DNA of 64,000 nucleotides from Alphaproteobacteria bacterium (GTDB taxonomy: Bacteria; Pseudomonadota; Alphaproteobacteria; Sphingomonadales; JAKSBY01). Below are positions 1 through 64,000 of the stretch, piece by piece. The position numbers were made by a program, and so were the translations under genes. Below the pieces are notes generated by a model. It was not told the origin of the DNA, did no database searches, and saw only the letters and a list, made by a program, of their open reading frames with translations. Position 1 is the first letter of the stretch. Every line of letters starts with the position of its first letter. The stretch is taken from NCBI GenBank assembly GCA_021774625.1, contig JAJFIV010000035.1, positions 62,001 to 126,000 on the forward strand. The letters run 5' to 3'.

Positions 1-2
1 CG

Positions 3-281
3 GTGCGCGGCCAGGGCGAGGCGCTTGACGCATTGGGCCGTGCCCTATCGGAACTGGAAAGCGCGCTCAGCCAGAGCATGCAACAGAGCCAGGCCATGAG
101 CCGCGGCATCGATCCTTTCGGGCGGTCTTCGCCATTTGGCCACGGCAATGTGGAACTTCCCTCCGCCTCCGAAAGGGAACGGGTCCGGCAAATCCTGCGG
201 ATGCTTCAGGAGCGGATCGGCGATCCGAACCGCCCGGAAGTTGAGCGGGAGTATCTCCGGCGGCTTCTCAAACGTTTTTAA
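3..281 (+). CDS. DUF4175/TIGR02302-type protein, C-terminal fragment
   Basis: Only the last 92 codons are in the window; the gene begins before base 1. The visible part has a helical stretch with many Gln and Met residues and ends in a charged motif (RQILRMLQERIGD, then EYLRRLLKRF). That ending resembles the end of the large alphaproteobacterial DUF4175/TIGR02302 membrane proteins. The stop overlaps the end of the convergent cpdR gene by 14 bases. Family assignment comes from the tail alone, so it is tentative. Confidence 0.6.
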   Translation: MRGQGEALDALGRALSELESALSQSMQQSQAMSRGIDPFGRSSPFGHGNVELPSASERERVRQILRMLQERIGDPNRPEVEREYLRRLLKRF

Positions 282-630
282 GCGCTTTTTCCACCGTCCG
301 CACCAGCGCCTCAATGGCAAACGGTTTTTCAATCACGTCATCGATCAGCATATCGAGATTGTGCGCCCGCTGTTTTTCGGCGCTGAAGCCGGTCATCATC
401 AGGATCGGCAGGGCGGGAAAATCGACGCTGGCTTTAAGGGCCAAAGCAATGCCGTCCATCACCGGCATCACAATATCAGTCAGCAGAAGATCGTAGGGTT
501 TTGTCTGCAAGAGCGCCAAAGCTTCGCCGCCATCGCAAGCGAGCGTCACTGTGTGGCCCCTGATTTCCAGAGCGCGGGAAACCAGCGCACGGACCGCTTC
601 TTCATCATCCGCCACAAGAATTTCCGCCAT
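268..630 (-). CDS. cpdR: CpdR-like single-domain response regulator
   Basis: A 120-residue protein that is only a receiver domain. The acidic pair is D8/D9, the phosphoacceptor is D52 in LLLTDIVMPVMDG, and the conserved lysine lies in the EKPF motif near residue 101. There is no output domain. In Caulobacter, CpdR is a receiver of this size that directs ClpXP proteolysis when unphosphorylated. Its start codon overlaps the stop of hpt by one base (TAATG), so the two are probably translationally coupled. Other single-domain receivers are possible, but length and sequence favour CpdR. Confidence 0.8.
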   Translation of the reverse strand: MAEILVADDEEAVRALVSRALEIRGHTVTLACDGGEALALLQTKPYDLLLTDIVMPVMDGIALALKASVDFPALPILMMTGFSAEKQRAHNLDMLIDDVIEKPFAIEALVRTVEKALKNV

Positions 631-1169
631 TATTCCCTCTCCTCACTCAACTGACCGATATACGGCAATTCACGGTAACGATAGGCGTGATCCATGCCAT
701 AGCCCACAACAAAAATATCGGGACAGTCAAAACCGGCAAAATCCGGTTTTAAAACCGGTTGCCGTCGGAGCGATTTGTCCAGCAGAACACAGGTCGTCAC
801 ACGGGCCGCGCCGCGCTTCAGAAAATAATTTTTTGCAAACAGGAGGGTTTTGCCGGTTTCCAGAATATCGTCGATAATCAGAACGTCCCGGCCCTTGATG
901 GCGCCCCGCGCCTCGGCGGCCAGTTCGATAGCGCCGCGGCTTTGTGTGCCTCTGCCGTAACTGGACAGCGCGATGAAGTCCATTTCCAGCGCAATATTCC
1001 GTACGCTCAAGGCCCGCGCCAGATCCGCGCCGAACATAACAGCGCCGTTCAGAATAATTTCCGCAAGATAAGGCCCCTGCCCCTGTGCGGCTATCTGACC
1101 GGCGATATCGTCAACCCGGCCGCGAATCATTCCGGCGTCAAACAGCGGTTCAATATTTGATGCCATCAT
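630..1169 (-). CDS. hpt: Hypoxanthine phosphoribosyltransferase
   Basis: Purine salvage enzyme transferring phosphoribose from PRPP to hypoxanthine or guanine. The PRPP-binding motif VLIIDDILETGKT is at about residues 96-108, and the LNGAVMFGADL loop and the C-terminal VVGYGMDH segment are also typical. I place the start at the ATG at 1169, which overlaps the TGA of the upstream zinc-ribbon gene in an ATGA arrangement; a GTG at 1187 in the same frame is an alternative. The gene sits between the zinc-ribbon protein and cpdR, all on the minus strand. Confidence 0.92.
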   Translation of the reverse strand: MMASNIEPLFDAGMIRGRVDDIAGQIAAQGQGPYLAEIILNGAVMFGADLARALSVRNIALEMDFIALSSYGRGTQSRGAIELAAEARGAIKGRDVLIIDDILETGKTLLFAKNYFLKRGAARVTTCVLLDKSLRRQPVLKPDFAGFDCPDIFVVGYGMDHAYRYRELPYIGQLSEERE

Positions 1170-2059
1170 TGTTCCGCAGTCGGCCACAGCGGGGTCAGAA
1201 CATATTCCGCAGTTTCGTCTGGCGGGTCGGCGACGTCGGTGCGAAATGTGATATTACCGCCCGGCGCCAGCATGCGCTGGCGGGTGCGGAAATGCCATTC
1301 ATGGATTTCGTTGCCATTGGCGTCACGCAGAACCCCGCGAATTTCCGGCAGGCTGACCGTCACCGGACCTTGATTGCGGATAGCGCCTGTTATAGTGAGC
1401 ACAACGGTGCCATTGGCAAAGACCGGTTCGCCGGAACTTTGCACCGAAACAAATTCAGACGGATGGGGCGGAGCGGCGTTTGTATCCTGCCCGTCATCCA
1501 TCCCATCAGCCCCCATGCCCAGCAGGTCATAAAGTGTATTGCTGGGTGGCCACGCGGTGCGCAGGGAGTCTTCAAAAGCAAAAAATGCCGTGACTGTCAG
1601 CAGCAGAAAAATTGCCAGAGCGCCCCAGCCGATGATCAGCATTTTCCGCTCGTTCGAAGGCAAAACCGGCAAATTGGAACGGACCGCTCCGTTATCCCGG
1701 TCCCTTTGTTTTCGCCGCAAAAGAATGTCGTCAATGGCATCCTGTTTGGCTGTTGTTTCCGGGACCGGCTCTGCCACCGGTTCCATTTCATCCGGATTTG
1801 CCTCTTGTGCGGATTTGGCGCCGGCTATATCCTCTTCAGGCTCATCCGATCTTTCGTCTGGATTACTGTCCGGGCTCACTTCTTCCTCATGGGCTTCCGG
1901 CGCAAAGGCTGTCTCGGGAACAATCTCATGTTCCTCTTCCGGCGGCTCCGCATGCCAGACATGGCTGCATTTTGCACAGCGCACCCGTCGGCCTTCCGGC
2001 CCGATGGCCGCAGGCGGGACAACAAACCTGGTTGCGCAATTTGGACAGCCTAATATCAT
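1166..2059 (-). CDS. MJ0042-type zinc-ribbon, single-pass membrane protein (DUF3426-like)
   Basis: The N-terminus carries a zinc ribbon with two CxxC pairs (CPNC at residues 5-8 and CAKC about 20 residues later), matching the MJ0042 finger found at the start of many alphaproteobacterial proteins. An acidic, Glu/Pro-rich linker follows, then one hydrophobic segment (ALAIFLLLTVTAFFAF) and a C-terminal beta-rich domain like DUF3426. I start at the ATG at 2059 because the zinc ribbon begins right after it; a longer frame reaching 2140 adds 27 unsupported residues. It lies divergent to ftsE, as is usual in alphaproteobacteria. Molecular role unknown. Confidence 0.8.
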   Translation of the reverse strand: MILGCPNCATRFVVPPAAIGPEGRRVRCAKCSHVWHAEPPEEEHEIVPETAFAPEAHEEEVSPDSNPDERSDEPEEDIAGAKSAQEANPDEMEPVAEPVPETTAKQDAIDDILLRRKQRDRDNGAVRSNLPVLPSNERKMLIIGWGALAIFLLLTVTAFFAFEDSLRTAWPPSNTLYDLLGMGADGMDDGQDTNAAPPHPSEFVSVQSSGEPVFANGTVVLTITGAIRNQGPVTVSLPEIRGVLRDANGNEIHEWHFRTRQRMLAPGGNITFRTDVADPPDETAEYVLTPLWPTAEQ

Positions 2060-2226
2060 AATTTTCCGATGCCCGGACCCGTTATTTCCTTCCCCCAAGA
2101 GAAGAAAGCGGTAATTGCACCAAAAGTCTAGTATTTTCAAGGGCTGTAGATTATGGACGGCTGGCGAAAGCTATGCAATGTTAGCGCGGTCAGCATTCTA
2201 TCCGGCCGGTAAAGGATTGGCAGACT

Positions 2227-2934
2227 TTGGTGCGATTCGAAAATGTAGGCATGCGCTATGGCATGGGGGGCGAGGTGTTGAAAGACATCAGCCTGACCCT
2301 TGAGCCCGGCTCGTTTCATTTTCTGACCGGCCCCAGCGGCGCCGGGAAATCCTCGCTTTTAAAGCTGCTTTATCTAGCGCACCGGCCGTCCCGCGGGCTG
2401 ATCACCCTGTTCGGAAAAGACATTGTGACCGCACGGCGGGAAGAGCTGCCGGCTTTGCGTCGCCGCATCGGCGTGGTCTTTCAGGACTTTCGCCTGTTTG
2501 ATCATATGACGGCGCTGGAAAATATCGCCATGCCCTTGAGAATTGCCGGCGACAAGGAACCGGCCATCCTGAAAAAATCCCGGGAACTTCTCGACTGGGT
2601 AGGGCTTTCAGATCGGATGAATGCCCGCCCGCCGACGCTTTCAGGTGGTGAAAAACAGCGGCTGGCCATTGCGCGGGCGGTGATTGCCCGGCCCGACCTT
2701 CTTCTGGCCGATGAGCCCACCGGCAATGTGGATGCGGATATGGCGCGGCGGCTGATGCATCTGTTTGTCGAACTGAACAAGATCGGCACCACCATGGTCA
2801 TCGCGACCCATGACAGGGTTCTTGTTGATGCGGTGCGGGCGCCGGAATTAAGACTGCGGCGCGGTGAACTGGAACTGGGGCGAACTCCCGGCGGCATCCC
2901 GGTTGATCCCCTGACAAGGATGACTGCGCCATGA
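2227..2934 (+). CDS. ftsE: Cell division ATP-binding protein FtsE
   Basis: ABC ATPase of the FtsEX complex, which regulates septal peptidoglycan hydrolysis. Walker A GPSGAGKS is at residues 35-42, the signature LSGGEKQR at 138-145, and Walker B LLLADEP at 158-164. Length 235 aa is close to the family norm. The chosen start is a TTG, with AAAGGA about ten bases upstream; the adjacent GTG is a close alternative. The stop overlaps the ATG of ftsX (ATGA), as expected for subunits made together. Confidence 0.95.
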   Translation: MVRFENVGMRYGMGGEVLKDISLTLEPGSFHFLTGPSGAGKSSLLKLLYLAHRPSRGLITLFGKDIVTARREELPALRRRIGVVFQDFRLFDHMTALENIAMPLRIAGDKEPAILKKSRELLDWVGLSDRMNARPPTLSGGEKQRLAIARAVIARPDLLLADEPTGNVDADMARRLMHLFVELNKIGTTMVIATHDRVLVDAVRAPELRLRRGELELGRTPGGIPVDPLTRMTAP

Positions 2935-3812
2935 CGCTGAAACCTGTCATCCAGTTTATCCCCAGGGGCCGGGAAACCGGCGGCCTTCTGGCCTGGGTGA
3001 TTGCCGTGATGGTTTATCTGTGCGGGCTTTCGCTGGCCGGCGGCTTCGGCGTGAAAAACGCCTTTTCCGGCTGGACCGGAGAACTGACCCAGAGTCTCAG
3101 CATCCAGATATCCCATACGGATTCAGCGGAACGCGAGCGCCAGACAGGGGCGGCGCTTGTCTTGCTGGCGGACACGCCCGGCATTGCAGAAGCCCGCGCC
3201 ATGACCAACCGCGAGCTTGCCGATCTGCTAGAGCCCTGGCTCGGCAGTGGCAACCTGACCGATGATTTGCCGGTTCCGGCGATGATTGATGTCACGCTTG
3301 CGCCCAATACCACAATCGATACCGGCGCACTGGCGGCCCATATCCGGACCGTGGCTCCTGATGCTAGGCTGGATGATCACCAGCAATGGATTGGCCGGCT
3401 GGTCGATCTTGCCGGCGCGGTGGAATGGACGGCCGCCGGTATTGTTCTGCTGATCGTGCTTTCAACCATTGCCGTTGTTATGCTGGGCACACAGGCGGGC
3501 CTTGCGGCGCACCGCGGCAGTATCGAAATCATGCATCTGATCGGCGCGGAAGATAAAACCATCTGGGCGGAATTCCGTTATCGTTTTATGATTCACGGAT
3601 TAAAAGGCGGCGTAATTGGACTGGCGCTTGCCGCCGGCACCGTCTTGCTGCTGACAAAACTTGCCGGTAAGCTTGGCGACGGACTAATGCCGCAATTCAG
3701 GTTAGAGATATGGGAATGGGCGATTTTGGCGGCCCTGCCGCTGCTCGCCGCCCTGCTTGCCATATGGACGGCCCGGCTGACGGTAATGCGCGCCCTGTCA
3801 AAAATGATGTAG
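2931..3812 (+). CDS. ftsX: Cell division protein FtsX, permease-like subunit
   Basis: Membrane partner of FtsE. A hydrophobic segment near residue 25 is followed by a periplasmic domain (about 45-160) and three further hydrophobic segments, with the LIGAEDKTIWAEFRYRFMIHG region between transmembrane segments two and three being characteristic. Length 293 aa fits the family. The ATG overlaps the ftsE stop by four bases. The gene ends just before the ribosome binding site of the following YdcF-like gene, so the three are probably one transcript. Confidence 0.93.
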   Translation: MTLKPVIQFIPRGRETGGLLAWVIAVMVYLCGLSLAGGFGVKNAFSGWTGELTQSLSIQISHTDSAERERQTGAALVLLADTPGIAEARAMTNRELADLLEPWLGSGNLTDDLPVPAMIDVTLAPNTTIDTGALAAHIRTVAPDARLDDHQQWIGRLVDLAGAVEWTAAGIVLLIVLSTIAVVMLGTQAGLAAHRGSIEIMHLIGAEDKTIWAEFRYRFMIHGLKGGVIGLALAAGTVLLLTKLAGKLGDGLMPQFRLEIWEWAILAALPLLAALLAIWTARLTVMRALSKMM

Positions 3813-3820
3813 GAGTCCCG

Positions 3821-4411
3821 ATGGTTTTTTCCATGCGCCGCAGAAGCGCTTTCAGGACCGGCGCAAAAGCTGTTTTAAAACGCCTGCCAAGGGCGTTTCT
3901 GGCACTCATTTTCATCTGGCTTGGCGGGCTGGTCTGGTTTGCCGGCACGCTGCCGCAGCCGGACAAGGAAGCGGACGCTACGGCCGATGGCATCGTGGTC
4001 CTGACCGGCGGACAGGGGCGTATTTCCGCCGGTCTGGCCGTGCTGGCGGCCCGGCGGGGCGGGCGGCTTCTGATTTCCGGGGTCAATCAGGAACTAGCCA
4101 ATGACACCATTCGTCAGGCCATTGACGCTGATAACCCGCTCTTCGATTGCTGTATTGATTTCGGGCGGGAAGCCTTGAATACCCGCGGCAATGCAACCGA
4201 ATCCGCCGCCTGGGCGGAGACGAACGGGTTCCAGTCTCTGCTGGTGATCACCACAGATTATCATATGCCGCGCAGCCTGATTGAATTTCAACAGGCCATG
4301 CCGGGCATCAGACTTTATGCAGAGCCGGTTCCGGAAGATGCCGGTTTATGGCCGCTGATCCGGGAATATAACAAGTATCTCATCAGTCTCCTTCGTGTAC
4401 GCTTATTTTAG
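3821..4411 (+). CDS. YdcF-like (DUF218) membrane-anchored protein
   Basis: An N-terminal hydrophobic helix (LPRAFLALIFIWLGGLVWF) anchors a DUF218 domain. DUF218 signatures seen are DGIVVLTGGQGRISAG, a central LLISGVNQ, and LLVITTDYHMPRS near the C-terminus. I start at the ATG at 3821 because AGGAG lies six bases upstream and the start directly follows ftsX; a longer frame to 3710 overlaps ftsX and is rejected. DUF218 proteins such as SanA and YdcF are linked to envelope functions, but the reaction is not established. The position after ftsEX supports an envelope role. Confidence 0.85.
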   Translation: MVFSMRRRSAFRTGAKAVLKRLPRAFLALIFIWLGGLVWFAGTLPQPDKEADATADGIVVLTGGQGRISAGLAVLAARRGGRLLISGVNQELANDTIRQAIDADNPLFDCCIDFGREALNTRGNATESAAWAETNGFQSLLVITTDYHMPRSLIEFQQAMPGIRLYAEPVPEDAGLWPLIREYNKYLISLLRVRLF

Positions 4412-4429
4412 GGCAGGGCTCATTGCATC

Positions 4430-5482
4430 ATGAAAATAAAGACCCTTTTTACCGTCGTTCTGATCGCAGCGCTGGCCTATAGCGGTTATTGGTATTATAT
4501 CGCCCGCACCATCGAAGACCGGATGGCGCGGGTCAGCCATGATCTCAAGGCAAGCGGCTATGACCTGGATTATGAGGATGTTTCGGTTTCCGGCTATCCC
4601 TACCGCTTTGTCGTGGAGATGGGGGATGCCCGGCTGCAATCCAAGGGCCGGGATGGCATGCTGAGCGCAGAGACGCCGCTATTGCAGGCAATCACCCAGC
4701 CATGGAAGCCGGATCACTGGATCGTGATTGCGGAAAAAGCCCGCACCGATCTGGTCCTGAAACGCTCGGAAACTCTGGAAATTGTCAGCGAATCCTCCCT
4801 GATCCGCGGCAGTCTGGTTTTTATCGACGGCGCGCTCGCCCGCACAGGTATAGAAATGGAGAATGTCACCCTTTCTTCGCCCTCGCAATCCTTCCGCCCG
4901 ATGGAAGTGGAAAAAATGGAAATTCATATCCGCCGGACCCATATTGAACGAGCGGACACTCCCTCGAAGGACGGGCTTTTTGAAGCGAAGATCGCCGATG
5001 TCGCGCTCACCCTCAGAAATGCCGTTATCAGCGGCGAGGGCTCGCCCGCCCTGGGTAAAAAAATAGCAAAATTCGATCTCGATACCACTCTCCGCGGCAC
5101 CCGCCCGCTGGCCTGGTCGGCGGAGGAGCTGGCGGTCTGGCGCGACAGCGGCGGCACGCTGGACCTCAATCGGCTGGCGCTGGAATGGGGAAGGCTTTCT
5201 ATCAAGGCCGATGGCGATTTTGCGCTCGACGAAGCCTTCCGGCTGCTCGGTGCTGTTACCTTGCATATCAAGGGGGCGGATGCGCTGATCGGCCATCTCG
5301 CCGCCAGGGATATGATTTCCGCAGAAAATGCCGTGATCGCCAGAGAGAGTCTTACTTTCATGCAGCTGGCGGCGGGCGGTGAGGATCAGCCGCTGGAGCT
5401 TCCCATTCTGATTCAGGACGGCGTCATTTCGGCCGGGCCCATCCCCATCGCCGAGATTGATCCGGTTATTCGGCCCCGTTAG
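4430..5482 (+). CDS. DUF2125 domain-containing protein
   Basis: A 350-residue protein with an N-terminal signal anchor (LFTVVLIAALAYSGYWYYIA) followed by a long, mostly beta-strand region. The segments GYDLDYEDVSVSGYPYRF and the repeated treatment of 'inner' beta strands match alphaproteobacterial DUF2125 proteins, which look like large periplasmic beta-rich envelope proteins. Function is unknown. It is 18 bases downstream of the YdcF-like gene and overlaps the end of the convergent tyrC gene by 17 bases. Confidence 0.8.
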   Translation: MKIKTLFTVVLIAALAYSGYWYYIARTIEDRMARVSHDLKASGYDLDYEDVSVSGYPYRFVVEMGDARLQSKGRDGMLSAETPLLQAITQPWKPDHWIVIAEKARTDLVLKRSETLEIVSESSLIRGSLVFIDGALARTGIEMENVTLSSPSQSFRPMEVEKMEIHIRRTHIERADTPSKDGLFEAKIADVALTLRNAVISGEGSPALGKKIAKFDLDTTLRGTRPLAWSAEELAVWRDSGGTLDLNRLALEWGRLSIKADGDFALDEAFRLLGAVTLHIKGADALIGHLAARDMISAENAVIARESLTFMQLAAGGEDQPLELPILIQDGVISAGPIPIAEIDPVIRPR

Positions 5483-6416
5483 GTTCTTTCTTGTCCGCGG
5501 GGCCATGGGGCCGGCCAAAGTCGGGAACGGCCGAATCCTGACCGGCATCGATGATGCTGCGGCGGATGGCGCGGGTCCGGGTAAAAAGCGCATGCAGCGC
5601 ATCGCCGTCCTTCCAGCGGATGGCCCGCTGCAGCGCCGTCAGATCTTCACTGAAACGGCCCAGCATTTCCAGAACCGCATCGGCATTGTTTAAAAAGACA
5701 TCCCGCCACATGGTGGGATTGGAGGCCGCGATCCGCGTAAAGTCGCGAAAGCCGCCGGCGGAATATTTAATGACTTCCGAATTGGTGACGGTTTCCAGAT
5801 CGGACGCCGTCCCGACGATATTGTAGGCAATCAGATGGGGAACATGACTGGTGATGGCGAGCACCAGATCATGATGCCGGGGCGCCATAATTTCCACATC
5901 GCTGCCGACCGCCCGCCAGAAGTTAGAAAGTTTTTTCAGGGCTGCCGGATCCGTCCCTTCTGGCGGCGTCAGGATACACCAGCGGCCGTCAAACAGTTCG
6001 GCAAAGCCCGCCTCTGGCCCGGATTGTTCGGTGCCCGCCACCGGATGGCCGGGAATGAAATGAACACCGGCGGGAATATGTCCGGACACCGCCTTAATTA
6101 CCGCCTCTTTGACCGACCCCACATCGGTCAGTATCGCGCCTTTTGAAAGCGCCGGCGCGATCAGTCCGGCAATGGTTTCATAAGCACCCACCGGCGCCGC
6201 CAGCACAACAAGATCGGCGTCTTGGACAGCAAGCGCCGGATCCGCTGTAACCTGGTCTGCCAGCCCCAATGCCGTTATTTTTTCAAGAGCGGTTTCTTTG
6301 TGATCGCATGCGGTTATTTCCTGCGCCAGCCCAAACCGCCGGATAGCGCGCGCCAGGGAAGAGCCGATCAGGCCAAACCCGATAACCGCAACTTTGTTAA
6401 AATGTGTATCCGTCAT
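5466..6416 (-). CDS. tyrC: Prephenate/arogenate (cyclohexadienyl) dehydrogenase
   Basis: NAD(P)-dependent oxidative decarboxylation in tyrosine synthesis. The dinucleotide-binding loop VAVIGFGLIGSSLARAI is at residues 9-25, followed by the DVGSVKEAV motif and the substrate-binding HPVAGTEQSG motif. Length 316 aa is normal. It overlaps the stop of hisC by four bases (ATGA), giving a hisC-tyrC operon that is common in alphaproteobacteria, where the HisC-type aminotransferase can also serve aromatic amino acid synthesis. Whether prephenate or arogenate is the preferred substrate cannot be read from the sequence. Confidence 0.92.
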   Translation of the reverse strand: MTDTHFNKVAVIGFGLIGSSLARAIRRFGLAQEITACDHKETALEKITALGLADQVTADPALAVQDADLVVLAAPVGAYETIAGLIAPALSKGAILTDVGSVKEAVIKAVSGHIPAGVHFIPGHPVAGTEQSGPEAGFAELFDGRWCILTPPEGTDPAALKKLSNFWRAVGSDVEIMAPRHHDLVLAITSHVPHLIAYNIVGTASDLETVTNSEVIKYSAGGFRDFTRIAASNPTMWRDVFLNNADAVLEMLGRFSEDLTALQRAIRWKDGDALHALFTRTRAIRRSIIDAGQDSAVPDFGRPHGPADKKEPNGAE

Positions 6417-7513
6417 GATTCAAGCCCGGAAAGATAGGATTGCAGGGCGGTGATAACACCGCGATTTTCCTCTTCCGTACCCACCGTAAGCCGCAGGCAA
6501 TGGCCGAGGCCCTGGCCGGGAAGCCAGCGTAAAATATAGCCCTTTTGTGTTAAATAATGATTGGCTTGTTCCGCACTGGCAGTGGAAACAGGCGTAAAAT
6601 CGACCAGAATGAAATTGGTTTCGGTTTCGGGCGCCTGAAGACCCAGGGTCAAAGCCTGATCGCGCAGCCAGGTGCGCCAACAGATCGTATGGTCCCGGAC
6701 CTTTTGCAGGAAAGCGTCATCCTGAAGCGCCGCCGCTCCGCTGCAAAGCGCCGGCGACGTCACGTTAAACGGCGAGCGCAGCCGGTCCATGGCATCAATT
6801 ACCGCCGGACTGCCATAGCCCCAGCCAAGCCGCAACGCCGCCAAACCGTATAGTTTGGAAAAAGTCCGGGTCATCAGAACATTATCCGCGTCCCGCGCAA
6901 GCGCCAGGCCCGGTTCATAATCGTCCGCCGCCACGCATTCCGCATAGGCGGCATCCAGCACCAGAATAACATTTTTCGGCATAGCCGCATGCAGCCGCCG
7001 GATTTCGGCATCCGGAACATGGGTTCCGGTCGGATTGTTGGGATTGGCAAGATAGACGATCCGCGTCCTCTCCGTCACTGCAGCCAGAATAGCGTCCATA
7101 TCGGCCCGATAATTTTGCTCCGGCACAGGAACGGGCCTGGCGCCAACACTCTTGGCGATGATGGGATACATCATAAAACCATATTCGGAATGAATGATCT
7201 CATCGCCGGGCCCGGCAAAGGCCCGGGCCACAAGATATAGAATTTCATCGGAGCCCGCACCGCATATGATCCGGGTCTGTTCAATCCCGTGCTTTTCCGC
7301 CAGTGCAGCGATCAGATCCCGGTGTGCGGCATCGGGATAGCGCCTGAGAAGCTGCGCTTGCTCCAGATAGGCGGCCAGGGCTTCGGGCGAAGGGCCAAAG
7401 GGAGATTCGTTGGAGGACAGCTTGACTGCTTTTTTAGCGGTGCCCGCCACCGTTTTTCCCGGTTCATAGCGCGGCAGATTTTTGATCCATTGATGGGGAA
7501 TGGGGCCGGTCAT
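6413..7513 (-). CDS. hisC: Histidinol-phosphate / aromatic aminotransferase
   Basis: PLP-dependent fold-type I aminotransferase. Signatures are KLSSNESPFGPSP near the N-terminus, the NPNNPTGT motif, VLDAAYAEC, and the lysine-containing TRTFSKLYGLAALRLGW segment that binds PLP. Length 366 aa is typical of HisC. The start ATG follows AGGA about eight bases upstream. A 56-base palindrome lies just upstream. Coupling to tyrC suggests a role in tyrosine/phenylalanine as well as histidine synthesis; that is inference from context. Confidence 0.92.
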   Translation of the reverse strand: MTGPIPHQWIKNLPRYEPGKTVAGTAKKAVKLSSNESPFGPSPEALAAYLEQAQLLRRYPDAAHRDLIAALAEKHGIEQTRIICGAGSDEILYLVARAFAGPGDEIIHSEYGFMMYPIIAKSVGARPVPVPEQNYRADMDAILAAVTERTRIVYLANPNNPTGTHVPDAEIRRLHAAMPKNVILVLDAAYAECVAADDYEPGLALARDADNVLMTRTFSKLYGLAALRLGWGYGSPAVIDAMDRLRSPFNVTSPALCSGAAALQDDAFLQKVRDHTICWRTWLRDQALTLGLQAPETETNFILVDFTPVSTASAEQANHYLTQKGYILRWLPGQGLGHCLRLTVGTEEENRGVITALQSYLSGLES

Positions 7514-7539
7514 CGCGCCTGTCCTGATTGCCTGTGCCG

Positions 7540-7595
7540 TTACTAGAGCACTTTGCGTTCAATTGGAACCATTTGAACGCAAAAGTCTCTAGTAA
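7540..7595. repeat. 56-bp imperfect palindrome upstream of hisC
   Basis: Two nested perfect inverted repeats share one centre. The outer arms are TTACTAGAG (7540-7548) and CTCTAGTAA (7587-7595); the inner arms are TTTGCGTTCAA (7552-7562) and TTGAACGCAAA (7573-7583), with a 10-base loop. Only three bases on each side of the inner stem are unpaired. There is no T-tract, so it is not a standard terminator. The form is like dispersed palindromic intergenic repeats of alphaproteobacteria. I saw no second copy in this window. Confidence 0.75.
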
Positions 7596-7629
7596 TGGCG
7601 AGGCAGGGCAAAATCAAAGGAAAGATGCG

Positions 7630-8346
7630 TTATGCGGGGATGGCTGCAGCGGATACAGCTTTTTGTTTTACGCTCTTTTCACCCGGCGGCAGGGCGCGCA
7701 TGCGCTTTTCCGCCCAGATAATCTGCACCCCGCCCAGTCCGGGCCACAGGGTGCGCCCGGTTTTTTCCAGCGACAGATAAGCCCGGCCCCGGCCCACACC
7801 TTTCGGCGGCGGCATATGAAGGGCGGTTCTGCATTCAACAATCGTATACAGGTTCCGGTCCAGCAAGGCCGTCAACTGATTGCGGCTGAACGGGCGGCCA
7901 TGGCCAAAGGGCGTATGCTCGCTGCGCGCCCAGAATCCACTGCGGTTGGGCGCAATCAATATGATATGCCCGCCGGGTGATAATATCCGCCAGGCTTCCT
8001 GCAGCAGCGTCTCTCCCTGACTGGTGTGTTCCAGACAATGAACAATCAAAGCCCGGTCAAAACCTGAATTGGGAAACGGAAGCTGTCCTTCGTCCGCCAG
8101 CAGGGTGCAATTATCTTCCCCATGCGGCCAGGCCACCGCTCCCTGACGGGCCGGCATCAAAGCCGCGCGGCTGGCGGCCTGACCTTTGAAAACATCCAGA
8201 AAGGGAACCGCATAACCAATGCCGACTATATGCTCACCGGCCACATTGGGCCACAAATCCCGAATAGCGCGGGACAGAGCGATCGCCGCCAGGCGCCCGG
8301 CAGGACGCCGGTAAAAATCGATCATACCTTTCACATCCTGATACAT
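7630..8346 (-). CDS. Class I SAM-dependent methyltransferase
   Basis: A 238-residue Methyltransf_11-like protein. Motif I is at GEHIVGIGYAVPFLDVF, the acidic post-II region is LLADEGQLPFPNSGFDRALIVHCLEHT, and the post-motif WRILSPGGHIILIAPNRSG is typical. Glycines of motif I are partly replaced (GIGYAVP rather than GxGxG), so SAM binding may be modified. The C-terminus is basic. It lies upstream of hisC-tyrC and downstream of the PHA genes on the same strand. Substrate unknown. Confidence 0.8.
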   Translation of the reverse strand: MYQDVKGMIDFYRRPAGRLAAIALSRAIRDLWPNVAGEHIVGIGYAVPFLDVFKGQAASRAALMPARQGAVAWPHGEDNCTLLADEGQLPFPNSGFDRALIVHCLEHTSQGETLLQEAWRILSPGGHIILIAPNRSGFWARSEHTPFGHGRPFSRNQLTALLDRNLYTIVECRTALHMPPPKGVGRGRAYLSLEKTGRTLWPGLGGVQIIWAEKRMRALPPGEKSVKQKAVSAAAIPA

Positions 8347-8372
8347 GACGGCTTTCGTCTATAAGGCGGCCT

Positions 8373-9095
8373 TTAATACATATGCTGGCCGCCATTGATG
8401 GAAAGGGTGGAGCCGGTAATAAATCCGGCATTGTCAGTGATCAGAAAATGGACGCCGCGGGCAATTTCTTCCGCCTTGCCAAGACGTCCGACCGGAATTC
8501 TGGCGATAATCTTTTCAAGAACCGCATCGGGAACTGCGGCCACCATATCCGTGTCGATATAACCCGGGGCAATGGCATTAACGGTGATGCCGGACCGCGC
8601 GCCTTCCTGCGCCAGCGCCTTGGTAAAGCCGTGGATGCCGGACTTGGCTGCGGCGTAATTGACCTGTCCATATTGTCCGGCCTGCCCATTGATGGAACCG
8701 ATATTGACGATGCGGCCAAAACCCGCTTCCTTCATGCCGGCGAAAACCGCTTTCGACATATTGAAGCAGGAACCGATATTGGTATCGATGACCTTCTGCC
8801 AGTCCTCCCGGCTCATTTTCAGAAGCGTCGCATCCCGGGTGATCCCCGCATTGTTGATCAGAATACCAACCGGACCCAGATCTTCGGCAACCTTTACGCA
8901 CCCTGTATGGCAGGCCTCATAATCCGACACATCCCATTTATACGCCGGGATACCGGTCTCATCCGTAAAGGCTTTCGCCCGCTCGTCATTGCCTGCATAA
9001 ACAGCGGCAACTTTATATCCGGCCTCTTTCAGCCTGACGGAGATGGCGGCGCCTATCCCTCTGGTTCCGCCGGTGACAATTGCAACGCGCTCCAT
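8373..9095 (-). CDS. phaB: Acetoacetyl-CoA reductase (beta-ketoacyl reductase, SDR family)
   Basis: NADPH-dependent reduction of acetoacetyl-CoA to (R)-3-hydroxybutyryl-CoA, the PHB monomer. The Rossmann motif VTGGTRGIGAA is at residues 6-16, NNAGITRD follows, and the catalytic Ser-Tyr-Lys set is in NIGSINGQ and YAAAKSG. The protein ends SINGGQHMY, characteristic of PhaB. I start at the ATG at 9095 because GGAAAGGA precedes it at good distance; a longer frame adds 38 unsupported residues. It is downstream of the PhaC-like gene, which supports PhaB over FabG. Confidence 0.92.
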   Translation of the reverse strand: MERVAIVTGGTRGIGAAISVRLKEAGYKVAAVYAGNDERAKAFTDETGIPAYKWDVSDYEACHTGCVKVAEDLGPVGILINNAGITRDATLLKMSREDWQKVIDTNIGSCFNMSKAVFAGMKEAGFGRIVNIGSINGQAGQYGQVNYAAAKSGIHGFTKALAQEGARSGITVNAIAPGYIDTDMVAAVPDAVLEKIIARIPVGRLGKAEEIARGVHFLITDNAGFITGSTLSINGGQHMY

Positions 9096-9172
9096 AAACA
9101 ATCCTTTCCCGATTTTATCGTTGATACCACGACCATAGCAAAAGCATCGCGCGCTTGAAATGATTCCTGTGA

Positions 9173-10384
9173 TTAATTTTTTAAGAACCAGTCCGCCAGC
9201 GGCCGCCATAATCCCTGCCGCGCCCGGCTTCCCACAATCATACCAATATGACCGGACGGCGTTCTTAAAAGGTCCGCTTGAGGCAGCTGTCCGGCAAGAG
9301 CCAGAGCTGATTTTTCCGGCACTATCCTGTCTTTTTGAGGCACCGCCATAAAGACCGGGGTCCGAATGGCGGCCGGGTTGACGGTTTCTCCGTCAATTTT
9401 CCAGACACCCCTTCCCGGTTCATTTTTTAGATACCAGCCTTCGAGGCATTCCATGGCGACCTTGCCTGCCAGCGGCTCCCCGCTATTGGCCCAGTCCTCG
9501 ACGGCCACAAACAGCCGGGCTTTCCTGTCATCCGGGTCAAGGCGGGAAAACTGGCGGAATTTTTTTTCTGTGCGGGATGGATCAAGGCTTGCAAAGAAAA
9601 TCTGCAGGATATCGACCGGCACACAGCCGATTGTTTCGTAAATGGATTGAATGATAGGAACCAGCGGTTCAAGTTCAGGAAATTTCCGGCTTTTCCCCTC
9701 ATGAAAATCCCAGGGCGTTGCCAGCAGGGCGAGTTTTCCGATGCCCGGCGGCTGCCGCGCCGCCAGCGCCAATGCCAGATTCCCCCCCATGCAATAGCCG
9801 ATGACCGAGGGCGCCTTTCCGAATTTCTCTCGTATATGGGACAGAAAGCGCTCAAGCCGCAGCACATAGCCGGTCAGGCCGAAGTCCTGTTCCGCCTCCC
9901 CTACCCGGCCCCAATCGACAAGGTAAGGGCAAAGGCCCATACTTTTGATCCCCCGAATGAGACTGCGTTCCTCGGTCAGATCCAGGATATAGGCCGGATT
10001 GATCAAGGAGGGGACGATGAGAACCGGCAGGCCTTTTTCCGCATAGCGATAGAGCCGGGATGATCCGTCTTCGGCGGTGATTTCCGGTGCGCGCATTTTT
10101 CGATGATAGGGATGATTCTGGTAGGATTTGATGCCATCCATCATGTCCTGAATGCGGGCCGCACTCTGTTCGGCAACCGCTTTTTCAAATAACGGCCATG
10201 ACGGGTCCGGGATCGCCTTCAGCAACCGCTCCGCCGCCGCCTTCAGGCCCGGATGCCAGTGGGCTTCCCCGCTTCTTACACCGGGCAAGGCCGCTGCCGC
10301 ACTCATCCAGGTGGATAGCGCATTGGCCAGATGCAGGGGAAGCGGCCGCGGTCCGACCCGCTTGACGGTCCCATTGTCGGTCAT
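9173..10384 (-). CDS. Short PhaC-like alpha/beta hydrolase (PHA synthase family)
   Basis: The core is clearly PHA synthase: the region VLIVPSLINPAYILDL, the PhaC-type lipase box GYCMGG with nucleophile C198, D352 in QKDRIVP and H379 in SGHIG. At 403 aa it is far shorter than class I PhaC (about 550-600 aa) and closer to class III PhaC, which needs a partner subunit PhaE. No PhaE-sized gene is present, but a 54-residue ORF is coupled to its start (ATGA overlap). It may be a PHA synthase or a related PHA-acting acyltransferase; sequence alone does not decide. Confidence 0.8.
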   Translation of the reverse strand: MTDNGTVKRVGPRPLPLHLANALSTWMSAAAALPGVRSGEAHWHPGLKAAAERLLKAIPDPSWPLFEKAVAEQSAARIQDMMDGIKSYQNHPYHRKMRAPEITAEDGSSRLYRYAEKGLPVLIVPSLINPAYILDLTEERSLIRGIKSMGLCPYLVDWGRVGEAEQDFGLTGYVLRLERFLSHIREKFGKAPSVIGYCMGGNLALALAARQPPGIGKLALLATPWDFHEGKSRKFPELEPLVPIIQSIYETIGCVPVDILQIFFASLDPSRTEKKFRQFSRLDPDDRKARLFVAVEDWANSGEPLAGKVAMECLEGWYLKNEPGRGVWKIDGETVNPAAIRTPVFMAVPQKDRIVPEKSALALAGQLPQADLLRTPSGHIGMIVGSRARQGLWRPLADWFLKN

Positions 10385-10545
10385 CCGCGTTCCTCATCCA
10401 GGGTCTTTTCATTCCCGGCAGACCTGTCCTTTTCAGGCGCTGCAAGGTTTTCCGCCGCTTTCTGCATGGCCCATGCCGTCAGATTCCGCTGCCAGAGATC
10501 GAGAAACCGGGATGCCATACCGGTCATATCTTTGTTTTTCTCCAT
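10381..10545 (-). CDS. Small 54-residue protein coupled to PhaC-like gene
   Basis: The ORF begins at the ATG at 10545 and its stop overlaps the ATG of the PhaC-like gene by four bases. Its first half is amphipathic and aromatic (MASRFLDLWQRNLTAWAMQKAAENL); the second half is polar and charged. The FLDLWQ...AW pattern recalls the N-termini of PhaE/PhaR subunits and phasins. There is no clear ribosome site before 10545; inner ATGs at 10527 and 10518 are alternatives, with GGAG upstream of the first. Reality as a protein is likely but not certain; function inferred from context only. Confidence 0.55.
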   Translation of the reverse strand: MEKNKDMTGMASRFLDLWQRNLTAWAMQKAAENLAAPEKDRSAGNEKTLDEERG

Positions 10546-10559
10546 GGAAGGATTATATG

Positions 10560-10684
10560 ATTTTGCAGGCCGGCCACCTAGCGGAAACCGTCGGACCTGC
10601 ACAAATGACTTGCACTTTACCGGCAGGGCCGCAACTATAGCCCTGATGCCGCAGTGCAATATAGAGAGGCATAAGGATTGAGTC
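10560..10684. promoter_or_regulatory. Divergent PHA promoter region with four TGCA sites
   Basis: The gap between the 54-residue ORF and phaR holds four TGCA tetramers (10564-10567, 10598-10601, 10611-10614, 10655-10658). PhaR proteins of other alphaproteobacteria bind TGC/GCA-containing sites and repress phaR and phasin genes, so this is a plausible autoregulatory operator. No promoter boxes are assigned. Confidence 0.4.
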
Positions 10685-11269
10685 ATGGCGAAGAAAAAAG
10701 ACCGCATGGACGGCGAGCCGGTTGCCATCAAAAAATACGCCAACCGGCGGCTTTATCATACGGGCACATCCAGTTATGTGACGCTGGATCATCTTTGCCA
10801 GATGGTTAAAGACGGTGAGGATTTTGTCGTCAGGGATGCCCAAAGCGGCGAGGACATCACCCGTTCCGTCCTGACCCAGATTATTTTCGAGGAAGAGAGT
10901 AAAGGCCAAACCCTTTTGCCGGTCCCTTTTCTTCGGCAATTGATCGGTTTTTACGGCGATACGCTGGAAAGCGTGGTTCCCAATTACCTGCAGGCCACGA
11001 TGGACGCTTTCGCCGAAAATCAGGACCAGTTGAAACGGTCTTATGGCGCCGCGTTCGATCCTGAACAATCCATTCAGGCTTTCACCAAACTGGCCGAACA
11101 GAATATGGCCATGTTCGAAAATGCCGCGAAAATGTTCTCGCCCTTTATGCCGGGAGGCAAAGGGGACGAGCGGGCGCCAGAAAAGAGTGGTGAAGGTGCT
11201 CAAATTCAGGCGTTGCAGGACCAGTTGGCAGCCCTTCAGGAACAGATAACCAGTTTAAGCAAAAAATAG
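10685..11269 (+). CDS. phaR: PHA synthesis repressor PhaR
   Basis: The N-terminal PHB/PHA accumulation regulator DNA-binding domain is clear: IKKYANRRLYHTGTSSYVTL at about residues 14-33, then MVKDGEDFVVRDAQSGEDITRSVLTQIIFEEE. The C-terminal part is helical and rich in Gln and Met, ending in a short predicted coiled coil (residues 170-194). Length 194 aa fits. PhaR binds PHA granules and DNA, and represses phasin and its own gene. It is divergent from the PhaC-like operon. Confidence 0.93.
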   Translation: MAKKKDRMDGEPVAIKKYANRRLYHTGTSSYVTLDHLCQMVKDGEDFVVRDAQSGEDITRSVLTQIIFEEESKGQTLLPVPFLRQLIGFYGDTLESVVPNYLQATMDAFAENQDQLKRSYGAAFDPEQSIQAFTKLAEQNMAMFENAAKMFSPFMPGGKGDERAPEKSGEGAQIQALQDQLAALQEQITSLSKK

Positions 11270-11309
11270 CGGACTCTTTTCTTGTGCGGTAGACGGCAAC
11301 GGGATAAGC

Positions 11310-11346
11310 GGGAGCAACATTTTGCTTTTGCACCGGAAATGCTCCC
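11310..11346 (+). promoter_or_regulatory. Inverted repeat directly before MFS start codon
   Basis: A perfect 7-base inverted repeat, GGGAGCA (11310-11316) and TGCTCCC (11340-11346), ends at the base before the start codon of the MFS gene. It could fold in the mRNA leader and hide the start, or be an operator. No other support. Confidence 0.25.
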
Positions 11347-12507
11347 ATGCCCGTCATTTTGCTAACCATCGTGATCGACCTGATCGGCTTCGGCATCATT
11401 ATTCCGATCCTGCCCTTTCTGGTGCTGCAATTTGGCGGCGATCCGGTCGAGGGAACGCTGCTGCTTGCCGTCTATTCGGCTATGATGTTTCTGGGCGGCC
11501 CATTTTGGGGACGGCTGGCGGATAAAATCGGCCGGCGGCCTATTCTCATCGCCACCCTATTCGGGTCCGCCCTCGCCTATATTCTGTTTGCCTTCGCGGA
11601 CAATTACTGGCTGCTGTTCCTGGCCCGCGCGGTTTCGGGGATCATGGCCGGTAATATTGTCATCGCCAACGCCATGATAGCCGATCTGACAACGCCGGAA
11701 AACCGCGCCCGCGGCATGGGGTATTTCGGCGCCGCCTTCGGGGTCGGGTTCGCCATCGGCCCTGGTTTGGGCGCCTTTCTCGCAGGGGATCCGGCGGCCC
11801 CTGATTTTATGCTGCCGGCCCTTGTCGCCGCCGGTCTTTCTTTGATCGCCGCGATATTTGCCGTCTTTTTTGTCAGAGAATCGAAACCGGCCGATGAACT
11901 GAGGGCGGATGGCACAAAAGTTCCGGCGGCGCACAAACCATTTGTTGAATTTATCAATTCCGGACCAAAGCTTTTTCTGTTTTCCCAGTTTTTGCTGCTG
12001 AATATTATCGGCAGCGGCATCTATGGGGTTTTCCCTTTCTGGGCCAATGCGGTTCTGGGCTGGGGCCATCTGAGTGTCGGGATTTTGAGTGCGGCTTTGG
12101 GTATTGTCACGGCCAGCGTTCAAACCCTGGCTATCGGTCCTTTGACTAAACGCTGGGGCGAGGCGCGGATTTTTTTGTTTTTTATCACCCTGACTCTGGC
12201 GGGCGCCTTGGTCATAAGCCTCACTCACACGGAATGGATTTTTGTGATCGCTTTCATTTTGCTGATTACTGGGATTGCCGCTGGCAACCCGGTGGTCACG
12301 ACGATCCTGTCCCTCAGCACGCCGGCAAAAGATCAGGGAGCCGCCCTTGGCCTTGCCAATTCCGCCGGGGCGCTGGGCCGCATTATCGGACCTGTTTTTG
12401 CCGGCTACATATTTTTGGAACTGGGTGTCGACACGCCATTTCTGATCGGAGCCGGGCTCTGTCTTATATGCGTCACCTGGGCATCCGGACAGAAAACCGG
12501 ATCTTAG
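11347..12507 (+). CDS. MFS transporter, TCR/Tet-like exporter
   Basis: A 386-residue polytopic protein with about twelve hydrophobic segments. The first segment carries IDLIGFGIIIPILP, and the loop between segments two and three has GRLADKIGRRPIL, the MFS motif A. The GAAFGVGFAIGPGLGAFL stretch in segment five resembles motif C, which marks drug/H+ antiporters. Substrate unknown. The 3' end overlaps the convergent lipoprotein gene by four bases. The ribosome site is weak and overlaps an inverted repeat. Confidence 0.85.
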   Translation: MPVILLTIVIDLIGFGIIIPILPFLVLQFGGDPVEGTLLLAVYSAMMFLGGPFWGRLADKIGRRPILIATLFGSALAYILFAFADNYWLLFLARAVSGIMAGNIVIANAMIADLTTPENRARGMGYFGAAFGVGFAIGPGLGAFLAGDPAAPDFMLPALVAAGLSLIAAIFAVFFVRESKPADELRADGTKVPAAHKPFVEFINSGPKLFLFSQFLLLNIIGSGIYGVFPFWANAVLGWGHLSVGILSAALGIVTASVQTLAIGPLTKRWGEARIFLFFITLTLAGALVISLTHTEWIFVIAFILLITGIAAGNPVVTTILSLSTPAKDQGAALGLANSAGALGRIIGPVFAGYIFLELGVDTPFLIGAGLCLICVTWASGQKTGS

Positions 12508-13160
12508 GATGCGTTTTGCAGAGCGCCTATCCAGTCTGTTACATCGCCCATAATGCTGTTCATACTGCGGTTAAAGGCTGAAACAATCGCGTCCGCATTA
12601 TTATTATCGGCCGAAACAGATGTCTGGAACGTGCGGGTGTCGATGATTTCCACCGGCGCGGTGCGGATCAGCATAACTGCGAAGCGAATATTGATTTTTG
12701 GCCGGGCGGGGTCCGGATAAAAGACCGCTTCAAAGTCCCGGACATCCATGCGCAGCCGGTATTCGGTAGGTAAATCGAGGGATTCAGCCCCAACAGCTGT
12801 AACCAGTCCGGAATTTTCCAGAGATTCCACAACGAAGCGGCGGATCATATCCGGCGCCCGGTCGCTCCATTGCGCCCCCGCGAGATATTCAAGTCTGTCC
12901 GCCTCCGGTTTGACGGCGATCCGCTCGCGCCGCAGGCTTTGCGCCATCGACGGCTCTTCAATAAAAACCATCCAGGGTATTTCGGCATTCTTCACTACAA
13001 GCCGCCGGTCTGGCGTCAATTCATAATAAACCGGCGCCTCCTCGCCCTGTCCGGGAAATTCAACCAGCGGCCCGCAGCCGGCAAGAGCAAATAAAAGCGC
13101 CAAAGATATCAGATGGGAAAGCGACGGTAATTTTCCGGCCATACTTTTTCTCTTTGTCAT
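12504..13160 (-). CDS. ABC-type transport auxiliary lipoprotein (PqiC-like)
   Basis: The N-terminus is a lipoprotein signal (LISLALLFALAGCG, lipobox LAGC, modified Cys near residue 28). The rest fits the ABC-transport auxiliary lipoprotein family (PqiC/YmbA), with YYELTPDRRLVV and a C-terminal helix. It is the last gene of the MCE operon and overlaps the mlaD-like gene by four bases. In this family the lipoprotein interacts with the MCE protein at the outer membrane. Confidence 0.82.
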   Translation of the reverse strand: MTKRKSMAGKLPSLSHLISLALLFALAGCGPLVEFPGQGEEAPVYYELTPDRRLVVKNAEIPWMVFIEEPSMAQSLRRERIAVKPEADRLEYLAGAQWSDRAPDMIRRFVVESLENSGLVTAVGAESLDLPTEYRLRMDVRDFEAVFYPDPARPKINIRFAVMLIRTAPVEIIDTRTFQTSVSADNNNADAIVSAFNRSMNSIMGDVTDWIGALQNAS

Positions 13161-14101
13161 TTCGATTTATATTCCGGTTCCTTGCCGGGAAAAATGACCC
13201 CCGAAGGATTGTCTTCAAATTTTTCAGCCAAGCGGGACAACGCCAGCACCATGCGCCTGGCATCAAGTACAAGCCGGGAAACTTCCGGCAGGGTGCCGCT
13301 TGTGAAGGCAGAGACCGCGCCGCGGTTTTCGTTGACCGTCAATTGCAGTTCCTTCGACAACTGATCTAGGCTGGCGATCATTTCGCGGGACTCGGAAAGC
13401 AGTGTCTTTACGTCCTGGGTGATAAGTTTATCGGCACTGTCTGCGGTCCGGGTGAGGGTTTGCGCGGTCATACGAAAGTCCGTCAGCGCCTGGCGCAATT
13501 CTACAACCAGCGCGCCGATATCATCGGTTTTGTCCGCCAGTCCGCCGGTTAGCTCATTGGTGTTTCTGAGAATGCTAGCAATTTCCCCGCGGTTTTCCTC
13601 ATTGAGCAGCGACTGGATATTTACCAGCGCAATCGCCGCCTGATTTATGAGGTCCGGCGCGCTGGTAAAAAGCTCCTGAAAGGTTGACGGTCTGGACTGG
13701 ATCACCGGCCGTTCCTGACCCGGCCCTGCCACCAGGGGCGGACTTCCCGGCTGCCCCCCTTCAATCTGGACAAAGACGACCCCGGTCAGACCCTGCGTTT
13801 CCAGAACAGCCACCGTATCCGTCAGGATCGGGACTGTGCCGCCGATCCTGACGGTGACCTGGACCTTGCTGGGATCATTGGGGGCAATGCTGATACGCGT
13901 CACCTGGCCGACAGGAATGCCATTATAGCGGACATCTCCCCCCCGGTTGAGACCGGCGACCGATTCATCAAAATAGATGTCATATTCATGAAATTCAGCA
14001 TCGATATCGACCTTGGCGAGCCAGATAACAAAGGCAAACAGTCCGATAACCGCCAGCAGCATAAAGCCGCCAATCAATAAATGATGCGCCCGTGTTTCCA
14101 T
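13157..14101 (-). CDS. mlaD: MlaD-type MCE protein, lipid transport
   Basis: One N-terminal membrane helix (LLIGGFMLLAVIGLFAFVIWLA) is followed by a single MCE domain (VAGLNRGGDVRYNGIPVGQVTRI, residues about 46-140) and a long helical C-terminal region rich in repeats like phasin/coiled coil (170-300). At 314 aa it is longer than E. coli MlaD (183 aa); the extra part is the helical tail. MCE proteins form hexameric rings that carry phospholipids across the periplasm. It lies between the ATPase and lipoprotein genes. Confidence 0.85.
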   Translation of the reverse strand: METRAHHLLIGGFMLLAVIGLFAFVIWLAKVDIDAEFHEYDIYFDESVAGLNRGGDVRYNGIPVGQVTRISIAPNDPSKVQVTVRIGGTVPILTDTVAVLETQGLTGVVFVQIEGGQPGSPPLVAGPGQERPVIQSRPSTFQELFTSAPDLINQAAIALVNIQSLLNEENRGEIASILRNTNELTGGLADKTDDIGALVVELRQALTDFRMTAQTLTRTADSADKLITQDVKTLLSESREMIASLDQLSKELQLTVNENRGAVSAFTSGTLPEVSRLVLDARRMVLALSRLAEKFEDNPSGVIFPGKEPEYKSK

Positions 14102-14140
14102 CTATATTCCCAACATCGTCTTTATTCGCGCCCCCATGGT

Positions 14141-14941
14141 CTATGCCGCTGAAATCCCGGCGGCGCGGGACCGGGGACCATGAAAATACTCTTTTACCCA
14201 TGGATGATTGATTTTTAACATATCATCCATAGTGCCGACCGCAATCACTTGTTTGTTGGCGAGCACGGCAATGCGGTCACACACTGTGCTTAGCGTATCG
14301 AGATCGTGGGTCACCAGAAATACGGTCAGCTTCATCGCTTTCTTCAATTCCACAATCACCCTGTCAAAAGAGGCGGCGCCAACGGGATCAAGACCAGCGG
14401 TCGGTTCATCAAGAAATAATAGCGCGGGGTCGAGCGCAAGGGCGCGGGCGAGACCGGCGCGCTTTCGCATGCCGCCCGAAAGCTCCGACGGATATTTTGG
14501 CCCGGCATCCGCCGGCAATCCAACCAGACTGATCTTGAAGGCGGCAATTTCATCCAGAAGCTTCTGCGGAATCCGGAAATGTTCCTTGAGCGGCACCTGG
14601 ATATTCTGCGCGACTGTCAGCGAGCCGAAAAGCGCACCGTCCTGAAACAGAACCCCAAGCTTTTGCTGCAGGGTCTCTTCATCTTCCCCGGTTAGTCTGG
14701 ACCGGTCTATGCCCAATATTTCAATATGGCCCTCGACCGGTTTAATAAGCCCGATTATGGTGCGCAACAGAACGGATTTGCCGGTGCCGGAGCCGCCGAC
14801 AACACCGATAATTTCTCCTTGCCGGACATCCAGGTCCAAATCCTTGTGAATAACATTGAGACCGAACTGGGTCCGCAGCCCGCGAATCCGGATGGCCGGA
14901 ATATCGTCCTGAGACAGCACGCCGGTTTCTTCTTTTATCAT
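14141..14941 (-). CDS. mlaF: MlaF-like ABC transporter ATP-binding protein
   Basis: ABC ATPase with Walker A GGSGTGKS (residues 49-56), signature SELSGGMRKRAGLARAL and Walker B LLFLDEPTAGLDPVG. The LSGGMRKR form and GLDPVG are typical of Mla/Ttg2-type ATPases. Length 266 aa. It overlaps the end of the permease gene by four bases, so the two are coupled. The subunit powers lipid transfer with MlaE and MlaD. Confidence 0.88.
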   Translation of the reverse strand: MIKEETGVLSQDDIPAIRIRGLRTQFGLNVIHKDLDLDVRQGEIIGVVGGSGTGKSVLLRTIIGLIKPVEGHIEILGIDRSRLTGEDEETLQQKLGVLFQDGALFGSLTVAQNIQVPLKEHFRIPQKLLDEIAAFKISLVGLPADAGPKYPSELSGGMRKRAGLARALALDPALLFLDEPTAGLDPVGAASFDRVIVELKKAMKLTVFLVTHDLDTLSTVCDRIAVLANKQVIAVGTMDDMLKINHPWVKEYFHGPRSRAAGISAA

Positions 14942-16098
14942 AGGCCGACCGTCGTGAAAAAAATGGCAAAAAAGGCGTTAAGAACGATGACCAGAAAAAT
15001 GGAGTGAACGACGGAATTGGTGGTGTGCAAGCCCACACTTTCCGCGCTGCCCGAAACATTCAAGCCTTCAAAACAACCCGTAATAGCGATAACAATGGCA
15101 AAAAACGGTGCTTTGATCATGCCGACAGCAAATGTGGAAAAATCCGCGGCTTCCCGCAGGCGGGCCAGAAATGTACCGGGTGAGATATCAAGGGTTCCCC
15201 AGGCCATAAGGCCGCCGCCCAGCAATCCCATCAGGTCGGCGTAAAAAGTGAGAATCGGTAAAATCAGAATCAGCGCAATCAGACGGGGCAGCACCAATGT
15301 CTCCACCGGGTCGAGGCCAATCACTTCCATTGCATCCACTTCCTCACGCAATTTCATAGAGCCGATTTGAGCCGTGAATGCGCTGCCCGAACGTCCGGCG
15401 ACAATGATCGCAGTCAACAAAATCCCTAATTCGCGGAGCTGTGAAAAAGCCAGCATATCAATCACATAGACGTCGGCGCCGAACTTCTGCAGTTGAATGG
15501 CTCCCTGATTGACAATCACGGCGCCAATCAGAAAGGAAATCAGGCCGACGATGGGGATCGCCTTCAACCCCACATGTTCCATCTGAAAAACAAGCGCCGT
15601 GAGGCGCAGCCGGCGCGGCTGCATAATTGTCCGTAAAAGACGCATCAGGACCAGCCCGAGAAAGGTCAGAAGCGCGCCAAAGCCCTCGACAATGGTGACG
15701 GTGGCGACACCAATCTCTTCCACCTGTTTGATCAGGGAATTTTTCCGGGGGGGTTCAATGGCGCAGGGTTCGTAATTTTCCTCGACCTGTTTCAAAAGCA
15801 GTCTTTGCTCGTCACTGATGCCGGAAAAGGAAACATTTACCCCTGACCGGTCGCACATGCTGATCATGTCAAAAAAAAGCAGCGCCCCGGCCGTGTCCAT
15901 TTTATCGACGGCTTGAAGATCAAGTTCGACGGACCCGGTGTTGGGACTGCCCGCCTTTTCCACCTCTTCATATGCCCAATGCAGGCTCATCACATGCCAC
16001 GGCCCGCCCGCTTTGATACAGGTAACGTCCGCCTTCCTCTCAACGCTGAGCCACGGTTTTTCCTGCGCAATGGTCGCCATATGTATTCCGGTCTGCAA
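14938..16098 (-). CDS. mlaE: MlaE-type ABC permease with N-terminal STAS domain
   Basis: The first ~110 residues form a STAS domain (ELDLQAVDKMDTAGALLFFDMI is its core), and the rest is the MlaE permease: VEGFGALLTFLGLVLMRLL, then the long helix and the conserved LREEVDAMEVIGLDPVETLVLPR loop. In E. coli the STAS protein MlaB is separate; the fused form is common in alphaproteobacteria. The start may be at 16098 or at the ATG at 16080. It begins the mlaE-mlaF-mlaD-lipoprotein operon. Confidence 0.87.
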   Translation of the reverse strand: MQTGIHMATIAQEKPWLSVERKADVTCIKAGGPWHVMSLHWAYEEVEKAGSPNTGSVELDLQAVDKMDTAGALLFFDMISMCDRSGVNVSFSGISDEQRLLLKQVEENYEPCAIEPPRKNSLIKQVEEIGVATVTIVEGFGALLTFLGLVLMRLLRTIMQPRRLRLTALVFQMEHVGLKAIPIVGLISFLIGAVIVNQGAIQLQKFGADVYVIDMLAFSQLRELGILLTAIIVAGRSGSAFTAQIGSMKLREEVDAMEVIGLDPVETLVLPRLIALILILPILTFYADLMGLLGGGLMAWGTLDISPGTFLARLREAADFSTFAVGMIKAPFFAIVIAITGCFEGLNVSGSAESVGLHTTNSVVHSIFLVIVLNAFFAIFFTTVGL

Positions 16099-16185
16099 TT
16101 TTTCGAATACTAACGTGACGAACGCTAAATCAGAAAGGTATTTTTACGCACTTGCCCTTCTGGTCCAAAGATTGAAGAATAGAGC

Positions 16186-17139
16186 ATGCTTGATCGGATT
16201 CTCTATCCCGCCCTTACGGCTTATGATGCCGGGTATCTTCAGACGCCGGACGGACACGAGATTTATTATGAACGTTCCGGCAACCGGCAGGGCAAACCGG
16301 CGCTTTTCCTGCATGGCGGGCCGGGCGGCGGGACCTCGCCTCTGCAGCGGCGCTTTTTCGACCCCGAAATCTATAACATAATTCTGTTTGACCAGCGGGG
16401 ATGCGGCAAAAGCCGGCCCCATGCCTCGCTTGAAAATAATACGACCCGGCATTTGATCGACGATATCGAAGCGCTGCGCGGCCATCTGAATATTGACCGC
16501 TGGCAGATTTTTGGAGGCTCGTGGGGCTCGACGCTGGGCATCCTCTATGCGCAAGCGCATCCCGGGCGGGTGACGGAACTGATCCTGCGCGGCATTTTTC
16601 TGATGCGGCGGCAGGATATCGACTGGTATTACCGCTGCGGCGCCAGCCGCTTTTTTCCCGAAGCCTGGCAGGCATTCATTGCCCCGATCCCGGAGGAGGA
16701 GCGGGCGGATATGATTGCGGCTTATTACCGTCGTCTGACTGCGGATGACCCTGAAATTGTCGCCGCCGCCGCCCGGCCCTGGGCGATGTGGGAAGCGGAC
16801 ACTCTTGCCCTGCGGCCCGACAAAGGAGCGGCAGAGCAGATGAAAGCCCCGGCTTTCGCCAACGCCTTTGCCCGTATCGAGTGCCATTATTTTATCAATA
16901 AGGGCTTTTTGGAACGGGATAACCGGCTTCTGGAAGACGCACATAAAATCCGGGATATTCCAGCCGCGATCCTCCACGGCCGCTATGATGTGATCTGCCC
17001 GTCCGATTCAGCCTACCTGCTTCACAAAGCCCTGCCGCAATCCAGGCTTGAAATCATCGAAGCCTCCGGCCATTCCGCTTTCGAACCTGAAATTGCGCGG
17101 GCATTGGTGGCGGTGACGGACCGTTTCAAAAATCTTTGA
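16186..17139 (+). CDS. pip: Proline iminopeptidase
   Basis: Alpha/beta hydrolase, peptidase family S33, releasing N-terminal proline from peptides. The oxyanion region is FLHGGPGGGTSP, the nucleophile is in GGSWGSTLG, and the catalytic His in SGHSAFEP near the C-terminus. LFDQRGCGKSRPHASLENNTT is diagnostic for this family. Length 317 aa is standard. It is transcribed away from the Mla operon and ends 14 bases inside the convergent gene. Confidence 0.93.
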   Translation: MLDRILYPALTAYDAGYLQTPDGHEIYYERSGNRQGKPALFLHGGPGGGTSPLQRRFFDPEIYNIILFDQRGCGKSRPHASLENNTTRHLIDDIEALRGHLNIDRWQIFGGSWGSTLGILYAQAHPGRVTELILRGIFLMRRQDIDWYYRCGASRFFPEAWQAFIAPIPEEERADMIAAYYRRLTADDPEIVAAAARPWAMWEADTLALRPDKGAAEQMKAPAFANAFARIECHYFINKGFLERDNRLLEDAHKIRDIPAAILHGRYDVICPSDSAYLLHKALPQSRLEIIEASGHSAFEPEIARALVAVTDRFKNL

Positions 17140-17980
17140 CCAGCAGTTTCTTACAGGCCTCTATGGCGCTTTTCATCAGCCTTTCTGTGTGCCGGACAAA
17201 ATCCCCCGTCGCCGTCAGGGCGCTTGCCGTGCCAATTGCCGATGTAAAACCCTCGCGGTGCCAGATGCCGGGTTCGGGTAGGGTTGGCAGAATGTCCTGT
17301 TCCGGATAAGGCCAGGGGCTGACATAAAGATACGGTTCCTGATAATTGTCATCACCGGGTGAGAGCCCGGCGCCAATCGATCTTGCGTCCTCCCCGCCGC
17401 CTGGTTCCAGTTCAATCAATATGGCAATGTCAAAATGGTGAGGCCAGCACCGCACCGGCGACACCCCCTCCTGATTTTGGCGAATATCTTCCAGAAGCCC
17501 GGCAAAATAATCGAAATAGCGGCCAAGCTCCGTCAGCTCACCGGCCGATTTTCCGATCTGGTAGGCCGTCTGCCTTCCCGTTACATTGGCCGGCAATTCA
17601 TAGGGCAGCTTGCGGAATAATTTCTCGGAATCCAGTTCAAGAAGCGACAGCTGGCCGTGCAAATACTGGCCGATGTCGCCATCATTCAAACCGTCCAACA
17701 ACAAGGGGTCCGGGTCCTTTTCGTTATCCTGCCGGAGAGACAGCGAGAAATTATCAAAATTCAACCCCAGCCGGACATTGCCGGATTTTGCTGACGCTTT
17801 TCTGGTGACCAGCGCCCTGCGACCGGAATCCCATGCCAGCGCAGCATGGCTGTCGTCGCTTGCCGGATCAATATAGGCATACCCGAAACGGGCCAGCCAC
17901 TGTGCCGCCTGATGAGCAAAGAGGCGCGCCTGGACAAGATCACCGGGATTGACCGCGCCTATTTTATTATGATCCTGCAT
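17126..17980 (-). CDS. Conserved protein of unknown function
   Basis: A soluble 284-residue protein without signal peptide or membrane helix. Motifs visible are CWPHHFDIAILIELEPG and the Pro/Tyr-rich EPYLYVSPWPYPEQ. The first resembles the WPHxFD signature of DUF5996-type proteins, but I cannot assign it firmly. I start at the ATG at 17980 because GGAG lies six bases upstream; longer frames run into the upstream membrane protein gene. It overlaps that gene's 3' end by 14 bases, so they are probably co-translated. Confidence 0.75.
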   Translation of the reverse strand: MQDHNKIGAVNPGDLVQARLFAHQAAQWLARFGYAYIDPASDDSHAALAWDSGRRALVTRKASAKSGNVRLGLNFDNFSLSLRQDNEKDPDPLLLDGLNDGDIGQYLHGQLSLLELDSEKLFRKLPYELPANVTGRQTAYQIGKSAGELTELGRYFDYFAGLLEDIRQNQEGVSPVRCWPHHFDIAILIELEPGGGEDARSIGAGLSPGDDNYQEPYLYVSPWPYPEQDILPTLPEPGIWHREGFTSAIGTASALTATGDFVRHTERLMKSAIEACKKLLVKDF

Positions 17981-18434
17981 GGGATGCTCCATCTGAAATT
18001 TCTTTCTCATTGCTTTTTTGCCGGGTGGGGCGATGACGCTCCGCCCCCTCAATCTGTTCAAAAATAACATCGGCAGAACGCAGGGCCTCCAGCAGCAATT
18101 GCAAAATAGCAAAAAGCACCGCCAGCACCGCGATAAATATCAAACTTACAATAATAACGGTCAGATCGGCCTGAAGCCAGATATCAAACACGGCCAGCGC
18201 CGCCCCGAGAGCAATCAGCGCAAGGGCGCTGTAAAGAGCGATGAAGGCCCTGCGAAACCGGAGTACGCGTCCTTTCATTATTTTGAGATAATTCTTGTTA
18301 CACCCTATTTTCCCCTGGCTCACCAATTGGATCTGATTTTCCAGCTGCTGAAACCGGAAGGCGGAGGAAAGCACCAGCAGCGCGATCCCGGGGGCAACGA
18401 GAAAACCCAGCATGATATGCGTAAAATCAGGCAT
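17967..18434 (-). CDS. DUF2721-like integral membrane protein
   Basis: A 155-residue protein with one N-terminal hydrophobic segment (IMLGFLVAPGIALLVLSSAF), a basic loop (KIMKGRVLRFRRAF), and two more segments separated by a short turn, ending in a charged soluble tail. This layout matches DUF2721 proteins, whose function is unknown. Coupled to the downstream 284-residue protein. It starts about 15 bases after the stop of the Rieske-ThDP gene, so the three may form one operon. Confidence 0.7.
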   Translation of the reverse strand: MPDFTHIMLGFLVAPGIALLVLSSAFRFQQLENQIQLVSQGKIGCNKNYLKIMKGRVLRFRRAFIALYSALALIALGAALAVFDIWLQADLTVIIVSLIFIAVLAVLFAILQLLLEALRSADVIFEQIEGAERHRPTRQKSNEKEISDGASHAGS

Positions 18435-18449
18435 GGCGTGCGTCCTTTT

Positions 18450-20432
18450 CTAGACCAGTGAAACGTCTGTCATAAATTCTACAATCGCCGGGCCGTCATG
18501 CGCCAGAGCCGCCTTGACGGCGGCGTCGATATCCCGGGACTTTGTCACTTTCCAGCCCTGGCCGCCGCATATCTTGGCAAAGGCGGCAAAACTCGGATTA
18601 TGAAGCGTGGTCTGCCAGACCGGCCATTCGCCTGCCATCTGCTCCTTTGAAATTTTCCCCAGTTCGCAATTATTCAGAAGAAAATGAGTGATGTTCATTT
18701 TATATTTAACCGCTGTCGTAAATTCCGCGAGATACTGGCCAAACCCGCCGTCACCGCTGACCGAGATGACCGGGCGGCCCTTATGCGGGCCTTCGGTCTG
18801 CGTTGCCGCCCACGCGCCCATGGCCGCCGGAAAGGAAAATCCGATTGAACCCAGATAACCCGACATCAGAACGGACTGACGCTGGCATTCAAAATAACGG
18901 CCAAAGGAATAGGTGTTGTTGCCGACGTCAACCGCAATGACCGCATCCTCAGGCACAAGCCGTGAAAGGGCATCGAAAATGATGGCGGAATTCAGTCCCT
19001 TGCCGCGGTCATCAGAAAGCCGGCTTTTCTTTTCACTGCGCCAAATCTTCCAGCGGCCGGCAAGTTCTTCGCGCTGATCAATCGCCGGAAGGTCTGCCGG
19101 CAAATTATCTTTTATCAGATCCGCAGTGACCCCGATTTCGCCCCAGACCGGCACAGTCACCGGATGGCCCTTGCCGAGATGATTGGGGTCGAAATCCACC
19201 TGGATGGTGGGTTTTTTAGGCTCGATTCCGGTATGGTTGGAGAAGGACGCCCCGAAAACGAGCTGCAAATCCGATTCATTCATGAACCAGCTTGCAATCG
19301 GCGTACCGGACCGGCCGAGCACGCCTGCGGCCAGCGGGTGGCTGTCCGGAATCTGGCCCTTGCCTTTAAATGTCGTGACAATGGGCGCCCGTAGTTTTTC
19401 AGCCAGCGCAATCACCTGATCCATGCGTTCCCGGGCGCCATAACCGACAATGATCAAAGGCCGTTTGGCTTTCTGGATCTGGACAATGGCTGCATTTACT
19501 GATTCTTTTGATGGCGCTATGCGGTTGTCGGGCATCCGCCCTTCAGGGCCGGTGGCTTTTGCCCCCTCGACCGCAGGAATAACCTGAATCTCGTCGGGAA
19601 AGATGAGGGAGGAAACCTGGCGGTTGGTGATTGCCTTTTTCAGCGCCAAAGTCATAAGTTCCGCGTGGCTGCTGTCATTCAACACTACATGATTAAAGTC
19701 GGATACCGGCGCAAAGGCCGCTTTCAGATCCGCCTCCTGGAACGCGCCGGGCCCCATAACCTGGGTATTTATCTGACCCGAAAGCGCCAGAAGGGGTGCC
19801 CGGTCAACCTTCGCATCCCAAAGCCCGGTCAAAAGATTGGTTGCCCCCGGCCCGGCAATGGAAAAACAGGCCGCGGGTTTTCCCGTCAGTTTGGCGTAGC
19901 CGGAACAGGCGAAAGACGCCGCGCCTTCGTGGCGGACGCCAATATAGGTCAGTTTACCCTTGGCTTCCTGGCGCCTGAGAGCTTCCGCAAGCCCAAGATT
20001 GGAATGGCCGACAATGCCAAAAACATGGGTGATGCCCCAGTTGACCATTGTTTCCGCCATGACATCGCTGATGGTCCGGGGGCTTTCCGGTTCCGGCTCG
20101 ATGCCGACATAAATCCCGTCTTCGCGCACTTCGACCGGGAACATCTGCTGTCCGGCGTCTTCGTGCCCGCCCGGCGGCTTTCCGGTCAAGGGGTGAAAAT
20201 CCCAGCCATGCCAGGGACAGCGCAGCCAGCATTCCTCATTTTCCCCTATTTCGATGGCTCCTTCACCCAGCGGGCCGCCCTGATGGGGGCAGTGATTGTC
20301 CATTGCCGCAAATTGGCCATCGAAATGGACCAGGGCAAGAAACTTCGTCCCGGCGGTGACAGTTATGACCCGCCCTTCACCCAGTTCATCGCGCGCGGCC
20401 ACCCGAAACCATTCTTTTTTGTCCTCTGCCAC
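18450..20432 (-). CDS. Rieske [2Fe-2S] domain fused to ThDP-dependent enzyme
   Basis: Residues 1-110 form a Rieske domain: cluster ligands C48, H50 in HCPHQGGPLGEG and C72, H75 in RCPWHGWDF. Residues ~118-660 are a complete acetolactate synthase/pyruvate oxidase-type enzyme: the N-terminal Pyr domain with the catalytic Glu (E169) in VRHEGAASFA, a central domain, and the C-terminal PP domain with VSGDGGFGQYLAEF and a later NN. The start is a GTG at 20432 with AAAGGGA about eight bases upstream; an ATG at 20468 would add 12 residues. Likely a decarboxylase or oxidase of a 2-oxoacid using a built-in electron relay; substrate unknown. Confidence 0.88.
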   Translation of the reverse strand: MAEDKKEWFRVAARDELGEGRVITVTAGTKFLALVHFDGQFAAMDNHCPHQGGPLGEGAIEIGENEECWLRCPWHGWDFHPLTGKPPGGHEDAGQQMFPVEVREDGIYVGIEPEPESPRTISDVMAETMVNWGITHVFGIVGHSNLGLAEALRRQEAKGKLTYIGVRHEGAASFACSGYAKLTGKPAACFSIAGPGATNLLTGLWDAKVDRAPLLALSGQINTQVMGPGAFQEADLKAAFAPVSDFNHVVLNDSSHAELMTLALKKAITNRQVSSLIFPDEIQVIPAVEGAKATGPEGRMPDNRIAPSKESVNAAIVQIQKAKRPLIIVGYGARERMDQVIALAEKLRAPIVTTFKGKGQIPDSHPLAAGVLGRSGTPIASWFMNESDLQLVFGASFSNHTGIEPKKPTIQVDFDPNHLGKGHPVTVPVWGEIGVTADLIKDNLPADLPAIDQREELAGRWKIWRSEKKSRLSDDRGKGLNSAIIFDALSRLVPEDAVIAVDVGNNTYSFGRYFECQRQSVLMSGYLGSIGFSFPAAMGAWAATQTEGPHKGRPVISVSGDGGFGQYLAEFTTAVKYKMNITHFLLNNCELGKISKEQMAGEWPVWQTTLHNPSFAAFAKICGGQGWKVTKSRDIDAAVKAALAHDGPAIVEFMTDVSLV

Positions 20433-20641
20433 GCATAGTTCCCTTTCTGTTTGTGATGCCGGCCTCAATCTATCGGCAAGCCTATCCTTTTTTTGATAAA
20501 CTTGTCATCCCGGTTTATCGTGACAGTATAGTGAATGGTGGCGTGTGGCGAAGCAACCTGTTCTCCGTCCGTCTCGAAGAATGGAGGATTGAGCCTGAGG
20601 GTTTCTCTGATATAGTCTTCCGGAAATACCGGAGCGGGCAT

Positions 20642-20770
20642 ATGATCAGAGCCATCATCACGACCGGCGAAGACGATGCCGCCCGGCTTGTCGCGGCGAT
20701 GTTGAGTGACACGCCCGTTATTGATGGTCTGAAGTCATTGACGGACGGCATTGGCGGCCGGGAAAAATAA
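20642..20770 (+). CDS. Possible 42-residue small protein
   Basis: An ORF from ATG 20642 to the TAA at 20768-20770, with GGAG eight bases upstream. Its stop overlaps the AAGGAG ribosome site of the patatin-like gene, a layout seen for coupled genes. The peptide has a mixed hydrophobic/acidic make-up with no recognisable motif. It could be a leader ORF or chance; I do not recognise it. Confidence 0.4.
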   Translation: MIRAIITTGEDDAARLVAAMLSDTPVIDGLKSLTDGIGGREK

Positions 20771-20786
20771 GGAGCGGGTCCAGCGT

Positions 20787-23183
20787 ATGCGGGAAAAGGA
20801 ACTCAGGCTCGCCCTTGTCTGCTTTGGCGGCGTATCGCTTGCCGTTTACATGCACGGGGTTACCAAGGAAATCCAAAAGCTCGCCCGGGCATCCAAGATT
20901 TACCATGCCGCCCCTGACAGACCTCCCCGTGAAGGTTACGGGGAAATGAATGATGATCCGGCCCGCGAAACTGATACCGAGGCCGTCTATTTCGATTTTC
21001 TGCGCGAAATAGGGAAGTCTCTTGATTTTCGTATCATTGTCGACGTGGTCGCCGGGGCGTCCGCGGGGGGTATCAATGGTATTTTCCTGGCTAGGGCGCT
21101 GGCTCATGACCTTCCTCTCGACAGTCACCGGAAAATGTGGCTGGAGCGCGCCGACGTCCTGAAACTGATGGACCAGAACGCGATCGCAGGGCGCTGGAGC
21201 AAGATTTATATGCAGCCATTTTTATGGCTGATGAACTGGCGGCGTTTTGGCCGGGTTGCTCCCGATATCGAAACCCGCACAAAGCTTTCGATCTTTCTGC
21301 GCTCCCGCTGGTTCAAGCCGCCCTTTTCCGGCGATTATATGACAAAAATTTTGTTGGATGCCTGCGAAAGCATGGGCGAGGGCAGGACAGAGGCCTCCTC
21401 CCTTCTGCCTTCTGGTCAAAGGCTCGATCTTTTTGTCAGTGTGACGGATTTTTATGGTTATGGCGATTCCATCCCTCTGCATGATCCGCCAACCATCCGG
21501 GAGCGGGAACACCGTCATGTTCTGAAATTCGTCTATCGCAGACCGGCGGGGCAGGAGGCGCAAAGCGAGTTTAACCGCAATTATATACCTGGCCTGGTGT
21601 TTGCCGCCCGGGCAACCTCCTCCTTTCCCGGGGCTTTTCCGCCGGTACAGATATCAGAAATCGACCGGGTATTAAAAAAGCAGAATAAAAAATGGCCAAC
21701 CCGGGAAGACTTCCTCGCCAGCAAGTTTGAGCCGCTGCATGCTGCGGGGGATAATCCACTCACCACCTCCTTTATCGACGGCAGTGTGGTCAATAACAAA
21801 CCATTTGCCGAAGCCATAAGCGCGTTAAGCGGCCGCCCGGCGCATCGCGAGGTTGATCGCCGCATCGTCTATATTGATCCCAATCCTGACCGCAGCATTC
21901 CGAAGCCTGGGGCAAAACCGCCCGGTTTTTTTCGCACCCTTCGCGGCGCTCTTTCTGATATTCCCCGGAATGAGCCGATCCGCGACGAGCTTGCCTGGAT
22001 CAACACTTTCAGCAACAGGGTCAGACGGGTGCGCCAGGTCTTCGAAAGCACCCGTCCGCATATTACGTCCCTGGTGCAGGGGTTGATTGATGCCGCCGAT
22101 ATGCGGGCGCCCAACCAGGACACTTTTAAAAAATGGCGCTCGGACGCCAACACCGCCGCGGCCCAGCAGGCCGGTTACGCCTATTCGAGCTATGTGCATC
22201 TCAAAATTATGGGGGTCCTGGAAAGCCTGACCAAGCTGATTGCCGACCAGTGCGGCTGTATCCATGATTTAAGCAGGCGGCGGGAACTCAGCATCATGCT
22301 GGAACAATGGGCGCATGATCAGGGAATACTCCCCGTCGGCAACGTGCCGGCCGATCACGAAATTATTGATCCTGACAAACAATTTCCCTGGGTGCGGTTT
22401 TTACGCAGCTTTGATGTGAATTTCCGTATTCGCCGGATCCGGCTGGTGATCCGCCGTCTCAACGAACTTTATCACGAAATCCCCGTTGGTGAAGCCTGCA
22501 TCGTTGATTCCGATTGTCTGAATGAATTTAAAACGACCCTCTATGAAATCCTTGATCTGTTTGAGCAAAGATGGCGCCGCGATTTTCATCAGAAGGTCAT
22601 CGGCGGCCTAGCGCAGGCATTGCTGGAAAATAAGGACCTCAGTGTTCTGAATGACCTTGTGGAAAAGACCGGAAACAATATGACTCTGAAAGAGCTGGAC
22701 CTGAAGATCGATGAGATTTTCAGCGTCATGGCGCTTAATTATCTGCCCGAAGTAGCACGCAAGGAACTGATTCCGATTTATATCGGTTTCGCTTTTTTTG
22801 ATGTTCTGACCTTTCCGACCATGCAGTGGGAGGAAGTCAGCGAGCTTGACGAAATCAATGTCGACCGTATCAGCCCTGAAGATGCCACCGCAATTCGTAA
22901 AGGCGGCGCGAAGGCGACATTGCGCGGCATCCGGCTCGGTCATTTTGGCGCTTTTTTCAGCCGGAAGGACCGGGAGAATGATTATCTTTGGGGGCGGCTG
23001 CATGCGACGGACCGGCTGGTGGATATCGTTATGAGTTCGGTCCGGGAAAAATCAGACGTCGATATTGACGTGGATAATTTCAAGAGGCGTCTCTTTCACG
23101 CCATTCTGGATACGGAAAAAGATCACCTCCCCAGTTGTGAGGGTTTGATCGCCTCCCTGCGCCGCGAAATCGGCGCAGCGTAA
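20787..23183 (+). CDS. Patatin-like phospholipase (TIGR03607/DUF3376 type)
   Basis: A 798-residue protein with a patatin fold at the N-terminus: the G-rich LVCFGGVSLAVYMHGVTKEI segment (oxyanion hole), the nucleophile S92 in GASAGG and the catalytic D331 in FIDGSVVNNKPF. The long C-terminal half is helical and resembles DUF3376 of the patatin-related TIGR03607 family. It would hydrolyse lipid acyl esters. I start at the ATG at 20787, with AAGGAG 12 bases upstream. The gene converges on recQ. Confidence 0.85.
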   Translation: MREKELRLALVCFGGVSLAVYMHGVTKEIQKLARASKIYHAAPDRPPREGYGEMNDDPARETDTEAVYFDFLREIGKSLDFRIIVDVVAGASAGGINGIFLARALAHDLPLDSHRKMWLERADVLKLMDQNAIAGRWSKIYMQPFLWLMNWRRFGRVAPDIETRTKLSIFLRSRWFKPPFSGDYMTKILLDACESMGEGRTEASSLLPSGQRLDLFVSVTDFYGYGDSIPLHDPPTIREREHRHVLKFVYRRPAGQEAQSEFNRNYIPGLVFAARATSSFPGAFPPVQISEIDRVLKKQNKKWPTREDFLASKFEPLHAAGDNPLTTSFIDGSVVNNKPFAEAISALSGRPAHREVDRRIVYIDPNPDRSIPKPGAKPPGFFRTLRGALSDIPRNEPIRDELAWINTFSNRVRRVRQVFESTRPHITSLVQGLIDAADMRAPNQDTFKKWRSDANTAAAQQAGYAYSSYVHLKIMGVLESLTKLIADQCGCIHDLSRRRELSIMLEQWAHDQGILPVGNVPADHEIIDPDKQFPWVRFLRSFDVNFRIRRIRLVIRRLNELYHEIPVGEACIVDSDCLNEFKTTLYEILDLFEQRWRRDFHQKVIGGLAQALLENKDLSVLNDLVEKTGNNMTLKELDLKIDEIFSVMALNYLPEVARKELIPIYIGFAFFDVLTFPTMQWEEVSELDEINVDRISPEDATAIRKGGAKATLRGIRLGHFGAFFSRKDRENDYLWGRLHATDRLVDIVMSSVREKSDVDIDVDNFKRRLFHAILDTEKDHLPSCEGLIASLRREIGAA

Positions 23184-23240
23184 CTTCTCCTGCCAGCCTC
23201 AGCAAGATGTCATCAATCGAAAAGACTGGATATACAAGAT

Positions 23241-25073
23241 TTACGAGAGGGCTATGCCATGGTCCCGGATGAATTTGATAAACCGGGGGCCAAATTCTTC
23301 CCTCTTGGCTGCGCCGACGCCATAGATTTCGCCAAACTGATCGAGATCCGCGGGTTTGCGAACGGCCATATCCACCAGGCTTTTATCCGAAAAGATAATA
23401 TAAGCGGGGACAGAGCGTTCCGATGCAATATCTCTGCGATATTCTTTGAGCGCCAGGAACAGGGCCTCGGCACTTTCCGGCATTGCCGCTGCCCGCTGCC
23501 TGCGTGACTTCTTCGGTTTAAGCGTCCCGGCTTTCTTTGAAAGAACGTCCGGGCGATAGCGAAAGTCTGCTTGGCCTTTCAGCAGATGGCGGCCCGGGTC
23601 CGTAATCTTCAGCGAGCCATATTCCATATCGGCAATGATAAATCCACGGGCCATGAGCTGCCTGGCAATGGACTTCCATTCATTAACGCCCAACGCGCTT
23701 CCAACGCCAAATGTGGGGAGAAGGTGATGCCGCAGCTGTTCCACCCGCGCGGTTTTACTGCCGCGGACAATATCGACAATATGACCGATCCCGAAATTCT
23801 GGCCGGTGCGGTAGATCGCCGAAAGAAGTTTTTGCGCCAGCTCCATCGCCTCGACCGTCTCATGCGGATGGTCACATAAATCGCACTTGCCGCAGGCCGT
23901 GAAACCCACTTCCTCACCGAAATAGCGCAGCAGGGAAACCCGCCGGCATTCCGGCGCTTCGCAAAAAGCCAGCAGAGCGTTCAGCCGCTGATGACCGCGC
24001 CTTTTATGACTTCCGGCGGCGTCTTCATTTTCGATAAACATGCGGCGCATGCGGATATCTTCCATGCCATAGAGCATGTGGGCGACGGCGGGCGCCCCGT
24101 CGCGGCCGGCGCGGCCGATTTCCTGATAATAGGCTTCCAGGGATGCCGGAAGGTCGGTGTGAAAGACAAAGCGGATATCCGCTTTGTCGATGCCCATGCC
24201 AAAAGCGATGGTCGCCACCATGATCAGGTCCGGCTCCGCCATGAAACGGTTGAGATGCTCTTCGCGCAGTCCGGCCGGCATCCCCGCATGATAGGTGAGG
24301 GCGTTATAGCCCGCTTCCGTCAGACTGCGCGCCGCTTCTTCGGTCTTTTTGCGGGACAGGCAATAAATGATGCCATTCTCCTGCCGCCGGTCTTTCAAAA
24401 ACCTCAGTAACTGCTGCTTCCAGCCCCTTTTGATTTCCACATTCAGTGCAATATTGGGCCGGTCAAAACCCGTGAGGTAAGTCCGGACATTGTCCGAAAA
24501 AATCTTTTCACAGATTTGTTCGCGGGTCGCCTGATCCGCCGTTGCCGTTAACGCAATGATCGGGATATGCGGGAATCTTTTATGGAGCCCGGAAAGCGCC
24601 TCATATTCCGGGCGAAAAGCCGCCCCCCACTGGGAAATGCAATGCGCCTCATCAATGGCGAAGAGATCAACCTTGATATTCTCAACGGTTTCCATCATTT
24701 GCGCCGTCATCAGTTTTTCCGGCGACACATAAAGCAGCTTTAATACCCCTTCGCGTATCTTTCGCCAGATATCCTGATCATCTTCGAGCCTGTTATTGGA
24801 ATTCAAGGTTGCCGCTTCGATGCCCAGTATGCGGAGCGCCTGCACCTGATTCTGCATCAGGGAAATCAGGGGCGATACAACGATGGTCAGGCCGCCGCCC
24901 ATCAGGGCCGGCATCTGGAAACACAGCGATTTTCCCGCCCCGGTCGGCATGACCGCCAGGACATTCTTTCCGGCAGCAATATCCGTTATGATGTCGGCCT
25001 GCCGGCCCCGAAATTCTTCGTATCCGAACACGTCTTTCAAAAGCGTTTTTGCAGAATTCCGTCGCATTACCAT
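23241..25073 (-). CDS. recQ: ATP-dependent DNA helicase RecQ
   Basis: 3'-5' DNA helicase. Walker A MPTGAGKS is at residues 42-49, the DEAH box in FAIDEAHCISQWG, and motif VI in QEIGRAGRDG. The zinc-binding region has CRRVSLLRYFGE followed by CGKCDLC, then the RQC winged helix, and an HRDC domain at the C-terminus (ALFLALKEYRRDIAS...). About 610 aa from the ATG at 25073, matching E. coli RecQ. The longer frame to 25244 is unsupported. Confidence 0.95.
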   Translation of the reverse strand: MVMRRNSAKTLLKDVFGYEEFRGRQADIITDIAAGKNVLAVMPTGAGKSLCFQMPALMGGGLTIVVSPLISLMQNQVQALRILGIEAATLNSNNRLEDDQDIWRKIREGVLKLLYVSPEKLMTAQMMETVENIKVDLFAIDEAHCISQWGAAFRPEYEALSGLHKRFPHIPIIALTATADQATREQICEKIFSDNVRTYLTGFDRPNIALNVEIKRGWKQQLLRFLKDRRQENGIIYCLSRKKTEEAARSLTEAGYNALTYHAGMPAGLREEHLNRFMAEPDLIMVATIAFGMGIDKADIRFVFHTDLPASLEAYYQEIGRAGRDGAPAVAHMLYGMEDIRMRRMFIENEDAAGSHKRRGHQRLNALLAFCEAPECRRVSLLRYFGEEVGFTACGKCDLCDHPHETVEAMELAQKLLSAIYRTGQNFGIGHIVDIVRGSKTARVEQLRHHLLPTFGVGSALGVNEWKSIARQLMARGFIIADMEYGSLKITDPGRHLLKGQADFRYRPDVLSKKAGTLKPKKSRRQRAAAMPESAEALFLALKEYRRDIASERSVPAYIIFSDKSLVDMAVRKPADLDQFGEIYGVGAAKREEFGPRFIKFIRDHGIALS

Positions 25074-25282
25074 TCCATCGGGCCCGACCCTCAATGCGAA
25101 TATGATAGACGGCTTTTGCGGGAAGCTGTACCGGAAATATGATCGCAAATGTTTGGCGGATAGAGCGCCGAAATCATTCTTGCAAAAATTGCGGCTTTTA
25201 TCTTTTGTTCCGCTATTATTGGTGACCTCAATCGGTCGCCGCAACGCTTATTGTTTGAACGAACGGAAGGAGCGTTTGCAAG

Positions 25283-25426
25283 ATGACGAGAAGAGCACGG
25301 CGGGTTTTCACGCCGGATCGCGAAGAGGTTTCCCGTGGATTGGCGACCCGCATCAGCCGTGCCCCGTCCACGGTCGCCCGCGAGATCAAGCGTAATGGCG
25401 GGCGTGCACAGAGGCCGCTCGCATGA
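25283..25426 (+). pseudogene. IS30-family transposase N-terminal remnant
   Basis: A 47-codon frame with a good ribosome site (GGAAGGAGCG upstream of ATG 25283). It reads PDREEVSRGLATRISRAPST then VAREIKRNGG, which is the helix-turn-helix start of IS30-type transposases (REEISRGL...RAPSTVSREIxRNGG). Compared with the usual form it lacks about ten residues between SRGLA and the RAPST helix, and it stops after RPLA, so only a broken 5' fragment remains. No inverted terminal repeats were recognised. Confidence 0.75.
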
Positions 25427-25466
25427 TGTCCGCAATCGGCGATGAACGGGACGTAAACGTCGAATT

Positions 25467-26096
25467 TTATCGGGGAAGTTTCGGCTTGGATTGCTCAATT
25501 CCTGGCCGTTTTGAAATTGTTTCCCACCATTGAGAGAGTTTGGAATAGGACCTGAGGAGTTTCGCGCCTTCTGGCGCCATTTCGAAGTATGAAATCATAG
25601 GTCCCAGATGAATATCGGCCAGAGACAACTGACCTGTTTTCAGGAGCCCTTGCTCCGTGACCAGTTCATTTAGAGCAGCAAGCACTTTCGGAGAAGCATC
25701 TAACCCGCATGCCAGCTCTGACTGATCTGCTTCCAAACCGAATGCCTTTTTGAAAAAGCCATGACTTGATACCTGCCTGACCAATGGCCAATACGCATAG
25801 CTATCAATGATGTTGATGATTTGATCGGACCGGGCGCGCTCTTGAACATCTACTGGCTGGAGAGACGGCCCCGGAAAGGCTGAATCAAGAAATCGCGTAA
25901 TGGCGCTTGTCTCATAGACCTGGAAGCCATTGTGAATAAGGAGAGGTACCTTTCCAAATGGGTGTGCCGGATGACCTGTCTCGGAAAAAGGGTTCACCTC
26001 GATGAGGCGATACTCCACACCTTTTTCGAACAACGCAAATCTAGCGATCCATGTGTAAACGCTATAGCAATATCCGTGCAATTCCGTTTCCGTCAT
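25467..26096 (-). CDS. Glutathione S-transferase family protein
   Basis: Thioredoxin-like N-terminal domain (GYCYSVYTWIARFALFEKGV, then HPFGKVPLLIHNGFQVYETSAITRFLD, where the cis-Pro and the ES/ET glutathione-binding pair are recognisable) and an all-helical C-terminal domain. Length 209 aa is typical. The N-terminal Y/S environment suggests a Tyr or Ser catalytic residue. Its base composition looks lower in GC than its neighbours and it lies beside an IS30 remnant, so it may be acquired. Substrate unknown. Confidence 0.82.
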   Translation of the reverse strand: MTETELHGYCYSVYTWIARFALFEKGVEYRLIEVNPFSETGHPAHPFGKVPLLIHNGFQVYETSAITRFLDSAFPGPSLQPVDVQERARSDQIINIIDSYAYWPLVRQVSSHGFFKKAFGLEADQSELACGLDASPKVLAALNELVTEQGLLKTGQLSLADIHLGPMISYFEMAPEGAKLLRSYSKLSQWWETISKRPGIEQSKPKLPR

Positions 26097-26408
26097 GACG
26101 TTAGACTATAAACCTTACGAAAGTTTCGCAATGCCTCTTCTGACCGAGAGGATACGAAGCGAGCGACCGCTTGAGGCCGCCTTCTATATTGGAATATTCT
26201 AAAATACAGAATAATATATTTTCCTGCCAGAGAGCCCCTTTGATAAAACTCCGTTCGGGCTGGCCCGGTTGAAGCCCGGACAGGCCCGAGCGCGTCGAAG
26301 GGCCCGGGGCAAACGGTCATTTTTGTTTTGTGATCCCGTTAAGACCGGGTGAGGCTTGAAAAAAAACCTCTTTAAACTTCAGGCCTGACGCCCCCGCCCA
26401 GCACGGTC
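26097..26408. other. Gap with a REP-like palindromic stretch
   Basis: No gene is supported here. Bases 26251-26310 are GC-rich and read like the dispersed CCCTTCGAC-type intergenic repeats of alphaproteobacteria (reverse strand gives CCCTTCGACGCGCTCGGG). The rest is AT-rich with no clear signal. Confidence 0.4.
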
Positions 26409-26834
26409 TTATTTGATCTGCAGGCTTTCCAGATAACGGGTGATCGCACGAATACGCTGGTCCGCACTGCCTTTTTCCGGATTGCGGTCGGGCGTATCCC
26501 GGAAGCGGTAGCCCCAGACCGGCATTTCACGGGGGCCGTGGGTAGCGACATCGGCGCGGCCGTCAATGGCCGCCGACACAAGATCGCCCGGAAATTCCCC
26601 GCCGGCCTTTTTCTGCAGAATGGTCAAATCCGCAGGTTTACGGATCAGATAAGAAGCGAGAGGCCCGTTTCCGGCGGCATTGATTCCATGACAAACGGCA
26701 CAGTGACGTTCAAAATCCGCGCGCCCCGCTTCGATTGTCTCATCCGCAGCCGCGAGGGTCGGCGAGAGAATAATTGTGGCGCTGAAAAGTGCAAGAAATG
26801 AAACTGAGCGCCGTAAGCGGCTGCCCGTCCGCAT
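26409..26834 (-). CDS. Periplasmic c-type cytochrome
   Basis: A signal peptide (VSFLALFSATIILSPTLAAA) precedes a single-heme class I cytochrome c domain: heme motif CAVCH followed by GINAAGNGPL, and a likely axial Met in MPVWGYRF. Length 141 aa. It is monocistronic as far as can be seen, between the accessory patch and the beta-oxidation operon. Its electron partner is not evident nearby. Confidence 0.87.
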   Translation of the reverse strand: MRTGSRLRRSVSFLALFSATIILSPTLAAADETIEAGRADFERHCAVCHGINAAGNGPLASYLIRKPADLTILQKKAGGEFPGDLVSAAIDGRADVATHGPREMPVWGYRFRDTPDRNPEKGSADQRIRAITRYLESLQIK

Positions 26835-26919
26835 ATTGTCCTCCCTTATTCAATAGACAACTCGACAGCCTGTTTTTACTCTCCAAGCCAGCGGCAGGCC
26901 TTGATCTGAAACAAGTATC

Positions 26920-29019
26920 TTACCTCTTAAGACCCGCCCAGCCCGCATCGGGCGTGAAGCGGCCGCCGTGTTTTTCTTCCAGTGATTTCAGGGCGTCAAC
27001 CACATCGTCAATGCCGCGGGTTTGCGCATAATTCATCGGGCCGCCGCGGAAGGGCGCAAAACCGGTGGCAAAAATCATGCCGGCATCCACAAGATCGGCA
27101 TCGCTGACAATCTCTTCCCTGAGGCAGGCGGCGCAGGTATTGAGAAGCGGCAGGATCAGCCGGTCGGCAATGGCGGGATCGACCTTGCTCTGCTCCTTGT
27201 TTTTCACCGGTTTGCCATTCTCGTAACTGTATAGTCCCTGGCCGGTCTTGCGGCCCAGATGGCCGTCCTCGACCTTCTTGGCGAACCAGCCGGGCATATC
27301 GGGCAGATCCTGTTCCAGATCCCGCTTCAACACGCCCGCCACATGCAGTGCGACGTCAAGGCCAACCTGATCGGCCAGTTCCACCGGTCCCATGGGCATG
27401 CCGAAGGCTTCGGCGGACGCATCAATGGCTTCAGGCGCCACCCCTTCATCCAGCAACACCATGGTTTCCATCAGATAGGGCATCAGCGCGCGGTTGACGA
27501 GAAAACCCGGCGCACTTTTGACCGGCAAGGGCAGCCGGTCGATTTTCGCGGAAAATCCCATCATTGCAGCCATAACGGCGGGATCAAGCGTATCATGCTC
27601 AATCACCTCGACCAGCATCATTTTCGGGACCGGATTAAAGAAATGGAGGCCGACAAACCGGTCAGGGCGCTTCAGGTCATCCCGCATATGTTCCAGCAGA
27701 ATGCTCGACGTATTTGTGGCGAGGATGGCGCTGTCCTTCATTCTGGCTTCGACATCCGAAAAAACGGCGTGCTTGATCTTCAAATCCTCGGGCACGGCTT
27801 CAATGATCAGATCCGCCTGGGCAATGCCATTTCCTTTGATGTCAGGCACAAGACGGTCCCAGGCCGCTTTGGCAAGCCGGCCATTGTCGCGGAATTTCTG
27901 CCGGAAAAGCTTTTCCGCGCGCTTCATGGCCGGGGCGATATATTTTGCTTCCCGGTCCTGCAGGGTCACTTCAAAACCCTTAAAGGCGCACCAGGCGGCA
28001 ATGTCGCCGCCCATGGTGCCGGCGCCAATGACATGCACGTGGGAGATGGCCGCCTTGCTGTCCTTTCCCAATCCCTTCAGACGGTCACGCAGAAAAAAGA
28101 CGCGGATCAGGTTTTTCGCCGTATCGCTGCCCAAAAGCCCGGCAAAATAAGCAGGCTCCTTCTCCAGCATCTGACTTTTGCTGCCACCATATTTACACCA
28201 GAGATCAATCAGTTTGAAAGGCGCCGGATAATGGTCTTTCCGGACCTTTAAGGCGGTCTTCTGCTCCATTTTTCCCGCCAGAAAACGCCGGACCGGCCCC
28301 CAGTTCATCAGGGAAATTTTTTTACCGGCACGCCGGGTTTTCAGCTTCCCCTCGACCGCCGCCCCGACCGCCGCTGCAAAAAGCCGTTCTTCCCCTACAT
28401 AGTCTACCAGTCCAAGCGCTTTTGCCTTTTTCGACCGCTGCGCGCGGCCCGTCAGCATCATGGTCATGGCGTCGACCGGCGGGATCAGCCGCGTCAGCCG
28501 CGCCGTGCCGCCAAGCCCGGGATGAAGACCCAAAAGAACTTCCGGCAGGCCAAGCTGGGAATCGGACCGCGCAATGCGATAATCGCAGCACAGAGCCAGC
28601 TCAAGCCCGCCCCCCAGGCAAAAGCCGTGAATGAGCGCAATGGTGGTGCATTTCAGCCCCTCCAGCCGGTTAAACAGGCTGTGCCCGCGGCGCACCACGT
28701 CTTCGGTGTCTTCCCCTTCGCCATAGCCGGTAAATTCGCTGATTTCCGCTCCGGCAATAAAACCGTTTTTCTTGAGCGAGCGGATGACAAGCGCCCTGGG
28801 CGGTTCCGCCTCGATATTCTGCAAAATCTGATCCAGCTCCGCCATGACATCGGCTGAGAGCGTATTGGTGCTGGCATCCGCCTTGTCAAACAGCAGCCAT
28901 TCAACGCCGCCGGGATCGCGCCGGCGTTTCCAATGCCGCCATTTTCCCGCTACAGGGACAGTATCGCTACCGGTTTCAAGCTGCTCTTGAGCAAATTTTG
29001 TAGTGGTATGCATGGTCAT
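26920..29019 (-). CDS. fadJ: FadJ-like 3-hydroxyacyl-CoA dehydrogenase / enoyl-CoA hydratase
   Basis: Bifunctional beta-oxidation enzyme. The N-terminal crotonase part has HGFCLGGGLELALCCDYRIA and LPEVLLGLHPGLGGTARL; the dehydrogenase part has the NAD-binding loop VIGAGTMGGDIAAWCAFKG and the HFFNPVPKMMLVEVI and GFLVNRALMPYL motifs. The ATG at 29019 has GGGGAG six bases upstream; a frame to 29079 adds 20 unsupported residues. It starts 11 bases after the thiolase stop, forming the fadE-thiolase-fadJ operon. About 699 aa. Confidence 0.92.
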   Translation of the reverse strand: MTMHTTTKFAQEQLETGSDTVPVAGKWRHWKRRRDPGGVEWLLFDKADASTNTLSADVMAELDQILQNIEAEPPRALVIRSLKKNGFIAGAEISEFTGYGEGEDTEDVVRRGHSLFNRLEGLKCTTIALIHGFCLGGGLELALCCDYRIARSDSQLGLPEVLLGLHPGLGGTARLTRLIPPVDAMTMMLTGRAQRSKKAKALGLVDYVGEERLFAAAVGAAVEGKLKTRRAGKKISLMNWGPVRRFLAGKMEQKTALKVRKDHYPAPFKLIDLWCKYGGSKSQMLEKEPAYFAGLLGSDTAKNLIRVFFLRDRLKGLGKDSKAAISHVHVIGAGTMGGDIAAWCAFKGFEVTLQDREAKYIAPAMKRAEKLFRQKFRDNGRLAKAAWDRLVPDIKGNGIAQADLIIEAVPEDLKIKHAVFSDVEARMKDSAILATNTSSILLEHMRDDLKRPDRFVGLHFFNPVPKMMLVEVIEHDTLDPAVMAAMMGFSAKIDRLPLPVKSAPGFLVNRALMPYLMETMVLLDEGVAPEAIDASAEAFGMPMGPVELADQVGLDVALHVAGVLKRDLEQDLPDMPGWFAKKVEDGHLGRKTGQGLYSYENGKPVKNKEQSKVDPAIADRLILPLLNTCAACLREEIVSDADLVDAGMIFATGFAPFRGGPMNYAQTRGIDDVVDALKSLEEKHGGRFTPDAGWAGLKR

Positions 29020-29030
29020 GTCCCGCTCCC

Positions 29031-30335
29031 CTATGCCGTTTCCAGGAGCATGGAACCACCCATGCCGCCGCCGATACAAGCCGTTGCAACGCCGCGCTTT
29101 GCGTCATTCCGCCTTAAAACATGCAACAAATGCAAAACAATGCGGGTGCCGCTGGTGCCCACAGGATGGCCGAGACTGATGGCTCCGCCATCCACATTCA
29201 GCCGGTCCTGGGAAGGGGCGCCAAAAGCGCCGTCCAGTCCAAGGATGGATTTGCAGAAATCCTCATCCCGCCAGGCAGCAAGGCAGGAAAGAATCTGGGC
29301 GCCAAAGGCTTCGTTGATTTCCCAATAATCAATGTCGGTCATGTCCAGATCATTGCGGACCATCATGGCCGTGGAGGACAGAACCGGCCCCAGCCCCATA
29401 ATTTTGGGGTCCAGCGAAGCCCACTGGCTGTCAATAATCCGTCCCAGAACCTTAAGGCCGTATTTTTTTATCGCCTTTTCGGAAGCCACTATTACCCAGC
29501 TTGCCCCGTCGGTGATTTGCGAACTGTTGCCGGCAGTGACCTTGCCAAAAGGCGGTTCGAAAGCGGGCCGGAGTTTCGCCAGCTGCTCTACCGAATTATC
29601 GGGGCGGACGCCATCGTCATGATCGTAGGCGCGGCCATCCCGCGCGATCATGATTTCCAGCTCCTCCAGATGTCCGTTTGCATGAGCGGCCGCAAGCCTC
29701 TTATGGCTTTCCACCGCATATTCATCTGCCGCCAGCCGGGAAATGCCAAATTGATGGGCAAGCACTTCCGCGGTCTGGCCCATATTCAGTTCCACCACAG
29801 GGTCGGTGAGACCCCGGAGCAGGCCGAACGAGGGTGAAAAATGGCCGGGCCGCAATCTTGCCACCAGTTTAGCCTTGGCGCCCAGCGTTTTTGCGCTATT
29901 CCAGTCCGCAAGCCAATCCACCATAATTGGGCGGAAAAGGATAGGCGAATGGCTTAAGGCCTCGGTCCCGCCTGCAAGAATCAGATCGGCGTGACCCCCC
30001 TGGATGGCGCGGAACGCGCTGTCGATGGACTGCATGCCGGACGCGCAGTTGCGCTGGACGGTCCAGCCCGATGTCCCGGTATCAAGGCCAAGCCGTAAAA
30101 CGGCCACCCGTCCCGGATTGACCTCATCCGGGTGAACATTGACGCAGCCCAGAATCACATCGTCAAAGGCATTTGGCGGGATGGGCTGGCGCAATAATAA
30201 CGGCCGGCCGGCCTGTACCGCAAGATCGACGGGGGTGAAGGGTCCGGGTCTGCCCCGCGCCTTGATGAAAGGTGTCCGTGCGCCGTCCACAATATAGACG
30301 GGCCGATCCGCAGTTTGGCGTTGTTGCTCGGTAAT
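29031..30335 (-). CDS. fadI: Acetyl-CoA C-acyltransferase (thiolase), ATT start
   Basis: Thiolytic cleavage of 3-ketoacyl-CoA. The acyl-binding Cys lies in NCASGMQSIDSA, the second His in NEAFGAQ, and the C-terminal Cys in CIGGGMGGS with preceding GHPVGTSGTR. The first conventional start in frame is a GTG at 30290, but the conserved N-terminus (RPVYI then VDGARTPF) starts before it. AAGGAG ends seven bases before an ATT at 30335, which restores TEQQRQTADRPVYI; I therefore choose ATT. Length 434 aa. The ribosome site overlaps the fadE stop. Confidence 0.9.
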   Translation of the reverse strand: MTEQQRQTADRPVYIVDGARTPFIKARGRPGPFTPVDLAVQAGRPLLLRQPIPPNAFDDVILGCVNVHPDEVNPGRVAVLRLGLDTGTSGWTVQRNCASGMQSIDSAFRAIQGGHADLILAGGTEALSHSPILFRPIMVDWLADWNSAKTLGAKAKLVARLRPGHFSPSFGLLRGLTDPVVELNMGQTAEVLAHQFGISRLAADEYAVESHKRLAAAHANGHLEELEIMIARDGRAYDHDDGVRPDNSVEQLAKLRPAFEPPFGKVTAGNSSQITDGASWVIVASEKAIKKYGLKVLGRIIDSQWASLDPKIMGLGPVLSSTAMMVRNDLDMTDIDYWEINEAFGAQILSCLAAWRDEDFCKSILGLDGAFGAPSQDRLNVDGGAISLGHPVGTSGTRIVLHLLHVLRRNDAKRGVATACIGGGMGGSMLLETA

Positions 30336-30346
30336 GGCGGCTCTCC

Positions 30347-32575
30347 TTAACCTCGGTTGGGTCCGGTTAATTCTTCAGGGGCAAAGTCATCGACGTCAAT
30401 CACGGCTTTGACAAGATCTCTGGTTTCCTTTAGCGCCGCCGCCTCATCGGGGGTAAGGATAGAGGCTTTTACGGCCTGATCAAGGTCGGTCATTTTCGCG
30501 TCTTTCAGGCGCCGCTGGATATCTGCCGCGGCGGCTACCCTCTCGAAGGCCCGGTCAAGCTCTGCAATCGGATCCTTGCCTTCCCCCAGATAAATACCCG
30601 ATGTCAGCCTGTCCCTGGTAGCCGAAGGCTCAATCAGAAGATCGGCACAGGCCTGTGACAGTTCGTCGGATGCCGGGCGGCGGTGGCGGCTTAATGGAAA
30701 GACCACAAGCCGCATCAGGAAGGCCATGAAACGGGACGGATAATTCTGTAACACCTGATCCAGGCTTTCCTGGATATTATAAAAACCGACCACACAGCAC
30801 CATTTAACCAGCGGCAGATCCTCTTCCGGCCGACCATCATCCTCAAAGCGTTTCAAAACACAGCTTAAGAGATAAAGCGCGCTCAGGATATCGCCGAGGC
30901 GGCCCGAAAGCATTTCCTTGCGTTTCAGCGCGCCGCCAAGATTGATGAGAATAAATTCACTGATAAAGGCCAGAGATGCGGCATAACGGCTGATCTGGCG
31001 ATAGTATTTTTCCGTATACCCGGCCTTGGGAGAACCGGCAAACCGGCCGCCGGTCAGATTATGCCAGAACGCCCGGAAGAAGGTGGCGATCTGAAACCCC
31101 ATATGCTTGAAAAAGACGGCGTCGAAATCCTTTACGCCTTGTTTGCGGTCCGGGTTTTGCGCGGCGAAAATTTCCTTCAGCAGATAAGGGTGGCAGCGGA
31201 TGGCTCCCTGGCCGAAGATAATCAGGCTGCGGGTCAGGATATTGGCCCCCTCAACGGTGATGCCCACCGGGATCGCCCGATAGGCGTTGCCAAGATAATT
31301 GCGCGGTCCGTCGATAATGCCCTTCCCGGCATGGATATCCATGGCGTCGTTGATGGCCTGGCGCATGCCTTCGGTGGCGTGATATTTCAAAATAGCCGAC
31401 ATCACCGCCGGTTTGCCGCCCTGATCGATCACCGCCGTGGTAATGCGTTTGCCGGATTCGATCAGATAGGCCTGGCCGGCAATCCGGGCCAATGCCTCCT
31501 GCACCCCTTCGAATTTGCCGATGGGGACGTTAAATTGCTCCCGCACCCGCGCATAGGCGCCGGTGGTCCGCGCGGCCAATTTTGCGGCGCCGGTGCTGAG
31601 GGAAGGCAGCGACACCGCACGGCCCGCCGACAGCGCCGTCATCAGCATTTTCCAGCCGGTTCCGACCTGCTTTTGCCCGCCGATCACCCAGTCCATGGGA
31701 ATAAAAACATCGTCACCCGAATTGGGCCCGTTTTGAAATACCTGAAAGGCGGGATAATGACGGCGCCCGATATTGACACCCGGCGTATCGGTGGGAACAA
31801 GCGCCACCGTAATGCCGACATAGTCCTTTTCTCCCAGAATATGATCGGGGTCGTATAATTTAAAGGCAAGCCCAAGGAGCGTGGAGACCGGCCCGAGCGT
31901 AATATACCGCTTTTGCCATGTGACCCGCATTCCGAGCGTTTTTTTGCCGTCAACATCCTGATAGCAAACAATCCCGCGGTCTTTCATCGCGGCAGCATCC
32001 GATCCGGCTTCCGGGCTTGTCAGGCCGAAACACGGAACCTCTTTCCCGCTCGCTAGACGTGGCAGATAATAGTCTTTCTGCTCGTCCGTTCCATAATGCA
32101 GCAGCAGTTCGCCCGGCCCCAGGGAATTTGGCACCATGACCGTGACCGCAGCAGCGATGGAGCGGGTGGCAATCTTGGTCACGACGGCAGAATGGGCGGT
32201 TGCGGAAAATTCCAGGCCGCCATAGGCCTTGGGAATGATCATGCCAAAAAAGCCCTTTTCCCTCAGGAAACTCCAGACTTCAGGCGGTAATTTCTTTATT
32301 TTGAAATTGATGGCCCAGTCATCGAGCATACGGCAAAGCTCTTCCACCGGACCATCGACAAAGGCCTGTTCCTCTTCGGTCAGCACATTGGTCGGCAGTG
32401 CGGACAACCTCGCCCAGTCGGGTTTGCCGGAAAAAAGCTCGGCATCCCACCAGACCGTTCCGGCTTCCAGCGCTTCCCGTTCGGTATCGGACAAAGGCGG
32501 CAGAACGCCCCGCACCCAGTTGAGAAGCGGGCCGGTAATCAGGGCCTGACGAATAGCAATCAATGGATTGGTCAC
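30347..32575 (-). CDS. fadE: Acyl-CoA dehydrogenase FadE (long form)
   Basis: FAD-dependent first step of beta-oxidation. Sequence has the N-terminal helical region, the PNSLGPGELLLHYGTDEQK and LTSPEAGSDAAAMKD motifs that line the FAD/acyl site, and a long C-terminal extension (DUF1974-like) typical of the FadE group. Length 741 aa. The start is the GTG at 32575, with AAAGGA eight bases upstream. It is the first gene of the fadE-thiolase-fadJ operon. Confidence 0.92.
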   Translation of the reverse strand: MTNPLIAIRQALITGPLLNWVRGVLPPLSDTEREALEAGTVWWDAELFSGKPDWARLSALPTNVLTEEEQAFVDGPVEELCRMLDDWAINFKIKKLPPEVWSFLREKGFFGMIIPKAYGGLEFSATAHSAVVTKIATRSIAAAVTVMVPNSLGPGELLLHYGTDEQKDYYLPRLASGKEVPCFGLTSPEAGSDAAAMKDRGIVCYQDVDGKKTLGMRVTWQKRYITLGPVSTLLGLAFKLYDPDHILGEKDYVGITVALVPTDTPGVNIGRRHYPAFQVFQNGPNSGDDVFIPMDWVIGGQKQVGTGWKMLMTALSAGRAVSLPSLSTGAAKLAARTTGAYARVREQFNVPIGKFEGVQEALARIAGQAYLIESGKRITTAVIDQGGKPAVMSAILKYHATEGMRQAINDAMDIHAGKGIIDGPRNYLGNAYRAIPVGITVEGANILTRSLIIFGQGAIRCHPYLLKEIFAAQNPDRKQGVKDFDAVFFKHMGFQIATFFRAFWHNLTGGRFAGSPKAGYTEKYYRQISRYAASLAFISEFILINLGGALKRKEMLSGRLGDILSALYLLSCVLKRFEDDGRPEEDLPLVKWCCVVGFYNIQESLDQVLQNYPSRFMAFLMRLVVFPLSRHRRPASDELSQACADLLIEPSATRDRLTSGIYLGEGKDPIAELDRAFERVAAAADIQRRLKDAKMTDLDQAVKASILTPDEAAALKETRDLVKAVIDVDDFAPEELTGPNRG

Positions 32576-32729
32576 CGGTGGTGTCCTTTCAATGGGGGAA
32601 CAGGGGCCCGTTCCTGAATAACTGAATGCAACCGAAACCCGCAACACAAATTGTATATGCAGAACTTTATACGCTAACCGCCCCTATATGAAGAGCAGAT
32701 ATTTTCGATCATTAAAAGTAAAAATAATT

Positions 32730-33269
32730 TTATGAAGGAAGAAACGGCTTTTTTGCCTTTACAATTCTTGCCGGAACGCCCACCGCGGTGCAATCGTCCG
32801 GTATATCCGTCATGACCACCGCATTGGCCCCAATCTTGACCCGGCTGCCGATCCGGACATTGCGGATTATCTTTGCGCCGGGGCCAAAATAGACATTGTC
32901 GCCAATCCCCTTACAGCCGTAGCTGACAACAACGCCGTGCTGAAAATAAACGTTCCGGCCGATGGTGCAGCAGGGTAAATAAACGCCGCCCCACGTATGA
33001 ACAACCAGCCCCGGGCCGATTTTCGCCGCCGTTGGAATATTAATGCCGGTGATAAAACTGAAAATAAATTTAAGCGGATAATATATCATCAACAGCAGGT
33101 GCTTAATAACCGGAACAGGTAAAATATAAGCGAAATGACCGAAACGATAAAACAGAACAGCCAAAGTCCCGGCATGGGTAAAGGGCGCGAAAAACCCAAG
33201 CACACCTTTTTGCCCGGCATGATTTTTTTGCCGGGCCCGGATAATATCCATGCGGATATTGTCTAGCAT
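32730..33269 (-). CDS. Left-handed beta-helix acetyltransferase (CysE-like)
   Basis: A 179-residue protein with hexapeptide repeats (IGPGLVVHTWGGVYLPCCTI, then IGDNVYFGPGAKI, IGSRVKIGANAVV), the catalytic His in HTWGG, and a hydrophobic region before them (VPVIKHLLLMIYYPLKFIF). It resembles serine acetyltransferase and polysaccharide O-acetyltransferases; the hydrophobic section favours a membrane-associated sugar or lipid acceptor. I start at the ATG at 33269, preceded by GGAGCAGGGGG. It is downstream of nothing obvious on its strand. Confidence 0.78.
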   Translation of the reverse strand: MLDNIRMDIIRARQKNHAGQKGVLGFFAPFTHAGTLAVLFYRFGHFAYILPVPVIKHLLLMIYYPLKFIFSFITGINIPTAAKIGPGLVVHTWGGVYLPCCTIGRNVYFQHGVVVSYGCKGIGDNVYFGPGAKIIRNVRIGSRVKIGANAVVMTDIPDDCTAVGVPARIVKAKKPFLPS

Positions 33270-33446
33270 TGCCCCCTGCTCCAAAGACACCGGCACCTGT
33301 CTATGTTACCTAGACATTCCCTGAGCGCGCCTATAAAAGAAAAATAATACCATATTTTTTGCTGTTTGTGCAATAAACGTGTTTTCCTTGCCGTCAGGGA
33401 GCGGAAAACCGGATTTATTTTTCTATTTCCACCGAGCGATTCAGGA

Positions 33447-35009
33447 TCAGTTTTCGAGCAGATTTTCAACCGATCGCAAGCTGAGGGCATAAATCGTGAA
33501 AGTGGGGTTGACCCCGCCGCCTGTCGGGAACAGGCCCGATCCGGTGATAACAAGATTCGTCATACCATGCACGCGGCCGTAGGAATCAGTAATGGAAGTT
33601 GCGGGGCTATCCCCCATGGGGGTGCCGCCCAGCATATGGGCCGAGGCCAGCGGACCGGTCCAGATATCTTGTGCTCCTGCCGCTTCAAAAACACGCCGGC
33701 CCTCATCCACCATATGCCGCCACAAGGCCTGGCTGTTTTCGGAAAAACTGTGAATCAGGGTTGGTGTGCGGGCGCCGAACCGGTCTTTCCTGTCCGTCAG
33801 CGCAATCCGGTTTTCAGGGTCCGGCAGTTCTTCACCCATCGAAATCATATGGCCGAGATGCCTGGCGGCGCGTTCCATGAAATCCCTCAGGGCGGGGCCG
33901 TATAAGTCCACCCGGCTGGTGGCGATGCCTAGCAGATCATTGGGTTTGATGGCCGGGGCAATCAGCCACTGATAGGAACCATAGGGACCGCCGTCCCGCA
34001 CTTTGTCATACCCATCCCGGCTGGTGAGCTGCGCCCCGGTGACACCCATGTGATTTTCCGTTTCCTCGCGGAACAGGCCATAGGTGAGAGAGACGATATG
34101 GGTCATGAAATTCCGGCCAACGAGACCCCGGTCATTGGCGATGCCATAGGGGTAAAAATCAGAAACCGAATTCAACAGGATTACCGGATTCTGTACGACG
34201 GAAGCCGCCAGAATCACAAGACCGGCATGAATTTCATGCCGGTTGCCGCCGCTGTCATAATATTCCACCCCCTTCGCGCGGTCTTTTTTGTCAAGCAGCA
34301 CCCGGGTGACATGGCTGTAGGCTCTGAATTCCGCACCATGTTCCTCGGCCATTGGCATATCGGAAACCAGAGGGTTCCAGAGCGCATAGATGGGGCAGCC
34401 GGAATCACACCAGCCGTCATACAGGCAGGCGGGACGGCCATTATAGTCTTCAGACAAAATCGCCATCGGCATGGGCGCCGTATTCATGCCGAGCGCATCA
34501 AAACCCCGCCTGATCAGCTTCGCCTGATTGAATTGCCGGAGCGGCGGCAGGGGGTAAGGCGCTTTCTTCCCGCCCCAGATTTCGAGACGCGCATCGCCAG
34601 AGAGGCCAACTTCCTGCTGGATCCGGTCATAATAGGGCCGAAGATCATCATATGCGATCGGCCAGTCCGCGCCTTTGCCGTACAGGCTTTGCGACTTGAA
34701 ATCCTCGGGATGCATACGCGGCCAGGTGCCGTAATGATGAAGCGCCGCGCCGCCAAATCCCCAGCCCGCATTAAAGCCGTAACCGAAGGGGTGACTGCCG
34801 CCGGACGTAACCGGGGGCCCGCCCCAGCGCAGCCGCCGCGACCAGATTTGCGAACTGGTCAAATCGCCCATGGTCCAGGGCGGCCCGGCTTCCAGCACAA
34901 TGACTTTTTTTCCGGCTTTGGCAAGGCGCGCCGCATAAAAAGCCCCCGCAGCCCCGGCGCCGGCAATCACCACATCTGCCGTCACTAAAGTCTGTCCGGG
35001 GCTCACCAT
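33447..35009 (-). CDS. GMC-family FAD oxidoreductase (gluconate dehydrogenase-like large subunit)
   Basis: The FAD-binding loop GAGAAG is at residues 17-22, followed by VIVLEAG. The GMC C-terminal signature is visible in HMLGGTPMGDSPATS and in GSGLFPTGGGVNPTFTIYAL. Length 520 aa fits the large subunit of membrane-bound sugar/gluconate dehydrogenases. It overlaps the Tat-targeted small subunit gene by seven bases. The cytochrome c subunit common to such complexes is not next to it. Substrate unknown. Confidence 0.85.
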   Translation of the reverse strand: MVSPGQTLVTADVVIAGAGAAGAFYAARLAKAGKKVIVLEAGPPWTMGDLTSSQIWSRRLRWGGPPVTSGGSHPFGYGFNAGWGFGGAALHHYGTWPRMHPEDFKSQSLYGKGADWPIAYDDLRPYYDRIQQEVGLSGDARLEIWGGKKAPYPLPPLRQFNQAKLIRRGFDALGMNTAPMPMAILSEDYNGRPACLYDGWCDSGCPIYALWNPLVSDMPMAEEHGAEFRAYSHVTRVLLDKKDRAKGVEYYDSGGNRHEIHAGLVILAASVVQNPVILLNSVSDFYPYGIANDRGLVGRNFMTHIVSLTYGLFREETENHMGVTGAQLTSRDGYDKVRDGGPYGSYQWLIAPAIKPNDLLGIATSRVDLYGPALRDFMERAARHLGHMISMGEELPDPENRIALTDRKDRFGARTPTLIHSFSENSQALWRHMVDEGRRVFEAAGAQDIWTGPLASAHMLGGTPMGDSPATSITDSYGRVHGMTNLVITGSGLFPTGGGVNPTFTIYALSLRSVENLLEN

Positions 35010-35569
35010 TTTGTTTCCGGTTCCAGATGCGCCATATAGGGGATATCCAGATTTTTGAAGCCGTCTACAGTGCCATAGACCACATCCACCGCATCGGCCC
35101 GGGCGACAAAATAAAAGAAAGGCGATGGCGGCCCCTGCCAGCCGGGGGGATTTGTGCCGGCGATTTCGCCAATCAGCCCATGGGCCTCATTGGCACCCAA
35201 GTCGTAAAAGGCTGCATTTTGGCTCTGTCTGGAGTAAGTGTCCAGCCCCGCCAATCCGGCCCGGTAAAAATCTGCATAAGGCGGCGGCACATCCATATAG
35301 CGCAGGAACAGAAGACTGTTGGCAGGATCAGCGGAAATCTGCTGATCGACAAAATGGGCAAGACCGGCTTCTTTCGCACCGGGCAGCAAAGCCTCGCCAA
35401 AGGCCTCCAGAAGCAGCGCCTCTTCATTTGTCAAAGTCTGATAGGGAATGCCCGCAGCCCGGGCGGCAGCAGGTCTCAACAACTGAACCACACTGCCGGT
35501 CTTGAACGCCAGCAGCCCCAGCGTCCCGGCTTTCAGAATTTCCCGGCGATTGGGTCCGCACTTTCGCAC
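35003..35569 (-). CDS. Tat-secreted gluconate 2-dehydrogenase subunit 3-like protein
   Basis: The N-terminus has a twin-arginine signal (NRREILKAGTLGLLAFKTG, then an Ala-rich cleavage region). The remaining ~145 residues resemble the gamma/subunit 3 family: LTNEEALLLEAFGEALLPG, and aromatic FYRAGLAGLDTYSRQ. It pairs with the GMC oxidoreductase, which it likely carries out through Tat, folded. The start is a GTG that overlaps the stop of the LLM gene by one base (TAGTG). Length 188 aa. Confidence 0.82.
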   Translation of the reverse strand: MRKCGPNRREILKAGTLGLLAFKTGSVVQLLRPAAARAAGIPYQTLTNEEALLLEAFGEALLPGAKEAGLAHFVDQQISADPANSLLFLRYMDVPPPYADFYRAGLAGLDTYSRQSQNAAFYDLGANEAHGLIGEIAGTNPPGWQGPPSPFFYFVARADAVDVVYGTVDGFKNLDIPYMAHLEPETKW

Positions 35570-36672
35570 TAGACCGGCTTCCTGATGCCGCGTTCTTCCA
35601 GGATCGGTATCACCGTATCGCGGAAATAAGGGAATTCCTCGGCATAGTCGACAAAGGCCAGCGCAGTGCCGCCGAAGCCCGCGTCATGAATTTTCTGGAT
35701 GCCATCGGCAACAACATCCGGCGTGCCCACCAGGGGAAAGCCGCCATGACCCGCCGCAAACCGGTCGCGGATCAGTTTCAGGAGATCATGGGGGAAGGAC
35801 TGGGCATGGGCGAATTGCAAACGGATCAGATTATCCACCGCCGCCCAGTCGGCGTGGGTCTGGGCATAATGCCGGTGATAATCGTCGGCCTCTTTCTGGG
35901 TCGGACGGCAGACCACATAGGTGAAGGTCAGGACATCCACCTCCCGGCCCTGATCCTGCGCCTGCTGCCTCAGCTCGGCTACTTCGTCCCTGGACCGCGC
36001 CAGATCTATGGCGGGGGTGAATAGAAAATTGGCATTTCTTGTCGCAAATTCCCGGCCCTGTTTCGACCCCGCCGCATTGACAATAGGCGGGATGCCGTTG
36101 ACCGGATGGGGCAGGCTGTAAACATTCTTCAGATTAAAATATTTGCCGGACCAGTCGAAGGCTTTCTCCTCCGTCCACAGTTTTCTCACCACATCGAACC
36201 ATTCCTGGCCGTATCCGTAGCGGGTTTCGTGATCGTCCGGCAGCTGGACCCCCATGGCGTCATATTCCGGCTTGTTCCAGCCGCACACCACATTGAGCCC
36301 GGCCCGGCCACCACTGATATGATCAATGGTCGCGATCTGTTTTGCCGCGACCACCGGGTGATTAAACGCCGTATGCAGAGTGGAAATCACATTGATGCGG
36401 CTGGTCGCCGCCAGCAGACCGGCCGCCCAGGCGATGGTTTCCAGAACATGGCTGTGAAAATCCGTTTCGCCGCCATAACCAACCCAGCGGGCGATGGGCA
36501 GCAGATAATCCAGTCCCGCTTCATCGGTCAGCTTTGCGAGGCGCAGATTATTCCGCCAGGAACCGTCCCAGCGTTCCGCCACCTTGGTCACCGCCATGCC
36601 GCTGGAACAGTTGGGGGCGAAGATACCGAGCTTGAACTGCTCTTTATCAAACATCAGATTGGTTTTGGACAT
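35569..36672 (-). CDS. LLM-class flavin-dependent oxidoreductase
   Basis: A luciferase-like TIM-barrel monooxygenase of 367 aa. Family features: KLGIFAPNCSSG at the start, ISTLHTAFNHPVVAAKQIATIDHISGGRAGLNVVCGWN (flavin-binding region), and the terminal GTPDVVADGIQKI. It resembles RutA/DszA/NTA-type two-component monooxygenases that need a separate flavin reductase; none is adjacent. I start at the ATG at 36672 with GGGAGG just upstream. First gene of the operon with the Tat subunit and GMC enzyme. An AT-rich palindrome lies upstream. Confidence 0.87.
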   Translation of the reverse strand: MSKTNLMFDKEQFKLGIFAPNCSSGMAVTKVAERWDGSWRNNLRLAKLTDEAGLDYLLPIARWVGYGGETDFHSHVLETIAWAAGLLAATSRINVISTLHTAFNHPVVAAKQIATIDHISGGRAGLNVVCGWNKPEYDAMGVQLPDDHETRYGYGQEWFDVVRKLWTEEKAFDWSGKYFNLKNVYSLPHPVNGIPPIVNAAGSKQGREFATRNANFLFTPAIDLARSRDEVAELRQQAQDQGREVDVLTFTYVVCRPTQKEADDYHRHYAQTHADWAAVDNLIRLQFAHAQSFPHDLLKLIRDRFAAGHGGFPLVGTPDVVADGIQKIHDAGFGGTALAFVDYAEEFPYFRDTVIPILEERGIRKPV

Positions 36673-36709
36673 ACAGCCTCCCATCTATTTGTTACACTTC
36701 ATATTAAAG

Positions 36710-36733
36710 TATAATTTTACATATAAAATTATA
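36710..36733. promoter_or_regulatory. AT-rich palindrome upstream of LLM operon (site A)
   Basis: Perfect 10-base inverted repeat, TATAATTTTA (36710-36719) and TAAAATTATA (36724-36733), with a 4-base spacer. It lies in the divergent gap between the LLM operon (minus) and the winged-helix regulator (plus). Its core, TTTTA-N4-TAAAA, is shared with site B at 37451-37478. Likely an operator for one of the two regulators next door; not proven. Confidence 0.65.
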
Positions 36734-36820
36734 TAATAAAAGACTGTTTTTTTAAATGGGTTTTATCATAAATTGAACAGGAGTGAGTGATCTGATACCT
36801 ATGAAAGCGGAGAAATCATT

Positions 36821-37426
36821 ATGAATAAGGATGGGGTAATGACACGGGCACCAGCAAGCCGCCGCCGCGAAGATTCTAAAGATGCAAAACAATATGATGG
36901 TCTTGACCGCCGCTGGCATCTGGCGTCGAACGATCACGAAATTGCCGTGGCTGAATTCGAATATTCCCTGATCCGCACCTTTGAGGCCTTCGGCCACTGG
37001 CAGACCGAATGCCTCGCCGCCGTCACCGGGATGGATATGAATGGCAGCGACAATGCGATTTTGCATGTGATCCGCATGAAGGACCGGCCCAAGGGACTGA
37101 AGGAAATCGGCCGCCTGATGAACCGGGATGATTTCCCCAATATTCAATATTCCATCCGCAAGCTTTTAAAGACAAATCTCATTGAAAAAATAGGTTCGGC
37201 GGCAAAACGCAAGGGCGTCACCTATCAGGCGACGGCGAAAGGCCGGAAGGTAACCGACGATTACGCCAAGCTTCGGAGCAATCTTTTGATGGACTTTACC
37301 CGGTCGGTCGCCAAATTCGAGCAGGAACTGCAAGCAAGCTCCTTGACGCTCGATTTAATGTCGGGCATTTATGAACAGGCTGCCCGTATCGCAGCAACCC
37401 ACCGGAAAAACCAGACAGACGGTTAG
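36821..37426 (+). CDS. Winged-helix MarR-like transcription regulator (COG5631 type)
   Basis: A 201-residue protein with a central winged helix: an N-terminal helical part (AEFEYSLIRTFEAFGHWQTE), then recognition region LKEIGRLMNRDDFPNIQYSI followed by RKLLKTNLIEK and the wing (GVTYQATAKGRKV). This layout matches the COG5631 predicted MarR-like regulators. GGAG lies eight bases before the ATG. Divergent from the LLM operon, with palindrome site A between them, so it probably controls that operon. Ligand unknown. Confidence 0.8.
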   Translation: MNKDGVMTRAPASRRREDSKDAKQYDGLDRRWHLASNDHEIAVAEFEYSLIRTFEAFGHWQTECLAAVTGMDMNGSDNAILHVIRMKDRPKGLKEIGRLMNRDDFPNIQYSIRKLLKTNLIEKIGSAAKRKGVTYQATAKGRKVTDDYAKLRSNLLMDFTRSVAKFEQELQASSLTLDLMSGIYEQAARIAATHRKNQTDG

Positions 37427-37450
37427 GGTCAGGCAAGCCTATCAATTCTC

Positions 37451-37478
37451 ACATATATTTTAAGATTAAAATATATGT
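37451..37478. promoter_or_regulatory. AT-rich palindrome upstream of MarR/OYE genes (site B)
   Basis: Perfect 12-base inverted repeat, ACATATATTTTA (37451-37462) and TAAAATATATGT (37467-37478), with a 4-base spacer (AGAT). It lies after the first regulator and about 105 bases before the MarR gene. The core TTTTA-N4-TAAAA equals that of site A. Symmetric operators of this size fit dimeric winged-helix regulators; assignment inferred. Confidence 0.7.
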
Positions 37479-37583
37479 TTTCTGTTAATTTGTGTATTAT
37501 AGGATAAGATCACGAACCCTTGATTTGCCGGTTATTTCAAATTTAAACTGCCGGAGTGCGGGGACTGTAAGATCGGACGGGCA

Positions 37584-38105
37584 ATGGGTCAGACAACATC
37601 AAAGATAGTGACGCGTGAAAAGGTCGCGGAAAAGTGGGGCGGGGCGCCTCACAGCAAAATGTCATTGCGGCTTTGGCTCAAGCTTCTGACCTGTACCAGC
37701 GTGATCGAAAAACAGCTGAGAAACCGCCTCCGGGAAGATTTTGATATTACTCTGCCCCGCTTCGATGTGCTCGCGGCGCTGGACCGGGCCGAAGATGATC
37801 TGTCCATGGGGGATCTCTCAAAACGCCTGTTTGTTTCAAACGGCAATATTACCGGGGTTGTCAGCCGGCTTGAGAAGGAAGGCTATGTCAGCCGGTCGGC
37901 CCCGCTGAAAGATCGGAGAACCTACCGGACGCAGCTGACCAAAAAGGGCCGCGAGGAATTTTCCAGAATGGCTGGGCAGCATGAAGACTGGATCGATCAT
38001 GTTTTTGCCGAATTGAGCACCGAGGAAATTGTCCTGCTTTTGTCTCTGCTGGATAAAATTCCCCTGTCATTGTCCCTTGATGCGCCGTCTGATCTGAAAG
38101 ACTGA
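37584..38105 (+). CDS. MarR-family transcription regulator
   Basis: A classical 173-residue MarR protein: dimerisation helices at both ends, winged helix with LPRFDVLAALDRAEDDLSMG, recognition helix region VSNGNITGVVSRLEKEGYV and the wing SRSAPLKDRRTYRTQLTKKG, including the conserved DRR. It is followed seven bases later by the OYE-like gene, with which it is probably co-transcribed. Ligand unknown; aromatic or phenolic compounds are typical for the family. Confidence 0.9.
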   Translation: MGQTTSKIVTREKVAEKWGGAPHSKMSLRLWLKLLTCTSVIEKQLRNRLREDFDITLPRFDVLAALDRAEDDLSMGDLSKRLFVSNGNITGVVSRLEKEGYVSRSAPLKDRRTYRTQLTKKGREEFSRMAGQHEDWIDHVFAELSTEEIVLLLSLLDKIPLSLSLDAPSDLKD

Positions 38106-38112
38106 AGACGGC

Positions 38113-39567
38113 ATGTGGAAACCTCCCGAGCGCATTAAGCATTTCGCCAAAAAGGGGAGAGTGCCGGACCGCGAGACAGCAGAAAACGCCCGCCTGTTTC
38201 AACCCGTCGCCATCGGCCCTGTCCGGCTGAAGCAAAGAACATGGGTGCCCGCTATGGTGCCCTGGCGGGCAAGTGAAGACGGGTTTGTTACGCCGGAAAT
38301 TCTTGGTTGGTACCGGCGCTTTGCGGAAGGCCGGCCCGGCGCCCTCGTTGTCGAGGCCACCGGCATTCGCGATATTCCCTCCGGGCCGCTTTTGCGCATT
38401 GGTCACGACCGTTTCCTGCCTGGGCTGAAAGACCTGGTTGAAACTGTCCGGCAAGGATCGGACGGTGAAACAAAGCTTTTTATCCAGCTTATCGATTTTC
38501 TGAATATTCGCAGACGGCCCAAACCGGAGAAATTCTTCGCCCGCTATCTGGAAATCACCGGCCGGCACCGGGACATTCTGGGTGCAAAAGACTGGCCGGA
38601 AGAAAAAATCAGAACCCGTCTTGCCGGTCTTTCCGGGGATGAAATTGAAAAAATCCTGACCGTAAGGGAGTTAGAGAGCCTCCGTTACGGCTATCGGGAA
38701 AGGGTCACGGACACCCACCTGCCGCATATCCGGTCCCTGCCCGGGGTGCTGCCCGGCTTGTTCGCCGGCGCCGCCCTGAGGGCCAAAAAAGCCGGCTTTG
38801 ACGGGGTCGAGCTGCATTACGCCCATGCCTATACCATGGCGTCTTTCCTGTCCGCTCTCAATGACCGGGAGGATGGTTATGGTGGCCCGCGCGAAGACCG
38901 GGTGCGGCTGCCGCTGGAGGTTCATGCTGCGGTTCGCAAGGCGGTTGGCAGTGATTTTGCCGTCGGCTGCCGCTTTCTGACCGAGGATTGTATTGAAGGC
39001 GGCAATAGGGTTGCGGATGCAGCCTATTTCGCCACGGAATTTGCCCGCGCCGGGATGGATTTTCTGTCAACGTCACGGGGCGGTAAATTTGAGGATGCCG
39101 GGCAGCCCGCCATTGGCTGGGCCGCCTATCCCTACACCGGGCCATCCGGCTATGAATGCATGCCGCAATATATTTCCGACGCCGGGGGACCGTTCGGGCG
39201 CAATATTGAACCCACAGCCAAGGTCCGGGAAGCCGTCCGGTCCAATGGTTTTGCGACGCCCGTCGTGGTCACCGGCGGCATCCATAATTTTCAGCAGGCG
39301 GAAAATATCCTGCAAAAAGGGCAGGCTGATATTATCGGCGCCGCCCGTCAGACACTGGCCGACCCCGACTGGTTTCTAAAATTGCGCCTGGGTCAGGGGG
39401 AAGCCGTCCGGCTTTGTGAATATACCAATTATTGCGAGGGCCTGGATCAGAAACACAAACAGGTCACCTGTAAATTATGGGACCGTGAAGCGCTTGACGG
39501 AAATAATGCCGCGCTCACAAATGACGGCAAACGCCGATTGACCGCCCCGGTCTGGCAGCGGCGCTAA
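38113..39567 (+). CDS. NADH:flavin oxidoreductase, old yellow enzyme family
   Basis: FMN-binding TIM barrel. After an N-terminal extension of about 25 residues come LFQPVAIGPVRLKQRTWVPAM, the catalytic region GFDGVELHYAHAYTMASFLS and the C-terminal phosphate site VVVTGGI...ADIIGAARQTLADPDW. The C-terminus contains Cys residues (LCEYTNYCEGLDQKHKQVTCKLWD) that could bind a cluster as in 2,4-dienoyl-CoA reductases, but the full reductase domain is missing. 484 aa. Forms an operon with the MarR gene. Substrate probably an alpha,beta-unsaturated compound. Confidence 0.87.
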   Translation: MWKPPERIKHFAKKGRVPDRETAENARLFQPVAIGPVRLKQRTWVPAMVPWRASEDGFVTPEILGWYRRFAEGRPGALVVEATGIRDIPSGPLLRIGHDRFLPGLKDLVETVRQGSDGETKLFIQLIDFLNIRRRPKPEKFFARYLEITGRHRDILGAKDWPEEKIRTRLAGLSGDEIEKILTVRELESLRYGYRERVTDTHLPHIRSLPGVLPGLFAGAALRAKKAGFDGVELHYAHAYTMASFLSALNDREDGYGGPREDRVRLPLEVHAAVRKAVGSDFAVGCRFLTEDCIEGGNRVADAAYFATEFARAGMDFLSTSRGGKFEDAGQPAIGWAAYPYTGPSGYECMPQYISDAGGPFGRNIEPTAKVREAVRSNGFATPVVVTGGIHNFQQAENILQKGQADIIGAARQTLADPDWFLKLRLGQGEAVRLCEYTNYCEGLDQKHKQVTCKLWDREALDGNNAALTNDGKRRLTAPVWQRR

Positions 39568-39596
39568 ACAGCCGGACAAGGATCGGAGAGACCGGA

Positions 39597-40349
39597 ATGT
39601 ATCAGGTTATCAGTCTTTTGGTTCTGCCGCCCGCTGTTTTTATATTACCGGCTCTGCTCGCCTTTATGTTCCGTTCCCGTTTTCCCCGGTTTTGCGCCAC
39701 GGTTCAGATCACTTCACTTTTACTGCTTTATCTTTTTTCCACCGCACAGGTTGGGGACCGCCTTCTCGCAAGCCTGGAAACCTTCCCCGCTCTGGATATT
39801 GCCAGGCTGGACGCCAAAGCCAATGCCGCGATTGTTATTTTGGCAGGCGACAGCAATTATACGGCCCCGGAGTATGGCGGCGGGCCAACCGTAGGCGCCC
39901 TTACACTGGAACGTTTGCGATATGGCGCTTACCTTGCAAGGCAAACCGGGTATCCTGTTCTCGCCTCCGGCGGGGAAGTTGATCCGGGCGCCGGCATTTT
40001 GTCGTCGATGATGGATAAAAGCCTGCGAACGGATTTCAACATCACGCCAGGATGGCTGGAGAAAAAATCGCGGACCACTTATGAAAACGCATTCTATAGC
40101 GCCGAAATCTTAAAAGCGGCGAATATAGAAACCGTCTATCTGGTGACCCATGCCTGGCATATGCCGCGATCCGCCGCTGTCTTTGAAGCCGCCGGCTTGA
40201 AGGTTGTCGCGGCGCCAACGGCTTTCACCGGCGATCCTTCCTCTGAAGCCTGGACATTTTTCCCGGGCCGGCAGGGTGTGATGAATTCCGCCCTCGCCTC
40301 GCACGAATATATCGGCCGCCTGTGGTATTGGTACCGATACAAAATTTAA
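39597..40349 (+). CDS. YdcF-like (DUF218) membrane protein
   Basis: Two N-terminal hydrophobic segments (VLPPAVFILPALLAFMF and ATVQITSLLLLYLFST) precede a DUF218 domain with AIVILAGDSNYTAPEYGGGPTVG, the LASGGE motif, and TVYLVTHAWHMPRSAAVF. Length 250 aa. Related to E. coli YdcF/ElyC-type proteins of the envelope; ElyC has the same two-helix layout, but I cannot claim orthology. 29 bases after the OYE gene, so possibly in its transcript. Confidence 0.85.
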   Translation: MYQVISLLVLPPAVFILPALLAFMFRSRFPRFCATVQITSLLLLYLFSTAQVGDRLLASLETFPALDIARLDAKANAAIVILAGDSNYTAPEYGGGPTVGALTLERLRYGAYLARQTGYPVLASGGEVDPGAGILSSMMDKSLRTDFNITPGWLEKKSRTTYENAFYSAEILKAANIETVYLVTHAWHMPRSAAVFEAAGLKVVAAPTAFTGDPSSEAWTFFPGRQGVMNSALASHEYIGRLWYWYRYKI

Positions 40350-40356
40350 GAATTTA

Positions 40357-41076
40357 TCAGTTGCTGAAAATGATTTTTGCCGCGCCGAGAATCCGGCCGT
40401 CGGGGCCGTCCTGGATGATCACGGCCGCACAGTTGGCGCCACTTTCATCAAGCGCGTTGAGATCGAGCGGCATCGTCAACGCCGCACCCTCCCATTCGCC
40501 GATAATTTTCGCGCCTCTCACCACGTTTATATAACGCAGGGAGCGGCCACTGTTATCCCCCTTTTTGATCGCGACCTTCTGTTCTGAATCATACCAGACA
40601 AAGCGCAGAACAGCATTACGGGCCAGTTCGCTCTCGCCAAGCTCCAAAACAAGATGATCGCGCGTGCCCTTTAGCGCGGCGGCAATAGAACCACCGCTAT
40701 TTTGCCTGGCCTGATCAAGAACAGCCGCCACTTCCTCCTCGCGGGAGCCCACCACATCATACACACCATTGACAATCATCTGCGGCGTATAAACGCCCCG
40801 CCTGCCGAGGCGTTGGTTGTAGGCTTCCTGGCGGGCGGTATTATTTTCCGACCCGTAGGTATCTTTCCAGCCCATATAATCCCAGTAATCCACCGGCAGG
40901 CTGAGAGCGAGAACATCATCCATCCTGGAAATTTTTTCGAGAATTTTATCGGCGGGCGGGCACAACTCACAGCCCTGGCTTGTGAACAGCTCCACAACGG
41001 TCAGGCTTTCCTGGGCGCTGGCCGGAACAGCAAGAAAAAACACGAGAGATAAAAGGCCGGAAAATCTTTTCACCAT
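40357..41076 (-). CDS. DUF1223 thioredoxin-like secreted protein
   Basis: A signal peptide (GLLSLVFFLAVPASA) precedes a domain starting VVELFTSQGCELCPPAD, with a CxxC-like pair (CELC) in the position typical of DUF1223. Function unknown; the fold is thioredoxin-like. DUF1223 genes often sit next to acnA in alphaproteobacteria, as here. ATG at 41076 chosen because the signal peptide starts there; no strong ribosome site is visible. Confidence 0.85.
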   Translation of the reverse strand: MVKRFSGLLSLVFFLAVPASAQESLTVVELFTSQGCELCPPADKILEKISRMDDVLALSLPVDYWDYMGWKDTYGSENNTARQEAYNQRLGRRGVYTPQMIVNGVYDVVGSREEEVAAVLDQARQNSGGSIAAALKGTRDHLVLELGESELARNAVLRFVWYDSEQKVAIKKGDNSGRSLRYINVVRGAKIIGEWEGAALTMPLDLNALDESGANCAAVIIQDGPDGRILGAAKIIFSN

Positions 41077-41112
41077 CTGAACTCTATACGTCTGATCGGC
41101 TAAAATAGCCAA

Positions 41113-42303
41113 TCACGCTCGGGTGAAGCGCCTAGCAAAGGCTTTGCGCAAAATGATATATCCCAACAAGGCACAGACAATAGATCCCAAAAGAATCCCA
41201 ATACGCACCGGACCGGCCATTGCCGGGTCATTGAAGGCCAAGGAGCCGATAAAGAGGCTCATGGTAAAACCAATCCCGGTTAAAACACTCATGCCATAGA
41301 GCCCAAGGTAGTTTGTCCCCTCTGGCAATTCCGCAAGGCCGGATTTGATCGCAAGCCATGCCGGGACAAACACGCCAAACTGCTTGCCGGCAATAAGGCC
41401 GAGCGCAATCCCCAGCGAAACCGGGTTTTGAAGATCAGCAAAGCTCATCTCAAAAAGCGGCAGACCCGCATTGGCAAAAGCGAAGAGCGGCAAAATAGCA
41501 AAGGCAACCCATGGATGCAGGATATGTTCAAGATGCCGCAGCGGGCTATGACCCTCGGCATCCTTCGCCCTGAGCGGAATGGCCAGGCCCAGGGCAACCC
41601 CGGCAAGGGTCGCGTGAACGCCGGATTTCAGGACAAACACCCAAAGCAGAATGCCAATCAGAATATAGGGGGCCAGGCGGGTCACCCGCATCCGGTTGAG
41701 AATAAAAAGGCCGGCAATAGCGACCGCTGCAAAAGCAAGAGACAGGAGGGACAGATCGGCGGTATAAAAGACGGCAATGATAATAATAGCGCCAAGGTCG
41801 TCAAAAATGGCAATGGCGGTCAGCAGTATTTTCAGGGAAACCGGAACCCGGGAGCCCAGCAGCGAAATAATGCCAAGCGCGAAGGCGATATCGGTTGCCG
41901 CCGGGATTGCCCAGCCCCGAATGGCGACGGGGTCGCCCCAGTTCAACGCCGCATAAAGACCGCTTGGCACAATCATGCCCCCCGCCGCGGCGATTGCGGG
42001 CAGCAATATCTGGCTTTTTGACGACAATTCGCCTTCAAGGATTTCCCGTTTGACTTCAAGGCCAACCAGCAGAAAAAAAACGGCCATCAACCCGTCATTG
42101 ACCCACAGCAGCAGCGGTTTGGACAGACCCCATGTGCCGATAGAGACAGAAAAGGGCAGAGTGAGAAGCTGGTCATAGAGCCATGCGAACGGTGAATTAT
42201 CCAGAATGATCGCAAGCACCGCCGCCGCAATCAGTAAAATGCCGGCGGACGATTCAAGCTTCAGAAACTGACGGATCGCGTCCAGTGTCTCGCTCCCAAT
42301 CAA
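41113..42303 (-). CDS. nhaA: Na+/H+ antiporter NhaA
   Basis: Typical NhaA with about twelve membrane segments. Signatures are NDGLMAVFFLLVGLEVKREI, the paired Asp motif in IPAATDIAFALGIISLLG and ILLTAIAIFDDLGAIIIIA, and GIGFTMSLFIG near the end. Length 396 aa. The first in-frame start is a TTG at 42303, but it sits inside the terminator of acnA; a CTG at 42285 has GGGAG seven bases upstream and may be the true start. Exchanges two protons for one Na+ under alkaline stress. Confidence 0.92.
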   Translation of the reverse strand: MIGSETLDAIRQFLKLESSAGILLIAAAVLAIILDNSPFAWLYDQLLTLPFSVSIGTWGLSKPLLLWVNDGLMAVFFLLVGLEVKREILEGELSSKSQILLPAIAAAGGMIVPSGLYAALNWGDPVAIRGWAIPAATDIAFALGIISLLGSRVPVSLKILLTAIAIFDDLGAIIIIAVFYTADLSLLSLAFAAVAIAGLFILNRMRVTRLAPYILIGILLWVFVLKSGVHATLAGVALGLAIPLRAKDAEGHSPLRHLEHILHPWVAFAILPLFAFANAGLPLFEMSFADLQNPVSLGIALGLIAGKQFGVFVPAWLAIKSGLAELPEGTNYLGLYGMSVLTGIGFTMSLFIGSLAFNDPAMAGPVRIGILLGSIVCALLGYIILRKAFARRFTRA

Positions 42304-42328
42304 AAGCCGAGGCGGTTGCCCCGGCTTT
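42300..42328 (-). terminator. Rho-independent terminator after acnA
   Basis: On the minus strand an 11-base stem with one G-T pair (AAAGCCGGGGC and GCCTCGGCTTT), a 4-base loop and TTTT follow the acnA stop. It overlaps the 5' end of the nhaA frame. Confidence 0.7.
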
Positions 42329-42375
42329 CAAACATCTCTCGCCTATATGGTAAAGGCCCCCGGATTTTTCAATAT

Positions 42376-45060
42376 TTATCCGGCCAGATTGCGCAGCACA
42401 TAGTGCAGAATGCCGCCATTTTTATAGTATTCCATTTCATTCTCCGTATCGATCCGGCAGAGCAGGGAAACGGTCGCTGTTTTCCCGTCTTCAAAATGCA
42501 CAATGGATTCAATTTCCTGACCGGGTTTCAGGCCGTTGGCGATGCCGTTGATATCAAACCGCTCCTTGCCGCTGAGCCCCAGGCTTTTGCGGTCGACCCC
42601 GTCCTTGAACTGCAAGGGCAGCACGCCCATACCGATCAGGTTGGACCGGTGAATGCGCTCATACGATTCCGCGATCACCGCCCTCACACCAAGCAGCAAT
42701 GTTCCCTTCGCGGCCCAGTCGCGGGATGATCCGGTGCCATATTCCTTACCGGCCACCACCACCAGCGGCGTCCCGTCGGCAATGTATTTCATGGCCGCAT
42801 CATAGATCGGCATCACGTCACCGGACGGAATATAGGTGGTGAACCCGCCTTCCGTTCCCGGCGCCATTTCGTTTATCAGGCGGATATTGGCAAAGGTGCC
42901 GCGCATCATCACCTCATGATTGCCGCGCCGCGATCCGTAGGAATTGAAATCGGTTCGTTCCACGCCGTGCTCCGTCAGATACGCACCCGCGGGCGAGTCT
43001 TTTTTGATCGCCCCGGCCGGTGAAATGTGATCCGTGGTGATAGAATCCCCCAGAAGCGCCAGCATGTACGCACCGGTCACATCTTTAGTTGCGCCAGGGT
43101 CTTTTGCCATGCCCTCAAAATACGGAGGATGCTGCACATACGTGCTTTCCGCGTTCCAGTCATAAGTCAGCCCTTCGGAAACCTGAATGGCGCGCCATTC
43201 CTCATCACCGGTAAAGACATCCGCATAGCGTTCCCGGAACATTTCCGATGTTACGGCCTGCTTTACCGTCTCGGCAATTTCCTGATTGGACGGCCAGATA
43301 TCCTTCAGATAAACCGGATGTCCCGCCGTATCCTCGCCGAGCGGATCGCGGGTGATATCGATCTTCATGGATCCGGCCAAGGCATAGGCGACCACCAGAG
43401 GCGGGGATGCCAGATAATTGGCCTTTACATCCTGGCTGATCCGGCCCTCGAAATTGCGGTTGCCGGACAGCACCGACGTGCAGACGAGATCATTTTGATT
43501 GATGGTTTTCGCAATGGCGTCCGGCAGCGGGCCGGAATTGCCGATACAGGTGGTGCAGCCATAGCCGACAAGGTTAAAACCAAGCGCATCGAGATCATCC
43601 TGCAAGCCTGCCTTTTCCAGATAGTCGCTGACCACCTTCGATCCCGGCGCCAGCGAGGTTTTGACCCAGGGTTTGACTTTCAGCCCCTTTGCCAGGGCGT
43701 TGCGGGCGATCAGTCCGGCTGCCAGCATCACATCAGGATTGGAAGTATTGGTGCAGCTGGTAATGGCGGCAATCACCACATCGCCATGGGAAAGCGAATA
43801 ATCTTCACCGGCAACATCGGCAGAAATACCGGCCTCTCCGCTCTTGCCAAAGGGTCCGTTGAGCTGTTCGTCGAAGCTGGCTGCGGCCTTTGAAAGCAAA
43901 ACCCGGTCCTGCGGCCGCTTGGGCCCGGCGAGGCTTGGCTCCACCGTGCCGATATCCAGTTCCAGCGAATCGCTAAAGGCCGGGTCCGGCGTTGAGCTGT
44001 CACGCCACAGGCCCTGCTCCTTCGCATAGGCTTCCACCAGGGCCACGGTTTCCTCTTCCCGGCCGGAAAATTTCAGATAGTCCAGCGTTGCGTTATCCAC
44101 CGGGAAAAAGCCGCAGGTCGCACCATATTCCGGCGCCATATTGGCGATGGTCGCCTGATCGGCCAGCGAAAGATCATCAAGGCCGGGACCGTAAAATTCG
44201 ACAAATTTGCCGACCACGCCTTTTGCCCGCAACATTTGCGTCACTGTCAGCACCAGATCCGTCGCCGTCGTGCCTTCCTTCAGACCGCCGGTCAGCTTGA
44301 AACCGATCACTTCCGGGATCAGCATGGAAATCGGCTGGCCGAGCATGGCGGCCTCCGCCTCGATCCCGCCGACGCCCCAACCCAATACGGAAAGTCCATT
44401 GATCATCGTGGTATGGCTGTCCGTACCGACCAGTGAATCAGGATAAGCATACATTTCGCCGTCCACATCCCGCGACCAGACGGTCTTGGCCAGATATTCC
44501 AGATTGACCTGATGACAGATCCCGGTTCCCGGCGGCACCACCCGGAAATTATCAAAGGCCTGCTGACCCCAGCGCAAAAATTCATAGCGTTCATTGTTGC
44601 GCTGCATTTCCAGTTCCACATTGGCCTTAAAGGCTCCCGCGGTGCCGAACTTATCCACCATAACTGAATGATCAATGACCAGATCGACCGGGGCCAGCGG
44701 ATTGATTTTTTGCGGGTCACCGCCCAGGGCCGCCATGGCATCGCGCATGGCCGCGAGATCAACCACCGCGGGAACGCCGGTAAAATCCTGCATCAGAACC
44801 CGGGCCGGGCGGAAGGCGATTTCCCGACCGGCCTTCCGGTTTTTCAGCCATTGCGCAATGGCTTCAATATCTGCGACCGTGACCGTTGTTCCATCTTCAA
44901 AGCGCAGGAGATTTTCCAAAAGCACCTTCAGGGAAAAAGGCAGGGACGAAACATCGCCCAGCCTGTCTTCGGCGGCCTTCAGGCTGTAATAATGATACTT
45001 GCGCCCCCCGACAGTCAGGGAACGGCGGGTGTTTAAACTATCCTGTCCGAAGGTCGCCAC
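42376..45060 (-). CDS. acnA: Aconitate hydratase A
   Basis: TCA-cycle isomerisation of citrate to isocitrate. The [4Fe-4S] cysteines are in [11 protein letters not shown] and in [27 protein letters not shown] and [16 protein letters not shown] in the swivel domain are invariant AcnA motifs. 894 aa. The GTG at 45060 has GAGGAG seven bases upstream, and the protein starts there with ATFGQDSL; the frame to 45255 is unsupported. Divergent from the truncated gene at 45312. Confidence 0.95.
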
Positions 45061-45311
45061 GGAATGTCTCCTCAAGGTTGGTTGAAATAGATTTAGTCTT
45101 GTGCCTGATTTGCAGGGGAATAACCAGTTTAATGCCCAAATAGCCAGACATTCACAAGACAAATCAAGTTCAACAATCCGTAACCCGGCATTTTTTCGCC
45201 AAATTGTGGCGCGTTCATCGCAATTGATCATGAAATGACCTGATTCGGGTCCCACTTGCCGCCTTTTTTTCCGGCGATCCTTCTTCCCGCACCTCAGATA
45301 AGGAGTTTCCC
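45061..45311. other. Intergenic region before acnA
   Basis: No gene is supported. It carries the acnA ribosome site (GAGGAG just before 45060) and, on the other strand, AAGGAG right before the ATG at 45312. Promoters for both directions are expected here, but none is assigned. Confidence 0.4.
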
Positions 45312-45545
45312 ATGCCCCGTCTCGCCTCTCTCGATCTGCAAACCCGCGCCCTGATCCGCGGGCAAAGGGTGCAACGCACGCTAGACGCCGATTTGCCCCA
45401 TACGGAGCGCCGGATTCTTTTGCCTCGGGGTAAAATATATCCTGCCAAACGATTCCCTAAGATCGGAATATACTCTAGCAAAGTGCGGCGTGGGGATAGG
45501 CGGATTGACGCCCTTGGAAAGACAGGATCTCCGGCTTCTGAATGA
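45312..45545 (+). pseudogene. Truncated gene with intact start (possible ccmA 5' end)
   Basis: The ATG at 45312 has a strong AAGGAG site, but only the first ~20 residues ([14 protein letters not shown]) look natural. After that the frame runs into unrelated, basic sequence. In many alphaproteobacteria the gene divergent from acnA is ccmA, whose N-terminus has a similar L-x(6)-RG-x-RV pattern. It is thus probably a 5' fragment cut off near 45375 by the adjacent insertion. The ccmA identity is a guess. Confidence 0.35.
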
Positions 45546-46620
45546 CCCCCTCATCAATATTAACCGCTTGGCGGATGGTCTCGCTTCCCTGCCAGCTTCG
45601 CCGCCCGGCGACAAGGGTCGGGACGTGGACAACAAGAGCCGCGGAAATTGATCGAGACGCACTCTCCCAGAGATAGCTCGGTGTGTGGTCCACGCCATAA
45701 TAGTCGACCGCACCGACTCTGATTATCGGATCGTCAAACGTGGTTGGTTTGGCAAAGAAAAACCCCATGCCCTCATCACAGCTGACATCGATAATCAACG
45801 TGCCGGGCTGCAGGCAAGACTGCTCATCTTCCGCGATGAACAGAAAGGGGTGCGTCGGGTCTTGATAAGTCCCGTTGACAATCAGGTCTGATTCAGCGAC
45901 GAGTTCACAAAGTGGTCTCTCGGCGCCATCGTGCTCAACAACGATCATACGCGCGGCACCACTTTCGCCTTTGCGAAGGCGGACATAGTGACAATCGAGC
46001 ACCTCTTCGCGAACCTCATGATCGGGACGCTGAATACAGATCGTAATGTCCCGGAACCCATGCGCCTTGAGCGCGTAGATCGCCCCTCTGCTGACCGCAC
46101 CGAATCCAAAGATAATTGTTTTGCGTTGATTGCCATAATGGCCATCGATTCCGCGCAAACGCAAAGCATCCAACACGGCACAATAACCGGCGAGTTCATT
46201 ATTCTTGTAAAATGTATGCCGCCCGATTTCACCCCCAGGGCCCCACACAAACATATCCTCAAAGGCAATGAGGGTAAGCTTGCGATCAATGGCCGTTTGC
46301 GTGATGTCTCGCTGTTGCGCACAATGCGGATAGCCCCAGAGAATACCCCCTTCGCACAGCTCCTCAAGGTCGGCCTGTATCGGCTTGGCGATGATCGCTG
46401 AACCAATATCGGCGAGGATTTCGTGACGTGTAGCGATGCCGCCGCTCTGCGCGGCAATATCAGCGTCGGACCAATTAAAGGGGGTGCCATAGCCCTCCTC
46501 AAATATCAACTGGCGGCGGACATTCTCCGGCAATCGAGCCAGATGATCCGGATGAATAGGAACGCGCTTCTCATTCTTTTTTCTCGAGGTTCCGACGACA
46601 CCCAATGTCAGCTGATTCAT
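45475..46620 (-). CDS. Alanine dehydrogenase / N5-(carboxyethyl)ornithine synthase-like enzyme
   Basis: A 381-residue AlaDH/PNT-family protein: N-terminal KNEKRVPIHPDHL with the substrate-binding Arg/Lys, GYGTPFNWSDADI, and a Rossmann domain TIIFGFGAVSRGAIYALKAHG. Sequence is closer to carboxyethylornithine synthase, which reductively condenses pyruvate with an amino acid side chain, than to alanine dehydrogenase, but I cannot settle it. It is coupled to a 31-residue ORF upstream (ATGA) and lies in an apparent insertion. Base composition looks lower in GC than flanking genes. Confidence 0.72.
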   Translation of the reverse strand: MNQLTLGVVGTSRKKNEKRVPIHPDHLARLPENVRRQLIFEEGYGTPFNWSDADIAAQSGGIATRHEILADIGSAIIAKPIQADLEELCEGGILWGYPHCAQQRDITQTAIDRKLTLIAFEDMFVWGPGGEIGRHTFYKNNELAGYCAVLDALRLRGIDGHYGNQRKTIIFGFGAVSRGAIYALKAHGFRDITICIQRPDHEVREEVLDCHYVRLRKGESGAARMIVVEHDGAERPLCELVAESDLIVNGTYQDPTHPFLFIAEDEQSCLQPGTLIIDVSCDEGMGFFFAKPTTFDDPIIRVGAVDYYGVDHTPSYLWESASRSISAALVVHVPTLVAGRRSWQGSETIRQAVNIDEGVIQKPEILSFQGRQSAYPHAALC

Positions 46621-46712
46621 TTACCGGCCTCTGCTTCAGGCGTTCGGCTGCTTACAAGCACTGAGCGCGATCCAATTTTTTCCTCAGCATTTATCCTCAC
46701 AAACTTAGACAT
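46617..46712 (-). CDS. 31-residue ORF coupled to the dehydrogenase
   Basis: ATG at 46712 preceded by GGAAAGGA with seven bases spacing; TGA overlaps the ATG of the dehydrogenase gene (ATGA). The peptide starts MSKFVRINAEEKIG and ends TPEAEAGK: hydrophilic, no Cys, with several Lys/Arg and Glu. It may be a coupling leader ORF or a substrate or partner of the enzyme. Too short to recognise a family. Confidence 0.5.
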   Translation of the reverse strand: MSKFVRINAEEKIGSRSVLVSSRTPEAEAGK

Positions 46713-47008
46713 ATCGGTTTCCTTTCCATTTTTGAAGAAGCATCGGATGCCGGCGCTTGCTGCGGGCAGTTGAGCCGGGGCCGGCAACCCGGTCCGCTGT
46801 CGGGCGGTTGCTTATGGCGGCGAAGCAAAACGCTTTGACCGCCCGCCTCCAATCGAAATTGAAAACAGCGCATGGGTAAATTATTCGGTTAGACATTATT
46901 CTGGAGCAGGCGACTTAAGAGCCTTTCTCATCTGACATTCAGTAGAGGTACCGTTCCCGTCGCTCTATAGCGCCACGGTATCACGATCTTCCGGGTAAAA
47001 GTAAATAA
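46713..47008. other. Non-coding part of the insertion
   Basis: About 300 bases between the small ORF and the sortase fragment. A 63-codon minus-strand frame (46705-46896) is present but has no ribosome site or family likeness. A short inverted repeat (TACCGT ... ACGGTA) lies near 46949-46981. No RNA gene recognised. Confidence 0.4.
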
Positions 47009-47197
47009 TCGACTAATATTGCTCAAATCGGCGCCTTTGAAGGGGGTATTACCCGGCCCATTGAAACCGCAACCGTCACCCTTTCCAACGAGCGGAACGC
47101 CTCCCGGCTGGTGACCTGTTACCCTTTTGATGGCATGACTGCTGGCGGCCAGCTGCGCTATCTGGTTTTTGCCGAAAGGATGAATGGCGCGGCTTAG
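47009..47197 (+). pseudogene. Sortase 3' fragment
   Basis: An open frame of 62 codons without a start. It ends with ASRLVTCYPFDGMTAGGQLR then YLVFAER. This is the C-terminal part of the proteobacterial (class GN/D-like) sortase: catalytic Cys in TLVTC-type motif and the following Arg in LRY. The N-terminal two thirds, with the catalytic His, are absent, and the frame is closed by a stop just upstream. No VIT-domain sortase target protein is nearby. It marks the right edge of the insertion. Confidence 0.7.
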
Positions 47198-47235
47198 CTC
47201 ATTTTCCTGGACCCAGGCAAATCCGCAGACAGACC

Positions 47236-47982
47236 CTAAGGTTTGCGGAAGCGGAAGACAAAGCGGTCCGTTTTGCTGCGGATAGCCTGATCCCCCATAT
47301 GCAGGGTCAGGCTGTCGTCCAGATTCCGCAGGATATCGCTTTCCGCCTCCAGTATGAATCCGGCGGCTTCGGCATGCATGGTAACCAGAGCAGGGTCTAT
47401 CCTGTGAAGGGTGTTGCCTGTTTCGGGCGGGGAACCGGCCTCGGCCCGGTGATCGACAACGCCAAAAACGCCGCCCGGTTTCAGCGCATGGAAAATGTTG
47501 GAAAGTGTTTTGGCGGTATCAATTTCCGGCCAGTCCTTATCGCGATAGTAAAAATCATGAAAGCCGAGAATCAGCAATGCCGCATCTATACTTTCTTCCG
47601 GCAGCTGAAGAGTATTGGCCTCGGCAATAATGGGGGTGATATTGGCGAGACGGCCTCCGGCGTATCGCTGCGCAAGCTCATCCTTTACAAAATTGATATA
47701 AGCGTCGTTGTTGTGGATGATGACTGTGCCGTCCGGCCCGACCAGATGCGATACAATCTCCGCATAATAGCCGCCGCCTGAAAAAACATCGAGCACGGCC
47801 ATCCCGGGCGTGATGCCGAAAAAGGCGAGCACTTCGCCGGGTTTGCGGCTGGCGTCGCGCTCACGGTCTGCGGCCGGCCTGTCCGGGTGGTTGATCGCCT
47901 GCTGGATTTCGTTATCTGTGTTTTCGCTGCCCGTCGCCAAAAGCCATGGGGCAATCAATACCGCGATCAATAATTTTCTCAT
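47236..47982 (-). CDS. Secreted class I methyltransferase-like protein
   Basis: A signal peptide (LLIAVLIAPWLLATGS) precedes a methyltransferase fold: motif I GMAVLDVFSGGGYYAEIV, acidic region and HALKPGGVFGVVDHRA. COG4798-type predicted methyltransferases of alphaproteobacteria have the same layout. Because SAM is not known in the periplasm, it may not methylate. AGGAGG lies five bases before the ATG at 47982; the frame to 48135 overlaps the next gene. About 248 aa. Confidence 0.78.
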   Translation of the reverse strand: MRKLLIAVLIAPWLLATGSENTDNEIQQAINHPDRPAADRERDASRKPGEVLAFFGITPGMAVLDVFSGGGYYAEIVSHLVGPDGTVIIHNNDAYINFVKDELAQRYAGGRLANITPIIAEANTLQLPEESIDAALLILGFHDFYYRDKDWPEIDTAKTLSNIFHALKPGGVFGVVDHRAEAGSPPETGNTLHRIDPALVTMHAEAAGFILEAESDILRNLDDSLTLHMGDQAIRSKTDRFVFRFRKP

Positions 47983-48124
47983 GCTGTCCTCCTGCTGGTT
48001 CCTGCATTTGTTTTTTTGATCCCCGATTTGTGGCGTGATTTTTTGCGAATGGCAAGCCTTCCTGCGTTTGCCCAATTCTTCATCCGGCAGGAATGATCGG
48101 ACCGACTGCCTGGGCGGGATCCCG

Positions 48125-49099
48125 CTAAAAATCATACAGGAGGCTGATTTTCGTGATGGTGTCCATTTTCACGCTCCCCGCCGGCACGTTGGAGTCATAT
48201 TTGACGCCGAAAGAAAGCTTCGCCGACAGGGCGGCATTCAGCTTGGCAACCATATCGGCTGTATTTTCGATGGTTGTCCGGTCCGCACCGGCAAAAACCT
48301 TCACAGTATCGCCGGCATTGACGCTCTCATTGAAGAAGTAGCGGTAATTGCTGGAAAGCACAGCGACAAACTCCACTTCGAGCGACTGGCCGGGAATCTT
48401 GTTCTGCCTCACACCGGGGCCGCCCTCAATTTTCCATTTCTGTTTATCATTGTCAAAAAGGGTATGACCGACCCCTGCACTTTCCAGCAACCGGTAATCA
48501 AAACCCGAGAAGCGGTCATCATCATATTGCAGATAACCAAAGACATAGGTCCGCGACCATGGATGATAGTTGATCTGATAATCGGCAAGAAAGCGCTGTT
48601 TGGTGGTCACGCCGGTGCGCCGGGCATAATCGAAGCGCACATTGACGGCGTGATCCCAGACATCATTGATGTCGTTTGTCAGGCCAACGCCAAAAGCAAT
48701 GGCCTCTTCGTCCGTATTGCCGGTTGAGACGCTGCCGCCAAGCTCCAGATTGCCGTCCCAGGCGGCGAGGTCGAACAAACCGGCAGGAGGTGGAGGCGGC
48801 ACCACCGGCTCCGCTGCCGCCAGTTCCGGAAAAACGCCGGATGCCGCCGCCGCTAACTCTTCTTCCCGGGCCGGCGCAATTGATACGGCATAGGCATAAA
48901 TGCCGGCAGCTATGAGCGGCTGCGCGTCCATCACAAGAAGCACGGCATCAACAAAGCCTGCGCCCCCCTGCCGGACAGCCGCCTTTTCTATAATGGCGGC
49001 TATCGATGGCGGGAGAACCTCCTCATCGGCACTTGCCGGCGCGAGCAGAGACACCAAGGCGCTCAACAGAGCGCTAATGAAAATGATCCGAATGATCAC
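48125..49099 (-). CDS. DUF481 outer-membrane beta-barrel protein
   Basis: Signal peptide (IIFISALLSALVSLLAPASA), a helical and Pro-rich linker, then the DUF481 barrel with alternating strands (GSVSTGNTDEEAIAFGVGL, VRFDYARRTGVTTKQRFL, YQINYHPWSRTYVFGYL) and a terminal Phe, as expected for outer-membrane proteins. Length 324 aa. The start is a GTG with AAGGA upstream. Function unknown. Confidence 0.85.
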   Translation of the reverse strand: MIIRIIFISALLSALVSLLAPASADEEVLPPSIAAIIEKAAVRQGGAGFVDAVLLVMDAQPLIAAGIYAYAVSIAPAREEELAAAASGVFPELAAAEPVVPPPPPAGLFDLAAWDGNLELGGSVSTGNTDEEAIAFGVGLTNDINDVWDHAVNVRFDYARRTGVTTKQRFLADYQINYHPWSRTYVFGYLQYDDDRFSGFDYRLLESAGVGHTLFDNDKQKWKIEGGPGVRQNKIPGQSLEVEFVAVLSSNYRYFFNESVNAGDTVKVFAGADRTTIENTADMVAKLNAALSAKLSFGVKYDSNVPAGSVKMDTITKISLLYDF

Positions 49100-49306
49100 A
49101 ATTTATCCTTCCTGACTTACTTTTTTCCGCCACTCATAGTCACTGGCCACGGCATATTCAATGATTGTTTGTCTATATTGTGACATGCAATACAGGGGAA
49201 GCCGGAACACTTAATTTCTTTCTCATTATTTGCAGTATCATAAGAATTATCTTGCAACTAAAAATGGCATGATTTACTCAAAGCAAACTCAATTCGGGGA
49301 TCGGGA

Positions 49307-50284
49307 ATGGCGCGCGTATTTGTAACCGGGGCGACGGGATTTTTGGGCCTGAATCTGATTGAATGCCTGGCGGGGAAAGGCTGGGATGTGACGGCTTTGC
49401 ACCGACCGGGATCAGATCTATCCGTCCTCAAGGCATCCGGCGTCAAAACCGTTATAGGCGATATCCTTGATCCGCTGAGCCTGCGCGCCGCCCTTGTGCC
49501 GGAAACCGACTATGTCTTTCACATGGCCGCAGATACATCGGTTTTGAAAAAAGACCAGACCCGGCAAAAAGCCGTTAACATTGATGGCACAAAAAACATC
49601 ATTGCCGCAGCATTGAATGCCCGGGTCCGCCGGTTCGTTTATACATCAACCGCTTCAGTATATGGCGCCCACAAAAGTCTGATCGACGAAGAAACGGAAC
49701 AGAGCGGCAAGCATTCGCCAATCCATTATATTCAAACGAAAAGCCAGGCAGAATCCTCTGTCCGGATGGCGGCTGAGCGGGGCCTTGATGCGGTGATTTG
49801 CAATCCCGGTCATATTATCGGCCGGCATGACCAGGCTGGCTGGGCCCGGATGTTTTTACATATAAAAAATGGCACTCTGCCCGGTATTCCGCCTGGCAGT
49901 GGTTCCTTTGCCCACGCAAAGGAAGTCGCGGCAACCCATATCGCCGCCGCCGAGAAGGGACGGAGCGGAGAAAATTACATACTGGGCGGGCCTCATTTCA
50001 CATTTGCGCAACTGATTCATGAAATCGGCAAGCTTTTAAAGAAAGATATGCCTTCCGGTGTAACCCCGGGTTTTCTGATAAAAATGAATGCCTGGTATTT
50101 GGAATATTGCGCGCGGCTGACCAAAAAAAACCCTTCAATCAGCCTGGACGCCGCCCGGTTTGTCTGCCAGCACCATATCTTAAACTCTGCAAAAGCCGAA
50201 AAAGAGTTAGGGTATAATCCTCCGCCGCTGCAAACTGCCTTGATCGACTGCTATCGGTGGCTGGCGGAAAAAGGCGCAATCTGA
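49307..50284 (+). CDS. NAD-dependent epimerase/dehydratase (extended SDR)
   Basis: Rossmann motif VTGATGFLGLNL at residues 6-17, Tyr-x3-Lys active site in HYIQTKSQAE, and STASVYGAHKS. Length 325 aa. Resembles dihydroflavonol-4-reductase or hopanoid-associated sugar epimerases (HpnA); nothing nearby settles which. It is transcribed away from the DUF481 gene. Confidence 0.85.
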   Translation: MARVFVTGATGFLGLNLIECLAGKGWDVTALHRPGSDLSVLKASGVKTVIGDILDPLSLRAALVPETDYVFHMAADTSVLKKDQTRQKAVNIDGTKNIIAAALNARVRRFVYTSTASVYGAHKSLIDEETEQSGKHSPIHYIQTKSQAESSVRMAAERGLDAVICNPGHIIGRHDQAGWARMFLHIKNGTLPGIPPGSGSFAHAKEVAATHIAAAEKGRSGENYILGGPHFTFAQLIHEIGKLLKKDMPSGVTPGFLIKMNAWYLEYCARLTKKNPSISLDAARFVCQHHILNSAKAEKELGYNPPPLQTALIDCYRWLAEKGAI

Positions 50285-50390
50285 GGTCAGGCTCTGGCGT
50301 TTAATAACACTGATTCTGCGGCATTTTCATCAAATATTAAGCCTGCAAGCCCTAAATTCGACCTATCAATTTGCTGGCGGAGGCAGGCTT

Positions 50391-52124
50391 TTGGCCCAGG
50401 ATATATTGGAACAGGATTACCCGACTTATAAGCGCCCGGCAAAGGATGAAGGCGGGACAGCCGTAATGGCCCCTGCCCCTTCTTCATCTCCCCTGTCGGG
50501 CGAAGCCTGGATTATTGCAAAAATAGTCGATGTAACGGGTGCCGGCGCGGTGGCGGTTGTCGATGCGGAAGCGCGCGCCCATGCCATCACCGAAGGGGAA
50601 ACGGGGAAAGCGCTTACAGGCCAGATCGGATCTATCGTCAAGGTTCAGGTTGAAGGGTCCTGGATCTATGCCGTTGTCCGCGCGGTCCGCAGCCTGGGCC
50701 TCAACGGCGCGGCCGCATTTGGCGACGAGGCGGACCTGCTTTATATCGATATGGATTTTGTCGGTCAGTGCGAACAGACACAATCCGGCAACGGTCTCGG
50801 TATTCTCAATCGCGGTATCTCCAAATTTCCTGTCCCTGGCCAGTCTGTTTTAACATCCACCGATCATGATCTGGATCATATTTTTTCACCGCGGGAAAAG
50901 GCGCATATTCGGATCGGCACCGTGTATCCAACACATAATGTTCCGGCGACACTGCTGACCGACCAGACCCTGGCCAAGCATTTTGCCATTCTTGGCAGTA
51001 CGGGAACGGGCAAATCCTGCACCGTCGCCCTGCTCATTCATCGCTTTGTCGAACAATTGCCCAACGGCCATGTCCTGATTCTCGATCCGCACAACGAATA
51101 TGCGGAGGCCTTTGAAGACCATGGCGTCCATTTCGATACGGAGAATTTATCCCTGCCCTACTGGCTGATGAATCTGGAAGAGCATATCGAAATATTTGTC
51201 CGCAGCCGGACCGCGGACCGGGAAATCGAAATTGACATCCTGAAACGCTGTCTGCTGACCGCCCGCAAAAAGGGCATCAATAAAGGCGATGTCAGCAAGG
51301 TGACGGTCGATACGCCCGTCCCTTACAGGCTTGCGGATCTGTTATATGAAATTGAGATGAATATGGGCAAACTGGAAAAGCCCGAAACGCTGATGCCGTT
51401 CCTCAGGCTTAAAAACAAGATTGAGGAACTGAAGAATGACGCCCGCTACAGCTTTATGTTTTCCGGGCTTCTGATTTCCGACAGCCTCGGCGATATCGTC
51501 TCCCGGCTTTTACGGTTTCCGGCGGTCGGCAAGCCGGTTTCGACCCTCGATCTTTCGGGCATACCTTCCGATATTGTCGATGTCGTGGTTTCAGTCATGT
51601 CGCGGCTGGTTTTCGACTTTGCCGTTTGGAGCAGGAAGGAGACCTCGCGGCCCCTGCTGCTGGTCTGCGAAGAAGCCCACAGATATGTCCCGGAAGCTCA
51701 TAATGACCGCTTCGGCGCCGCCCGGAAGTCGCTGGAGCGCATCGCCAAGGAAGGGCGGAAATACGGCGTGTCGCTGGGACTGGTTTCTCAACGCCCGTCG
51801 GATCTGTCGGAATCGGTTCTTTCCCAGTGCGGCACCATCATCTCCATGCGGATGAATAATGACCGCGATAAAAAATATGTCAAAAGCGCCATGCCGGAAG
51901 GCTCGGAGGGCTTTTTGGAAAGTCTGTCCTCGCTGGGTGGCCGCGAATGTATTATCTGCGGCGAGGGCGTGACGGCGCCGGTGCGGGTGAAACTGGATAT
52001 TCTTGCAGACGGCCTTCGCCCCTCAAGCGATGATCCGGACTTTTCTGTCAGCTGGCAGCAGGATGTCCAGGACAGCGAATTTGTTCCAAAAGTTATCCAC
52101 CGCTGGCGGACCCAGTCACGGTGA
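50391..52124 (+). CDS. HerA-like ATPase (HAS-barrel, DUF87)
   Basis: A 577-residue protein. An N-terminal HAS-barrel (about 38-130) is followed by a HerA/FtsK-fold ATPase: Walker A GSTGTGKS at 202-209, LDPHNEY at 231-237, Walker B LLLVCEEAH at 422-430, and SQRPS at 466-470. HerA forms hexamers that translocate DNA, with NurA nuclease or other effectors as partners. The TTG start at 50391 has GGAGG upstream; an ATG at 50466 is an alternative. It overlaps its downstream gene (GTGA), so the two probably act together. Confidence 0.87.
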   Translation: MAQDILEQDYPTYKRPAKDEGGTAVMAPAPSSSPLSGEAWIIAKIVDVTGAGAVAVVDAEARAHAITEGETGKALTGQIGSIVKVQVEGSWIYAVVRAVRSLGLNGAAAFGDEADLLYIDMDFVGQCEQTQSGNGLGILNRGISKFPVPGQSVLTSTDHDLDHIFSPREKAHIRIGTVYPTHNVPATLLTDQTLAKHFAILGSTGTGKSCTVALLIHRFVEQLPNGHVLILDPHNEYAEAFEDHGVHFDTENLSLPYWLMNLEEHIEIFVRSRTADREIEIDILKRCLLTARKKGINKGDVSKVTVDTPVPYRLADLLYEIEMNMGKLEKPETLMPFLRLKNKIEELKNDARYSFMFSGLLISDSLGDIVSRLLRFPAVGKPVSTLDLSGIPSDIVDVVVSVMSRLVFDFAVWSRKETSRPLLLVCEEAHRYVPEAHNDRFGAARKSLERIAKEGRKYGVSLGLVSQRPSDLSESVLSQCGTIISMRMNNDRDKKYVKSAMPEGSEGFLESLSSLGGRECIICGEGVTAPVRVKLDILADGLRPSSDDPDFSVSWQQDVQDSEFVPKVIHRWRTQSR

Positions 52125-53839
52125 CGGTCATGTCCGGGCATCCACAAAAACGTAAGAATATTCACTTCGAGATTCATGCCCGGCGGGGAACCAGCTGGAC
52201 GATCCTCGAACTAGAATATGATGAGAAACAGGCGCTTAAGAAAGGCGAGCAAGCCTGGGACAGCGGCAGATATATTGCGGTCAAGGTTATTCGCGAACGT
52301 TATGACCGGGAAAGCGCGACGTTCAGTTCAATCGAACTATTCTATCGCGGCAAAAAGAGAAAAACATCGAAAATTGATGAGGAGAGCCGTGTCAGCGCCT
52401 GCTGGAAACCTGGCGATTTCTATTCCTATGAAGGGCGGCGCACCATCGCCCACCTGCTGGAATCCACGTTTGCGGACTGGCAGCTGACGGCGACGGAACT
52501 GATTCACTGCCCGGATTATTATTATCGCCTCAATGAAGCGGGAACACTCCTGCAGAATGCCGTTCAGCGCGCCGCCGTTGCTCAGGTTAGCGATACCGGT
52601 CAGAGCGTGCAGGAGAGAATGAAACAGATTTTCTCCCTGATAGAACTGGCGGTTGACCGGGTTAAAACGGACTGGGAAACCGGTGTTATCGGCGCGTGGA
52701 GGGAGGGCCATTTCGATACATTGGTGCAAAAGCTCGGCAATGCGGGCGACCAGAGTTATTTGCTGACTTCGGCCATCGTGAAAGATCTGTCGAAGCACGA
52801 AAACTTACGGGAAAAACTGACCCGGATCTTTACTCTGATACGCGCCGATCATCCAAAATGGGTGCTGAAAATTGTCGATGTGTTTGCCGCAGAACTGCTT
52901 TCACAATGGGATACCTTGTCGGATATACTGGGCGAGCGGCCAAATCACGGCGAACAGTTGACCGCCATTGCGAAACTGAGTCAGGGCCTGCTGGAGGAAG
53001 CCACTGCGGCAGACCAAAATGCCGTGCCGGACGATCTGATAAATCTGAATAATTTCCTCGGGAAATCCCTGCTGCCTTATTGCCGCATTGCCCTTGAACA
53101 ACAGTTGATGACCCGTCTGAAATCAAGCCGCAGGCTTTGTGAAGGGACGCTTGCCGAAGAATTCTCCTATATCGCAAAGGTCATTGCCGCCATGCATAAG
53201 GCCGATGATTCAATGATCGGCGGCCTTTCCATTGTGGAGAGCGCGGAAGAACGCTGCGGCCGCCTGTTAAACTCGCAGACCATCGGCGAGCATATTGCCG
53301 CCGCGCCTGATCCGGGGAAGCAGCTCAGTCTTTTGCTTGATCTTGAGGACCATGTTCTGGGGGCAAAAAATAAACGCAGTCTCGCCAATTACATCATGCC
53401 CATCCTTACCGGCCAGGAAAATGAAGCCTATTTTTGTGCAACGGACGGCAAATATATGGAGAGAATGCCGGAAATTTCAAAACTGCAACGGCGTATTCTC
53501 AAATCTGACTTCCAGGAAATGCATAAACGCAAGCTGGCGGAAGTGCTTGATGATTTTTGCACCGGAATTTTGACGAGGAGCGACCTGTTTACCCGGATTG
53601 ACAAGAGCGGCAAGCATATAACGGAAAAAAGCCAGGGCCTGCTGCAAATGATCAAGGCCGGCTATTTCACCGAGGGCAAAGCTTTAAGCGCAGCGAAAAG
53701 CAAAGTGCAGACCTTCATTAAAAACCCGGCCTTTGTCAAAGCGGTCTCTGCCGGCGCTTCCGATGGCGCTGAAAAAAGTCGCGCCCTGATGGAATTTAAA
53801 GAATTGCTGCGTCAGACCGGCATGGCCGAGATGGTCTGA
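52121..53839 (+). CDS. Uncharacterised partner of the HerA-like ATPase
   Basis: A 572-residue protein that I do not recognise. Residues 10-90 look beta-rich (IHFEIHARRGTSWTILELEY, YIAVKVIRERYD), followed by CWKPGDFYSYEGRRTIAHLL and a long all-helical region to the end (KQIFSLIELAVDRVKTDW, SLLLDLEDHVLGAKNKRS). No nuclease, SIR2 or phospholipase motif is visible, and no signal peptide. Start GTG overlaps the ATPase stop (GTGA); ATG at 52130 is an alternative. Its coupling to a HerA-like ATPase argues for one complex. Confidence 0.75.
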   Translation: MTVMSGHPQKRKNIHFEIHARRGTSWTILELEYDEKQALKKGEQAWDSGRYIAVKVIRERYDRESATFSSIELFYRGKKRKTSKIDEESRVSACWKPGDFYSYEGRRTIAHLLESTFADWQLTATELIHCPDYYYRLNEAGTLLQNAVQRAAVAQVSDTGQSVQERMKQIFSLIELAVDRVKTDWETGVIGAWREGHFDTLVQKLGNAGDQSYLLTSAIVKDLSKHENLREKLTRIFTLIRADHPKWVLKIVDVFAAELLSQWDTLSDILGERPNHGEQLTAIAKLSQGLLEEATAADQNAVPDDLINLNNFLGKSLLPYCRIALEQQLMTRLKSSRRLCEGTLAEEFSYIAKVIAAMHKADDSMIGGLSIVESAEERCGRLLNSQTIGEHIAAAPDPGKQLSLLLDLEDHVLGAKNKRSLANYIMPILTGQENEAYFCATDGKYMERMPEISKLQRRILKSDFQEMHKRKLAEVLDDFCTGILTRSDLFTRIDKSGKHITEKSQGLLQMIKAGYFTEGKALSAAKSKVQTFIKNPAFVKAVSAGASDGAEKSRALMEFKELLRQTGMAEMV

Positions 53840-53960
53840 ATATGCGCGGGAATGCGCCCCCGCCGGCCATCTTCCGCCCGTTCATGGTATCTTGTCGGGT
53901 GGTTGGGCCGGATGGTTGGCCGGGTGGAGAGGGCCGGCGAGGCAGCCTTGCAGACAAAAA

Positions 53961-54239
53961 TCACTCTTCATGAAAACCTTTGGCGACAAGCTTAACCAGT
54001 GTTTCCAGTGCCTGTTCAGCAGCCTGCCCCGATGCGCTGATCATAATCTGATCGCCACAGGCGGCGGCCAGCAGCATCAATCCCATGATCGATGTTCCCA
54101 GCACAGTCATGCCATCTTTCGCCACCTTGATTTCACAGTCGAATTCTGATGCGGCGTGGACAAATTTCGCCGATGCACGGGCATGCAATCCGCGCTTGTT
54201 CACAATGGTAACCTGCTGCTCAAAGGGGCTGGAGGGCAT
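53961..54239 (-). CDS. ptsH: Phosphocarrier protein HPr
   Basis: A 92-residue HPr with the phosphorylated H19 in KRGLHARAS and the regulatory S50 in GTSIMGLMLLAA. Both key residues are kept, matching a system with EI-dependent His phosphorylation and HprK-dependent Ser phosphorylation. Last gene of the chvI-chvG-hprK-rapZ-EIIA-ptsH run. No sugar permease is present, so a regulatory role is likely. Confidence 0.93.
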   Translation of the reverse strand: MPSSPFEQQVTIVNKRGLHARASAKFVHAASEFDCEIKVAKDGMTVLGTSIMGLMLLAAACGDQIMISASGQAAEQALETLVKLVAKGFHEE

Positions 54240-54271
54240 ACAGACTCACAGGCCGGATTCAGAAGGTCTGC

Positions 54272-54673
54272 TCATTGGCCGGACAATACATGGGAGGCAA
54301 TATTGATATATTTCCGCCCCGATTCCTGCGCCGCTTCGACCGCTTCTTCGAGGCTTGCGGACGCCCGGACACTGGCCAGTTTGATCAGCATCGGCAGATT
54401 GATGCCCGCGATCACTTCGATATCGCCCTTATCCATAACTGAAATGGCTAGGTTGGACGGCGTCCCGCCAAACATATCGGTCAGCAGGATAACGCCGCCG
54501 CCGGAATCCACATCCGCCACCGCTTCGAGAATATCGTTGCGGCGTTGTTCCATATCATCGTCGGGGCCGATACAGATGGAGCGAATCTCTTCCTGGGCGC
54601 CGACCACATGCTCCGTCGCCGCGACAAATTCTTCCGCCAAGCGTCCATGGGTCACCAAAACCATGCCTATCAT
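54272..54673 (-). CDS. manX: PTS EIIA, mannose-type
   Basis: A 133-residue EIIA-Man domain: MIGMVLVTHGRLAEEF with phospho-acceptor H9, and ILLTDMFGGTPSNLA. In alphaproteobacteria such a stand-alone EIIA lies between rapZ and ptsH and acts in regulation rather than transport. AGGAGGA lies four bases before the ATG at 54673; the longer frame to 54823 is rejected. The gene overlaps nothing on its strand but is followed closely by ptsH. Confidence 0.9.
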   Translation of the reverse strand: MIGMVLVTHGRLAEEFVAATEHVVGAQEEIRSICIGPDDDMEQRRNDILEAVADVDSGGGVILLTDMFGGTPSNLAISVMDKGDIEVIAGINLPMLIKLASVRASASLEEAVEAAQESGRKYINIASHVLSGQ

Positions 54674-54708
54674 CGATTCCTCCTGTTCCTCATTCACCGT
54701 AAAAGCGT

Positions 54709-55620
54709 TCAGTTTTTCTGCTCGATATCCCGATGAATGATATTTGCCTGAAAACCATTTTTTTCCAACAATTTTGCCAACATTTCTGTCACAAAAACCG
54801 ACCGGTGCCGGCCGCCGGTGCAACCGGTGGCAAAAGTCAGGTAGGATTTTCCCTCCTTTTGGTACCGCGGCAAAAGACCCAACAGCAAAGACGATAACTG
54901 ACTGAAGAAAAGATCAAAATCCGGGTCGGCGGCGATAAAGGCGGCGACGGCTTCATCCCGGCCAGAATAGGGCCGCAGTTTTTCATCATAGTGCGGGTTT
55001 CTGAGAAAACGCACGTCAAAAACAATATCGGCGTCCCGCGGCAGGCCCCGGCCATAGGCAAAGGAGGCGCAGGTAATTGTCAGCCCTTCGGCGCGGTCCG
55101 ACACATAGTCGTCACGCAGGCGCCGCCGCATATCATGAACGGTCAGGTCCGTGGTATCGACTATCACGTCCGCCGCCATTCTCAGAGGCGTCATGATATC
55201 CCGCTCCTTGGCGATCCCGTCTGCAGCCGGCCGGTCCTGGGACAAAGGATGGCGCCGCCGGGTTTCGGAAAACCGCCGGACCAGAACCGTATCGCTGCAG
55301 TCAAAAAACAGCAGGCTGAGATCGATATCCTTTTTTTTCTTCAGATTTTCGACTTCCCGGAGAAAATTCTCGGCCTTGAAGGCCCGTGTCCGGGTATCGA
55401 CCCCGAGCGCGAGGGGCCGGGATTCGTCATGATCGGGATTATCGTCTACCGTCCTGATCAATTTTGTCAGCAGTGTCAGTGGAAGATTGTCGACGGCTTC
55501 ATAGCCCATATCTTCAAAACATTTGAGCGCCGATGTTTTGCCGGCGCCTGACAATCCGGTGACAATCAGAACATTTGTTTTCACCGGCGTATCTTTTGTC
55601 TTGTGAGGGTCAGGGCTCAT
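54709..55620 (-). CDS. rapZ: RNase adapter RapZ
   Basis: Walker A VTGLSGAGKTSALKCFEDMG at the N-terminus, a P-loop NTPase core, and the C-terminal domain with FATGCTGGRHRSVFVTEMLA. Length 303 aa is close to RapZ. In E. coli RapZ guides RNase E to the small RNA GlmZ. Start overlaps the stop of hprK by four bases. It lies in the usual PTS-Ntr-type cluster. Confidence 0.94.
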   Translation of the reverse strand: MSPDPHKTKDTPVKTNVLIVTGLSGAGKTSALKCFEDMGYEAVDNLPLTLLTKLIRTVDDNPDHDESRPLALGVDTRTRAFKAENFLREVENLKKKKDIDLSLLFFDCSDTVLVRRFSETRRRHPLSQDRPAADGIAKERDIMTPLRMAADVIVDTTDLTVHDMRRRLRDDYVSDRAEGLTITCASFAYGRGLPRDADIVFDVRFLRNPHYDEKLRPYSGRDEAVAAFIAADPDFDLFFSQLSSLLLGLLPRYQKEGKSYLTFATGCTGGRHRSVFVTEMLAKLLEKNGFQANIIHRDIEQKN

Positions 55621-56051
55621 TCGTCTAAATCCGCATCATCATGCTGTTGGGCCAAAGCCATTTTAAGTTTTGCGGCCGCCGAGGCTTCAAACGCCCAAAG
55701 GCGGATCAAAGGAACAGCGCAGCCTTCTATTTCCGTCTGCAACGGATCCGGATAGCGCTCGATTTTATCCAGTCCGCAAAGATCCGCAACAAGACATATT
55801 ACAACATTCCCGCGATACGGCAATTCGACCAGCCCCAACCCCCGCACTTCCATTTTTCCGGCAATTTCCTGCGGCGATGCGGCCCGCAAACGATCTTTTT
55901 CTGCCGTAACCGCCACATAATCATCCGCTACCAGTTGTGCGCCGCCATCAATCAGTCTTAAAGCCAGATCTGATTTTCCGCTGCCGGACGGGCCTCTCAT
56001 GAGAACCGCCCTGCCGCCGATCGCCACACATGTGCCATGGATTAATGCCAT
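55617..56051 (-). CDS. hprK: HPr kinase/phosphorylase, short form
   Basis: Only the catalytic domain (144 aa) of HprK is present: Walker A MRGPSGSGKSDLALRL and VADDYVAV, plus the family motif EVRGLGLVELPYRG. The N-terminal domain of Gram-positive HprK is missing, as usual in alphaproteobacteria. It would phosphorylate S50 of HPr. Coupled to rapZ. Confidence 0.93.
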   Translation of the reverse strand: MALIHGTCVAIGGRAVLMRGPSGSGKSDLALRLIDGGAQLVADDYVAVTAEKDRLRAASPQEIAGKMEVRGLGLVELPYRGNVVICLVADLCGLDKIERYPDPLQTEIEGCAVPLIRLWAFEASAAAKLKMALAQQHDDADLDE

Positions 56052-56090
56052 ATAGCGCCCTGGGAAATTATTCTTTGTATGAATTATACG

Positions 56091-57725
56091 CTAAACGGCG
56101 GGAAGTTCGACAATGAATCGTGCGCCAGGAATTTTGGGCTCACTCTGATCATGCTCTTGCGGGTTGGGTTCAACCCTGTTTTCCGCCCGGATAGCCCCCC
56201 CATGCGCCTCGATAATCTGCTTGGAAATGCTGAGGCCGAGGCCGGAATGGGTGCCGAATGCTTCCGTTACCGGCCGTTCGGAATAAAAGCGTTTAAAGAT
56301 GTTTTCCTGGGCGCCCGCGGGCAGGCCCGGCCCTTCATCCTCGACAATCAGCAGGACCCTGTCAGCATATTTTTCAAGCCTTACGGTGATCAGGCCGTCG
56401 GGCGGGGTAAAGGAAAGCGCATTGCCGATCAGATTACGGATCACCTGGCCGATCCGGTCCTCTATCCCGTTGATGATATAGGCGCCTGTCTCATCCTGCC
56501 GGCTGAAAACAATAGAGGCCTGACCAGGTTTTTCCGCCGCCCGGTAGGCATCGGTAATTCCCCGGGTCAGAAGCGTCATATCCATCGGCTCCATTTTGCC
56601 GCGGGAAAGCTCGGCATCCAGCCGCGAGGCATCGGAAATATCCGTAATCAGACGATCAAGACGTTTGACATCCTCCTGCACGATGTCCAGCAATTTCCGC
56701 TGCACGGTTTTATCCTCCGTGCGCTGCAGGGTCTCCACGGCGCTGCGCAGCGAACTAAGCGGATTTTTCAGTTCATGGGCGACGTCGGCGGCAAAACTTT
56801 CAACGGCGGTCAACTGGCGGTAAAGGGTCAGGGTCATATCGTGCAGCACACGGGACAGATCGCCAATCTCATCCCGCCGGGTGGTAAATTCCGGCATGGC
56901 TGAAGCGTGGCCAATTCCACGGCGCACCGTATCAGCCGCCGCCGCCAGCTTCCGGATCGGCCGGGCGATGGTGCCGGCCAGAAAAAAGGACAGCAGCAGG
57001 GTCACCGCCAGGGATGCGCCGAAAACTTTCAGGATCAGAATCCGTTCGGAAAAGACGATATTTTCAATATCGCTGGTATCCGCCGAAAGCATCAACGCCC
57101 CGAGAACGCGGCGGAACCGCTGCACCGGAACGGCAACCGTCAGAATCAGATCGCCGTTTTCCAGGGCGCGGGTCCGGCTGTCTGCTTCGCCGGTCAGCGC
57201 GGTTGCGACTTCGATATAGTCACTTGCCGTTTGCACGGGCTTTTCCTGATACAAGGAGACGTCAGGGTCGGCGGTGAGCGAATCAAGCACAGAATCAATC
57301 CACCTAACGGCGCGTCTCTTGAGACTGACCGGCTCGCCGGGCGGCGGCAGCGGGACGACAAAAACGGAACGCCCGAGAATCATATAGCGGCTGTCGGCTA
57401 TCATTTCGCCGCTGTTGGTAAAAAGCCGCGCACGGTTGCTGGTCGGGCCAACCAGGCGGCCGATAATCTGGCCGGCGGCGTCTCTTTCGATCTCGGTGGA
57501 TTCCGGTCCGCCGGACGCGGATTCGCCGATAGCGCCGGAAATAATTTCCGCCTGAATGCGCAGATCCGCCAGCCGTTGTTCGATCAGATTGCCGCGAAAC
57601 TGGTTGAGGTATAAAAGGCCGCCGCCCAGAATGCCGAGAGCAATCACATTCAAAGCCATAATGCGGCGCATTAATGGGGAGAAAAATCCCCAATGCTTTT
57701 TAAGCTGCGCTTCGGCCATGAACAA
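56091..57725 (-). CDS. chvG: Sensor histidine kinase ChvG-like
   Basis: A 544-residue sensor: N-terminal membrane helix (IMALNVIALGILGGGLLYL), a periplasmic domain (about 45-235), a second helix (FGASLAVTLLLSFFLAGTIA), HAMP, the phospho-acceptor His in SFAADVAHELKNPLSSL, and an HATPase domain with LIGNALSFTPP and EDEGPGLPAG. ChvG senses envelope/acid signals in rhizobia. It is 43 bases from chvI. Confidence 0.93.
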   Translation of the reverse strand: MFMAEAQLKKHWGFFSPLMRRIMALNVIALGILGGGLLYLNQFRGNLIEQRLADLRIQAEIISGAIGESASGGPESTEIERDAAGQIIGRLVGPTSNRARLFTNSGEMIADSRYMILGRSVFVVPLPPPGEPVSLKRRAVRWIDSVLDSLTADPDVSLYQEKPVQTASDYIEVATALTGEADSRTRALENGDLILTVAVPVQRFRRVLGALMLSADTSDIENIVFSERILILKVFGASLAVTLLLSFFLAGTIARPIRKLAAAADTVRRGIGHASAMPEFTTRRDEIGDLSRVLHDMTLTLYRQLTAVESFAADVAHELKNPLSSLRSAVETLQRTEDKTVQRKLLDIVQEDVKRLDRLITDISDASRLDAELSRGKMEPMDMTLLTRGITDAYRAAEKPGQASIVFSRQDETGAYIINGIEDRIGQVIRNLIGNALSFTPPDGLITVRLEKYADRVLLIVEDEGPGLPAGAQENIFKRFYSERPVTEAFGTHSGLGLSISKQIIEAHGGAIRAENRVEPNPQEHDQSEPKIPGARFIVELPAV

Positions 57726-57768
57726 TTCTCTCCATGCTTGTGCACAAAACTATAAGGGAGAAAAAAGT

Positions 57769-58470
57769 TTAAGTCTCGCTATAGCGGTAACCGACGCCAT
57801 AAAGCGTTTCGATGGCGGAAAAATTTTCGTCCGTCAGGCGGAATTTTTTTCTGAGCCGCTTGATATGGCTGTCGATGGTGCGGTCATCCACATAGATATC
57901 GTCGGAATAAGCGGCGTCCATCAGCTGGTCCCGGCTTTTGACATGGCCCGGCCGGTGAGCCAGCGCCTGGAGGATCAAAAATTCCGTGACCGTTAACGTG
58001 ACATGATTGCCCCGCCATTTCACCGTATAGCGAACCGGATCCATCGCCAGATTGCCCCGCAGGATAATCTCCTCATTTTCTTCGGCCGGAGGGGTATTTT
58101 TGGACATTTCCGTCCGCCGCAAGACCGCCCGGATCCGCTCGATCAACAATCGTTGGGAAAAGGGTTTGCCGATATAATCATCGGCGCCCATTTTAAGACC
58201 CAGCACCTCGTCGATTTCTTCATCCTTTGACGTCAGAAATATAACCGGCATATCGGTCACCTGACGCAGTCTTCTCAGAAGCTCCATCCCGTCCATGCGC
58301 GGCATTTTAATGTCAAGCACCGCCAGGTCCGCCGGTTTTTCCTTCAGGGCTGCCAAAGCCCGGGCGCCATCCGGATAGGTGCGGACACGAAACCCTTCCG
58401 CTTCCAGCGCAATGGTAACGGATGTTAAAATATTCCGGTCATCATCAACTAACGCTATGGTCGCACTCAT
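57769..58470 (-). CDS. chvI: Response regulator ChvI-like
   Basis: OmpR-family regulator. Receiver with [14 protein letters not shown] and the phospho-acceptor Asp in [13 protein letters not shown], and a C-terminal winged helix ([20 protein letters not shown], then [20 protein letters not shown]). About 233 aa from the ATG at 58470, which has GGGGAG five bases upstream. First gene of the operon, divergent from pckA. Confidence 0.94.
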
Positions 58471-58871
58471 TGCCGCTCCCCTCAAATCTTCGCGCATCAT
58501 GCCATCCCGATCATTTGCGATTTTACCTGCGCTATCAAGCTTTTAAGACGAAATAATGACGAATGGCAGCATTTTATGCGAATCAGGAAAATATCCGGGC
58601 GGAAATCTCTCCTCAGCGGGCGGCGAACCGGCGGGTTTTTCTGCAAGCCGTAAATTTGAATTATGCTTTCAGGATCAATGATCTGGAAGAAATATTGCTG
58701 CCTTCGGGTGGATAGGGCTTGATTTCCGCCGTTGAGCAAGCCAGCCTGTAAGAAAGTTTTATCAAAACAGGTTCGCTTGGAACCCATCGGGGATTAAAAT
58801 ATCGGGAAACGACCTCAAGCGCCCGGGCGCCCGGGGCCGCTTTTCTCTTACCCTTTTTTCTGGAGGATAAA
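58471..58871. promoter_or_regulatory. chvI-pckA divergent region
   Basis: A 401-base gap with no supported gene. It should hold the promoters of both chvI and pckA. About 30 bases before pckA a GC-rich self-complementary stretch (58817-58842, AAGCG ... CGCTT around CCGG repeats) is followed by T-rich sequence, which could form a hairpin in the pckA leader. The T-run near 58851-58858 is short and ends just before the ribosome site. Confidence 0.4.
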
Positions 58872-60476
58872 TTGGACATATACGGCGCGCATATCAGTCA
58901 CTTTGACCTGAAAAATCACGGCATTCACTCTGCCAAATCCGTTCGCTGGAATTTTTCGACCCCCGCGCTTTATGAACAGGCAATCCTTCGGGGGGAGGGG
59001 AAACTGGCGGCTTTCGGTCCGCTGGTTGTGGAAACCGGAAAACATACCGGACGGTCCGCCAATGATAAATTCATCGTCAAAAACGCGGAATCGGATGCGA
59101 CCGTGTGGTGGGGCCGCATCAACCGTCCGATGGATCAGGAAAAATTCGATGGCCTGCACGCCCGTTTTCTTGAACATCTGAACGGGAAGGAGCTGTTCGT
59201 CCAGGATCTTTGGGGCGGCGCCGATCCCGCCTACCGGCTGCCGGTCCGGGTTGTGACGGAAACGGCCTGGCACAGCCTGTTTGCCAAAACCATGCTGATC
59301 GATGCAACCCCGGAAGAACTGGGCAAGTTTGTGCCCGAATACACTATCCTGCAAAGCCCGAGTTTTAAGGCGGACCCGGCAACCGACGGCACCAATTCGG
59401 AAACCGTGATTGCCGTTGATCTTGCTAAAAAACTCGTCCTTATCGGCGGCACGGCTTATGCGGGCGAAATAAAGAAATCCGTGTTTTCCATCCTCAATTA
59501 TCTGCTGCCGGATAAAAATGTCATGCCGATGCATTGTTCGGCCAATATCGGGCCGGAGGGCGATGTCGCTATCTTTTTCGGTCTTTCCGGCACCGGCAAG
59601 ACGACCCTGTCGGCGGATGCCCGCCGCAAGCTGATCGGTGACGATGAACATGGCTGGACCGATGATTCGGTCTTCAATTTCGAAGGCGGCTGTTATGCCA
59701 AAATGATCCGCCTTTCGGAAGAAGCCGAACCGGACATTTATGCGACCACCAGACGTTTCGGCACCATTCTGGAAAATGTGGTGATGGACCCGGTAACCCG
59801 CGCGCTGGATCTTGACGACAATTCCCTCGCCGAAAATACGCGGGGCGCTTACCCGATTTCCTTTATTGAAAATACCAGCGAGGAAAATCGCGGTGGCGCG
59901 CCAGCCAATATCATTATGCTGACCGCCGATGCCTTCGGCGTTCTGCCGCCCATTGCCCGGCTAACACCGGAACAGGCCATGTATCATTTCCTGTCGGGTT
60001 ATACGGCCAAGGTCGCCGGTACGGAAATAGGCGTCAAGGAACCGCAGGCGACTTTTTCCACCTGCTTCGGCGCACCCTTCATGCCCCGCCATCCCAGCAT
60101 TTACGGCAATCTTCTGCGGAAAAAAATTGCCGAGAGCGGTGTGGATTGCTGGCTCGTCAACACCGGCTGGACCGGCGGTGAATATGGCGTCGGTCACCGC
60201 ATGCCGATCAAGGCCACCCGCTCTCTGCTGCATGCGGCCCTTGACGGCACACTGAAAAATGCCGATATGCGGACCGACCCTCATTTCGGTTTTGCGGTGC
60301 CGGTCGAAGTCCCGGGCGTGCCGCCGGAAATGCTCAACCCGCGGGAAACCTGGGCCGACAAGGAGGCCTATGACAAAAAGGCGCGTTACCTTGTTGATCT
60401 CTTCATCCGGAATTTCGTTGAATTTGAAGAATATGTGGACGCCGATGTCCGGGCCGCGGCTCCTAAAGTTGCCTGA
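58872..60476 (+). CDS. pckA: Phosphoenolpyruvate carboxykinase (ATP)
   Basis: Gluconeogenic conversion of oxaloacetate to PEP using ATP. The kinase-1a loop [13 protein letters not shown], the kinase-2 segment [11 protein letters not shown], and the RSANDKF and [12 protein letters not shown] motifs are all present. 534 aa. The start is a TTG with GGAGG five bases upstream. Divergent from chvI, whose system controls pckA in some rhizobia. Confidence 0.96.
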
Positions 60477-60484
60477 TACCCTGT

Positions 60485-60506
60485 CAGCGGATTTTCGCTT
60501 TTTTTA
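60485..60506 (+). terminator. Weak terminator after pckA
   Basis: A short stem AGCG ... CGCT with a 6-base loop is followed by a run of seven T, ten bases after the pckA stop. The stem is only four base pairs, so this is weak. Confidence 0.35.
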
Positions 60507-60553
60507 CGGCTCTTTACCAAGCGGCTGATAGAATGTGCGATTGAGGAGAATAT

Positions 60554-61075
60554 ATGTCGCGCACACGGAAAAATTGGGGTTTCCCCAAATGGGGGGATTA
60601 CGGGCAGGACAGGGATGCCGTGACGGTCCGCATGTGCGACTATCAGGGCTGCGACAGTCTGGGGGAACACCGGGCGCCCAAATCCCCCTTTTCCGATGAA
60701 AAATGGTTTTTTTGCGCCCACCATGCCGCCGAATATAACCGCAACTGGAACTTTTTCACCGGCATGACCGACGCCGAGGCGCAGGCCTTTGCCGAAGAAG
60801 AGACCAGAACGGCGGAAGGCTACAGCCAGGCCAACACCTGGAGCTGGGGGGGCGCTATGGACGAAGACGGCGTCAGCAAAGTCGAGCGGGATGCCTATGC
60901 CGTTCTTGAACTGGAACCGGACGCCACGGATGCGGAACTTAAGGCGCAGTACCGGAAACTGGCTAAACGTCATCACCCCGATGCCAATGCCGGCAGCAAG
61001 GAATCGGAACATCTTTTCCGCAAAGTCTGCGCCGCCTACGCGCTCTTGCAGGAAAAGTCTGAAAAATACCGGTGA
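60554..61075 (+). CDS. DnaJ-domain protein
   Basis: A 173-residue protein with a unique N-terminal region (two Cys, CDYQGCDSLGEHR and FFCAHHAAEYNRNW, that could bind zinc) and a C-terminal J-domain with the HPD motif in AKRHHPDANAG. J-domains stimulate DnaK ATPase. The two CxxxC/H-like sites suggest a metal-binding adaptor. It follows pckA on the same strand, 78 bases away. Confidence 0.85.
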   Translation: MSRTRKNWGFPKWGDYGQDRDAVTVRMCDYQGCDSLGEHRAPKSPFSDEKWFFCAHHAAEYNRNWNFFTGMTDAEAQAFAEEETRTAEGYSQANTWSWGGAMDEDGVSKVERDAYAVLELEPDATDAELKAQYRKLAKRHHPDANAGSKESEHLFRKVCAAYALLQEKSEKYR

Positions 61076-61169
61076 ATTTCCCGATTGACGTTCCGCGCGG
61101 GATCGTTAGACTTCGGGCCGCAAACTGAAACAATAATTTAAATTTTCATACTCATTCCGGGGGGAATAT

Positions 61170-62555
61170 ATGTCTGCACCTGTCCAAGAAAACTGGTCGT
61201 CCCGCGCCGCCTTTATTTTCGCCGCTGTCGGCAGCGCCGTCGGCCTCGGTAATATCTGGCGCTTTCCCTATATTACCGGGGAAAATGGCGGCAGCGCCTT
61301 CATTCTTATTTATATAGCCTTCGTGATTTTCATCGGCTGGCCGGTTTTGGTCGCCGAACTTGCCATTGGCCGCCGCGGCAAAATGAGCCCGATCCGGTCA
61401 ATGGAAAAGGTTTCGGTGGAAAGCGGCGGGTCGAAAAACTGGAAATGGGTGGGCGCCCTCGGCTCTTTCGGCGGCGGTCTCGGGCTTCTCAGCTTTTACA
61501 GTGTGATTGCAGGTTGGGTTCTGGCCTATATCATCAAAGCGGCGACCGGCATGTTCACCGGCGTGACCGGAGGTGCGGCCGAAGTCATACGGGATGAGCA
61601 TTTCGCCGATACAGGTATGATGGTGTTCTGGCACCTGGCCTTCATCTCGCTGACCATTTATATCGTTGGGCGAGGTATCAATGCCGGTCTTGAAAAGGCC
61701 GTGACCTATCTTATGCCGGTCTTGTTCCTTATTCTGCTTGTCCTTTTGGGTTACGGCATCGCGGAAGGTGATATGAATGCCGCCGTCACGTTCCTGTTTA
61801 CCCCGGATTTTTCCAAAATTAATATGAGCGTTGCCTTGACGGCTCTTGGTCAGGCCTTTTTCTCGCTCAGCCTGACGGTGGGCACCATGCTCGCTTATGG
61901 CTCTTATCTGCAAAAGGATATGAGTATTCCAAAATCCGCCGGTATTATTGCGGCCGCTGATACCGGGATCGCGCTGATTGCCGGTTTAGCTATCTTCCCG
62001 CTGGTGTTCCAGTATGGCCTGACGCCGGCGGAAGGCCCGAGCCTGATCTTCACCACCCTGCCCATCGCTTTTGGGCAGATGACGGGCGGCGTCATTTTCG
62101 GATCCCTGTTCTTTGTGCTGCTGGCGGTGGCGGCGATTACATCCTCCATCTCGCTGCTGGAACCCGCAGTCGCCTATTTTGTTGAAAAGCAGGGCTTTGG
62201 ACGCTGGAAAGCCTGTTTCTTTGCCGGTGGCGCCGCTTTCCTAATCGGCCTTCTTTCTGTCTTTTCCTTTAATATCTGGACGGACGTCATGCCGTTGTCC
62301 TTCCTGGGTATTGAGGTGATTAATGGCAACCCGGCGACCTTCTACACGATTATTGATTTTACAGTCAGCAACATCATCATGCCCGTTGGCGGATTGATGA
62401 TTGCTATCTTTACCGGCTGGTTCGTGACCCGCGCCGCCATGCGCGACGAACTGGATTTGCCGGAAGGCGGCCTGTTCTCATTATGGCATATCCTTGTGAG
62501 ATATGTCTGCCCGGTTGCTCTGATCATTGTGATTGTCTGGGGATTGATGCCCTAA
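61170..62555 (+). CDS. Sodium-dependent transporter (NSS/SNF family)
   Basis: A 461-residue polytopic protein with about eleven hydrophobic segments. The diagnostic first helix AAVGSAVGLGNIWRFPYITGENGG is complete, including the Na+-site residues, and KSAGIIAAADTGIALIAGLAIFPLVFQYG lies further on. Probably transports an amino acid with Na+; substrate not readable. Followed by a strong terminator. Confidence 0.92.
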   Translation: MSAPVQENWSSRAAFIFAAVGSAVGLGNIWRFPYITGENGGSAFILIYIAFVIFIGWPVLVAELAIGRRGKMSPIRSMEKVSVESGGSKNWKWVGALGSFGGGLGLLSFYSVIAGWVLAYIIKAATGMFTGVTGGAAEVIRDEHFADTGMMVFWHLAFISLTIYIVGRGINAGLEKAVTYLMPVLFLILLVLLGYGIAEGDMNAAVTFLFTPDFSKINMSVALTALGQAFFSLSLTVGTMLAYGSYLQKDMSIPKSAGIIAAADTGIALIAGLAIFPLVFQYGLTPAEGPSLIFTTLPIAFGQMTGGVIFGSLFFVLLAVAAITSSISLLEPAVAYFVEKQGFGRWKACFFAGGAAFLIGLLSVFSFNIWTDVMPLSFLGIEVINGNPATFYTIIDFTVSNIIMPVGGLMIAIFTGWFVTRAAMRDELDLPEGGLFSLWHILVRYVCPVALIIVIVWGLMP

Positions 62556-62573
62556 ACGGCATTGTCATTTCTT

Positions 62574-62603
62574 TAAAAGGGGGCTTTCGGCCCCCTTTTT
62601 TCT
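62574..62603. terminator. Bidirectional rho-independent terminator
   Basis: Stem AAAAGGGGGC with GCCCCCTTTT and a 5-base loop, flanked by A on the left and T on the right, so it works both ways. It serves the NSS transporter gene (plus) and sufE (minus). Confidence 0.9.
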
Positions 62604-62606
62604 GCC

Positions 62607-63035
62607 CTAATCTTTTGCAGCCAGTTCGCCTATGCGCTGAACCATGGAAAAGAGGCCGTTGGTGCGCATGGGGGAAAGATGCCCCGCAAGACCTAACTGA
62701 TCAAGGATGGCGCGGGCGTCGGTTGCCAGGATTTTCTCCCGGCTTCTGCCGCTGAAAATCAGCAGCAGGACGGCAATTAATCCTTTGACGATATGGGCAT
62801 CGGAATCGGCGCGGATCTGCATTTTTCCGGCGCCGTCCTGTTCCATGATCATCCAGACCTGGCTGGAACAGCCACGGACCTTGTTGGCTTCTGTATAGGC
62901 CGCTTCCGGCAGTGGCGGCAATTTCCGGCCGAGCTCGATGACATAACGGTAGCGCTCTTCCCAATCGTCGAGAAGCTCGAAGGTCTCCATTACATCTGCG
63001 AGGCTGGTGCCGGCAAGGTCGTTCATCAGGCTCAT
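62607..63035 (-). CDS. sufE: Cysteine desulfuration protein SufE
   Basis: A 142-residue SufE: LADVMETFELLDDWEERYRY, the sulfur-accepting Cys in NKVRGCSSQVW, and LLLIFSGRSREKI. It takes sulfur from SufS for Fe-S cluster assembly. The SUF operon itself is not here. The ATG at 63035 is chosen; an ATG at 63026 is an alternative. Confidence 0.93.
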   Translation of the reverse strand: MSLMNDLAGTSLADVMETFELLDDWEERYRYVIELGRKLPPLPEAAYTEANKVRGCSSQVWMIMEQDGAGKMQIRADSDAHIVKGLIAVLLLIFSGRSREKILATDARAILDQLGLAGHLSPMRTNGLFSMVQRIGELAAKD

Positions 63036-63071
63036 GTGACGGCATGGCCCTGAAATGTCAACCGAAAGCGC

Positions 63072-63101
63072 TAAAAAAGAGGGCGGCCCTGAGCCGCCCT
63101 T
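63072..63101 (-). terminator. Rho-independent terminator after psp operon
   Basis: On the minus strand, the stem AGGGCGGC / GCCGCCCT with a 5-base loop is followed by CTTTTTT, 90 bases after the pspC stop. Confidence 0.8.
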
Positions 63102-63189
63102 CGAAGGAGAACGTGAGCGTGGGGTGTGCGGGGCAGACCATGGGGAACGGTCCGGTTGTTAAATCACGCCCCGCACAGGGGGTAATGCC

Positions 63190-63579
63190 TTAGTCTTCGA
63201 GTTCCTTGAGCTGCCGTTTCAGGCGGAATTCCTTGGAGGTCATGTAGGCTTCCATATTCCGGGTGCGGCGTTCGATTTCCCGGAAGCGCTCGCGAAGATC
63301 AACAGCCGTATAGTCGGGCCGGGTGCGGACGTCGCGCCAGAAGTCCTCTTCCTCGTCATCCTCGTATAAATCTTCCGGTTTGCTTTCCAGAACGAAGCCC
63401 ATAATGAAATAGCCGATAAAGATGGGCCAGAAGAACAGCATGAACATGGCAACCACGGTCAGGATACGGACGATGCAGCGCCGCATGCCGAGATAATCGG
63501 CCACACCGGCGCAGACACCCATGATGCGGCCATTCTGCGGGTCTTTATAAAGCCGGGTCGGTGCGCTGCGCCTAGTCAT
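63190..63579 (-). CDS. pspC: Phage-shock protein C (PspC)
   Basis: PspC domain RLYKDPQNGRIMGVCAGVAD followed by YLGMRRCIVRILTVVAMF and a second helix (FFWPIFIGYFIMGFVL), and an acidic, then basic coiled tail. 129 aa from the ATG at 63579, which overlaps the pspB stop region by 8 bases. A longer frame to 63660 runs through pspB and is rejected. Confidence 0.92.
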   Translation of the reverse strand: MTRRSAPTRLYKDPQNGRIMGVCAGVADYLGMRRCIVRILTVVAMFMLFFWPIFIGYFIMGFVLESKPEDLYEDDEEEDFWRDVRTRPDYTAVDLRERFREIERRTRNMEAYMTSKEFRLKRQLKELED

Positions 63580-63799
63580 TGAATTTCTGCCTCCAGTCAG
63601 GGACTTCATCATCCAGAATACGTTCCAGGGTGTGAAGCCGGTCTTCGAGCCGCTCGGCATTCCGCCGCAATTGGCCCAGGTTGGTCTCGTCTTCGGCCGA
63701 AAGGCCCTTGGTCTTTTTCCAGGTCGTCACGTAATGGAGAATGATCCAAAGCGGCGCGACAATAACCAGGATGAGTATGAGAGGGGTTTCCATGTCCAC
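63572..63799 (-). CDS. pspB: Phage-shock protein B (PspB)
   Basis: A 75-residue protein with one N-terminal helix (PLILILVIVAPLWIILHYVTTW) and a coiled-coil tail (LGQLRRNAERLEDRLHTLERIL). The GTG at 63799 has GGAG six bases upstream; the ATG at 63793 is an alternative. PspB and PspC sense inner-membrane stress and release PspA. Confidence 0.92.
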   Translation of the reverse strand: MDMETPLILILVIVAPLWIILHYVTTWKKTKGLSAEDETNLGQLRRNAERLEDRLHTLERILDDEVPDWRQKFND

Positions 63800-63828
63800 C
63801 TTCAGCTCCCTTTTGTTGGGATTTATCT

Positions 63829-64000
63829 TTATTTAGCCGCCGCTTTCTTTGGCGCGGCCGCCTTCTGCATTTTTGATTTCAGCGCTTTCAGTTCCTTCTG
63901 GATGGATTCTTCCGCCTCCAGCTGTGTGATCTGATCGGCCAGCGACTGTCCTTTGCCCTTGCCAAGGTCATAGGCCTCTGCCTCGCCCTCAATGCGGTCA
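63829..64000 (-). CDS. pspA: Phage-shock protein A, C-terminal fragment
   Basis: The last 56 codons of a PspA/IM30 protein: a helical, acidic stretch (DRIEGEAEAYDLGKGKGQ, LADQITQLEAEESIQKEL) ending in an Ala/Lys-rich tail (APKKAAAK). The 5' part is beyond the window. It is the first gene of pspA-pspB-pspC on the minus strand. PspA is the membrane-stress effector. Confidence 0.88.
   Translation of the reverse strand, partial: DRIEGEAEAYDLGKGKGQSLADQITQLEAEESIQKELKALKSKMQKAAAPKKAAAK

Follow-up and report, generated by a model that had tools for sequence, protein, structure and literature searches.

What a Rieske iron-sulfur domain does on a ThDP enzyme is the question raised by a gene in the window, by which is meant here the whole 64,000-nucleotide stretch of alphaproteobacterial DNA that was analysed. 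The known electron acceptors of ThDP enzymes are flavin, quinone, O2, lipoate and [4Fe-4S] clusters of the ferredoxin type, and we know of no ThDP enzyme with a built-in Rieske exit; nor was any description of the function of a Rieske-ThDP fusion found in the open-access papers that were searched.

The gene and its family

The original prediction was of a Rieske domain joined to a complete ThDP enzyme, and this is borne out by a single intact, uninterrupted frame of 660 residues in which every domain scores above its Pfam cut-off. The gene, which is preceded by a good ribosome site, its domains and the two genes downstream are laid out as follows.

18450..20432, minus strand: Rieske-ThDP fusion gene, GTG start at 20432, stop at 18450, 660 aa
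20440..20447, minus strand: ribosome-binding site GAAAGGGA, 7 nt 5' of the GTG start
20085..20414, minus strand: Rieske [2Fe-2S] domain, residues 7-116 (PF00355)
20283..20291, minus strand: Rieske box 1, C48-P-H50
20208..20219, minus strand: Rieske box 2, C72-P-W-H75
19722..20075, minus strand: ThDP PYR domain, residues 120-237 (PF02776), with H143, E169 and, near its end, F231-Q232 (mapped by alignment)
19122..19496, minus strand: middle nucleotide-binding domain of FAD/ADP type, residues 313-437 (PF00205)
18474..18929, minus strand: ThDP PP domain, residues 502-653 (PF02775), with the GDGG...N motif and K593
17967..18434, minus strand: DUF2721-like membrane protein, adjacent to the fusion gene, Pfam score below cut-off
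17126..18112, minus strand: DUF5996-like conserved unknown, 328 aa

The Rieske match (PF00355, residues 7-86) reaches 57.6 bits against a cut-off of 20.3, and TPP_enzyme_N (120-237), TPP_enzyme_M (313-437) and TPP_enzyme_C (502-653) reach about 113 bits each, far over theirs. The catalytic Glu is E169 and the metal/ThDP motif is G560-D561-G562-G563 ... N588, such that the protein has the PYR, middle and PP domains, the catalytic Glu and the GDG-N motif of the DC/POX-type ThDP superfamily.

In total, 92 full-length members were collected, 53-78% identical to the window protein. They come from Pseudomonadota, Acidobacteriota, Myxococcota, Nitrospirota and Cyanobacteriota, from haloarchaea and from a plasmid of a mycobacterium. 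Scanning species genomes yielded 80 loci, including some in Poribacteria and KSB1, and the matches listed were all at least 64% identical and nearly all full-length, while homologues on plasmids are 61-63% identical in haloarchaea and 53% in Mycobacteroides. The window genome itself carries one copy, its next ThDP enzyme being 35% identical and without a Rieske domain; among 60 relatives, full-length homologues (61-78%) occur in five, and below a gap stand non-fused enzymes at 35%. Across the window genome, the relatives and the plasmids searched, fused proteins are 53-78% identical to the window protein, and no non-fused ThDP enzyme exceeds 35%. Relatives in which the two parts are separate genes were not found. 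Since full-length homologues of the same architecture are present in more than 80 independent assemblies, chance or a misjoined contig is excluded, and the fusion is genuine. The architecture is real and conserved, and apparently undescribed; in the annotated records examined the family is named only 'thiamine pyrophosphate-binding protein'.

The conservation extends to the cofactor sites. The Rieske ligands had been predicted as C48, H50, C72 and H75, and this numbering is exact; they are invariant in all 92 aligned members, with no case of ligand decay, as are E169, F231, Q232, H143, K593, E597 and W606. D561 is likewise kept in 92/92, and N588 in 89/92, being Asp in three haloarchaea. This pattern suggests that both parts are functional, as was originally thought from the one sequence. 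On the alignment, H143 and K593 are residues specific to the family, which is, overall, widespread and strongly conserved.

In a quick tree against eight non-fused sequences, with few outgroups on long branches, the ThDP parts of the fusions form one clade. Rieske and ThDP divergences correlate with r = 0.54, as expected for a fusion inherited mostly in one piece. Among the well-aligned Rieske domains a sole one is oddly placed, that of locus L010. The protein in question (L010:814-3423(+), the same as L137:5454-8063(+)) is an 870-aa CDGSH-Fer4_19-CDGSH-Rieske-ThDP chain, a single ThDP enzyme that is predicted to bear four Fe-S sites.

The ThDP core and the Rieske centre

Of known enzymes, PoxB and PQO, the pyruvate oxidases linked to quinone, come closest to the ThDP part. 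The best matches of a 53-sequence profile are Escherichia coli PoxB (303 bits), Lactobacillus plantarum POX (LpPOX, 263) and Corynebacterium glutamicum PQO (257), followed by acetolactate synthases, and the AlphaFold model of the window protein (pLDDT 88.8, pTM 0.86) superposes on the structures of PoxB (3EYA/3EY9) and PQO (9EV3-9EV6) with TM scores of 0.89-0.92, at ca 26% identity in the structural alignment. Shared with these enzymes are the ThDP core fold, the PYR/middle/PP order, the catalytic Glu, the GDG..N motif and the FQE loop. The fusion differs from them in its additional N-terminal Rieske domain and in the absence of the PoxB-type C-terminal lipid- and membrane-binding segment, the protein stopping at a residue that matches approximately PoxB 530 of 572, which is where the tail begins.

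Closer inspection of the active site reveals both likeness and difference. Of the residues with functional roles in LpPOX, the fusion keeps the counterparts of S36, E59, F121, Q122, I480 and E483, with R264 matched by R374 in 91/92. On the other hand, G35 is replaced by His143 and F479 by Lys593, both invariant in 92/92, and V265 by Ser375; with respect to PoxB and PQO the changes are from Asp/Gly to His143 and from Phe to Lys593. In other words, because an invariant Lys stands for F479 and an invariant His for G35, the predicted active site is unlike that of the pyruvate oxidases. The NCBIfam equivalog cut-offs are clearly missed (NF006377, 384.5 against 742 bits; NF006591, 291.3 against 792 bits), and the protein is therefore POX-like but no pyruvate oxidase by definition.

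For the Rieske part, the closest solved relatives are Rieske ferredoxins. The domain shares with CarAc, the naphthalene dioxygenase ferredoxin and RFESD (3D89) the C-x-H ... C-x2-H ligands and the lack of disulfide cysteines, while differing in that theirs is free or in an oxygenase and that here it is joined to a ThDP enzyme. The two cluster loops, CPHQGG and CPWHGW, contain no further Cys, and a high-potential centre of the bc1/b6f kind was ruled out, the extra disulfide Cys pair being missing from both. Rieske centres without these cysteines are ferredoxin-like and of low potential, such that a low-potential centre of ferredoxin/oxygenase type is to be expected from the loops.

Partner genes and an exchange of Rieske for CDGSH

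The genomic surroundings were assessed in full-flank loci, defined as those with at least 4 kb present on both sides of the fusion gene (n = 53). A Rieske-FMN protein of the glutamate synthase type (Rieske-GltS, PF00355 + PF01645) occurs in 31/53, a membrane protein that resembles ferric reductases and ends in a Rieske domain (FRD-Rieske) in 27/53, a one-helix protein with invariant Cys171, His184, Cys187 and Cys191 (TM259) in 25/53 and a cation/proton antiporter in 19/53. Whole-genome searches found full-length Rieske-GltS in 17 of 20 carrier genomes from several phyla, often adjoining the fusion, and FRD-Rieske in 16 of the 29 genome entries searched (two entries being the same genome). In a phylum sample of 299 genomes, Rieske-GltS was present in 4/5 carriers against 7/294 non-carriers (Fisher p 5e-6, uncorrected for kinship), and in the four co-carriers it lies within 5 kb of the fusion. 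Fusion, antiporter and Rieske-GltS are also found together on an archaeal plasmid. A substrate could not be read from the neighbours: genes for K+ or Na+/proton antiporters, DUF1622, ECF sigma/anti-sigma factors and an AMP ligase recur, with no common pathway.

Simple hydropathy and K/R counts predict for FRD-Rieske five or six helices with the Rieske end in the cytoplasm, and for TM259, the Cys/His protein, an outside domain. The Rieske domain of Rieske-GltS is clearly a separate lineage; those of FRD-Rieske and the ThDP fusion are also split, with weaker support. FRD-Rieske, which has been noted before as a domain combination (PMC3591440), bears a distant similarity to MsrQ/MamZ, and it is paired with TM259 in 31 of the 33 family loci that carry it (L031, L034, L044, L065 and others; for example L044:1690-2751(-)). 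TM259 (26 sequences; for example L031:2572-3348(-)) has an invariant C-x12-H-x2-C-x3-C motif and no Pfam match, and its modelled structure, with OB-like barrels, has no meaningful match in the PDB.

In many other Pseudomonadota (L113-L132) a GltS domain with 61-68% identity to that of Rieske-GltS carries a CDGSH [2Fe-2S] domain in place of the Rieske. This CDGSH-GltS protein is the type 5 CISD (PMC3174974), which resembles the window protein in carrying an N-terminal His-ligated [2Fe-2S] domain on a cofactor enzyme; the window protein differs from it in having a ThDP core and a Rieske domain, and no CDGSH. Two unrelated Fe-S domains thus exchange on one GltS enzyme. Because one His-ligated [2Fe-2S] fold replaces another at the same place, the swap on the FMN partner supports an electron-transfer role, whereas a structural role for the exchanged domains would find it hard to explain. 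Together with the linkage to other Rieske fusions, it provides a case in which one can test whether His-ligated [2Fe-2S] modules are interchangeable within a single network of electron transfer.

In the nearest relative of the window genome (G001) the whole partner set adjoins the fusion, but a search of the window genome recovered neither FRD-Rieske nor Rieske-GltS, the only GltS-domain match being 39% identical and having a membrane N-terminus. Rieske-GltS is also missing from two cyanobacterial carrier genomes; the partners are therefore not obligatory, and the enzyme can work without the module. As for the two downstream genes, which had been proposed to belong with the fusion, the suggestion gains support for one of them. 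The DUF5996-like protein has homologues next to the fusion, or next to the partners, in some 13 further loci (its true start probably lies inside the frame 17126..18112), whereas the DUF2721-like protein, without a homologue in the collected fusion neighbourhoods, was rejected as a partner and is probably not part of the system. Upstream, an 810-aa patatin-like protein (TIGR03607, DUF3376; window 20751-23183, plus strand) is transcribed divergently, and elsewhere in the genome (G000:C33; L005:250-1947(-)) there is a protein of 566 aa that begins with a Rieske domain and whose C-terminal part has no Pfam match.

A proposed electron flow and its alternatives

The best explanation as a whole, to which we attach roughly even confidence, is that the fusion protein is a cytoplasmic, self-contained oxidoreductase. 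In this model, drawn from homology and context, the POX-like core would decarboxylate a 2-oxoacid to give the ThDP carbanion/enamine, two electrons would be taken up, and these would leave singly through the N-terminal low-potential Rieske cluster. The Rieske domain would, in effect, be a stand-in for the membrane-binding tail and quinone contact of PoxB and PQO. Consistent with oxidative chemistry, the best profile and structure matches (PoxB, LpPOX and PQO) are all redox ThDP enzymes, and the reading is strengthened by the clustering with Rieske-fused redox proteins and by the Rieske/CDGSH swap. An oxidative decarboxylation with direct electron delivery to the Rieske centre had been put forward at the outset; the oxidative part and the Rieske exit are retained in this model, but 'direct' is put in doubt by the FAD/ADP-type middle domain that the protein keeps, on account of which an FAD probably lies between ThDP and Rieske.

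The intermediate step deserves attention, since a flavin-free route has a precedent. Pyruvate:ferredoxin oxidoreductase is a ThDP enzyme that hands electrons to an Fe-S centre within the same protein complex; it differs from the fusion in its domain arrangement, its [4Fe-4S] clusters and its dependence on CoA, and it did not come up in any of the searches. By analogy, the middle domain might bind ADP or nothing, with the ThDP radical or enamine passing electrons straight to the Rieske. Taken alone, this domain scores 52-58 bits with FAD enzymes and, close behind, 48 bits with the ADP-binding 2-hydroxyacyl-CoA lyases and oxalyl-CoA decarboxylases, and the position of LpPOX Phe479 is the invariant Lys. 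Against this, G330-x-G332-A, T354-x-K-x-K-G, R374 and D413 are near-invariant and align with the flavin segment of LpPOX, and the closest full-length relatives are FAD enzymes. A flavin-free enzyme accordingly seems rather unlikely, and FAD in the middle domain is the probable carrier.

It is also regarded as unlikely that the enzyme is a non-oxidative, acetolactate-synthase-like carboligase or decarboxylase whose activity is switched by the Rieske cluster, acting either as a sensor of redox state or oxygen or as part of the structure. In acetohydroxyacid synthase FAD is indeed retained although no redox role has been established for it (PMC5298238), His143 and Lys593 mark a distinct active site, and the ECF sigma/anti-sigma genes in some neighbourhoods suggest stress control; the repeated co-occurrence with Rieske-fused redox enzymes and the exchange of Rieske for CDGSH on the partner nevertheless point to electron flow rather than to sensing. 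The direction of that flow could in principle be reversed, with a reductase supplying the ThDP/flavin site through the Rieske domain and a reduction, such as reductive acylation or carboxylation, taking place there. Rieske ferredoxins do usually deliver electrons to enzymes, but no dedicated reductase recurs beside the fusion gene and the ThDP-enamine chemistry of the closest relatives is oxidative, which makes such a reversal highly improbable.

If 2-oxoacid oxidation with a Rieske exit is accepted, the acceptor would depend on the genome. Where the full gene set is present, it may tentatively be placed at FRD-Rieske and then at the periplasmic Cys/His protein, with the Rieske-FMN-[3Fe-4S] GltS on the same electron pool, an assignment that we consider somewhat more likely to fail than to hold; the window organism, where these partners are missing, must use a different acceptor, either soluble or linked to quinone. 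A larger proposal, and a more doubtful one, is that the fusion belongs to a redox system not described before, whose ThDP, FMN/[3Fe-4S] and heme membrane proteins, with separately acquired Rieske domains, would exchange electrons from Rieske to Rieske and drive them through the membrane to the periplasmic Cys/His protein. Finally, a gene for an MsrA-like peptide methionine sulfoxide reductase (L142:8727-9242(+)) adjoins Rieske-GltS in one genome that yielded no ThDP fusion, which may be a hint of use under oxidative stress.
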